This document shows positions 1 through 38,599 of a stretch of 38,599 nucleotides of DNA, piece by piece. Made by a program: the position numbers and the translations under genes. Positions within the stretch are counted from its first letter, which is position 1; every line of letters starts with the position of its first letter. Source of the stretch: Nitrospirales bacterium (lineage in GTDB: Bacteria > Nitrospirota > Nitrospiria > Nitrospirales > UBA8639). The stretch covers positions 1-38,599 of the forward strand of contig JAJDZI010000079.1 in the NCBI GenBank assembly GCA_022824735.1, in the 5' to 3' direction. The notes beneath the pieces are model-generated. The model did no database searches, had not been told where the DNA came from, and saw nothing but the letters and a program-made list of their open reading frames with translations.

Positions 1-1
1 T

Positions 2-160
2 ATAGACATAGACAACTACGGTTCTGTTACATCCGACGCTGACTTCACAACGGAATATACAGAGGATAAAAAAATCAGGGTCACAGCGAAGAATATCACT
101 CTGAACCCCGGGGAAGGAATAAAGCTAGGATATGCCGTGAAGTACACAATACAAAAATAA
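2..160 (+). CDS. C-terminal end of an unidentified protein (5' cut by window)
   Basis: An open frame enters from the left edge and runs 52 codons to a TAA at 158-160. The visible part is hydrophilic and rich in Thr, Asp, Lys and Tyr, in a pattern of alternating polar and hydrophobic residues that suggests a beta-rich domain. It ends in YAVKYTIQK. I do not recognise a family. Codon use is more AT-rich than in the genes further right. The frame is uninterrupted and stops just before a repeat-filled gap, which supports a real gene end, but the product cannot be named. Confidence 0.45.
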   Translation: MDIDNYGSVTSDADFTTEYTEDKKIRVTAKNITLNPGEGIKLGYAVKYTIQK

Positions 161-220
161 TGGCTTGCGATAATGGGCCGTTGTCTATTTATTTGTGCTT
201 ACTGTCATGGCAATTTTTAA

Positions 221-360
221 ACTGGATCCCCGATCAGGTCGGGGATGACAGAGAAAACCAAAGACAAAGACACTGGATCCCAATAAATCGCTTGAATCCC
301 CGATCAAAGCCTGTCCTTGACCTTTGTAATCGAGGATCCGGGACATGCGTCGAGGATGAC
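221..360. repeat. Dispersed GGATCCCCGATC-type palindromic repeats
   Basis: This noncoding stretch holds several related short units. At 227-245 there is a perfect hairpin, TCCCCGA and TCGGGGA around a 5-nt loop. GGATCC units recur near 273 and 335. The segment at about 306-342 (CTGTCCTTGAC followed by TAATCGAGGATC) closely resembles the right end of the element at 13095-13289, so it is probably a decayed fragment of that family. No gene is seen between 161 and 372. Confidence 0.6.
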
Positions 361-372
361 GGAAGAAGGCGG

Positions 373-744
373 CTATGTGGCGACTGCGCCGCGGCTTTTC
401 CAATTTTCCAGAAACCAGTCCTGGGAGTTGAGGGGGGCATGCTCGGGCGCGAGTTGGAGACGGGTGTAGTTCCCGTTCGACAGCAATTGGCGGGCCTTGA
501 CGTTATCGTGAAGCGCCACTTGCAGGAGGTCGTCGCCTAGGATTTTCCGCAGGTGCGGTGACTCGATCGGGAACAGGAGTTCCACGCGCCGGTCCAGGTT
601 GCGGGGCATGAGGTCGGCGCTTCCGAGAAAGAGTTCTTCCTGCCCGTCGTTCCGAAAATAATAGAGCCGCGCGTGTTCCAGAAATCGTCCGACGACCAAG
701 GTGACGGTGATGGTTTCACTCCTACGTTGACCATTCCTCCTCAC
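373..744 (-). pseudogene. ppk1: C-terminal remnant of polyphosphate kinase 1 (ppk1)
   Basis: The translation carries the conserved C-terminal segment of Ppk1: ITVTLVVGRFLEHARLYYF, then a GSADLMPRNLDRRVELLFP-like block, then DNVKA and a normal-looking C-terminus. Ppk1 makes polyphosphate from ATP and is usually about 700 residues. Only about the last 115 are present, and the catalytic region lies in the missing part. Homology begins near 720, just downstream of a GC-rich repeat-like stretch (735-810) that separates it from the CYTH-CHAD gene. A GTG at 744 could start a short peptide, but it would be inactive as a kinase. The position next to CYTH-CHAD and Ppx genes fits a former polyphosphate cluster. 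An assembly error or a rearrangement at the repeat is possible. Confidence 0.8.
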
Positions 745-811
745 CCCGCCCCCCCCGATGAAGAATGCCGGGGGCTTCGCCTTATTTCAGATCAGGGGAG
801 AGGGAGCCTTT

Positions 812-2260
812 TCATAGGGCAAAGACCTCACGGCCGCGCTTTTTGAGTTTCGCCCATTCTCGTGGAAAAATCACTTTCGTCCGGCGCCGGCGGGCCTGGA
901 GTCGCTCGACGATCTGTCCGATGGCGAAAGCCGTTTTCACGCCACGGGTCGTGTGGAGCAATTGCCGGAGTCGTTCCTCCGTGACGACGGCGTCCTGATG
1001 TTCACCCAGAATATCCTGGTTCCGTTTTGTTTGGCGGACGAACCGTATGGCGGATTTGCCCATGGTTTCGAGAGCGAGTTCGGCGGCATATCGCGTGCGT
1101 TTGGTGTGAATTCTCAATTGATGCAATTCATGATCCGAGGGCTCGGCAGCCCCGCGCTTGCCGGTCTTGACCAATTCCTTGAATTCCTGTGCGGCCAGGT
1201 GCATCAGAGAACTCTCGGGCGCGTCGCGCAGGGCCGGGGCTTGGACGGCCTGTTCAAGGCGACCCAGCAGATCCAGATAGCGATCGCTGCGAAGGACGTC
1301 GAGTAGTTGCAGGCGGGCTTGGGAACGATGGGTTTCAAGCGTGGCCAACAATCGTTCGAAAATTTTTCGTTCGGCCGGGGGAAGGACGTGGGCTTCCGTA
1401 TACAACTGTTTGAGCAGGACGTCCTGGTCCCGAACGGTTCCAAGCGTAGTGCCCAGCCATCTGAGTTCCTCTTGCAGGGACGCATACCATTCCGGTTCCA
1501 GTAAGACCCTCGACGCCCGCAGGAGTGCTCGAAACCTTCTAATCCCAACACGCATCTGGTGGAGTTCTTCCGGGTCTTGGCCGAATCGCGTTCCGGGCTC
1601 GTGGAGCAGGATATCCCGGAGTTGTTTTTGCAGGATGGTCTTGAAGCGTTCCGAGAAGGGGGCTGATTCGGGAAGACAGGGATCCGCAAAATTCAGGTTT
1701 AAGGCTTGAAAAACTTTCGGGCGGGAATCTCCGTCGTACGCTCCTGCTTCACGAAGGACCGTCACGATTGCGGCGAACTCTTTTTCCTTGCCTGAACGGA
1801 GTTCCACTTTGATCTCGTTCAGATGCCCGATGACTCGCCGGGCGTTGAGAATCCTGACCCGGTCGCTGACCACGTCAGCGATGGGTCGGTCAAGCGGTTG
1901 AATCCTGACGCCGGTCCGACGGGTCTGGAGTTTCGCCACGGCCGTCAACGGCTCACGTCTTAACAGGCCGAACAGGAGATCTTCCAAGGGTGCCGGGAGA
2001 CTTGATCGAGCGGAAGCCATCTCCAGTTCCAACCGGGTGGGCGGTCTCGGGAGTTTCAGTTGCCAGAAGACGCGGTGCTGTTCCGTCCGGCGACGGAGCG
2101 TGACCCCCAGCCGGGCCAGCCTGAAATCAGCGGTATCGAAGTAGGTGGAAGTAAACAGCCGGGAAGGCAGCGGCTCACCCGGAAAATGGGGCAGGCGAAA
2201 CGGGTGGCCCGTCTTGAGCTTGACTTCCCGCTCCCGCGTTTCCCGTAGAACGCAGTTCAT
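812..2260 (-). CDS. CYTH-CHAD domain protein (polyphosphate-associated)
   Basis: A 482-aa protein. Residues 1-190 form a CYTH (triphosphate tunnel metalloenzyme) domain: it opens with the basic/acidic strand EREVKLK, followed by an FDTADFRL strand and paired basic strands such as VTLRRRTEQ and FWQLKL. From about 210 to 470 it is a CHAD domain, with the typical His/Arg helices LHQMRVGIRRFRALLR and LHQLRIHTKRTRYAAEL. CHAD domains are known to bind polyphosphate granules. CYTH domains act on triphosphates, but some are only binders. The ATG at 2260 lies 37 nt after the stop of the small secreted protein, so the gene may be the fifth member of the leftward operon. The ppk1 remnant follows it. Domain assignment is firm; the reaction is not. 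Confidence 0.88.
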   Translation of the reverse strand: MNCVLRETREREVKLKTGHPFRLPHFPGEPLPSRLFTSTYFDTADFRLARLGVTLRRRTEQHRVFWQLKLPRPPTRLELEMASARSSLPAPLEDLLFGLLRREPLTAVAKLQTRRTGVRIQPLDRPIADVVSDRVRILNARRVIGHLNEIKVELRSGKEKEFAAIVTVLREAGAYDGDSRPKVFQALNLNFADPCLPESAPFSERFKTILQKQLRDILLHEPGTRFGQDPEELHQMRVGIRRFRALLRASRVLLEPEWYASLQEELRWLGTTLGTVRDQDVLLKQLYTEAHVLPPAERKIFERLLATLETHRSQARLQLLDVLRSDRYLDLLGRLEQAVQAPALRDAPESSLMHLAAQEFKELVKTGKRGAAEPSDHELHQLRIHTKRTRYAAELALETMGKSAIRFVRQTKRNQDILGEHQDAVVTEERLRQLLHTTRGVKTAFAIGQIVERLQARRRRTKVIFPREWAKLKKRGREVFAL

Positions 2261-2297
2261 AACCTCAAATATTCAGGTAAGGTGGAAAATAAAAAGG

Positions 2298-2585
2298 CTA
2301 GCATGACTGCAGGTAGAAGATAAAGGGAAATGACGCTTCGATTTTTTCTGATGTGTTGGTGAGCAGATCGTCGGCCAGGTTCATGTACACGTGTGATAAC
2401 TGTTTCCAGAGTTGAGGATTGTTGAGATCCTCGATCAACGCTGCCGTGTCGTCGTCACGTTGTTGGCGCAGGGATTCGGGATAGCCTTCCGGAATGGAAA
2501 ACTTTTGGCTCCATGCCGGGAGATGAGGCGAAAGGGAAAGCAGGAGACAAAGCAAACAGGCGCCCGGAAAGACAAGGTCTTTCAC
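2298..2585 (-). CDS. Small secreted protein (95 aa), last gene of the lipid-type operon
   Basis: A GTG at 2585 overlaps the TGA of the upstream Lgt-like gene (GTGA). It is preceded by AGGA at a good distance, which decides this start over a longer in-frame extension. The product begins with Lys-Asp, then a hydrophobic stretch (LVFPGACLLCLLLSLSPHL), and a likely signal peptidase I site after PAWS. The mature part is about 70 residues, acidic and helical, with LIEDLNNPQLWKQLSHVYMNLADDLL, which could be a single TPR-like helix pair. No lipobox cysteine is visible at the cleavage point. No family is recognised. The tight overlap says it is made together with the Lgt-like protein. Confidence 0.7.
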   Translation of the reverse strand: MKDLVFPGACLLCLLLSLSPHLPAWSQKFSIPEGYPESLRQQRDDDTAALIEDLNNPQLWKQLSHVYMNLADDLLTNTSEKIEASFPFIFYLQSC

Positions 2586-3673
2586 AGGTGTTCCTTGTTC
2601 ACGAACAAGGACAACATGGAGCCCGTCATGTGACTTCTTCCCATGAAAAGGAACATACCGATCCAGATGCTTTGAAGAAACAGCAGTACCGTGGGGGTCC
2701 ACAGGGCGTGAAGTCCCGCAATCAGGTCGGGGGCGGTCAGTGAGAAGGACGGCACGAACATGGTGACGGCGGTCAGGTAGACTATGCCGACGAGGGACAT
2801 CACCTGGTACATGGAAATCGACCCTGGTCCCCGGTGATCCGCGCGCCAGATTTCCGAGACGGCACGCCAGACTTGCGTGACGAGTAAGGAGATGAAAAGC
2901 CCTGCAGCAACATGGCCCGTCAGAAATAATCCCATGCCGGTCATGTAGCCCGTCGTGGAGATGACGGCAGTGATGGCCTGAATGGGCACGACCGGAACGG
3001 ATTCGAGATTGCCGGCATACGCGATTTTTTTGGTGGCCCCCGTAAAGCGAAAGTGCAGGTTCTTGAAAAAGGTTTGCATGACCGGTGAGCAGGCGGAAAG
3101 CGGCTTGCCGTAGCAACAGCCATAGCTGATGCAGGCCAGTCTTCCAATGCCTTCGCCAAGGGCAAACGAGACGACGAGTGCCGAGAGTGTGGGCAGAATC
3201 GGGAGTACGTCAGACCGAGGATGCATCCAATTGATCGCGACAGCCACCGCAGGAGCCATGACGAGGCCCGTGAAGGAGGCTCCCCCGATCGTAAAGGTAA
3301 AGGCTTTTTTTTCGACGACTTTGGCGATGACTTGTGAAGCAGGGACCGCCAGGCTCATAAGAGAGAGGATGAACAACAGGGAGATCGAAAGCGGGACGTG
3401 GATTGCTCCCAGGAGAAACAGCATATTCCCGACCGCAAGTGTGACGGCACTTGCCGTGATGAACCCGTAATAGGTCAGGTTGAGCCCCTGCCATTGGTTC
3501 GAGTCGGTCCGGCGTCGAGGGAGCACGGCCAGGATTTGCCATTGTTCCCCGGGAAGGGTTGCAAAGGCCCACCGAAAGAGAAGAAACACGGCAGGGCTGA
3601 CGATGCCCAGGAATAGCAGGGACAATCCTCCGGGGTTGTCCATTGAGACGTGTGGCAAATCCGAAAGGTTCAT
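2582..3673 (-). CDS. Lgt-like (prolipoprotein diacylglyceryl transferase family) integral membrane protein
   Basis: A 363-aa polytopic membrane protein with seven or more hydrophobic segments. At residues 174-191 it has the Lgt-type signature GEGIGRLACISYGCCYGKPL, matching the GR-x-GC-x-NGCCYGKP block of Lgt-family proteins. Lgt moves diacylglyceryl from phosphatidylglycerol to the lipobox cysteine of prelipoproteins in the inner membrane. The start (ATG 3673) overlaps the stop of the PSD-like gene as ATGA, so an N-terminal extension of 105 residues that is open upstream was rejected. The N-terminal half is longer than in ordinary Lgt and lacks an obvious HGG-type motif, so the protein may be a paralogue with another acceptor. 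Position between a PSD-like enzyme and a secreted peptide suggests a lipid modification step (inference). Confidence 0.75.
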   Translation of the reverse strand: MNLSDLPHVSMDNPGGLSLLFLGIVSPAVFLLFRWAFATLPGEQWQILAVLPRRRTDSNQWQGLNLTYYGFITASAVTLAVGNMLFLLGAIHVPLSISLLFILSLMSLAVPASQVIAKVVEKKAFTFTIGGASFTGLVMAPAVAVAINWMHPRSDVLPILPTLSALVVSFALGEGIGRLACISYGCCYGKPLSACSPVMQTFFKNLHFRFTGATKKIAYAGNLESVPVVPIQAITAVISTTGYMTGMGLFLTGHVAAGLFISLLVTQVWRAVSEIWRADHRGPGSISMYQVMSLVGIVYLTAVTMFVPSFSLTAPDLIAGLHALWTPTVLLFLQSIWIGMFLFMGRSHMTGSMLSLFVNKEHL

Positions 3674-4749
3674 GACGCGCGCAGGGACAACCCCCCGTGG
3701 TTGTCCGCCTTCCGAGGTTGCTCGCCGAGCAGGGCTTGTCCAATGGTCGAGCGAACTTTGACGGCCGTCTCGACGGCCGGACGTCCAAAACCCAATGAAT
3801 AGCGACTGACGGCGTCTCGTCTTCGCTGGTTCAGGTGCAAGTCCTGACAAAAGCCGACCCGCCCGCGTTGAAACAGAAGCACGTCGGTTGAACTCCCGGG
3901 CCGATACAGGCTTTTGGGTTGCCCTTTTTTGACGAAAAGCTCTTTTTCCATCCTCTGCGGCTTGTCGTACAAGCGTTCGCTGTAACATTGATCGATCCCG
4001 CCGATCATCAGGGCGACGATTTCAATCATGGCGACGAGTCCGGCCTGTGTCCCGCCCGGAACGTCCGTATCGATCACGGTGACCACCCGCTTGTTTTTCG
4101 AATAAGGCGTGATCACGGAAATGATCGGCCCCGGGTTACAGCTATGATAGGTGCCGTCCACTTCATAATAATCCACGACCACACCGGAAACCGGTGTGTG
4201 GTTGTAATGATATTCATCGGGTGTCAGACGAAAGATGGCAAAATCTCCGTCTTGAAACGTCCGATGCCACAATGCCTTTTCTTGACCCAACAATTCGTAC
4301 ACGTCGAAAAATTTCCCCTTCAAAAACAGTTGGGAACTGGTCCGCAAGGAACCGAGAAGCAGCTTCGAATCCGCGGGCGCAACGATGGTGAACGCATCGG
4401 GTTCCATGGGACGACGTTGCCAATACCGTATTTTTCGTTCGAACACGTGTCGTGGGGAATCGAATGTCAGAGGGTTATCCACGCATTCCGAGAGATTGAT
4501 GCCCAACTTGCGACAAAAGGATGGGACCCCTGAAAACGCGGGGCCGAAGGTCACGTCATAATTCCAGAGACCGACCAGATGGGAAACCGAGGACGAGGTC
4601 AGCGCCTTAAACAGGAGGGGCGCCTTTTCCCGGACGGCCGAATAGAGATAATTGACGATCCGGTCCCCATACAGTTGCTCGCTTCGCACACCGGCGGTTT
4701 CCCTGTCGATGTATTGATGCAGGCCTGAACTAATCAATTTCGGATTCAT
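3670..4749 (-). CDS. Phosphatidylserine decarboxylase family protein (large form)
   Basis: A 359-aa protein with the ordered PSD motifs: PADS (125-128), KGKFFDVYELLG (144-155), FRLTPDEYHYNHTP (173-186, holding the His of the self-processing centre), and GSST at 285-288, where PSD proenzymes cleave to form the pyruvoyl cofactor. Known family members decarboxylate phosphatidylserine to phosphatidylethanolamine at the membrane. A long tail of about 70 residues follows GSST, which is more than in compact bacterial PSDs. A second, short PSD (29494-30144) lies beside pssA, so this copy is probably specialised. Its start overlaps the stop of the 812-aa gene by 20 nt, and its stop overlaps the Lgt-like start. 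Whether phosphatidylserine is really its substrate is unknown. Confidence 0.85.
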   Translation of the reverse strand: MNPKLISSGLHQYIDRETAGVRSEQLYGDRIVNYLYSAVREKAPLLFKALTSSSVSHLVGLWNYDVTFGPAFSGVPSFCRKLGINLSECVDNPLTFDSPRHVFERKIRYWQRRPMEPDAFTIVAPADSKLLLGSLRTSSQLFLKGKFFDVYELLGQEKALWHRTFQDGDFAIFRLTPDEYHYNHTPVSGVVVDYYEVDGTYHSCNPGPIISVITPYSKNKRVVTVIDTDVPGGTQAGLVAMIEIVALMIGGIDQCYSERLYDKPQRMEKELFVKKGQPKSLYRPGSSTDVLLFQRGRVGFCQDLHLNQRRRDAVSRYSLGFGRPAVETAVKVRSTIGQALLGEQPRKADNHGGLSLRAS

Positions 4750-7168
4750 GATCGCCCGAGTGTTGTTGATCGACCAGCAAGGTGACCAGGTGAATCAATT
4801 TCGTCAGTTGCGGGAGAGGGATCGTTTCGTCGGTCAGAGCGGGTTTTACATCTTCGAGAAACGCTCGCGCGGACGTGGACGGCCCCAGAATGGCAGGCAT
4901 GAGGGCTTTCGCCTTGCGAAGGATCGGCGTCATGCCGGCATCGAGGGCTGCGCAGTCAACTTCCAATTCCTGAATCGCTTCACCGAGGTGCCGTAGGCGA
5001 AGCGTTTGACGATAATACGTTTCGGCGGCTTGATTGCATTCCTCTCCTGAAAGACCGAAGGGAGAGTTTGCCCCACTTTCCCGGAGAATCCCTTTCGTCA
5101 GTTTTCCGTAAGTCGAGCATTCCTCCGGGTTTTCCAGCCGGTCGTTGAGCTTGTCCAGGACGCCGTGTAGCTGAAAGGCTTCGATCAGGCCGGCGCCGTC
5201 CTCCCGCAGGATCGTCAAGAGGGCTCGGCGATATTCCCGATGATGGACCCGGTAATAGGAGGAAAATCGCCGGCTGAGCCGCACTTTTGCCGTGCGAGCC
5301 AGGATGCGTTTCAAAAAACGATTCGATGTGTCCGCACGAACGTAGAAGGTGGGGAGATTGACGGCCGACCCGAAAAAGATCTGTCGCCGTTCACCCTCGG
5401 TCGTGGGATCGTCGGGAATGTCCGAAGGATGCACCTCGAATTCAAAGATGTATTGAAAAGCCAACGCGGTGACCAGGGCCTGAAGGCTGGCGGCTTCTCC
5501 CATGTCGTCCAGGAGACTTTCAAACAGACTGTAGTACCGGCCCTCGAAACCGGAAAATCCCATGGTGGAAAACGCTCGCAATTTGTACAACTGGTAAAAA
5601 GACATGCGCTCATCATAAATGCCCTGTTCGGCGAGGTCGCGTTTCAGCCGCACCTCGTTTCCCAGTGTGCCATCCAGGGCAGGACATTCTTCCGTGCTCG
5701 GCAGGACGACCAGATAATCGACAAGCCGGAAATCGGGGATATAATCTCCGCGCATCCCAAGCCCGTAGCTCAAGGCTTTGTCCAACCACAACGGCCCCAG
5801 GGGCGTCACGGGTTTTCCGAAGAACCGCAGGCTGGCTTTTCGCTTCCATCGCTGCCAGAACAGACGGAGAAATTGGTGATCCAATTCATGAGGGAGAAAG
5901 CCCAACACGTGTTCCGGATGAAAGTCCCAGAAGTCCAGACGATACGGAGCGGCACTATAGGTTCCGACGAACAACGGAAGGAAATGCTCGACGACCTTCG
6001 TCACGAGATCGCCGAAATATTTTTCGTCGTAGGGTGTAAATTCCTCAGGCAGAGTTTGGGAAAGTTGCGTCAATCTTCTGCTCCCCAGGCTCACGTGGGT
6101 GCCGTTATTGGCGAGGCTGATGTTGGAGGGGCTTGTCGGAACGATCAAATTTCGTGTAATGATTCCGGCATCTTTCAGTTTTCCGATGACGTGTTGGTGA
6201 CTGCGTGACAACACTTCATGGCAGAGCCGCATGTACTCGTACTTGTCTTGGCCGTTGTCCCATCCTGAAAGACAGGGGTTCATGAACAGTTCACGATACA
6301 AGTTATCGGAAATGAGACCGTTGAGACGTTTTTGACGGATCGGCGGGTGAGGCGCAAAATAGGTCAGGGCCCGTTGGCCCGTTTCGAACAACAAGAATTT
6401 CCTGTTGGCGTACATGGTCAGTAAATGACTCAGCAAGAACCGCTGGCTCGCTTCTTTCCCGACAACGTGCCCCATCCGGTTATCCGGACGCAGGTTCATG
6501 ATGTAGAAGCTGCACGTTTCCGGAGACGTATTGTCATTCAGAAAATGATCCATGAGCCGTTCGCCGATGCGACGAACGGGTGAAAGAGTCTTGCCGCTGA
6601 TGACGTCGGCGAGTGCGAGTCGCGCAAGGTAACTGACGGGGACGCGCACCCACTCTTCTCCATGCTGATAAAACAAGACCTTTTCGACATCCCGTCGCCG
6701 CGGACCGGCAGGCTCTCTCTTGTCGGCCAGGAGATCATGTTGAAGCACTTGTCTGGCAAAAGGACCGAGCGTTCGTTTGGGAAAACGGACCCAACTGTTT
6801 TCCCAGACGTCGCCGGATTCCTGAGCCAGATAAGACTCGAGTTCACATGCGCCGGGTTTTGCACGGACCCACGATTTCGCTATGGCCGGCGCTTTGCGCC
6901 ACGTTCGCTTGATCAGGTTCTTATAAAAGTTTGACGTTTCCAGCGTGATCGGGAGATCCACGTGTGCGGCCGAGCCCAAGACGGCGGTTTGGTATTCGTT
7001 TTCGGAACCCGCGGTCACGTCGTCCGGTGCGAAAGGCAGACTTCTGACTTCCGAATCAGCGGAACGGGCATTGGCGCTGAACAAGTCTGACAAGCGTGCG
7101 ACTTTTTGTTGGAGATACGAAGAAGGCTCTTTAAGGGTTGACAATGATGGCTCGGTTTTTATCAGCAT
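4730..7168 (-). CDS. Unrecognised 812-aa protein heading the lipid-type operon
   Basis: A single uninterrupted 812-aa frame with good coding character and no signal peptide or clear membrane segment. I do not recognise a domain. Visible features are a Ser/Ala-rich N-terminus (1-80), an aromatic- and Arg-rich middle with YEYMRLCHEVLSRSHQHV near 310, a His/Asp-rich block, FWDFHPEHVLGFLPHELDH, around 405-430, and a helical C-terminal third (650-812). The clustered His, Asp and Glu could bind a metal, but that is a guess. It is the first gene of the leftward train and overlaps the PSD-like gene by 20 nt, so the two are probably translated together. A role in making or handling a modified lipid is inferred from neighbours only. 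Confidence 0.75.
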   Translation of the reverse strand: MLIKTEPSLSTLKEPSSYLQQKVARLSDLFSANARSADSEVRSLPFAPDDVTAGSENEYQTAVLGSAAHVDLPITLETSNFYKNLIKRTWRKAPAIAKSWVRAKPGACELESYLAQESGDVWENSWVRFPKRTLGPFARQVLQHDLLADKREPAGPRRRDVEKVLFYQHGEEWVRVPVSYLARLALADVISGKTLSPVRRIGERLMDHFLNDNTSPETCSFYIMNLRPDNRMGHVVGKEASQRFLLSHLLTMYANRKFLLFETGQRALTYFAPHPPIRQKRLNGLISDNLYRELFMNPCLSGWDNGQDKYEYMRLCHEVLSRSHQHVIGKLKDAGIITRNLIVPTSPSNISLANNGTHVSLGSRRLTQLSQTLPEEFTPYDEKYFGDLVTKVVEHFLPLFVGTYSAAPYRLDFWDFHPEHVLGFLPHELDHQFLRLFWQRWKRKASLRFFGKPVTPLGPLWLDKALSYGLGMRGDYIPDFRLVDYLVVLPSTEECPALDGTLGNEVRLKRDLAEQGIYDERMSFYQLYKLRAFSTMGFSGFEGRYYSLFESLLDDMGEAASLQALVTALAFQYIFEFEVHPSDIPDDPTTEGERRQIFFGSAVNLPTFYVRADTSNRFLKRILARTAKVRLSRRFSSYYRVHHREYRRALLTILREDGAGLIEAFQLHGVLDKLNDRLENPEECSTYGKLTKGILRESGANSPFGLSGEECNQAAETYYRQTLRLRHLGEAIQELEVDCAALDAGMTPILRKAKALMPAILGPSTSARAFLEDVKPALTDETIPLPQLTKLIHLVTLLVDQQHSGDHESEID

Positions 7169-7476
7169 CGGTGGCTCTCTGTCGCTCGTTCCACTCTTTC
7201 TGCATGGACCGCCGCATTTGTATTTGGAGGATATTTCTACACGGTTGCTCCGGATAATTTGTTATCGGAGGGTTAAATCGCCGAAGCCATGATGTTACAT
7301 TGTCGCGTGACAGGGGTTTGTGAAAACTGGTTGTGCGACTCAATGAGGAACGCGAACAGGCCGTGGAAATCCGCAGGCTTCCCTACAGTCGTTACAATTT
7401 TATAACCGTGTTGTTACAAGGCCTGCCTATCCTGTTAAGATAGAGTCACAAAACGGATCTCACGCAGGATGATGCG
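7169..7476. other. Divergent intergenic region between the 812-aa gene and ppx
   Basis: This 308-nt gap separates the leftward lipid-type train from the rightward exopolyphosphatase gene and should hold both promoters. On the right side there are two exact GTTACAA direct repeats (7391-7397 and 7413-7419), 22 bp apart, with a weaker ATAACC half-way between them at an 11-bp step. I could not pick a convincing promoter for the leftward genes. No RNA gene is seen. Confidence 0.5.
7411..7441 (+). promoter_or_regulatory. Possible sigma70 promoter of ppx
   Basis: TTGTTA (7411-7416) and TTAAGA (7435-7440) are spaced by 18 nt, about 36 nt ahead of the ppx start. The -35 box lies inside the second GTTACAA repeat, a place where an activator or repressor could act. 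Match to consensus is moderate. Confidence 0.3.
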
Positions 7477-9117
7477 ATGTCAAAAATCGCCGTGATAGAT
7501 ATCGGAACCAATTCCATCCACATGGTGTTGGTGGAAGCCGAGCCGGATGGTTCCTATAAGATTCTTGACCGGTTCAAGGATATGACCCGTCTGGGTGACG
7601 GGACGTTTCGCCGGCGACGTTTGTCCTCCGAGTCGCGGGCGCGAGGCGTTGAAGTCCTGAAAAACCTGACGATGCTGGCACGAAACAAAGGGTTTGATCG
7701 CATTCTGATGGCGGCGACCAGCGCGGTGCGTGAAGCGCGAAACAGCGGCCAATTTGTCGAGGAGGTGTCCGGGAGCACGGGTGTTCGCGTCAAGGTCATC
7801 ACGGGTCAGGAAGAAGCCCGCCTCATTTACCTGGGTGTTCGCCAGAGCATGGATTTGACGGACCAACCGACTCTCCTGGTGGACGTGGGCGGAGGTTCGG
7901 TCGAAATCATCGCGGGAAACAGGAAGCGCCTGCTGCACGCCGAGAGTCTCAAACTTGGAGCCATTCGCCTGAAAGATCTGTTTTTGACCAAAGCGCCGCC
8001 TCCGAAGGCCAAACTGCGGGCCATGCACGATATGATCGCAAAGGAACTGGAAGCCGCCTTGGAGCGATTTCGTCAGCCTGGGTTTGATCGAATCGTGATT
8101 TCTTCCGGCATGGCGTCGAACCTGGCGGAAATCATTTATCTGGAACGGACCGGTCATCCCATTCCCCAGATCAATCTTTCGACCATTACCCTGAAAGAGA
8201 TTCGTGCCGTGGAGCAACGGCTCGCGGCGAGCGACGTGGACACGAGGCTTGGGGTCCTGGGTCTGGACCCGCGACGGGTGGATACGTTGCTGGCGGCGAC
8301 GTCGGTGATTCGCCAGTGTCTCGAAGCTATCGGGCATAAGGAAGCCACGATCAGCGACAAAGCCATGCGTGAAGGCCTGGTGTACGATTTTATCCAAAAG
8401 AACCAGGCAGGTTTGCTGATCGAGCAAGAAATTCCGAATATTCGATTGCGTAACGTCGTGGCCTTGGCCAGACGCTGTCATTATCCCGAGACGCATTCCC
8501 ATCACGTCGCAAAGTTGGCCTTGTCGCTGTTTGATCAACTGCAATCCCTGCATGGCATGGCTGACGAGGAACGCGAGTGCCTGGAGCATGCCGCATTGCT
8601 ACACGACGTGGGGTACGCCATTAACCCGCGCCAACACCATAAGCATAGTTACTATCTGATTACGAACAGCGATCTGGCCGGATTTACGGTCGATGAAATC
8701 GAGATGATCGCCAACGTGGCCCGTTATCATCGCCGCTCGTTACCCGGGCCCCAACACCTGCCGTATAAACTCCTTTCACCTGCCAGACGAAAGGTGCTGG
8801 AGACGCTCAGTGCGATTTTACGCGTTGCTGACGGTTTGGATCGCAGTCACTTTTCCATCATCCGGGACGTCCACGTCACGCTCGGGAAAATAGTGAACAT
8901 CAAGTTGAAGGCGATGGCCGACTCGGAGTTGGAAATCTGGACCGCGCAATCACGAGCGGATCTGTTTCAGAAAGTCTTCGGGCGAGAGGTCACGTTCGCC
9001 GTTGAGGTGGAACCCGGGCTTTCGACAAACGTTTTGGAACCCTCTCCCCTGGCAGGAGAGGGCAGGGTGAGGGGGGACGCCCCGCATCGTATGCGGTCTG
9101 GAGAAAAAGCATCATAA
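7477..9117 (+). CDS. ppx: Ppx/GppA exopolyphosphatase with HD domain
   Basis: A 546-aa protein. The N-terminal 300 residues are a Ppx/GppA sugar-kinase-like phosphatase: DIGTNSIHMVLVEAE (8-22), the TSAVREARN block, and LLVDVGGGSVEI for the second phosphate loop. Residues about 330-500 form an HD domain, with SHHV, LLHDVGY and a RYHRR block. The family removes terminal phosphate from polyphosphate and also pppGpp. The ATG at 7477 follows AGGA by 7 nt. The last 26 residues, PSPLAGEGRVRG and following, are translated from a dispersed palindromic repeat (9041-9075), so the native C-terminus has been replaced or extended. It sits divergent to the CYTH-CHAD gene and ppk1 remnant, forming a polyphosphate neighbourhood. 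Confidence 0.92.
   Translation: MSKIAVIDIGTNSIHMVLVEAEPDGSYKILDRFKDMTRLGDGTFRRRRLSSESRARGVEVLKNLTMLARNKGFDRILMAATSAVREARNSGQFVEEVSGSTGVRVKVITGQEEARLIYLGVRQSMDLTDQPTLLVDVGGGSVEIIAGNRKRLLHAESLKLGAIRLKDLFLTKAPPPKAKLRAMHDMIAKELEAALERFRQPGFDRIVISSGMASNLAEIIYLERTGHPIPQINLSTITLKEIRAVEQRLAASDVDTRLGVLGLDPRRVDTLLAATSVIRQCLEAIGHKEATISDKAMREGLVYDFIQKNQAGLLIEQEIPNIRLRNVVALARRCHYPETHSHHVAKLALSLFDQLQSLHGMADEERECLEHAALLHDVGYAINPRQHHKHSYYLITNSDLAGFTVDEIEMIANVARYHRRSLPGPQHLPYKLLSPARRKVLETLSAILRVADGLDRSHFSIIRDVHVTLGKIVNIKLKAMADSELEIWTAQSRADLFQKVFGREVTFAVEVEPGLSTNVLEPSPLAGEGRVRGDAPHRMRSGEKAS
9041..9075 (+). repeat. CTCTCCC/GGGAGAG dispersed palindrome inside the ppx 3' end
   Basis: The pattern CCTCTCCC, short loop, GGAGAGGG, then GGGTGAGGG recurs at 15775, 27686 (inverted), 32775, 37700 (inverted) and 37757. 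This copy is in frame within ppx and encodes part of its tail. Confidence 0.8.
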
Positions 9118-9167
9118 AGCTACCTTCTCGCCAGTTTCCTGAGTTGAGCCGGTTCCAGAGGTAGGGG

Positions 9168-9425
9168 CTACAGAGAAGGTGAGTGGATCTGACGCCGAGC
9201 CGAAGAAGGACTTGCACCACGCGGGTCGCTGCCTCCGATCAGGTCCCCGATATGGAGAAGGTCTTCGATGTCGGTTTCGGTGACGATGCCGATGATGTCG
9301 CCTTGCTCTTGCACGAATACGCTGCCGACGTTCAGGACGCGCATGAGTAGGCTAACCCCTAACGCGGTTTCATCGCTCCGGACGGACACCAAATTCCGTT
9401 TCATGAGTCTTTCGATGCGAAGCAT
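9168..9425 (-). pseudogene. Truncated CBS domain protein
   Basis: From the ATG at 9425 the frame encodes LRIERLMKRNLVSVRSDETA, then a GSVFVQEQGDIIGIVTETDI block. This is one CBS motif with the typical strand-helix and the GIVTETD end. CBS domains bind adenine nucleotides and normally come in pairs. After ETDI the sequence loses similarity and stops within about 30 residues, so the second CBS is missing. An 85-aa product could be made, but it is more likely the broken left end of a longer gene. The frame is open upstream of this ATG, but the extension has no CBS character. Confidence 0.55.
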
Positions 9426-9487
9426 GGTTTGCCTTTCTGTCACGTGACAGCGTAGCCATGCAATGTAAACGGAAGATGTCCGCGTCA

Positions 9488-9706
9488 TTATGGACGAGTA
9501 AACAAACGTCGAAATCCATGGAACGATTCAGGAAACCGGGGCATTCGTCCTGACGTTATACTAGAATGCGGTCGTCCGTGTTTCGTCTCGTCACGTTGGC
9601 AGTCACGCCGCAAAAAGAATCCTTCGGCACCATCGCCACGGGGAAGCCCTTGCAAGTCGGGGTGCGCTTCAAGGAATTGCGGTAATAAATGGAACAGCAT
9701 TGGCAC
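9488..9706 (-). pseudogene. Possible remnant of a LysR-family regulator
   Basis: The translation begins MPMLFHLLPQFLEAHPDLQ, which resembles the first strand-helix of the LysR substrate-binding domain (LLPxFLxAHPDL). The following GDGAEGFFLR is a loose match to the next block (the family's GFDLAIR). Similarity then ends, and there is no helix-turn-helix part. If real it is a short decayed fragment. The match is brief and could be chance. Otherwise 9489-9732 shows nothing I can name. Confidence 0.25.
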
Positions 9707-9732
9707 GCTCGTTCATTGTAGCAATTCCTTTC

Positions 9733-10170
9733 TCAATGCTCCCGGCCTCGATTCGTCTGAAAAAACAACGCGGGACTTATGCCAAATCGTTGACTCAATG
9801 CCTCGATGTGGTCGCGCGTCAGACGGCGGTCGCCGCGTAATATTCTGGACACCAGGGACTTGCTGCCAATCTCCGGCAGGTCGGCAACCCCCAGGCGATG
9901 TTGCTCCATGATCACTTTCAGCGTCGCCACGCCGCTATCGAGTCTTTCGATGCGGGCATTGAACGCGCTGAATGCAGGAGACGTATTCTCCCACCGCGCG
10001 ATTGAACCGGAAAGCACGTCGATCAGTGCTTTTTGTTTGTCGTAATCTTCGATCAATTCATCCATGAGAGCCATGGCCCGTTCATAGTCGCGTTTATTCC
10101 TGATCTGACTGATAAAAGACGCCTCATTGAAGAGCGCGGAGGCCTTCTCTTTAATGGCTGTAAACCCCAT
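9733..10170 (-). CDS. higA: HigA-type antitoxin (HTH)
   Basis: A 145-aa protein of the HigA/COG5499 type. The N-terminal 70 residues are helical (YERAMALMDELIEDYDKQK). The C-terminal 45 carry a Cro/C1-type helix-turn-helix, SLVSRILRGDRRLTRDHIEA, followed by LSQRFGISPALFF. It neutralises the HigB RNase and represses the operon by binding its operator. The ATG at 10170 has a strong AAAGGAG at 8 nt. It lies 89 nt downstream of higB in the usual toxin-first order of higBA. Confidence 0.9.
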   Translation of the reverse strand: MGFTAIKEKASALFNEASFISQIRNKRDYERAMALMDELIEDYDKQKALIDVLSGSIARWENTSPAFSAFNARIERLDSGVATLKVIMEQHRLGVADLPEIGSKSLVSRILRGDRRLTRDHIEALSQRFGISPALFFQTNRGREH

Positions 10171-10259
10171 ACCAATTGCTCTCCTTTACTGTATTCTTTG
10201 TTGCTTATTGTATGTGTGAATCTGGGATTGATGAACAATTCAGATTTATTTTCCCGTGA

Positions 10260-10565
10260 TTACCTCCTTTCGTATTGTCTGGAAAGCCTGTCATATTCGG
10301 CATGGTTCACAATGTGCTTGACGTACAGGCGATTATCTTTGAAATTGATGAAGGCAATCAGACGCAGATTGTTTCTACCTATATCAATGACCCACCATTT
10401 GTCCTTGTGCGTAAAGTTGTCCAGTGATGGAAACACTTGTCTCAGATCATCCGGACGCTTAAAGGTACCGTTACATAAAACCTTGTATGTTCGGTCAATA
10501 GCCGCGGCATCATTCGGATATCTGTTTGCGGCATCGCGAAAAGGTTTTCTGGATATAACGTGCAA
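10260..10565 (-). CDS. higB: HigB-type toxin (mRNA interferase)
   Basis: A 101-aa protein beginning MHVISRKPFRDAANRYP, the characteristic HigB opening, with the KWWVIDIGRNNLRLIAFI core strand and the basic YVKHIVNHAEYDRL end of the RelE-like fold. HigB cleaves mRNA on the ribosome. The start is a TTG (10563-10565): the frame has no ATG nearby, AAGGGG lies about 6 nt upstream, and the residue after it matches the family start. A TTG start would keep toxin translation low relative to higA, which has an ATG and a much stronger ribosome site. It is full length with no sign of decay. Confidence 0.9.
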   Translation of the reverse strand: MHVISRKPFRDAANRYPNDAAAIDRTYKVLCNGTFKRPDDLRQVFPSLDNFTHKDKWWVIDIGRNNLRLIAFINFKDNRLYVKHIVNHAEYDRLSRQYERR

Positions 10566-10583
10566 TGATTTCCCCTTGCCAAA

Positions 10584-10629
10584 AGTTTCCTTTTTGGAAA
10601 CTATGGGGGAGACGCCGTCACTTTGTCAA
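10584..10629 (-). promoter_or_regulatory. higBA promoter with overlapping operator
   Basis: On the minus strand TTGACA (10629-10624) and CATAGT (10605-10600) are 18 nt apart, just upstream of higB. A perfect 7-bp inverted repeat, AGTTTCC and GGAAACT around TTTTT (10584-10602), overlaps the -10 box and the expected start of transcription. This is where an autorepressor such as HigA would bind. The operator role is inferred. Confidence 0.6.
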
Positions 10630-10735
10630 TATGGGGCAGAACCGTTCCTGAGTGTGGCGACGTGACGGCCACTCCCCGTAACCCGTCCACGGGAATCGGT
10701 CCGTCACGATACAAGAGAGAGGGGGGTGTAGGGGG

Positions 10736-10775
10736 GGGGAAGCTCCCCGGAATCACGGTTCCAAGGAGCTTCCCC
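10736..10775. repeat. Hairpin downstream of the porin gene
   Basis: GGGGAAGCTCC (10736-10746) and GGAGCTTCCCC (10765-10775) form a perfect 11-bp stem with an 18-nt loop, 40 nt past the porin stop. No T-run follows on either strand, so it is not a clear intrinsic terminator. It could stabilise the 3' end of the porin mRNA. Confidence 0.5.
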
Positions 10776-10815
10776 TACAGGAGGAGTCAAAGCTCCTCGC
10801 AGGACAAGAGATCGA

Positions 10816-12297
10816 TCAGAAGGACACGTCCCACTGGAGACGGACGCGTTGTTCCGTGTAGGCCGGTAAGCTGGGGCTGTCCTGCTCAAGCGTCAGGTGG
10901 GAGGCGTCGAGTGTCAGCTTGTTGCGGTGCCCGGCGAAGAACCAGTTGAAGCCCGTGGTGAATTCCTGGCGCATGTCTCCGCCGGCATCCACGTTCGGAT
11001 CGACGTGTGAATACCGGAAAGCGATCTCCAACGGTTTGGGAATGGCCGAAATGATATAGTGGGGGAAATAGCCGGTCTGCAAATAGCCACCGAACATATT
11101 CGTGTTTTGTAACCCGGCCGGTCCTTCAGTATCCTTGATTTTTTTCCAATGCGTTTCATGCTGCCAGGACCACCCGCGATACTTCATCGCAGACCCGAAC
11201 TGCATGCCGCTGACTTGGTAGCGGCTATCAGAGACAGAAGTTGAAAAGTCGTACGCGTCATCTCCTGTCTCAGTTAAGGCATGACTGTCACTGCCGATGC
11301 TTCCACAGCCGCTGGACGACCATCTCGTGCATTTGCCCTTTACCGTATACGCGCCGTACGAGATACTGGCCGTGGGTTTTTTGTGGTATTTGACGTCGCT
11401 TTGTCGCCATTTGAGTTCCCGTCCGAACACGTTCCACTGGATGCGCCCCATGTACATCATGTTGTCGTCAGGGTTGGCCGTGGCTCGACCGGACCCGGAA
11501 TAGATCCCCAGGTAATAGTTCGTATCCAGGATCGTGCCGGGGTTCACGCGGCCATACAACATCATCCCCACTTGCCGGTCGATGGTAAACACCCGGTTCA
11601 TGATGGACCGTTCCACCATGGTCTGTTTCCCTGAAGAGTCGACCCGCTCTCTGCTGTAGTTGATTTTCCATTGCCCGATCCGCAGTTTGAGCCACTTGAA
11701 TTTTTCCAGCATGATGCGCCAATCGATCAGGCGGGTTCTGTCGCCACAACAGGAATTGGAGGCATTCCCAATCGTGGGTTGCCAATCCACCTCGAAGTAA
11801 TATTTGATCCAGGGTTTGTACCCGTGCCCCCCGACCTTCATCCGGACCCGGCGAAGCTCGAAGGTACTTTCTTCGTTGTCACTGAAGTGGCTTGCACTGC
11901 GGGGGTCTCCCCGTTCGGGGAAAGTGTACCGGCCTTGAAACCGCCACTGGATCTTGGTTTTGAATAACCCGTCCGTGGTGGCCAGGGTAAATCCTTTTTT
12001 CCCGAAGCCGACTTTCACCCCGGATTTCTCCTTGTTTTTCTCCATTGCGGCTGCCTGCTTCTCTTCCCCGTAATCGACTGCGACCTCGGATGTTTTCTTG
12101 GCTTGCTCGGCGGTCTTTGCGGCTGCCCGCTTCGTTCCTTCGGCTTTGATCTGAGTCAATTCGTCCTTTGTGATAATGCCTTTTTCCAGCAAAATTTCCA
12201 GGAGCAAGTCCCCGTCCGTTGCAGTCGCCGGCGACGTCATGGTAGCCGTCATGATCAAGAGCGCCACAATTCCGAAGATCCATCGCTGAATGCTCAT
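10816..12297 (-). CDS. OprO/OprP-type outer-membrane porin
   Basis: A 493-aa protein. The ATG at 12297 follows GGGGAGGA and is preferred to a start 8 codons upstream. Residues 1-27 are a signal peptide (hydrophobic FGIVALLIMTATM, cleavage near ATA-TDG). Next comes a short helical segment (LLLEILLEKGIITKDELTQI) and an Ala/Lys-rich coiled coil to about 90. The rest is a porin O/P beta-barrel, with repeated aromatic strands such as IQWRFQGRYTF, PWIKYYFEVDW and EQRVRLQWDVSF, the last ending in Phe as barrel proteins do. The family forms anion or phosphate channels, but selectivity cannot be read here. Many Nitrospirota porins share this N-terminal coiled-coil layout. Confidence 0.82.
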   Translation of the reverse strand: MSIQRWIFGIVALLIMTATMTSPATATDGDLLLEILLEKGIITKDELTQIKAEGTKRAAAKTAEQAKKTSEVAVDYGEEKQAAAMEKNKEKSGVKVGFGKKGFTLATTDGLFKTKIQWRFQGRYTFPERGDPRSASHFSDNEESTFELRRVRMKVGGHGYKPWIKYYFEVDWQPTIGNASNSCCGDRTRLIDWRIMLEKFKWLKLRIGQWKINYSRERVDSSGKQTMVERSIMNRVFTIDRQVGMMLYGRVNPGTILDTNYYLGIYSGSGRATANPDDNMMYMGRIQWNVFGRELKWRQSDVKYHKKPTASISYGAYTVKGKCTRWSSSGCGSIGSDSHALTETGDDAYDFSTSVSDSRYQVSGMQFGSAMKYRGWSWQHETHWKKIKDTEGPAGLQNTNMFGGYLQTGYFPHYIISAIPKPLEIAFRYSHVDPNVDAGGDMRQEFTTGFNWFFAGHRNKLTLDASHLTLEQDSPSLPAYTEQRVRLQWDVSF

Positions 12298-12391
12298 AAG
12301 GTAATCCTCCCCTGCACGCATGAGAATGACATGGGCGTATCGACGTGCCCTGACAGGAACAATGTGTACGGGAGGAAAATTTAAAAAATAT

Positions 12392-12420
12392 TCATTACGG
12401 CGGCGTTACGATGAAATCAA
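12392..12420 (-). promoter_or_regulatory. Possible porin promoter
   Basis: On the minus strand TTGATT (12420-12415) and TAATGA (12397-12392) are separated by 17 nt, about 95 nt ahead of the porin start. The AT-rich stretch just downstream supports it. No second element is visible. Confidence 0.35.
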
Positions 12421-12486
12421 CGAGCCGTAAATTATCGGAACAGATGGCTGGTTATACGGAAATACCCCAGCCGCTTGTCAGAAAAT

Positions 12487-12735
12487 ATGGACTATGATAT
12501 GTATGCCCGTATGCCTCAAAAATTGAAACCTAAGATCCGCCGCGTGACGTCAAATTTACCTGCCGATCTTCTGGAGGAAGCATGTCGCGTGTCCGGTGTG
12601 GGCGTGACGGCAACCCTCACGCGAGGCTTGCGCCTGGTCAAACGGGGAGCGGCCCTGACCAAGGCCTCGCGCTTGCGTGGTCGGCTCAAGCTTGACGTTG
12701 ATCTTCTGGTATCTCGTGAGCGCCCTCGTCGTTGA
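12487..12735 (+). CDS. VapB-like antitoxin
   Basis: A short basic protein of 82 aa. The core, VTSNLPADLLEEACRVSGVGV followed by TATLTRGLRLVKRG, fits the ribbon-helix-helix antitoxins paired with PIN toxins. The basic C-terminus would wrap the toxin. Start choice is uncertain: ATG at 12487 was taken, but a TTG at 12475 and an ATG at 12499 are also in frame, and none has a good ribosome site. Its stop lies 18-20 nt inside the toxin gene, so the two are translationally coupled. Confidence 0.7.
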   Translation: MDYDMYARMPQKLKPKIRRVTSNLPADLLEEACRVSGVGVTATLTRGLRLVKRGAALTKASRLRGRLKLDVDLLVSRERPRR

Positions 12736-13105
12736 TACCTCCAGTTGGGTCACCTACTTTGCCCATACCTCTCCTTCTGTGATTGACGAGGCTCTGGCTG
12801 AAGGCCGTGTGTATCTTCCCCCCATTGTTGCCGCTGAATTACTCAGTGGGAAGATGAATGCCCGGCAGCGTGCGCAATTCGAATCGTTTCTCCTTGACTT
12901 GCCGTTGTGTGAACATGATTTGGAGCATTGGATGCGCGTAGGGCGGTTGCGGGCGCATCTGTTTTTGAAGGGAATCAGCGTTTCGACGCCTGACGCCCAC
13001 ATTGCTCAATGCGCGATTGATTTGAACGCCGATCTGCTGAGTGAAGATCACGTCTTTTTCAAGGTGGCCGAAAAGACGGCTCTCCGATTGTTACGGAACC
13101 TCTGA
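12716..13105 (+). CDS. VapC-like PIN-domain toxin
   Basis: A 129-aa PIN domain. It shows VVDTSSWVTYF (first acidic residue D), ELLSG with the second conserved acid, and STPDAHIAQCAIDLNADLLSEDHVF holding the third and fourth acids. PIN toxins are RNases, often cutting tRNA. The GTG at 12716 overlaps the antitoxin gene by 20 nt and puts VVDTS at the usual place. The C-terminus is odd: the last codons and the TGA lie in the terminal inverted repeat of the element inserted at 13095, so the native end was replaced. The catalytic core looks intact. Confidence 0.82.
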   Translation: MSALVVDTSSWVTYFAHTSPSVIDEALAEGRVYLPPIVAAELLSGKMNARQRAQFESFLLDLPLCEHDLEHWMRVGRLRAHLFLKGISVSTPDAHIAQCAIDLNADLLSEDHVFFKVAEKTALRLLRNL

Positions 13106-13289
13106 CTTACTGCACTATCGGGCGCAGGGCTGCGTTGGGTCCTCGTTCAACCCTCACCTATCTCGTTTGATAAGCCTCGGGTTTCGCTCCGGGACGCCTT
13201 GCCCTGCATCCCGCTATCACACTAAACCTGTCCTTGACGCCCGTCTCCGACGTTTTTAATCGGGGATCTAATCGAGGATCAGAGGTTTC
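13095..13289. mobile_element. MITE-like element, copy 1, with TTAC target duplication
   Basis: This 195-bp unit starts with GGAACCTCTGA and ends with TCAGAGGTTTC, imperfect terminal inverted repeats of 11 bp. It is flanked on both sides by TTAC (13091-13094 and 13290-13293). The interior matches the reverse complement of 17522-17693 nearly throughout, with about 25 extra bases near the right end (a second TAATCGAGGATC unit). There is no transposase, so it would need one supplied elsewhere. The 4-bp duplication and ends suggest, but do not prove, an IS5-type source. It supplies the vapC stop codon on the left, and the right TTAC contains the stop of the DUF3422 gene. Confidence 0.75.
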
Positions 13290-14681
13290 TTACCTGTTTG
13301 ATGGGTTGTCGGACTCGGAATCTTCGAAGCGGCGTTTGTAGATGAATTTTCGGCCGAACAGGATGAGTCCGAACGCGAGCCCCAGGGAAATGGGGACGAA
13401 CAGGCCTGAGAGCAATTCGGGTTTGTCGATCCATCCCATGACTTTCATCCCCTTGAACACGTAGCTGCCCAAGCCGCTCAGGTAATACGAAATGACGATA
13501 ACGGATAAGCCCTCGACCGTGTGCTGCAGAATGGCCTGCCGTCGGGTCGTTTTATCCATGCTGTGCAAGAGTTTCAGGATCTGGTTTTCCAGTGCCAGGT
13601 TCTGGTCTTGCAGTTGGAGTTCGACCTTGGTGCGGATCACGGCAATAGAGCCTTGAAAATCGTTCACCAGCGCGTTGATTCGCTGGATGAATTGTTGGTA
13701 CCCATCGGCGACGCCGACGGTTTTCCCGTCCACGTATTCGGAAATTTGCCGGCAATTTTCGCAGGGCTGTTCGTGCAGCAATGCCAGGTTTGCCCGAATG
13801 ATGCGATCGTAGGGTACGGACGCGGACAGCTTGTATCGCATGGATTCGGCCATGCGACTGACGTGCATGAAATCCTGCGTCATGGCCGTGAGCCAACGCT
13901 GGAGTTTCTGCGGCGTGGCGGTGTCGATTTCCGCGGCAATGAGGCCGCGTTGATCCAGGTGTTGCCGTTCATAGTGTTGGACCTGGTCCACGGCCTTGGT
14001 AAACGCGTGAAATGGAAACAGGATCAGGTGCGTATAGTTTTCGATGGACACGAGGGTCTCGACGGCATGGGCCACGTGCCTGAGCAGGACGTCAAACGAA
14101 GGCGCGACGATGAGGTAGCGTTCACGATCATACTCGTCCGGGGTAAAGGTGGTCATCATGGATATGTCCTGCCCGAAGATCCGGCTCCCATAGACCTGGG
14201 GACCGGGCATCATGTGCTTGACTTCTTCGATGTCCGGTGGGGTGTGCGACAATAGCAGAATATCCAGGGCATTGACCTCAGTGCCCAACGGAGACAAGGG
14301 CATCATATAGTCGGGGAAGCGAAGCGGACCGAATTCGGGCGGCGTGAGTTTGTCATCGGGGATGTGCCACACCTGGTAACTGTAGTATTCGGTGTGGGCT
14401 TCCCACGTGACGAGCAAGCGGTCTCCGTTGGAGGCGACTTTGGCGCCATAGCCGAACTTTTCCTTCAAGACGGTCTGGTCTTCGGGCACGTCCAGACATT
14501 GCAGAAGCTGTTGAAACTCTTGCCGGGTTTGCGGGCGATCCAACGGCGGGTTCGCCATGTGGTGGGAGAAATGATGAACGTGCGCCGGCACATCCAGCCA
14601 CTCTTCCAGGTATTTCTTGTTGGAACGCGCGTGGAGATGCCGCAAAAATCCTTGATCGGAAGCGGGAAGGTTTTGACTCAT
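13290..14681 (-). CDS. DUF3422 family membrane protein
   Basis: A 463-aa protein matching the DUF3422 type. It has an N-terminal part with HHMANPPLDRPQTRQEFQ, a long soluble region, a coiled-coil stretch (VELQLQDQNLALENQILKLL), and two C-terminal membrane segments (LSVIVISYYLSGLGSYVFKG and LLSGLFVPISLGLAFGLILF), ending in a basic tail. The layout resembles CorA-like proteins with the membrane hairpin last, but no GMN motif is visible. Function is unknown. The ATG at 14681 was chosen because the 49 upstream in-frame residues are not protein-like. Its TAA lies in the duplicated TTAC of the neighbouring element, so the very end may have been altered. Confidence 0.75.
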   Translation of the reverse strand: MSQNLPASDQGFLRHLHARSNKKYLEEWLDVPAHVHHFSHHMANPPLDRPQTRQEFQQLLQCLDVPEDQTVLKEKFGYGAKVASNGDRLLVTWEAHTEYYSYQVWHIPDDKLTPPEFGPLRFPDYMMPLSPLGTEVNALDILLLSHTPPDIEEVKHMMPGPQVYGSRIFGQDISMMTTFTPDEYDRERYLIVAPSFDVLLRHVAHAVETLVSIENYTHLILFPFHAFTKAVDQVQHYERQHLDQRGLIAAEIDTATPQKLQRWLTAMTQDFMHVSRMAESMRYKLSASVPYDRIIRANLALLHEQPCENCRQISEYVDGKTVGVADGYQQFIQRINALVNDFQGSIAVIRTKVELQLQDQNLALENQILKLLHSMDKTTRRQAILQHTVEGLSVIVISYYLSGLGSYVFKGMKVMGWIDKPELLSGLFVPISLGLAFGLILFGRKFIYKRRFEDSESDNPSNR

Positions 14682-14858
14682 GGTGTTCGCTCGGGGTGGA
14701 CGTCGTCGGTCATGCCTGCTCCCATGTTCTACCTGATCCCTTGAAAGAGGATCAAGGGGCCATGGAGAGCAAAGAACGTTGACGCACGCGATCGATCTGA
14801 TTAAAGTCCGATTCTCCGCCTTTTTCACCTACAGTCTTGAGAGAGGAAGAACACGATC

Positions 14859-15767
14859 ATGAATGATGTGTGGACATCCCCAGCGGTCTTTGAAACGAAC
14901 CTCGGTCTTGACGGGAAACGCCAGGGCAAGGTCCGGGATATGTACGATTTGGGCGACAGCTTGCTGTTGATCGCCAGTGACCGGATTTCGGCTTTTGACG
15001 TGGTTCTGCCGGAGGGGATTCCCGGCAAAGGCTACGTGCTCACGCAACTGTCGAAGTTCTGGTTCGATCGCCTGTGGGAGGAGGGCGGCCTGGTGCCGCA
15101 TCATTTGCGAACCATGAATCCCGAGGAATTTCCCGAGTCGTGCCGCCCCCACGTGGACCTCCTGGCGGGTCGCAGCATGATCGTGGAGAAAGCCGAACCG
15201 TTGCCCGTGGAATGTATCGTGCGCGGGTACCTGTCCGGGTCGGCGTGGAAGGAATATAAGAAACAGGGCACCGTGTGTTCGCAGCCGCTTCCGGCAGGGT
15301 TGCGGGAATCCGAGAAATTTCCGGAGCCGTTGTTCACTCCCTCGACCAAGGCTACCGAAGGGCATGACGAAAATATTTCCTATGACACCATGAAAGGCCT
15401 TATCGGCGAGGAGTTGGCCGAACGGGTCAGGACGGTCAGCATCACCCTGTATCAGCGCGCGGCGGCTATGGCCGAAGAGCGCGACCTTATTATCGCAGAC
15501 ACGAAATTTGAATTCGGGTTGAACCGGGACACGAAGCAGTTGCTGGTGATTGATGAATTGCTCACGCCGGATTCGTCGCGGTTCTGGCCCAAACAGCAGT
15601 ATGAACCCGGGAAGTCGCAACCCAGTTTTGACAAACAATTCGTCCGGGATTATCTGGACTCCGTAGGCTGGGATCATACCCCGCCCCCGCCCCATTTGCC
15701 GGATGAGGTCGTCGCACAGACGAGCGCGAAGTATCGGGAAGCCCTCGAACGGTTCCTGCACTCCTGA
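14859..15767 (+). CDS. purC: Phosphoribosylaminoimidazole-succinocarboxamide synthase (SAICAR synthase)
   Basis: A 302-aa enzyme joining CAIR and aspartate with ATP in purine synthesis. Motifs seen: QGKVRDMYDLGDSLLLIASD (the GKVR ATP loop and ASDR), ISAFDVVLPEGIPGKG, the ECIVRGYLSGSAWKEY signature with its Arg, and IIADTKFEFG with a following LLVIDELLTPDSSRFW. The length is that of the roughly 300-aa PurC type. The ATG at 14859 is preceded by GAGAGGA at about 10 nt. It is a single gene, convergent with the YheT-type hydrolase, with no other purine gene nearby. Confidence 0.96.
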   Translation: MNDVWTSPAVFETNLGLDGKRQGKVRDMYDLGDSLLLIASDRISAFDVVLPEGIPGKGYVLTQLSKFWFDRLWEEGGLVPHHLRTMNPEEFPESCRPHVDLLAGRSMIVEKAEPLPVECIVRGYLSGSAWKEYKKQGTVCSQPLPAGLRESEKFPEPLFTPSTKATEGHDENISYDTMKGLIGEELAERVRTVSITLYQRAAAMAEERDLIIADTKFEFGLNRDTKQLLVIDELLTPDSSRFWPKQQYEPGKSQPSFDKQFVRDYLDSVGWDHTPPPPHLPDEVVAQTSAKYREALERFLHS

Positions 15768-15769
15768 TG

Positions 15770-16822
15770 TCAACCCCCTCTCCCTTGGCGGGAGAGGGCT
15801 GGGGTGAGGGGGAGTGACGGCCTTTCCTTGTCATCCACGTCCCGTTGAATGAACTCGATGATTCGATTTTCGGCCCAGTGTGCGTCTTCGCTCTCGGGCG
15901 CATGCTGAACAAAGCCGCAGTGCCCGCCCTTGACGGTCGTGACGAGTTGAATGCGGGGATTGGCACGGATGCGTGGAATATCGAACGAGGCAAAAGGAAT
16001 AAAGGGGTCGTCCTGGGCGGTGATGAGTAAGGTTGGGACTCGAATGGATTCAAGCACATGCCGGGCTCCCGAGCGTTCATAATAGTCGCCCGCATTTCGG
16101 TAGCCCCCATCGGGTGCGGTGTAGGCATCATCAAATTGAGATACGGTCCGGATATTTTTTAAAAGGGACAAGTCCCATTTCCCCGGGAAGAATCCGGCTT
16201 TACGTTCGACTCGCGCCTTAAGCTTGCGCAAGAAGTATTGATGGTAGATCCAGTTTCGCCGTTGCTCCAATGCCGCCACACAAGCCGCGGGATGGACGTT
16301 GGGACAGACGGCGGCTATGCCTCGCAGAATGCTGCAGGCGTCCCCGGCCTCCCCGGCCATTTTCAACACCAGGTTCCCGCCCATCGAATACCCCGCGGCC
16401 CAGAGGGCCCGGATGCCGTCCTTGGCGGCCAGTTCGTCGATCACGGCCCGAACGTCCCGGCTCAACCCCGCGTTGTACAGCGTGGGGGTGAGGTGCTCGG
16501 TCCCCGCGCAATTTCGTTGATTCAAGCGGATGACGTTCAGTCCGGCGTGCCAGGCCTTGTGGGCGATGCCTTGCATATAGGGCGAGTCATGGCATCCCTC
16601 CAACCCGTGAACCAGAACGAGACCGGGAGCCTGGCGGTCCGGTTGCCAACTGCACACACCCTTGATCTGCGATTGGGGATCGACTCTGAACAGACGTTCC
16701 TCCCCAGGCACATCGGCAAGCAGATGGGGCCGGCGTCGAAACCGCGACACCAGGGTTTGGATGTGAGGATTCGTCAGCCAGGGCTGAGGCGTGAACGGTA
16801 GAGAAACAGGATTGGTCCGCAT
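15770..16822 (-). CDS. YheT-type alpha/beta hydrolase
   Basis: A 350-aa alpha/beta-hydrolase of the YheT family. It has the opening PWLTNPHIQTLVSRF, typical of the family, LVLVHGLEG for the oxyanion region, the nucleophile elbow GYSMGG (Ser146), TAQDDPF for the acid (Asp271/272), and GGHCGF for the His (301). Substrates of the family are poorly known; short esters are likely. The last 16 residues (from about 335, PSLPLTPALSRQGRG) are read from a dispersed palindrome at 15775-15813, so the original C-terminus was replaced. It ends 2 nt from the purC stop, convergent. Confidence 0.88.
   Translation of the reverse strand: MRTNPVSLPFTPQPWLTNPHIQTLVSRFRRRPHLLADVPGEERLFRVDPQSQIKGVCSWQPDRQAPGLVLVHGLEGCHDSPYMQGIAHKAWHAGLNVIRLNQRNCAGTEHLTPTLYNAGLSRDVRAVIDELAAKDGIRALWAAGYSMGGNLVLKMAGEAGDACSILRGIAAVCPNVHPAACVAALEQRRNWIYHQYFLRKLKARVERKAGFFPGKWDLSLLKNIRTVSQFDDAYTAPDGGYRNAGDYYERSGARHVLESIRVPTLLITAQDDPFIPFASFDIPRIRANPRIQLVTTVKGGHCGFVQHAPESEDAHWAENRIIEFIQRDVDDKERPSLPLTPALSRQGRGG
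15775..15813 (+). repeat. CTCTCCC/GGGAGAG dispersed palindrome between purC and yheT-like gene
   Basis: CCCTCTCCC and GGGAGAGGG around a short loop, followed by CTGGGGTGAGGG. It forms the coding 3' end of the hydrolase gene on the minus strand. No T-run follows, so it is not a standard terminator. Confidence 0.8.
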
Positions 16823-16959
16823 GGATTATCGTCTTCCCGGTCATCAGCCTACCAAAAACACACGTCACAATGCTGCCCCGGTTGGTGGGAACCCTCGGCA
16901 TGTGCTAGAACTACGCGGTTCAACGCCTTCAGTTTGACTCCTGCCGAAAGAGACGTCCC

Positions 16960-17487
16960 GTGGCCGCGAAGAAGAAATCGATTCAGTTGAATAAAGAGAC
17001 GATCATCATCTTTCTGCTCATGTGCGTCGTGTTCCTGTGGACGCTTCAACGCATCGGACTGGATGATCAGCCCAAGGAGGCAACGATTGAGCAGGACAAG
17101 GTTGAACAGCTCAAGGAAGAGCCCGTAAAGGTGGTTGAGAAAGCCATGGTGCCCTTGGCTACGGGGAAAGAACCCATCGACAAGATTTTTATCCAGTCCG
17201 GGTGTACCGCCTGTCACACGATTCCGGGCATTCGTGTTGCCAGGGGCCGGGAGGGGCCAAAGCTGGAATTGGGCACTACCGCCCGCCGGCGTTTGGCCGA
17301 TCCCAACTATCACGGGAAGGCCGAAACCGATTGGGAATACGTGCAGGAATCTATTCTCTATCCTGGCGCCTATATCGTCGAGGGCTATCCCGACCACGTC
17401 ATGCCGCGGTGGTACGGCCAAAAACTCACCGCCGGCGCCTTGGACAAGATCATCAGCTATCTCCTGAAGATCGAGGAAGTATCGTAA
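16960..17487 (+). CDS. Membrane-anchored monoheme cytochrome c
   Basis: A 175-aa protein with a basic N-terminus, one membrane anchor (residues 14-29, TIIIFLLMCVVFLWTL), an acidic linker, and a class I-like cytochrome c domain. The heme site is CTACH (Cys82, Cys85, His86), and Met148 in YPDHVMPRW is the likely axial ligand. It faces the periplasm and would carry electrons between membrane complexes. Similar anchored cytochromes accompany respiratory enzymes in Nitrospira, but no oxidase or reductase gene is next to it here. The start is a GTG at 16960 with a weak AAAGAGA ahead. A copy of the MITE-like element lies 34 nt past its stop. Confidence 0.85.
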   Translation: MAAKKKSIQLNKETIIIFLLMCVVFLWTLQRIGLDDQPKEATIEQDKVEQLKEEPVKVVEKAMVPLATGKEPIDKIFIQSGCTACHTIPGIRVARGREGPKLELGTTARRRLADPNYHGKAETDWEYVQESILYPGAYIVEGYPDHVMPRWYGQKLTAGALDKIISYLLKIEEVS

Positions 17488-17521
17488 CCCGGCCTCCGGC
17501 CCCCGGGTCCCGAAAAAATCA

Positions 17522-17693
17522 GGGAACCTCTGATCCCCGATTAAGAACGTCGAGGACAGGTTTATTGTGATAGCGGGATGTAGGGTAAGGCGTCCCGCAG
17601 CGAAACCCGAGTCTTATCAAATGAGATAGGTGAGGGTTGAGCGAGGACACAACGCAGCCATACGCCCGATAGTGCATTAAATCAGAGGTTCCC
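17522..17693. mobile_element. MITE-like element, copy 2 (inverted relative to copy 1)
   Basis: A 172-bp unit bounded by GGGAACCTCTGAT (17522-17534) and ATCAGAGGTTCCC (17681-17693), perfect 13-bp terminal inverted repeats. The interior is the reverse complement of copy 1 at 13095-13289 apart from scattered changes and two short gaps. An internal stem (GCGGGA and TCCCGC) lies near the left third. No clear target duplication is visible. It fills the gap between the convergent cytochrome and TraT-like genes, and its last base overlaps the TAG stop of the latter. Confidence 0.78.
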
Positions 17694-18481
17694 TAGAAAA
17701 GTCCGGCGAGAACCCTGGTCAGTCCGGCGGTGAGTTTCGGCGCGGCATCCTCATAGTCCAAATTCACTTGATTGGCCGTACTCATGACCCGGGTGCGGTA
17801 TCGCTTTTGATTCACGGTTTCATCAAACGTCTGTTTCACCTGAGCGCTGGTGCCTTGGGCGTTGTCGACGAAGGTCTGTTGTGTGCCGGTGACACCGTGT
17901 TTGGTCTTTTGGGAAAGCTGAACGTCGGTGATGGCGACATACGTCACGTCTTTGACCATGGCATTGGCCACGGTGCTGGCTAATCCTCCGGCGATGGCAC
18001 CGGCACCGGCGCCGATGCCCGCCCCGCGCCAGCCGTCAACGGCCGCGCCGATGGTGGCGCCGGTTGCCATGCCGCCGAGTACCCCGCCATAGCCGGCGTT
18101 CAGCGCGGCTTCGGCGGCACTCGGGTCGGTTTTCGTCACGCTGAGGACCTGGGCCTGGAGTGTGAAGTGGGCTTGGTCGGGATCTTCAGTGATTCGATAG
18201 CCCTTTGCGACAATAGCAGCCTTGATGGGTTGAACGATGTCAAAGTTGGGTTTATCGGACGTGTTCCGCACCTGGATGAAGATGGTCCGTTTGTCGGGAG
18301 AGACGGGGTCGAGGAAGATGGCGTCGCTCATTCTCGTTTGAACGTCGAGATTTGCTTTTGAGATCGACGTATGCACGGCCGCGCAGCCGTTGAGGAGGAC
18401 GAGGAGGGTGAGCCCGGAAAGGCAAGACAGTACAGGGCCGTAGAGATTTTGTCGATAAGAGTGACGTCCGGTGGTGGCCAT
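17693..18481 (-). CDS. TraT-like outer-membrane lipoprotein
   Basis: A 262-aa lipoprotein: basic N-terminus, hydrophobic LSGLTLLVLL, and the lipobox LLNGC with Cys33 as the lipid site. After it come AAVHTSISKANLDVQTRMSD and SPDKRTIFIQVRNTSD, the TraT opening. A Gly/Ala-rich segment (about 128-165, with GATIGAAVDGWRGAGIGAG) matches the membrane-associated stretch of TraT. The plasmid protein mediates surface exclusion and serum resistance, but chromosomal homologues are common and their role is unknown. The ATG follows GGAG at 7 nt. A strong promoter lies at 18558-18586. The stop codon abuts the MITE-like element. Confidence 0.85.
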   Translation of the reverse strand: MATTGRHSYRQNLYGPVLSCLSGLTLLVLLNGCAAVHTSISKANLDVQTRMSDAIFLDPVSPDKRTIFIQVRNTSDKPNFDIVQPIKAAIVAKGYRITEDPDQAHFTLQAQVLSVTKTDPSAAEAALNAGYGGVLGGMATGATIGAAVDGWRGAGIGAGAGAIAGGLASTVANAMVKDVTYVAITDVQLSQKTKHGVTGTQQTFVDNAQGTSAQVKQTFDETVNQKRYRTRVMSTANQVNLDYEDAAPKLTAGLTRVLAGLF

Positions 18482-18557
18482 GCTTGTTCTCCATATCGTG
18501 GAATGAGTGAAAGTGAAAGGTGATCGCAGTGTGAATGTGAAAGCTGCTCATTCCGCA

Positions 18558-18586
18558 ATATTAGATCGTTTGGTACATTTAGTCAA
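18558..18586 (-). promoter_or_regulatory. Promoter of the TraT-like gene
   Basis: On the minus strand TTGACT (18586-18581), a 17-nt spacer and TAATAT (18563-18558) make a strong sigma70-type promoter about 75 nt ahead of the start. The -35 box overlaps the stop codon of the gamma-glutamyltranspeptidase remnant. Confidence 0.65.
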
Positions 18587-18777
18587 TGGCGTTGCTCATG
18601 GACGGCGTGCGGCAATGCCACGGCAGCGGCCGGGTTCGCCTTAAAGGCCAGCATGGCGACGAGACTCTGCGCGACGTATTCCGGAATGCGTCCGCCGCCC
18701 GGTGAGCCGGTCAGTGCCATCGGCTCCCCGTTCAAGTAGACGATGGTCGGCGTCATGGACGAGCGCGAAAAAGGCGT
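18583..18777 (-). pseudogene. ggt: C-terminal remnant of gamma-glutamyltranspeptidase
   Basis: Sixty-four open codons end at TGA 18585-18583. They read RSSMTPTIVYLNGEPMALTG, then SPGGGRIPEYVAQSLVAML, and a typical NPAAAVALPHAVHEQ end. These are the SSM(S/T)PTIV and GSPGG blocks of the small subunit of gamma-glutamyltransferase. An in-frame TGA lies just upstream (18780-18778), and the remaining 500 or so residues are missing. It is too short to function. It lies directly beside the accessory cassette that ends at 18844, so the loss may be linked to that insertion. I did not find the other part of the gene on the far side of the cassette. Confidence 0.75.
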
Positions 18778-18843
18778 TCAGGACAGGCGCAAGCGTAACC
18801 CAACAGGAACCTGGAAGTGGCAAAGAGAATTCCCGATTCGTTC

Positions 18844-21800
18844 TCAAGGCTTGGAGACATCAATCACGCAGACCGCTATCTTGAACTTTTCCTCAGCCGA
18901 AAGGGTATTCAGTAGACGTTCTTGCAGTTCGTACGCGCTTGTGGGGCGTTTGCCGGACGGCGGCATCTGACAGCCCTCCTCGCCAAACCAGAATACCAGA
19001 TAGATTCCATAACCATCCGCGCCTGGGTCGCGGGTGTATTTTGCGATCAATTGTTCCCGGATTGAACGCCACAGTTCCCGGTGATTACTCCTCTTGATCT
19101 CCACTGGCACGTTGAAGTCGCCATACGTCACGCGAATATCAGCCCGTTTGTCGTCCGCGTAGCGGCCCTCCGGCTGGGCGCCGATATCCAATGGTGCCAG
19201 CTTGAGTCGTAAATCCGACAGCAGCGCGTCCCTGCAAAGGTCTTCATGCTTAGGCGTGTCAGGCTGACTTGGGGAATCCATATTCCAATACTGACGCCAG
19301 TCCGAAGTATTCCCATCGTGGATTCGTCTTCCCATATCGAACAGGATATCCATCGTCAGGGCCGCCAAATCGGCGGCGTTCGCGGGGCTCCGCTTGTCCA
19401 GAGTCTGAAGTACCGTTGGGATGTCCTGATGCCGGAAACTCGCTTCTCGCCGTGTGGTGTTCTGCCGATATGCTGCGTCGATGAGATTAGATCGCCAAGG
19501 CTGTAGAGACTCATCAGATGACAGCGATTCGAGCGTTAGTGTCCCATCCCGTGATGGATCGGCAGCAATCCGGTTGATGAGTCCAGTTACAAGGGCTGAA
19601 GCCCCCCACCGAGCCCAATCGGTTGAGAATTCTCTCGAAGGTGAGTAATCTGGATATGGTCGGTAAGAAACCCCAACCAGTCGAATCAGCAATTCCAAAT
19701 CCTGAACGCCAAAGCGGTCAAGTAAAGTTGACGGAGAAGCGGTCAAGAATTCAGCTAGATGCCGGATTCGTCGCTCATAGCCGGATACCAACGTTACAAG
19801 TGTCTCGCGGTACGACGCGGGTGAAGAAAGAAGTCCGGCGGCCAGCCAGTAGACACGTTGGGTCACGTTCAGGCTTTGGAAAGAGAGCTTACGTTCAATT
19901 AGTTGCTCGAATGCTTTCTTCGCTTCCTTCTCAGAATGAAGCAGGGCGGCTATGAGGAGAACGTTCAGCAAACTAAGTTGTGATGACGTACATCGCACGG
20001 GAAATAGGTCTAACAAGGGCCGGGCTGCCAGACGGGCGATCACCTCGTGTTCTTTCGAGGCAGCAAGCTCACGGGCGTCAGCAAATCGGTTCTTCCCGCT
20101 ACGCAGTTGGGAACGAACGAACTTGATGAGCACATCAGAAACCACATCCGGGCGGCCAGCCAGTAACCGTCTATACCAATGCGGCCTCTCACCTCTATAA
20201 TAGGGGAGTGCCCCGCTATTGCAATAAAAGGCAATGGCTTGCCTCATCTGTCTTTCGTTGAGAAACGGTTCTTTATCAGGTTCGGAGAGTTCTTCCAGGC
20301 TGGCCAGGAAGGGAAGTTCCAGGTAATGTCTCCGGTTTCCGGTACTCAGACGTATGATTTCAGCATCGCTTGGAACGTCACTACGATTGACCGAATTCCG
20401 AAGAGCAACCAGCACAGTCTCAACCAAAACCGCGTCGTCTCCAAGAAGGTTGTGCAGCCGGTCCGTGGAGGTTTCCCCGTCAAAGAGTCTATTTCTATTG
20501 ATAGGATCGCCGAAATATGCCGCAGCCAAATCGTTAAGCAGGGACGGTGGGCATCGATTCTCGCGTAGTGCGGCGACGCTTTTCTTCACGAGATCCCGAA
20601 ATTCCTGTTGCTCTTTACTTGTCTCTTTTTTAGACTCTTCCCTGGGCGCCTTTTCCCTGTTCTTCGATTTTTTCCGCTTGGACAGGCGTTCTCTGAAAGC
20701 CTTCTCAAGGGTCGGATGGGTTACAAGGCGCTCTTTCACGATTTCCCAGGTCAAACCTTCGTCATGCCAGCGAGCATCCAAAGCATGTGCGACCTCGCGG
20801 ATGTACCAGAGAGCAGCACTTTCGTCGATTGCGTTTGTCGCCTGTTCAAGGCACCAGGAACCGAAATCCGGTGGCGGCGTAGCATCAAATAATAACCTGT
20901 GGCGCATCATGCCAACGCATACATCGAACAGTTGCTTCCCCCGGCAATTTTCGACGCACGAGGCGATCATTGCTTTATGGGTCTCGGGATGCTGGCTCAA
21001 CCAAGCACGAATGCCTTCAGCGCCGTCTGGAGGGACCCATCTTTCAAGATCGTTCCATGCCGAGACCTTCAACCAGGAGAAGAGCTTCCCCGGAGCAATT
21101 TCTTTTTGAGCGTCATTCAGGAAACGGACCAACAAGTTCGAAGGCAGATGGTATATTGGATTTCGTGTATCAGTAGGGTCCTTCCGAATTTTCTCCGACA
21201 ATTCATCGGATCGCGCAACAAGGATATCCAGGAGTTCCGTACATTGTGCGTTCGTCGAGTTCTCCACCACGTGGCCGGTCCAAAAACGCTTATACATACC
21301 GAAGTGATCACGACGTTTCGGTAGACGCAAATATCGAAGAATTTCCGCTGCAGACAGCTTCGAAGGATAAAGCGCGCACAACAGTTGACCCAACAATTGA
21401 TCGTCCGAATCAGGCACTGAGCCGTCATATACGTCTGCCAGCAACGTCATGAGTTTTTCGCCGATTTGTTCGCTGTTTATGCCGTGATGGAGAATCGTAA
21501 CGAGGGCGCGCTGCCTGATACTTGGCCGCCAACTATCGTCCTTGACCATTTCCAGCACAACGTCCGTTAGTTCCGGAATGGCCGGACCGTGCCGGAGCGC
21601 TTCGACCAGACATGCGACGAGTCTTTGGTGGGTGTCGTCCCGCACCGAACTCGTAAAAGCTTCTCTAAAAACAGGCTCCATGTCGGGTGTTGCAAGATCA
21701 CCAAAGCGGGAATCCATCATCTCCAACGATCCGAAGAACCAGGGATTCCGTTGCGATTCACGATACAGGCCGTCTATCAACCTGCGCTTCTCGTCGATGG

Positions 21801-22950
21801 AGAAGTCTCTGACGTCGCCGTAGAGAACAGTTCCAATCGGGTCCCGGTCGATGATTTCCATCCGGCTTGTTTTGCTGGTCGTTGCGAGCCATGCCGAGAG
21901 ACCTCGCAACTCCGAAACAACCCCGCCGTCGTCACCCGTCATCAAGGCGAGAATACGTCCGATCGGCAAGCCGTTTTCGATCAATCCGGCAAGGTATCGG
22001 CCACCGAGGAACTCCGCGATTTGCCGGTGAACCGCGGCTGCTCGGCCTTCGGAGGGGGCCTCGAACAGCTTGGTGCCCAGCACGTAGCGAAGCACTTCCT
22101 GGTCCTCACGGGATACCTGTTCCAACCCTGGGTATTCGTCGTTGCTCTCGGTACCGGACAGTGCGTATCCCGCGCCGCCGGTCAGGAGTTGAACAGCGCA
22201 AAGCCGTCCTGCCGCGTCCAGCAAAATGGAGATGTCAACGCTAACCGGTCTCGCCACTCGATGTTCTTGGTTGTGCTCGCGAAGGAGTGTCCGGCAGGCC
22301 ATGGCGAACGTTTGCATCCGAGTGGACGGCCACTCGCCACCGCGTACAGCCTCAACAAGCATTTCCAGCATTTTCGGGTTTGCGAGCAGGGTTTCCAACC
22401 CTCGCTGGTGGGCTTCGCTAACGAATTTTTCCGGGTCATCGACTTTCAGATTGTCGCGCAAAATTTTGATAATGTCCTTTTCAGTGAGAGGATCGAGGCG
22501 CAGGACCGTAACGTGGCCGTCGCGCGATACGGTTTTCAGATTATCTCTGTCATTGGCGCCGAACCAGTCGGCCTCACGGCAGGAAAGCCGGAACCGCGGG
22601 CGGCCCAGTCGGTTGAGCTTGCCGCGTATTCCGTCCAGTGGTGTGCGTCCATCTGTTGACCCCGCCCGCTTTTCGTCGAGGCCGTCAATAAACAGTGTCG
22701 TGTTGTGCCATTCCGGTCGATCATCGAACGTGATGAAGTCTCGGGCGGTGACATAGCACGCCTTTAAGCGATCAGCTTCCTGTTTGAACACCGCGGTCTT
22801 GCCCGCACCGGCTGGGCCTAACAGTATGTAAGCATCGGCATTCCTAAATTCTTCGAAAAACAGACGAGTGCGTTCACTCTTGTCGGCGTTTTGTGCGACT
22901 TGGCCGTTTTCGCCGATTTCCGTACACGTGCGTTGAACAAAATCAGTCAT
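18844..22950 (-). CDS. Giant STAND/NACHT-like NTPase with C-terminal PD-(D/E)XK-type nuclease motif
   Basis: A 1368-aa protein. The N-terminus has a P-loop, GPAGAGKT (45-52), Walker B LFIDGLDE (86-93) with the extra acids typical of NACHT/STAND ATPases, and RFRLSCREADW (119-129) in the sensor position. Residues about 250-1230 are mostly helical and may form repeats. A charged linker rich in Lys and Glu lies near 750-790. The C-terminus has the spacing of a restriction-like nuclease: Asp1271 in RADIRV, Glu1284-x-Lys1286 in VPVEIKRS, then Gln1300 and Tyr1305 like the RecB-type Q-motif. Such architectures are common in antiphage proteins, but here ATPase is first and nuclease last, opposite to typical Avs proteins. 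Its ATG overlaps the stop of the upstream ATPase (ATGA). Family naming is from motifs only. Confidence 0.8.
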   Translation of the reverse strand: MTDFVQRTCTEIGENGQVAQNADKSERTRLFFEEFRNADAYILLGPAGAGKTAVFKQEADRLKACYVTARDFITFDDRPEWHNTTLFIDGLDEKRAGSTDGRTPLDGIRGKLNRLGRPRFRLSCREADWFGANDRDNLKTVSRDGHVTVLRLDPLTEKDIIKILRDNLKVDDPEKFVSEAHQRGLETLLANPKMLEMLVEAVRGGEWPSTRMQTFAMACRTLLREHNQEHRVARPVSVDISILLDAAGRLCAVQLLTGGAGYALSGTESNDEYPGLEQVSREDQEVLRYVLGTKLFEAPSEGRAAAVHRQIAEFLGGRYLAGLIENGLPIGRILALMTGDDGGVVSELRGLSAWLATTSKTSRMEIIDRDPIGTVLYGDVRDFSIDEKRRLIDGLYRESQRNPWFFGSLEMMDSRFGDLATPDMEPVFREAFTSSVRDDTHQRLVACLVEALRHGPAIPELTDVVLEMVKDDSWRPSIRQRALVTILHHGINSEQIGEKLMTLLADVYDGSVPDSDDQLLGQLLCALYPSKLSAAEILRYLRLPKRRDHFGMYKRFWTGHVVENSTNAQCTELLDILVARSDELSEKIRKDPTDTRNPIYHLPSNLLVRFLNDAQKEIAPGKLFSWLKVSAWNDLERWVPPDGAEGIRAWLSQHPETHKAMIASCVENCRGKQLFDVCVGMMRHRLLFDATPPPDFGSWCLEQATNAIDESAALWYIREVAHALDARWHDEGLTWEIVKERLVTHPTLEKAFRERLSKRKKSKNREKAPREESKKETSKEQQEFRDLVKKSVAALRENRCPPSLLNDLAAAYFGDPINRNRLFDGETSTDRLHNLLGDDAVLVETVLVALRNSVNRSDVPSDAEIIRLSTGNRRHYLELPFLASLEELSEPDKEPFLNERQMRQAIAFYCNSGALPYYRGERPHWYRRLLAGRPDVVSDVLIKFVRSQLRSGKNRFADARELAASKEHEVIARLAARPLLDLFPVRCTSSQLSLLNVLLIAALLHSEKEAKKAFEQLIERKLSFQSLNVTQRVYWLAAGLLSSPASYRETLVTLVSGYERRIRHLAEFLTASPSTLLDRFGVQDLELLIRLVGVSYRPYPDYSPSREFSTDWARWGASALVTGLINRIAADPSRDGTLTLESLSSDESLQPWRSNLIDAAYRQNTTRREASFRHQDIPTVLQTLDKRSPANAADLAALTMDILFDMGRRIHDGNTSDWRQYWNMDSPSQPDTPKHEDLCRDALLSDLRLKLAPLDIGAQPEGRYADDKRADIRVTYGDFNVPVEIKRSNHRELWRSIREQLIAKYTRDPGADGYGIYLVFWFGEEGCQMPPSGKRPTSAYELQERLLNTLSAEEKFKIAVCVIDVSKP

Positions 22951-24269
22951 GACTGCTTAAACCAATCCATAGCGGGGGCCGATAGAAATTCCGAAATCGA
23001 AATGCCGCCTTCACCGACAAGTAAGGAACGCCGCGGTGAAAAGCGCGTTGCAAATTCCTCCAAGCCAGCCGTATTCCCTCTACGCGACCCGCTTTTAACT
23101 TCCAGCGCCACGAGCTTCCGTCCGTGTTCCAGGACGAAATCCACCTCAAGGGATCCTTTCCGCCAATAATGAAGTCGCACCTCTGGGGTTCCCGTATTGA
23201 ACAGGTGTGCGCCAACGGCACTTTCGACCAATCGTCCCCAGAAACTTCGATCCGTTTTCGCCTCTTCGAACGTGTAACCGGAATGGACCGACATGAGCGC
23301 GGTGTTGAGCACGTTGAGTTTGGGACTGGATGCCCTGCGGCGGTACGCGCCTCCGGCATATTTGCCAAGTCCCGTTAACAGCCCCGCTTTTGACAGCAGA
23401 TCCAGATAGCGCGCCAAAGTCGTGGTGTTTCCGGCATCCTGAATCTGGCCAAGCATCTTGTCGTATGCCAGGATCTGACCGGACATTTCGGCACCGAACT
23501 CGAACAGCCTTTTGAGGAGCGCCGGCTTGTCCACTCGCTCCATGGCGAGAATATCCCGTTCGATATTCGGTTCGACAATGGAACCCAAAATGTATTCGCG
23601 CCAGCGCTGCTGCTCTTGGATCAGGGATGCTGTACCCGGGTATCCGCCGAAGTAAATGTACTGGTCGAGGTCGAACCCGAATGCCTCGGACATCTCGGCA
23701 AACGACCAGTGCGGAAGGCGGATGGTTTCAAAGCGACCCAGCATGCTTTCGCTCAACCCTCTCTGCATGAGCAGTGGTGCGGACCCCAACACGACCACGT
23801 GCAGAGGGAGGCCTTCATGTCGATCGGCATCCCATAAGCCTTTCACGGCCTCTGACCAATTTGGAATTTTCTGGATTTCGTCGAATACCAGCACGAACCC
23901 CCGTTCCGACCGTTTGGCGGCTCTTCTGGCCTGCTCCCACTGGCGCGTGAGCCAAGTCTCATCTCTCATACCCGAGATTGGTGCAGTCTCTTCGGGATCG
24001 TCAGAGGGTAGGGCAGTGGAAGAGATCCAGGAGGGATGATCTTGCCCTTCCCCGGTCCCAATAAGTGCAGACCAAGGAGTTTCAAGTGTAGTTGACTGTG
24101 GCTTGTCGACGGGGAGATATTTGTGCGGACGGTTGATCTGTTCCAAGGCTTGCAGCACGAGCGTGGTTTTGCCGACCTGACGCGGTCCGGCAACAACGAT
24201 CAGCCATTTTGGATTCTCGCGCAGACGGCTCAAAAGTGTCGAAATTTGCGCACGCTTGAAGCTACCCAT
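22947..24269 (-). CDS. AAA_14/DUF4143 ATPase
   Basis: A 440-aa protein of the COG1373 type. Walker A is GPRQVGKTT (28-36) and Walker B is VLVFDEIQKIPNW (DE at 130-131). A winged-helix region (LARYLDLLSKAGLLTGL) follows, then the DUF4143 end with Asp377 in EVDF and Glu390-x-Lys392 in LEVKSG, again a nuclease-like fold. These ATPases are frequent in mobile and defence regions, and their targets are unclear. The ATG at 24269 is chosen over the one at 24275 because the latter lies in the likely -10 box and transcription should begin at about 24269, giving a leaderless mRNA. It is the first gene of a two-gene operon with the STAND-nuclease protein. Confidence 0.85.
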   Translation of the reverse strand: MGSFKRAQISTLLSRLRENPKWLIVVAGPRQVGKTTLVLQALEQINRPHKYLPVDKPQSTTLETPWSALIGTGEGQDHPSWISSTALPSDDPEETAPISGMRDETWLTRQWEQARRAAKRSERGFVLVFDEIQKIPNWSEAVKGLWDADRHEGLPLHVVVLGSAPLLMQRGLSESMLGRFETIRLPHWSFAEMSEAFGFDLDQYIYFGGYPGTASLIQEQQRWREYILGSIVEPNIERDILAMERVDKPALLKRLFEFGAEMSGQILAYDKMLGQIQDAGNTTTLARYLDLLSKAGLLTGLGKYAGGAYRRRASSPKLNVLNTALMSVHSGYTFEEAKTDRSFWGRLVESAVGAHLFNTGTPEVRLHYWRKGSLEVDFVLEHGRKLVALEVKSGSRRGNTAGLEEFATRFSPRRSLLVGEGGISISEFLSAPAMDWFKQS

Positions 24270-24273
24270 TTCC

Positions 24274-24317
24274 ATATATTACGCTATTGAGTAAATTTAC
24301 TCAATAGCGTAATATAT
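24274..24317. promoter_or_regulatory. Perfect 44-bp palindrome with mirror-image promoters
   Basis: Every base pairs across the centre at 24295/24296. Each arm carries half of TTGAGT, a 17-nt spacer and TAATAT. On the minus strand this puts -35 at 24304-24299 and -10 at 24281-24276, driving the ATPase operon. On the plus strand the same boxes fall at 24287-24292 and 24310-24315. It may also be an operator for a dimeric regulator or form a cruciform. Palindrome: seen directly. Promoter: inferred from box match and spacing. Confidence 0.7.
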
Positions 24318-24533
24318 TTTGAATGAGGAGCCGACATAAAGCTGCTCAAGTGGATGCTGGGGGTCAACCTGGCGTTCTCCTTGGCGATCTTGGTCATGCT
24401 TCTACGGCCGCTCGCGGCTTGATTCTTGCTGCGGAGGCTTCTTCAACGACAATCCGGCTCACCGGCATTGCTCATCGTTTCTCCTTTCGACTAGACGCTC
24501 AAGACAGGCTTGGTTAAAAGCCCCGCTCGTTTG
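24318..24533. other. Noncoding gap right of the accessory cassette
   Basis: A rightward promoter from the palindrome would read into this stretch, where an ATG at 24323 opens a 64-codon frame of unconvincing composition. A short hydrophobic frame (24354-24422, with LAFSLAILVMLL) looks like a membrane segment but has a stop just upstream. On the minus strand an ATG at 24475 has a very good AAAGGAG ahead, yet it stops after ten codons. These look like leftovers of broken genes. Nothing here can be named. Confidence 0.35.
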
Positions 24534-25721
24534 TTACCCTGAAGCGGAAGTTGGCTTCATCGAAAACGCTTCCCGTATCTTCCGAAATGCGGTCACCACT
24601 GTTTCCAATTGTTCTTGCGTATGTTCCGAACTGACGGTGAGGCGTAGCCGGCTGCTGTCTTTGGGGACGGTGGGTGGGCGGATGGCGGGCACGTACACGC
24701 CGGCTTCGTACAGGGCTTGTGACATCTCCACCGCTCGTTCCGGCGATTTCACGATGATCGGCAGGATCGGGCTTTGCGTGTCGGTGAGTTGAAGGCCCAG
24801 ATCTGTCAGCGCTGAGTGAAGCGCGTTTTGGTTGGCACGAAGGCGTTCCCGGCGAGCGGGTTCGTCCTGGATGATCCGAATGGCCGCGGACGCTGCGGCG
24901 GCGATGGCGGGTGGTTGGGCGGTGGTGTAGATAAAGGCCTTTGCGGTGTTGATCAGATAGTCTTTGAGGGCGGCCGTTCCTGCGATGTAGCCGCCGCCGG
25001 CGCCGATGGCCTTGCTCAGCGTTCCCATCTGGAGCACGTCTCGTGGGTTCAACCCGAAGTGTTCGACCGTTCCTTGCCCGTTTTTTCCCATAACGCCCGT
25101 GCCGTGGGCGTCGTCAATGACCAGCGTGGCCTCATGTTGCCGGCAGAGCGCCAGTAAATCCGGGAGTGGGGCGAGGTCGCCGTCCATGCTGAAGACTCCC
25201 TCGGTGACGACCAGGGTCGGCCTGGCTTTTTCCCGTTTCTTGAGCAGTTTTTCCAGGTGCCCGGCATCGTTGTGGTGAAAGACGCGCAGTGTGGCTTTGG
25301 CCAACCGGCAGGCTTCGATGAGGCTGGCGTGACAATAGCGATCAGCCAGGATGAGGCCGTTCCGGTCGATGAGTGCCGGGATCAGCCCCAGGTTCGTGGT
25401 GTAGCCCGTGCCGAAGGTCAGGGCGGCTTCGACTTGTTTGAGTTGGGCGAGGTCCCGTTCCAGTTGATGGTGGGGCGTCATGGTGCCGGACATGAGACGC
25501 GCGGCGCCGGCTCCGACGCCCCAGCGTTCGATCGCTTTGATGGCCGCCTGCTTGACTCCGGGATGGTTGGCCAACCCGAGATAGTTATTCGAGGCCATGG
25601 AGATGAACCGGCGGCCTTCGATGGTGATGATCGTATCCGATGGCGACTCCATGATTCGGATCTGCCGGCGCAGGTGCCGGGTTTCCAGATTTTTTATCTC
25701 TTGTTCAAAGTTGCGCAACAC
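24534..25721 (-). CDS. bioF: 8-amino-7-oxononanoate synthase (BioF family)
   Basis: A 395-aa PLP enzyme of the alpha-oxoamine synthase family. BioF condenses pimeloyl-ACP or -CoA with alanine in biotin synthesis. Motifs: ASNNYLGLANHP, GVGAGAARLMSGT, the DDAHGTGVMG block, and GTLSKAIGAGGGYIAG with the PLP lysine. The closely related glycine C-acetyltransferase (Kbl) cannot be fully excluded; the SNNYLGL start and length favour BioF. The start is a GTG at 25721. No other bio gene is near. It is divergent from ilvB, and the two share a gap of about 180 nt. Confidence 0.85.
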   Translation of the reverse strand: MLRNFEQEIKNLETRHLRRQIRIMESPSDTIITIEGRRFISMASNNYLGLANHPGVKQAAIKAIERWGVGAGAARLMSGTMTPHHQLERDLAQLKQVEAALTFGTGYTTNLGLIPALIDRNGLILADRYCHASLIEACRLAKATLRVFHHNDAGHLEKLLKKREKARPTLVVTEGVFSMDGDLAPLPDLLALCRQHEATLVIDDAHGTGVMGKNGQGTVEHFGLNPRDVLQMGTLSKAIGAGGGYIAGTAALKDYLINTAKAFIYTTAQPPAIAAAASAAIRIIQDEPARRERLRANQNALHSALTDLGLQLTDTQSPILPIIVKSPERAVEMSQALYEAGVYVPAIRPPTVPKDSSRLRLTVSSEHTQEQLETVVTAFRKIREAFSMKPTSASG

Positions 25722-25735
25722 CCCTGTACCGTCCC

Positions 25736-25764
25736 TTGACTTGTGGATAATGCAGGTTTATCAT
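25736..25764 (+). promoter_or_regulatory. Promoter of the ilvBNC operon
   Basis: TTGACT (25736-25741), a 17-nt spacer and TATCAT (25759-25764) give a strong sigma70-type promoter. The leader to ilvB is about 130 nt. I see no leucine- or valine-rich peptide or T-run terminator in that leader, so attenuation is not supported here. Confidence 0.65.
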
Positions 25765-25903
25765 CACTCGTTTAGGTCTGCAACTCATGGAAACTATTGG
25801 GTTTCTTGGCCGGCGTGAATCGCGTCTGGTGGGTCGTCATTATTGTTAACTGAACCGATCATGCATGGTTTGGCATGGATGGTTCAAACCGGTGAGGGAG
25901 ATC

Positions 25904-27676
25904 ATGGCACAGCTTACAGGAGCCGAAATTTTTGTGGAAGCCTTGAAGCGCGAAGGAGTGAAAACGATTTTTGCTCTTCCCGGCGGGGTCGTCCTGAAAA
26001 TTTTCGACGTCCTGCATCAACAGAAAGACATCGAAGTCATTTTAACCCGGCATGAACAAGCGGCCGGCCACATGGCGGAAGGCTATGCAAAAGCCACGGG
26101 GAAACCCGGAGTGGCCTTGATTACGTCGGGTCCGGGCATGACCAACGTGATTACCGCGTTGGCCGACGCTTACATGGATTCTGTGCCCATGGTGTGCTTT
26201 TCCGGTCAGGTTCCCACGGCGCTCATCGGGAACGATGCCTTTCAGGAAGCCGATAACATCGGGCTTAGCCGCCCCTGTACGAAATACAATTTCCTGGTGA
26301 AGGACGTGAATGATTTGGCGGAGACCATCAAGGAAGCGTTCTACATCGCGTCCACCGGCAGACCGGGTCCCGTGTTGGTGGATATTCCCAAGGACATTTC
26401 CATGGACAAGGTCGAGTTCAAATATCCGGACTCCGTCTCGATTCGCGGCTATAATCCGACTTACGAAGGCAGCAAGTGGAAGATCAAACAAGCCGCCGAT
26501 GCCATCATGAAGGCGCGACGGCCCGTCATCTACATTGGCGGGGGCGTGCAGTTGTCCGGCGCTTCGGCGGAAGTGTGCGAATTGGCCGAGTTGACCCAGA
26601 TCCCCGTGAACCAGACCCTGATGGCCTTGGGCGCGTTCCCCGGTCAACATCCGTTGTCCCTGGGGATGCTCGGCATGCACGGCACCTACGTGGCCAACAT
26701 GGCCATCCATTATTCCGACTTGGTGATTGCCGTCGGTGCCCGGTTCGATGATCGCGTGACCGGGAAGGTGTCCGAATTTTGTCCGAGTGCCAAGATTATC
26801 CACATTGATATTGATCCGACGTCGATTCGCAAGAATATCCACGTGGACGTTCCCATCGTGGGTGATTGTAAATGCGTCTTGCAGGAATTGAACAACGTGT
26901 TGCGCGCGACGGTGAACGGCGACCAGAAAGAATTGCGCAAGCCGTGGTGGGATCAACTGAATGAGTGGAAGACCGCCCACCCCTTGAGCTACCAGCAGGA
27001 TGCCGACACGTTGATCAAACCGCAGTATCTGATTGACCGGGTTTATCAACTGACCAGGGACCGCGACCCGATCGTGTCCACCGACGTGGGCCAGCATCAG
27101 ATGTGGGCGGCGCAATACTTTCATCTCACCAAGCCGAATACGTGGCTGACGTCCGGCGGGCTGGGAACGATGGGCTTTGGGTTCCCCGCTGCCCTCGGGG
27201 CACAGGCGGCCTTTCGTGGCCGGCTCGTGTTGTGCATCGCGGGTGATGGGAGCGTCCAGATGAACTCCCAGGAATTAGCCACGGCCGTGATCGAAAAACT
27301 GCCGGTGAAGGTGTTTATCATCAACAACCGGTTCCACGGTATGGTGCGGCAGTGGCAGGACCTGTTCTATGAAGGCCGTTATGCGTGCAGCTACCTGGAC
27401 CAATCGCCGGACTTCGTGAAACTCGCGGAAGCCTACGGCGCGGCCGGCTTGCGCATTCAAAAAGTCAATGAGGTGGATGACGGGATTCGAGAGGCCATGG
27501 CCATTGACAAGCCGGTCTTCATTGACGTGCCGGTTGATCAATTTGAGAATTGTTATCCCATGATACCGGCCGGCGGCTGCAACCATGAAATGATTCTGGA
27601 AGATCCGCCGGAGTTGCAGAAGCGGCAAGGGACGACGGGCAAAGCCGAGAGCAAAGACACAATTTTGACGGCGTAG
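25904..27676 (+). CDS. ilvB: Acetolactate synthase, catalytic subunit
   Basis: A 590-aa ThDP enzyme joining two pyruvates, or pyruvate and 2-oxobutyrate, in valine, leucine and isoleucine synthesis. Motifs: [19 protein letters not shown] with catalytic Glu51, the [14 protein letters not shown] block, and the ThDP/Mg site [12 protein letters not shown] through FIINN (447-475). The ATG at 25904 follows GAGGGAG and is preferred to an in-frame ATG 13 codons upstream, since the extra residues have no family match. It heads ilvB-ilvN-ilvC and probably the genes beyond. The length is normal, and no damage is seen. Confidence 0.96.
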
Positions 27677-27685
27677 GGAACGAGT

Positions 27686-27726
27686 CCCCCCCTCACCCCA
27701 GCCCTCTCCCTCCAGGGGAGAGGGGG
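27686..27726 (-). repeat. CTCTCCC/GGGAGAG dispersed palindrome between ilvB and ilvN
   Basis: CCCTCACCCCAGCCCTCTCCC, short loop, GGGGAGAGGGG. This copy is inverted relative to 9041 and 15775. It lies within the operon without a T-run, so it may affect mRNA stability more than transcription. Confidence 0.8.
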
Positions 27727-27785
27727 ATGGAGAGGCCGGACGGGGCATTGTCGAACGGCGTAAACAGCAAAAGGGCGGAGCATTC

Positions 27786-28307
27786 GTGGAACACATTATT
27801 TCAGTGACGTTGGAAAATAAATCCGGGGCCTTGTCACGGGTTGCGGGTTTGTTCAGCGGGCGGGGCTTCAATATCGAAAGTTTATCGGTGGCGCCCACGC
27901 TCGACCCGAGCGTGTCGATGATGACCGTGGTCACCAACGGGGATGAGCGCATCATTGAACAGATCCTCAAGCAATTGAATAAAATCATCGACGTCATCAA
28001 GGTGGTGGATCTCAATGAAAGTGACGCCGTGAGCCGTGAGAGTGCCTTGATTAAAGTGCACGCCCGTTCCGAGGACCGGGCTGAGGCCCTGCGGATTGCC
28101 GATATCTTTCGAGCCAATGTGATTGACTCATCCCCAACGTCTTATACGATCGAAGTGACGGGTGACGTGCAGAAGATTCACGCCATTATCCAGTTGCTCC
28201 AACCCCTCGGCATCAAGGAAATCGTCAGGACCGGCCGGATTGCCATTGCCCGGGAACCCGTTCGCACGGTGGCGACGCAGTCGCGCCCGCTTGCCAAAGC
28301 CAACTAG
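27786..28307 (+). CDS. ilvN: Acetolactate synthase, small (regulatory) subunit
   Basis: A 173-aa subunit that activates IlvB and gives valine feedback control. It opens HIISVTLENKSGALSRVAGL followed by FSGRGFNIESLSVAPT, the ACT domain (1-80) with the valine-site glycine region. The C-terminal half (ALIKVHARSEDRAEALRIAD, then KEIVRTGRIAI) is the second family domain. The start is a GTG at 27786 with GGAG 6 nt ahead. It is 109 nt from ilvB with a repeat between, and 69 nt from ilvC. Confidence 0.95.
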   Translation: MEHIISVTLENKSGALSRVAGLFSGRGFNIESLSVAPTLDPSVSMMTVVTNGDERIIEQILKQLNKIIDVIKVVDLNESDAVSRESALIKVHARSEDRAEALRIADIFRANVIDSSPTSYTIEVTGDVQKIHAIIQLLQPLGIKEIVRTGRIAIAREPVRTVATQSRPLAKAN

Positions 28308-29390
<1,083 letters not shown>

Positions 29391-29410
29391 CCAGACCCTA
29401 CCTCCCCTCA

Positions 29411-29455
29411 CCCCTCCTTACCCTTCGACTTCGCTCAGGGCAGGCAAAGGAGGGG
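29411..29455. repeat. Hairpin repeat between ilvC and psd
   Basis: CCCCTCCTT (29411-29419) and AAGGAGGGG (29447-29455) form a 9-bp stem around CCCTTCGACTTCGCTCAGGG, itself a short hairpin. No T-run follows. It belongs with the other dispersed GC-rich palindromes of this window, though its sequence differs. Confidence 0.6.
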
Positions 29456-29493
29456 AATAGGAGAGGCGGGCCGATTGAGGTTGTTTTATATTC

Positions 29494-30144
29494 ATGACTG
29501 ATCGTGCGAAAGATCTCCCCATTGCGCCGGAGGGGGTGCCCTTTGTCCTGGGAGCGGCGACGCCGGCCCTGCTGGCCAGGTTGCTGGGCTTGCGAAAAAC
29601 CGCCGTGGCCTTTGGCGTTCTCGCGTGTTTTACCGGCTGGTTTTTTCGAAATCCTCCTCGCACTCCGCCTCGAGGTGACGAGTTGATCCTTGCGCCCGGA
29701 GACGGGAAAGTCATCGCGATTCAGAAGGAATTTGAACCGAGATATTTGAAAGAGCAAAGTATCCGGATCAGTATCTTCCTGAATATTTTTGACGTGCACA
29801 TCAATCGAATGCCGTGCGCAGGCACCGTGATGGATATGGCCTACCAGCCGGGACGGTTTCTCGACGCCAGCGGTCAGGATGCCACGGTGCATAATGAACA
29901 GAATGCGTTGATGATTGAAACGCCGTCGAAGCAAAAGGTGCTCTGTGTCCAGGTCGCGGGGCTCGTGGCCAGGCGGATCGTGTGCTGGGCGCAGCCTGGC
30001 GATACCGCCGTGTCCGGTGAACGCTTTGGCCTGATCCGGTTCGGGTCCAGGATGGATACGTATTTCGACGTTGACAGCCGTATTCGCGTCAAGGTCGGAG
30101 ACCAGGTGAAGGGTGGAGAATCCATACTCGCGGAGTTCACGTGA
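29494..30144 (+). CDS. psd: Phosphatidylserine decarboxylase (short form)
   Basis: A 216-aa proenzyme making phosphatidylethanolamine. One or two N-terminal hydrophobic segments (14-50) are followed by WFFRNPPRTPP, the LAPGDGKVI block, and IFLNIFDVHINRMPCAG with the His. The self-cleavage site is FGSRMD (Gly184-Ser185), giving the pyruvoyl alpha chain. The short length is that of the compact bacterial/archaeal PSD type. Its TGA overlaps the GTG of pssA, so substrate maker and user are co-translated. It is clearly different from the 359-aa PSD-like protein at 3670-4749. Confidence 0.93.
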   Translation: MTDRAKDLPIAPEGVPFVLGAATPALLARLLGLRKTAVAFGVLACFTGWFFRNPPRTPPRGDELILAPGDGKVIAIQKEFEPRYLKEQSIRISIFLNIFDVHINRMPCAGTVMDMAYQPGRFLDASGQDATVHNEQNALMIETPSKQKVLCVQVAGLVARRIVCWAQPGDTAVSGERFGLIRFGSRMDTYFDVDSRIRVKVGDQVKGGESILAEFT

Positions 30145-30932
30145 AGGGGAAAATACTGAACAATAAGGAAGGGTCGCGCCGGCGTGGCGTTCACCTGATC
30201 CCAAACATCCTCACCACGGGCAACCTGTTCAGCGGGTTGGCCGCGATGGTGTTGGTGTACCATGGTCGCTTGGAAGCGGCGGCCATTGTGATCCTGATTG
30301 CGATGATCTTCGACGTCCTGGACGGTACGTCCGCCCGTTTGACCAACAGTACGAGCGAGTTTGGCGTGGAATACGATTCCCTGTCTGATCTGATTTCATT
30401 CGGGCTTGCCCCCGGGTTTTTGATTTATGCGTGGGTGCTGAAATCACCGGGCATGTTGGGCGCGGCGATCATGTTTGCGTACGTGGCCTGCGGCGCCCTG
30501 CGTTTGGCCCGGTTCAACGTCATGGCGGGCAGCGCGGAGAGCCGGTTTTTTACGGGTTTGCCCATTCCCGCGGCAGCCGGTTTTATCGCGACGTTTTATA
30601 TTTTCGACATGCATATCAGTCACCTGCCTGCAAGCGTGCTTCCTTCGGTGGTGATCGTCTTGAGCCTGCTGATGGGGTTCCTCATGGTGAGCACGGTGAA
30701 ATACCGTGGCGTGAAACAGTTGAAGTTTGCAGGCCACAACCATTTCATGTATTTGGTCTGGGCCGTCTTGATTCTGGTGTCCGTCATGGCCTATCCTGAA
30801 TTGATGTTGTTTGTGATTTGTTTGGCATACGTGAGTTCCGGTTTGTTGGAAAAGGGCTGGAACGTTGTCACCGCGCCAACGACGCGGGAGACGCCGGTTC
30901 GGGCGCCCGTGTCGTCGGAGTCAAAGGACTGA
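30141..30932 (+). CDS. pssA: CDP-diacylglycerol--serine O-phosphatidyltransferase
   Basis: A 263-aa membrane enzyme that makes phosphatidylserine from CDP-diacylglycerol and serine. It has the CDP-alcohol phosphotransferase motif DG-x2-AR-x8-G-x3-D-x3-D, here DVLDGTSARLTNSTSEFG followed by VEYDSLSD. There are about seven hydrophobic segments, including AAAIVILIAMIFDVL and VVIVLSLLMGFLMV. The start is a GTG at 30141, overlapping the psd stop. The gene ends 6 nt before a leucine-rich leader ORF that precedes leuA. Confidence 0.94.
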   Translation: MKGKILNNKEGSRRRGVHLIPNILTTGNLFSGLAAMVLVYHGRLEAAAIVILIAMIFDVLDGTSARLTNSTSEFGVEYDSLSDLISFGLAPGFLIYAWVLKSPGMLGAAIMFAYVACGALRLARFNVMAGSAESRFFTGLPIPAAAGFIATFYIFDMHISHLPASVLPSVVIVLSLLMGFLMVSTVKYRGVKQLKFAGHNHFMYLVWAVLILVSVMAYPELMLFVICLAYVSSGLLEKGWNVVTAPTTRETPVRAPVSSESKD

Positions 30933-30938
30933 TTCCGC

Positions 30939-31034
30939 ATGGATCAATGGCAAGGAAAAGGCGGAGGCGCCCTCCTTTTAGCTGATGCGACACTGACACT
31001 GGCAAGCCTGCTTAAAATAGCAGTAACCCCCTGA
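30939..31034 (+). CDS. Leucine-rich leader peptide of leuA (31 aa)
   Basis: An ATG at 30939 opens 31 codons ending at TGA 31032-31034. AAAGGA lies about 10 nt upstream, inside the end of pssA. Seven of the codons are leucine: three in a row (30972-30980: CTC, CTT, TTA), then at 30993, 30999 and two at 31008-31013, followed by Ile and Val codons. The ORF ends 19 nt before a terminator stem. This is the layout of amino-acid attenuators known for leu and ilv operons in other bacteria. The peptide itself probably has no other role. Evidence is position and composition; no homologue was checked. Confidence 0.65.
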   Translation: MDQWQGKGGGALLLADATLTLASLLKIAVTP

Positions 31035-31036
31035 TG

Positions 31037-31087
31037 ACCCCGAAACAGGTCGAAAGCCTTCACCTCTTCGGGGTGAAGGCTTTTTTA
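31037..31087 (+). terminator. Terminator with competing antiterminator ahead of leuA (attenuator)
   Basis: AAGCCTTCACC (31054-31064) pairs with GGTGAAGGCTT (31072-31082), followed by a T-run: a strong intrinsic terminator. An earlier segment, ACCCCGAA (31037-31044), is the exact complement of TTCGGGGT (31067-31074), which includes the loop and the start of the 3' arm. The two structures exclude each other. A ribosome at the leader stop codon would cover 31037-31044 and favour termination. A ribosome stalled at the leucine codons would leave it free to pair and let transcription reach leuA. Confidence 0.72.
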
Positions 31088-31217
31088 TTATGGGGGCTGG
31101 TTATGCTTGGGTGAATGATTGGGGTATGATTGAGAAAAGCTGAAAGCGGGGCTCGATGAACATGTGGGCAAGGTCTTGCCGGGAGGCCGTGAATCATTTT
31201 CGTGAGGAGCATGGGCG

Positions 31218-32765
31218 ATGAAGCGACACATCAGAATTTTCGACACCACTTTGCGTGACGGCGAGCAGTCTCCGGGAGCCAGCATGAACGTGGAAGAAAA
31301 AGTGCTGGTCGCCAAACAACTGGCTCGCTTGAACGTCGATATTATTGAAGCCGGGTTCGCCTTCAGTTCCCCCGGCGATTTCGAGGCGGTGCAGCGTATT
31401 GGGCAGGAGGTGGAAGGCCCGACGGTTTGTAGTCTGGCACGGGCCAAGCCTGCGGACATCGATTCGGCGTGGAAGGCATTGAACGGGGCGCCCAAACCGC
31501 GCATTCATACCTTCCTGTCCACGTCGGACATTCACCTGAAACACCAATTCCGCATGACGAGAGAGGAAGCGCTTCAGCGTGCGGTCGAGATGGTCCGGCA
31601 CGCGCGCAGCTACGTCGATGACGTTGAGTTTTCTCCCATGGACGCGACGCGGTCTGACGTCTCCTACCTGTGCGAAGTCGTGGAGGCAGTCGTGGACGCA
31701 GGCGCGGGTACGGTGAATATTCCCGATACCGTGGGGTACACGACCCCCAAGGAATTTGAAGATATTATCCGAACGCTCAGGACGCGGGTGCGTGCCTGCG
31801 ACCGGGCGGTCATCTCCGTCCATTGTCATAATGATTTGGGATTGGCGGTTGCCAATTCCATGGCGGCCATCCACGCCGGCGCCGGGCAAGTGGAATGTAC
31901 GGTCAACGGCATCGGCGAACGGGCCGGCAATGCGTCGATGGAGGAGATCGTGATGGGGCTGCGGACTCGCCAGGATTTTTATGACGCCGGGACGCAGATT
32001 CGCACTGAAGAAATTTCCAAGACCAGCCGGCTGGTCAGCAAGATCACGGGGATGGTTGTCCAGCCCAACAAAGCCATTGTCGGGGCGAACGCGTTTGCGC
32101 ATACGTCCGGGATCCACCAGGACGGGTTGCTCAAGGACAAAAACACGTATGAAATCATGCAGCCCGGTTCCATCGGGTTGACGCAAAGTCGCCTGGTGAT
32201 GGGAAAACTGTCCGGTCGCCACGCCTTTCGATCGGAATTGGCGAAGTTGGGCTATACGCTCTCGGACGAAGACATGGACGCGGCGTTTGAGCGATTCAAA
32301 CGGCTCGCGGACCAGAAAAAGGAACTGTTCGAGGAAGATTTGGAATCGATCGTGTCCGAAGCCGTCACCAAGGTGCCCGAACGCTATTCGTTACAGGCGT
32401 TGAGCACCCAAAGCGGAACGAATCAATTGCCGACGGCAACCGTGGAGTTGGAGGTGGAGGGGCAGGCGATGAAGGAGACGGGCACCGGCGATGGTCCGGT
32501 TGACGCAGTCTATCGAACCATTGCCCGGATCACGCAAACCAAAAGCAAATTGTTGGCCTACGTGGTCAAAGCCATCACCGGTGGGACCGACGCGCAAGGA
32601 GAGGTGTCGGTGCGAGTCGAGCAGGATGGCGAAATCGTCACCGGGAACGGGGCGAATACCGATATTATCGTGGCTTCGGCCCAGGCCTATCTGAATGCGC
32701 TGAATAAACTGGCGTCGCAATTGGAACGCCGCGCCAACCAGGGCGATAAAATCAGGCTTTGTTGA
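31218..32765 (+). CDS. leuA: 2-isopropylmalate synthase
   Basis: A 515-aa enzyme for the first committed step of leucine synthesis, condensing acetyl-CoA and 2-oxoisovalerate. The TIM barrel begins [17 protein letters not shown] and has the metal motif [13 protein letters not shown], plus [17 protein letters not shown] linker ([17 protein letters not shown]) leads to the C-terminal LeuA dimer domain (about 385-510), which binds leucine for feedback. GAGGAG lies 9 nt before the ATG at 31218. The gene has a double control if the upstream attenuator works: transcription by leucine supply and enzyme by leucine binding. leuC and leuD are not in the window. Confidence 0.96.
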
Positions 32766-32774
32766 CCGAAAAAT

Positions 32775-32811
32775 CCCCTCTCCCTTGATGGGAGAGGGTC
32801 AGGGTGAGGGT
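32775..32811 (+). repeat. CTCTCCC/GGGAGAG dispersed palindrome between leuA and leuB
   Basis: CCCCTCTCCC, TTGAT loop, GGGAGAGGG, then AGGGTGAGGG. It has the same orientation as the copies at 9041, 15775 and 37757 and lies 25 nt before the leuB start. Confidence 0.8.
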
Positions 32812-32836
32812 GAAAAGTGAGGATGAAGAAAAATTT

Positions 32837-33907
32837 ATGAATAAGAAGATTGCAGTCTTGGCAGGGGATGGTATCGGCCCGGAGATCGTGCCGGCGGCCG
32901 TGGCGGTGTTGGAAGCGGTTGGAAAACGCGGTGGTCATGCGTTTGAGTTTGTTCACGCCGCGGTCGGCGGTCAGGCCATTGACGATACGGGATGGCCGCT
33001 CCCGGACGATACGCTGCAGTTGGCCAAAACCAGTGATGCGGTCCTGTTAGGGGCGGTGGGAGGACCGAAATGGGAAGGCCTCGACTATGAGCGGCGGCCG
33101 GAACGGGCCTTGCTGGGCTTGCGTGAACAACTCGGGTTGTTTGCGAATCTCCGGCCGGCCAAATTGTATTCGGAATTGGCCGATGCCTCGACCCTCAAGC
33201 GCGAGGTCATTGAGGGCATCGACGTGCTGGTGGTGCGCGAACTGACTGGCGGCATTTATTTCGGGAAACCCAAGGGCGTGGAGGCGACGCCGACCGGCCA
33301 TCGCGGCTTCAACACCGAAGTCTATACAACGGAAGAAATTACGCGGATTGCCAAAATCGCCTTCGACGTCGCGCGCAAACGCCGGAGGCTCGTCACTTCC
33401 GTGGACAAGGCAAACGTGCTGGAATCCTCGGAGTTGTGGCGGAAGGTCGTCATTGAGGTCCACAAGGACTATCAGGACGTGGAACTGCGACACATGTACG
33501 TAGACAATTGCGCGATGCAGTTGATCCGGAATCCCGGGCAGTTTGACGTGATCCTGACGACGAATTTGTTTGGTGACATTTTGAGTGACGAAGCCGCTAT
33601 GTTGACCGGGTCGATCGGGATGCTGCCGTCGGCGAGCGTCGGCGCGTCCGTCGGCATGTATGAACCCATTCACGGGAGCGCCCCGGATATTGCGGGCAAG
33701 GATGCCGCCAACCCTATCGGCATGATCGCCTCCGGTGCGATGATGCTCCGGTATTCGTTCGGCATGAGCGAGGAAGCGGACCTGATCGAAAATGCGATTC
33801 AGGCCGTGTTGGGTCAGGGGTGTCGAACCGGAGACATTGCGGCGCCAGGCACCACCCTCGTGGGCACCAAAGAGATGAGCGACCGTATTCTGCAAAGCAT
33901 CGGTTAG
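32837..33907 (+). CDS. leuB: 3-isopropylmalate dehydrogenase
   Basis: A 356-aa NAD-dependent oxidative decarboxylase, third step of leucine synthesis. It begins [20 protein letters not shown] and has the [10 protein letters not shown] block, the conserved [10 protein letters not shown] Arg/Tyr region, and the metal site [20 protein letters not shown]. The NAD loop [16 protein letters not shown] is followed by a family-typical end. The ATG at 32837 matches the family start; an extension of 11 codons upstream is read from the repeat and was rejected. Confidence 0.96.
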
Positions 33908-33930
33908 GTGTAAGGAAGGTTAAGAGAAGC

Positions 33931-35139
33931 ATGTTGGACACCATTCAAGCCGGCACGATCGGGACCATCGCCGGAAGCGGGGAGCCCGGCTGCGGCGGAG
34001 ATGCCGGTCCGGCCACCGCGGCTGCGTTGAACGAACCCAAAACGGTGGCTCTCGACGCTACGGACAATCTCTATATCGCCGATTCGGAGAATCACCTGGT
34101 GCGCAAGGTTGACGCGCAAACCGGGTTCATCACGACGATAGCCGGAGCCTTCGGGCCTGATGCCCCTGCGTCGAGGCCTGTCGAGCCTGTACCGGAGCGC
34201 GCAGAAGACGATGAAGATCCATTGGCAGATCCGGTGGGCAAGCCGGGTGACGCCTACTCGCAAGCCCCCGATTTGAGTGGCATGGTCCGCTACGTGACCG
34301 GAACCCAATCAAAGGATCAGCGGTTTGCCGGTGATGGTGGTCCGGCAACCGAGGCCGCGCTCAATTTTCCCTCGGCCGTGGCCGTGGCCGAAGATGGCAC
34401 CGTGTACATTGCCGATACCTGGAATCACCGAATCCGCCGGATTGATCCCGCCACCGGGTTCATCTCCACCGTCGCAGGAACGGGCCAGGCGAAATTTTAC
34501 GGTGACAATGGACCTGCCGTACAAGCGGCCCTGAATGAACCTGTGGCCCTGGTCCTGGACGGGCCGGATTGTTTGTACATCGCGGATCAAAGCAACAACC
34601 GGATCAGAAAACTCGATGTGCCTTCCGGCGTGATGACGACCATCGCCGGGACCGGGGAATCGGGATACAACGGCGATGGGGCCGCCGGTCCTGAAACCGC
34701 GTTGGCCGGTCCCAGCGGACTTGCCGTGGATCAGGACGGAAACCTGTATATTGCCGATACGTTTAATGGCCGGATTCGGCAATGGGATCGACAGACCGGG
34801 ACAGTGGAAACGCTGGTGGGAGGAACGGGTGAATTTCACTTCGCGCCGGGCGAAAATGAATCGTCGCCCAACCTGTCCCGGCCGTATGCCATTGCCCTTC
34901 ATCCCGACGGCCGCCTGTTCATTACGGACAGCGATAATCACTTGATCCGGGTGTGGAACGTGCAGAAACGGGAAATGTCGCTCCTGGCCGGGAACGGGAA
35001 GGCGGAATTTTCCGGCGATGGGAAGGATCCCTTGCAGAGTAGCCTCAACTATCCCTTCGGAGTTGCCCTGGACTCCCGGGGGCACGTCTACATCGCGGAT
35101 ACCTTCAGTCACCGTATCCGCGTCGTGAACGGAAGATGA
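33931..35139 (+). CDS. NHL-repeat protein, six-bladed propeller
   Basis: A 402-aa protein made of six NHL repeats, each with a pattern like LYIADSENHLVRKVD, TVYIADTWNHRIRRID or LYIADTFNGRIRQWD and a following TIAGTG turn with GDGGPA. A Pro/Asp/Glu-rich insert of about 55 residues separates blades 1 and 2. No signal peptide is seen from the ATG at 33931, so it should be cytoplasmic, unlike many NHL proteins. NHL propellers bind proteins or RNA, or can be lyases; nothing here decides. It lies between leuB and asd, overlaps the asd start (ATGA) and so is part of the amino-acid operon. Its job there is unknown. Confidence 0.85.
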   Translation: MLDTIQAGTIGTIAGSGEPGCGGDAGPATAAALNEPKTVALDATDNLYIADSENHLVRKVDAQTGFITTIAGAFGPDAPASRPVEPVPERAEDDEDPLADPVGKPGDAYSQAPDLSGMVRYVTGTQSKDQRFAGDGGPATEAALNFPSAVAVAEDGTVYIADTWNHRIRRIDPATGFISTVAGTGQAKFYGDNGPAVQAALNEPVALVLDGPDCLYIADQSNNRIRKLDVPSGVMTTIAGTGESGYNGDGAAGPETALAGPSGLAVDQDGNLYIADTFNGRIRQWDRQTGTVETLVGGTGEFHFAPGENESSPNLSRPYAIALHPDGRLFITDSDNHLIRVWNVQKREMSLLAGNGKAEFSGDGKDPLQSSLNYPFGVALDSRGHVYIADTFSHRIRVVNGR

Positions 35140-36146
35140 AGAAGAAATCGGCGTATACCGTTGCCGTGGTCGGGGCCACCGGCGCCGTGGGCACGGAAAT
35201 GCTTTCGGTTTTGGAAGAACGCAAGTTTCCCGTGGGCGAGGTGCGTCCGTTGGCGTCGTCCAAGTCCGCGGGCGGGACCGTGTCGTTTCGCGGCGACGAC
35301 GTCACGGTGAAATTGCTCACACGGGAATCGTTTCAGGGGATCGATCTCGCGTTGTTCTCCGCCGGTGCTTCCGTGAGTAAGGAGTACGCGCCGGTTGCCG
35401 TCAAAGCCGGGGCGGTGGTGATCGATAACAGTTCGGCCTGGCGTATGGACCCACAGGTTCCGCTGGTCGTCCCTGAAGTCAACGCGCACGACCTGGAAAC
35501 CCACCAGGGTATTGTGGCCAACCCGAATTGTTCCACCATTCAAATGGTGGTGGTCCTCAAGCCGTTACACGATCGGGCCACGATTACCCGCGTCATCGTC
35601 TCAACCTATCAATCGGTGTCCGGTACCGGGAAAGAGGCCATGGACGAATTAGCGGAGCAGTGCCGGCAGTTGTTGAGCTTCGGCGACGTGACGTCCACGG
35701 TGTATCCGCACCAGATTGCATTCAACTGTTTGCCGCACATCGACGATTTTCTGTCGTCGGGGTATACCGGCGAAGAAATGAAGATGGTCAACGAAACCCG
35801 GAAGATACTTGGTGACCGGTCAATCGGGATATCCGCGACGACGGTGCGCGTGCCCGTGTTCGTCAGTCACGCGGAATCCGTCAACGTCGAAACGAAACAG
35901 AAATTGTCGGTGGAGGAAACCCGGGCCATCCTCTCGACCGCGCCGGGCGTGCAACTGTATGACGATCCTTCGCGGACGTTGTATCCCCTGCAGATCCACG
36001 CCGCGGGAACGGATGCGGTATTCGTGGGACGGATTCGTGAGGACGACTCCATTCCCAATGGGCTCAATTTGTGGGTGGTGGCGGATAACCTGCGCAAGGG
36101 GGCTGCGCTCAACGCCGTCCAGATTGCCGAGGCATTGGTGCGGTGA
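35136..36146 (+). CDS. asd: Aspartate-semialdehyde dehydrogenase
   Basis: A 336-aa enzyme reducing aspartyl phosphate, at the branch to lysine, threonine, methionine and isoleucine, and also to diaminopimelate for the cell wall. The NADP loop is VVGATGAVGTEML. The catalytic Cys132 is in NPNCSTIQMVV, and the His in VPVFVSHAESVNVE. The start overlaps the NHL gene stop as ATGA. It is full length and well conserved. Confidence 0.96.
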   Translation: MKKKSAYTVAVVGATGAVGTEMLSVLEERKFPVGEVRPLASSKSAGGTVSFRGDDVTVKLLTRESFQGIDLALFSAGASVSKEYAPVAVKAGAVVIDNSSAWRMDPQVPLVVPEVNAHDLETHQGIVANPNCSTIQMVVVLKPLHDRATITRVIVSTYQSVSGTGKEAMDELAEQCRQLLSFGDVTSTVYPHQIAFNCLPHIDDFLSSGYTGEEMKMVNETRKILGDRSIGISATTVRVPVFVSHAESVNVETKQKLSVEETRAILSTAPGVQLYDDPSRTLYPLQIHAAGTDAVFVGRIREDDSIPNGLNLWVVADNLRKGAALNAVQIAEALVR

Positions 36147-36149
36147 GTC

Positions 36150-36389
36150 GTGCCGGAGTTCGTCGGAAAAACGCTGATTCTGCTGGGCTTGGGCATTGTC
36201 GTCCTCGGCGTGCTCGTCTCATTGCTCGGTAAGTGGTCGGGTGGAGGGACCGGGTTCGGCTGGCTGGGGAAGCTGCCGGGCGATATGTTCATCAAGCGAG
36301 ACAACTTCACCTTTTACTTCCCACTAGGGACCAGTATCGTCATCAGTGTGGTGGGTAGTCTCCTGCTCTACTTTTTCTTGAAACGATGA
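36150..36389 (+). CDS. DUF2905 family small membrane protein
   Basis: A 79-aa protein with two membrane segments (TLILLGLGIVVLGVLVSLL and YFPLGTSIVISVVGSLLLYF) and, between them, GKLPGDMFIKRDNFTFYFP, the DUF2905 signature. Function is unknown. The start is a GTG at 36150, 3 nt after the asd stop. Its TGA overlaps the ATG of the SpoIID-like gene, so the two are co-translated. Confidence 0.88.
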   Translation: MPEFVGKTLILLGLGIVVLGVLVSLLGKWSGGGTGFGWLGKLPGDMFIKRDNFTFYFPLGTSIVISVVGSLLLYFFLKR

Positions 36390-37612
36390 TCCAGTCCCAG
36401 TCCACCTTCTCTCCGGTTTGGATGCTCCTGCTGATCATCGGGGTGGGGCTGGGATCGTTGCCCCGGGTGCACGCGGCGGATCATGTACGGGTTGCCCTGG
36501 CCCAACAGGCCGACCGTGTCACAGTCGCCTCCGCCGGAGATTTGCGTCTCGAAACGTCTTCGGGAGACCGGATTAACGCGGCTTCTGAGGTGAGCGTGAT
36601 TCCCAAAGGGCAGGAGTTACAGGTCAATAATCGCCTGGTACGAGGCAATCGTCTTACGATTCAGGGGACGGACAACGAACTGCGGATCACGCTTCAAGGC
36701 CCGTCTCCTGACGCGACGAGTGAGCAGTGGATGGTGTATGGCAGTCTCGATGTCATGGTTCGGGATGGGCGCCTCCTGATCGTGAACGTGGTTGATCTCG
36801 AAGAGTACGTGGCGGGCGTTGTGAGTTCGGAAGTCAATCCGGATTGGCACGAAGAACTCTTGCGAACGCAGGCCGTGGCGGCGCGGACCTACGTGTTATA
36901 CAAGAAACTCGAGAGCGCAGCCCAACCGTTCGACGTCTATGCGAGCGTGCAGGATCAGGTCTATACCGGCCGTCAAAAGGTTAATCGCGCCGTGCTCGAT
37001 GCCGTAAGCCGGACACGTGGCCAAGTCCTGACCTATGAAGGCCGTCCCATTTTCGCGGTGTATTCATCCACGACCGCCGGGCCTACGGAAAACGCCGTGA
37101 ACGTGTGGGATAAAGACTTGCCCTATCTCAAAGGGGTGGCTTGTCCGTTTGATCGGAAGTCGCCCTGGTACGAGTGGAGAGCAACCATTCCGTTTGACGT
37201 GGTCGAAGCCCGGCTCAAGGAAGAAGGGTATCCCATTGGCTGGCTCGCGACGCTCACGCCTTATGGCATGACCGCCGCCGGTCGGGTCAAGGATATGAGG
37301 ATCCTGCATTCCCTGGGAGAACTCGTGATCACGGGACAGGAATTTCGGAGGGTCCTCGGGTATGCCAAAGTCCGCAGTACCCGCTTTGTTATTGAACGCA
37401 TTGACAGGCACGTGGTGTTTGCAGGAAAAGGGGCAGGACATGGGGTCGGCCTCTGTCAATGGGGCGCCAAGGAAATGGCCGAGTTGGGGTACCCCTATCA
37501 ATCCATCCTGCGCTATTACTACCCGGGGACGGAAATCCTGCCACGCGATCAGGTGGTCATGACCCTGCCCGCTTCCGTCATTCCCGAAGAGACGGGAATC
37601 CGGTCTCCATAG
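36386..37612 (+). CDS. SpoIID/LytB domain protein (cell-wall amidase-like)
   Basis: A 408-aa protein with a signal peptide (VWMLLLIIGVGLGSLPRVHA, cleaved before ADH). The SpoIID domain spans about 125-395, with VDLEEYVAGVVSSEVNPDW, the AVAARTYVLYK block, YSSTTAGPTENAVNVWDK, and the end KGAGHGVGLCQWGAKEMAE. SpoIID of Bacillus is a lytic transglycosylase acting on denuded glycan. Non-sporulating bacteria use homologues in wall remodelling. Nothing else here suggests sporulation. It is the last gene of the long rightward operon before queA and follows DUF2905 with a 4-nt overlap. Confidence 0.9.
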   Translation: MIQSQSTFSPVWMLLLIIGVGLGSLPRVHAADHVRVALAQQADRVTVASAGDLRLETSSGDRINAASEVSVIPKGQELQVNNRLVRGNRLTIQGTDNELRITLQGPSPDATSEQWMVYGSLDVMVRDGRLLIVNVVDLEEYVAGVVSSEVNPDWHEELLRTQAVAARTYVLYKKLESAAQPFDVYASVQDQVYTGRQKVNRAVLDAVSRTRGQVLTYEGRPIFAVYSSTTAGPTENAVNVWDKDLPYLKGVACPFDRKSPWYEWRATIPFDVVEARLKEEGYPIGWLATLTPYGMTAAGRVKDMRILHSLGELVITGQEFRRVLGYAKVRSTRFVIERIDRHVVFAGKGAGHGVGLCQWGAKEMAELGYPYQSILRYYYPGTEILPRDQVVMTLPASVIPEETGIRSP

Positions 37613-37660
37613 TGGAGTGGGCTTGCCCATAATTTGTCATTCCCGACATCCTCCCCGTCT

Positions 37661-37908
37661 GTCATTCTTGTATGTGTTCAGCAATTCGTTGACAATTTTC
37701 CCCCTCACCCCAGCCCTCTCCCACAAAGGGGCGAGGGGAGGCATGGAATGGACTTTCCTCTCCCTTGATGGGAGAGGATGAAGGTGAGGGTGAGTAGGGG
37801 CAGGCCCCTGTGCCTGCCCTCCACAGAAAGGACAACCACAGGGGGTTGTCCCTACATGCTGTCAACGAATTACTGAACACCTACAATTCTCGCGTGCGCA
37901 AGAATGAC
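37661..37908. repeat. Nested inverted-repeat cluster upstream of queA
   Basis: The gap 37613-37938 holds no gene. Its outer arms are GTCATTCTTG (37661-37670) with CAAGAATGAC (37899-37908), and 37668-37694 with 37860-37886, 27-base arms that differ at about two positions. Inside lie two CTCTCCC palindromes in opposite orientation (37700-37740 and 37757-37795), an AGGGGCAGGC/GCCTGCCCT hairpin near 37797-37820, and GGACAACC/GGTTGTCC near 37830-37851. It looks like repeats nested within repeats. Confidence 0.7.
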
Positions 37909-37938
37909 AGCAGGGGAAGACAAGTTTTCTCGAAGTGG

Positions 37939-38599
37939 GTGTCCGCCTTGCGATTGTCCGAGTTCGACTTCCCATTCGATGAATCGCTGATTGCCGACTA
38001 TCCGGTTGCTCCGAGAGATCACGCGCGCCTGTTGGTTGTGCCGCGTAAGGGGGAGCCTGCGTTTCAACATGCCCGGATGAAGGATCTGCCGAATCTGTTG
38101 CGGTCCGATGACGTGGTGGTGTTGAACGACACGAAGGTGATCCCCGCCAGGCTCCACGGCGCCAAACGGTCCACCGGTGGGAAAATCGAGGCGTTGTTGG
38201 TCCGGCCCTTGGAGGAAAAGCGGTGGGAAGTCTTGCTGAAAGGACACGTCGACGTTGGTCAGGTTCTGCAATTTCAGGATGAAGCGACCGCCGAGGTTCT
38301 GGAACGGAGTCAGGAGCGCACGGTCTTGCGAATTGACACACAAGGTTCGATCAAGGATCTGCTGGAGAAGATTGGAGAAGTCCCGCTCCCGCCCTATATC
38401 AAACGTCAGGCGGATGCGCGCGACAAAGAAGCCTACCAAACGGTCTTCGCGCGCTCGGAAGGGGCCGTTGCCGCACCGACTGCGGGGTTGCACTTCACCG
38501 ATCGCTTACTCGCTGCTCTTAAACGGAAGGGCATTCAACTTGTGACCGTCACGCTGCACGTGGGGCCCGGAACCTTTCGTCCCGTCACCGTGGACCGGA
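37939..38599 (+). CDS. queA: S-adenosylmethionine:tRNA ribosyltransferase-isomerase (3' cut by window)
   Basis: The first 220 residues are present. QueA moves the ribosyl part of SAM to preQ1 in tRNA, making epoxyqueuosine. Motifs: RLSEFDFPFDESLIADYPV near the start, then VVVLNDTKVIPARLHGAK, VPLPPYIKR, and AAPTAGLHFT, the family signature, with VTLHVGPGTFRPV at the window end. The start is a GTG at 37939; a TTG at 37948 would give the more usual opening MRLSEFDF, and neither has a clear ribosome site. It follows the repeat cluster and is probably separately expressed. Confidence 0.94.
   Translation, partial: MSALRLSEFDFPFDESLIADYPVAPRDHARLLVVPRKGEPAFQHARMKDLPNLLRSDDVVVLNDTKVIPARLHGAKRSTGGKIEALLVRPLEEKRWEVLLKGHVDVGQVLQFQDEATAEVLERSQERTVLRIDTQGSIKDLLEKIGEVPLPPYIKRQADARDKEAYQTVFARSEGAVAAPTAGLHFTDRLLAALKRKGIQLVTVTLHVGPGTFRPVTVDR

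Follow-up and report, generated by a model that had tools for sequence, protein, structure and literature searches.

Organization of the locus

The window, meaning the whole stretch of DNA analysed (38,599 nt), belongs to a 2.3-Mb genome assembled as 151 contigs, which has close relatives among Nitrospira/Nitrospirales MAGs. Two genes on its minus strand form the locus under study. The first, P0002 (22947..24275, 442 aa), encodes an AAA_14-DUF4143 ATPase, a PADLOC candidate of type PDC-S01, and is followed by P0001 (18844..22950, 1368 aa), encoding an EruA-like NACHT/STAND protein with a predicted C-terminal PD-(D/E)XK nuclease. Both are coupled by a 4-nt overlap (ATGA), as an earlier reading of the sequence alone had proposed. 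A perfect palindrome of 44 bp (24274..24317), with 22-nt arms and no loop, touches the start codon of P0002 and is centred on the core TGAGTAAATTTACTCA (24288-24303). A putative minus-strand promoter (24294..24323) lies over it, composed of a -10 box TAAATT (24294-24299) and a weak -35 hexamer TTCAAA (24318-24323) with an 18-nt spacer. The sequence-only reading ended its region at position 24317, the outer edge of the palindrome, and made no mention of the palindrome itself.

The gene pair has a bioF-like gene on one side and the remnant of ggt on the other, within wider surroundings of housekeeping genes, and a gene for a TraT-family surface-exclusion protein adjoins the locus. No Rfam RNA elements were found in the region. 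The remnant (18589..18765, minus strand, downstream side of the cassette) was delimited by tblastn to 59 residues (454-512), and relatives carry an intact ggt at the same position. The earlier description of a broken ggt was thus correct, but the break is incidental: another congener has the cassette next to an intact ggt, which rules out the insertion of the cassette as the cause of the decay.

P0001, a relative of the antiphage protein EruA

P0001 is matched over its full length by the NCBIfam profile NF058535 (NACHT domain-containing antiphage protein EruA), with 957.2 bits over residues 23-1366 and profile positions 9-1318 of 1318. It shares with EruA the domain order, NACHT first and PD-(D/E)XK last, as well as the catalytic residues, but falls 43 bits short of the equivalog cut-off (1000). 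This threshold is passed by the proteins of Paracoccus (1321 bits), Bradyrhizobium (1190), L094 (1032) and G081 (1012), G081 being another genome from the Nitrospirota order of the source. The profile matched every member of a set of 15 proteins, the others being 19-75% identical to P0001. The sister model HyoA (NF058534) revealed homology restricted to residues 135-785 (192 bits), far below its cut-off of 1200. Among Pfam models nothing scored above cut-off on P0001, NACHT (PF05729) included, this last being weakly matched by two of the 15 relatives; no PADLOC model, Avs included, matched P0001. In addition, a sequence search for relatives of solved structure of P0001 or the P0002 subfamily gave nothing significant, and a DNA search with the Pantoea gene recovered no E. 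coli relatives. By profile matching, P0001 is therefore a relative of EruA narrowly missing formal assignment, rather than an unknown protein.

The Walker A (residues 45-52) and Walker B (residues 86-93) motifs, which span 22672..22818 on the minus strand, and the C-terminal D...ExK...Q..Y pattern had been correctly named in the sequence-only reading. The key residues are invariant in the 15-protein alignment, where the NACHT part keeps G50, K51, D89, D92, E93, R125, H308 and E313, and the C-terminus keeps E1236, E1261, D1271, E1284, K1286, Q1300 and Y1305. R125 is presumably the downstream arginine, and H308/E313 the H-x4-E motif of the winged-helix part, of a STAND/NACHT NTPase. A model of residues 1-1120 (pLDDT 79) shows an NTPase with helical repeats behind it; NLRC4 chains account for 10 of its 11 best PDB matches (best E 8.7e-7), with HEAT-type proteins and karyopherin ranking after them. 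Walker A and B, the downstream arginine, the H-x4-E motif and the NLR-like model together confirm P0001, as far as motifs and models go, as a NACHT/STAND protein. Animal NLRs such as NLRC4 have leucine-rich repeats, while P0001 has HEAT-like repeats and a fused nuclease effector.

The C-terminal domain (about residues 1236-1368; 18847..19245, minus strand) was modelled within residues 1040-1368 (pLDDT 79). The model ends in a helix, three strands, a helix and a strand, and the D...ExK...Q site sits on this alpha-beta-beta-beta-alpha-beta core, the topology of PD-(D/E)XK enzymes. Its PDB matches were mostly enzymes of this kind, including PspGI, McrBC, Can1/Can2, SfsA and Hjc, and were weak (best E 0.024, all E-values 0.02 or worse). 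The prediction of a PD-(D/E)XK nuclease is hence strong by motif and moderate by fold, and the earlier proposal of a STAND/NACHT ATPase with a C-terminal nuclease stands as a prediction, backed by the NF058535 match, the motifs and the models.

Between motor and effector lies an all-helical, HEAT-like middle (about residues 400-1130; 19561..21753, minus strand), the presumed sensor, delimited from the model, the HEAT/karyopherin matches and ortholog identity. Among four Nitrospira orthologs, P0001 is under purifying selection (dN/dS 0.30), and conservation is unevenly distributed: identity is lowest in residues 501-800 (58-62%) and highest in residues 301-400 (84%) and in the nuclease (83%). 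This pattern, variable in the middle and conserved in motor and effector, fits, rather than proves, the role of the middle as a sensor.

Like bNACHT and Avs proteins, P0001 would combine a STAND ATPase acting as infection receptor with a nuclease effector. In these systems, and usually in bacterial NACHT proteins, an N-terminal effector goes with a C-terminal sensor (PMC12169576), while the nuclease of P0001 is C-terminal. This order had been singled out as anomalous in the sequence-only reading, a view which is not supported, as the order is common to all 15 aligned EruA proteins and the family is already in NCBIfam.

The surroundings of EruA relatives support a defence role. Plasmid-borne EruA genes almost always occur alone; the Pantoea gene adjoins Ppl and Abi, and others stand beside TrlF, TIR, AbiE or SIR2 genes, some having no obvious defence neighbour. 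In L093, a P2-like prophage carries EruA as cargo, with tail gene D on one side and replication gene A on the other, and the EruA of L094 is followed by a WYL-domain gene and HsdM/HsdS (type I restriction-modification). Together with the naming of the NCBIfam family as antiphage, these neighbours make the antiphage role suggested earlier a plausible one.

P0002 and the palindrome over its probable promoter

P0002 is matched by DUF4143 (93 bits) and AAA_14 (80 bits) in Pfam and by the PDC-S01 model PDLC04791 in PADLOC (548 bits). It keeps the Walker residues G35, K36, D132 and E133, and its C-terminal end carries an invariant, nuclease-like set, E377/D379...E392-V-K394, in agreement with the earlier remark that both proteins end in nuclease-like motifs. 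Selection on P0002 is strongly purifying, its dN/dS of 0.15 being tighter than that of bioF (0.21, from three sequences). About nine other PDC-S01 copies, mostly remote, are present in the source genome, and a single-sequence query with P0002 found none in viral contigs. In prevalence, PDC-S01 has been reported to rank fourth among prokaryotic defence systems, and it is described as a single-gene candidate, validation pending for most PDCs (PMC12988326). P0002 shares with it the profile match, the ATPase and the PD-(D/E)XK-type C-terminus, and differs in heading an operon which also contains EruA and is preceded by a conserved palindrome.

The orthologs of P0002 retain the 44-bp palindrome with few changes. 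The pattern TGAGTAA-NN-TTACTCA, taken as its core, occurs in 31 of 392 Nitrospirota genomes, as against one genome for the reversed pattern, and almost only at the 5' end of the PDC-S01 subfamily to which P0002 belongs, over a -10 box. In an automatic test, 26 of 31 inspected core sites were close to where a PDC-S01-type reading frame begins, L181 passing only against a remote PDC-S01 and L160 against a C-terminal remnant; on inspection, the sites of L154 and L161 were also near a PDC-S01 start. The three sites with no such start nearby are those of L157 and L164 and a second one in L162, which precedes a HicB-HicA-like pair. Moreover, 23 of 35 subfamily members have at least two half-sites in the 100 bp upstream, compared with 1.9% of random segments, a conservative comparison given that the segments were drawn from the same short loci and include some true sites. 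The 18-bp pattern was also counted in viral contigs, where 36 stretches represent a raw count, possibly no more than chance.

Most subfamily members have TAAAAT or TAAATT inside the palindrome and a TTGACA-like hexamer 17-18 nt upstream, so that the palindrome probably overlies the promoter of P0002. In many other members the -35 hexamer is TTGACA or TTTACA, with the same 18-nt spacing as in the window. Two other explanations were discarded. A terminal repeat of a mobile element would be at odds with a core found at the 5' end only and with the lack of a second copy in the window, where an arm of the palindrome occurs nowhere else and none is expected by chance. A terminator is likewise at odds with an AT-rich, loopless palindrome containing a -10-like box. 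Variants of the element also exist: the palindrome is only partly present at the pair of L094, a ATTGAGTAAAATT-like sequence stands in three direct copies in Bacteroides, a related palindrome is found in Collinsella, and some paralogs carry palindromes of other kinds. Since the palindrome also accompanies many PDC-S01 genes that lack an EruA, the element is tied to PDC-S01 and not to the pair. The 44-bp palindrome and its association with this PDC-S01 subfamily are the new part of the finding.

The pairing of PDC-S01 with EruA

In the genus, orthologs of P0002 (at least 86% identity) occur in four of 14 genomes, which are exactly the carriers of EruA; the other ten have neither gene, and no congener has only one of them. 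All four pairs are at one site, next to bioF, and therefore represent one shared event, not four. An independent case is L094, where an EruA 30% identical to P0001 lies directly behind a PDC-S01 53% identical to P0002. Phylogenetic trees place the L094 PDC-S01 as sister to the paired copies of the genus (99/98), to the exclusion of all sampled single PDC-S01 genes, and unite the EruAs of the genus with those of L093 and L094 in a single clade (100/99). In Paracoccus, a PDC-S01 of an unrelated type is downstream of EruA. When 34 loci carrying EruA or a distant relative of it were searched by profile, PDC-S01 was found only in the genus, L094 and Paracoccus.

The pairing is thus genuine, older than the genus and uncommon. 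The two-gene cassette of the sequence-only reading is a real operon, co-inherited in the genus and L094, but it is not general, as most EruA genes are single. In most lineages EruA presumably works without PDC-S01, and P0002 would therefore not be required for the function of the family. The proposal of a cassette had been made to depend on ATPase and nuclease folds being predicted and on the two genes co-occurring elsewhere; models and searches returned both.

Proposed function and alternatives

The locus is best described as an EruA-like receptor-nuclease joined to PDC-S01, a variant on an already named antiphage family. Our preferred interpretation, to which a probability of roughly 55% is assigned, is a two-gene anti-phage operon in which an EruA-type receptor-nuclease is accompanied by a PDC-S01 regulator setting operon dose via the palindrome. 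We infer that the long HEAT-like middle of P0001 would sense an infection signal, that its ATP-loaded NACHT module would oligomerise, and that the clustered C-terminal PD-(D/E)XK domains would cut DNA, halting the phage or the cell. P0002 itself would recognise the palindrome over its own promoter and start, thereby setting the dose of the operon, EruA included through translational coupling. Binding and control are attributed to P0002 because the site is tightly linked to its own protein subfamily; regulation of its own operon is its most likely role judging from the sequence, and control of EruA expression would follow from it.

The main rival to operon control by P0002 is that PDC-S01, as a defence or selfish gene sufficient in itself and equipped with its own promoter, happens to stand ahead of a single-gene EruA, with shared transcription and no functional link. 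Both families do usually stand alone, PDC-S01 is described as single-gene and very common (PMC12988326), and the palindrome accompanies it with or without EruA. Against it, a 4-nt overlap or zero gap persists in pairs whose EruAs are only 30% identical, the paired PDC-S01 genes form a clade of their own, and no congener has retained just one gene of the pair. This explanation is considered on the unlikely side. A bolder version of operon control by P0002, which we regard as doubtful, is that PDC-S01 ATPases are self-addressed DNA-binding switches, wired to EruA in some lineages, and that a phage, by disturbing host DNA or transcription, would release the switch and raise EruA.

Improbable, in turn, is a direct part of P0002 in the defence complex, as a second ATPase-nuclease binding EruA and acting as co-sensor or co-effector: the retained Walker motifs and E377/D379/E392/K394 set, the low dN/dS and the co-inheritance with EruA would agree with it, but most lineages have EruA as a single gene and the conserved palindrome points to DNA binding. 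Finally, a role other than defence in this lineage, for instance in controlling plasmids or conjugation, could be read from the location among housekeeping genes, outside any defence island and next to the TraT-family protein, and is highly improbable in view of the repeated proximity of relatives to defence genes, their presence in a P2-like prophage, and the curated antiphage name.

As regards significance, the receptor P0001 is a further instance of an antiphage family already known, and it is the partner, PDC-S01, which adds the interest, the locus being an example of a PDC-S01 gene coupled to an NLR-like nuclease. One PDC-S01 subfamily carries a conserved palindromic promoter element across many families of one phylum. 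This operator-like palindrome is the part most worth pursuing, as a candidate binding site which may provide a mechanistic handle on a common, still unvalidated system.

The cassette, formed by the PDC-S01 ATPase gene and the EruA-like nuclease gene, is followed downstream by a gene for a TraT-family surface-exclusion lipoprotein (17693-18481, minus strand; Pfam TraT, 249 bits), which is also present at the same site in one congener (G012, locus L061). In two congeners, duplicated fragments of the bioF 3' end lie between bioF and the cassette (L060, 1842-1943; L062, 8014-8151), looking as if they were the trace of an integration at this point.

In G011 (C1:1865911-1866286) the palindrome persists next to a C-terminal remnant of a PDC-S01 gene, which shows that the gene was lost and the site kept. 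In locus L162, a second copy of the palindrome (position 2583; G019:C100:37025) lies 5' of a HicB-HicA-like toxin-antitoxin pair, itself immediately upstream of a PDC-S01 gene. Within the window's own genome, remote PDC-S01 paralogs (L007, L009 and L012) likewise have a start codon that is adjoined or covered by a repeat or palindrome, the sequence differing in each.

As regards EruA, it is the sole cargo gene of a P2-like prophage, flanked by tail and replication genes (L093). On a Paracoccus conjugative plasmid it is followed by a PDC-S01 gene from another subfamily (L072, 5899-11129), a neighbourhood which apparently represents an independent association of the two families.
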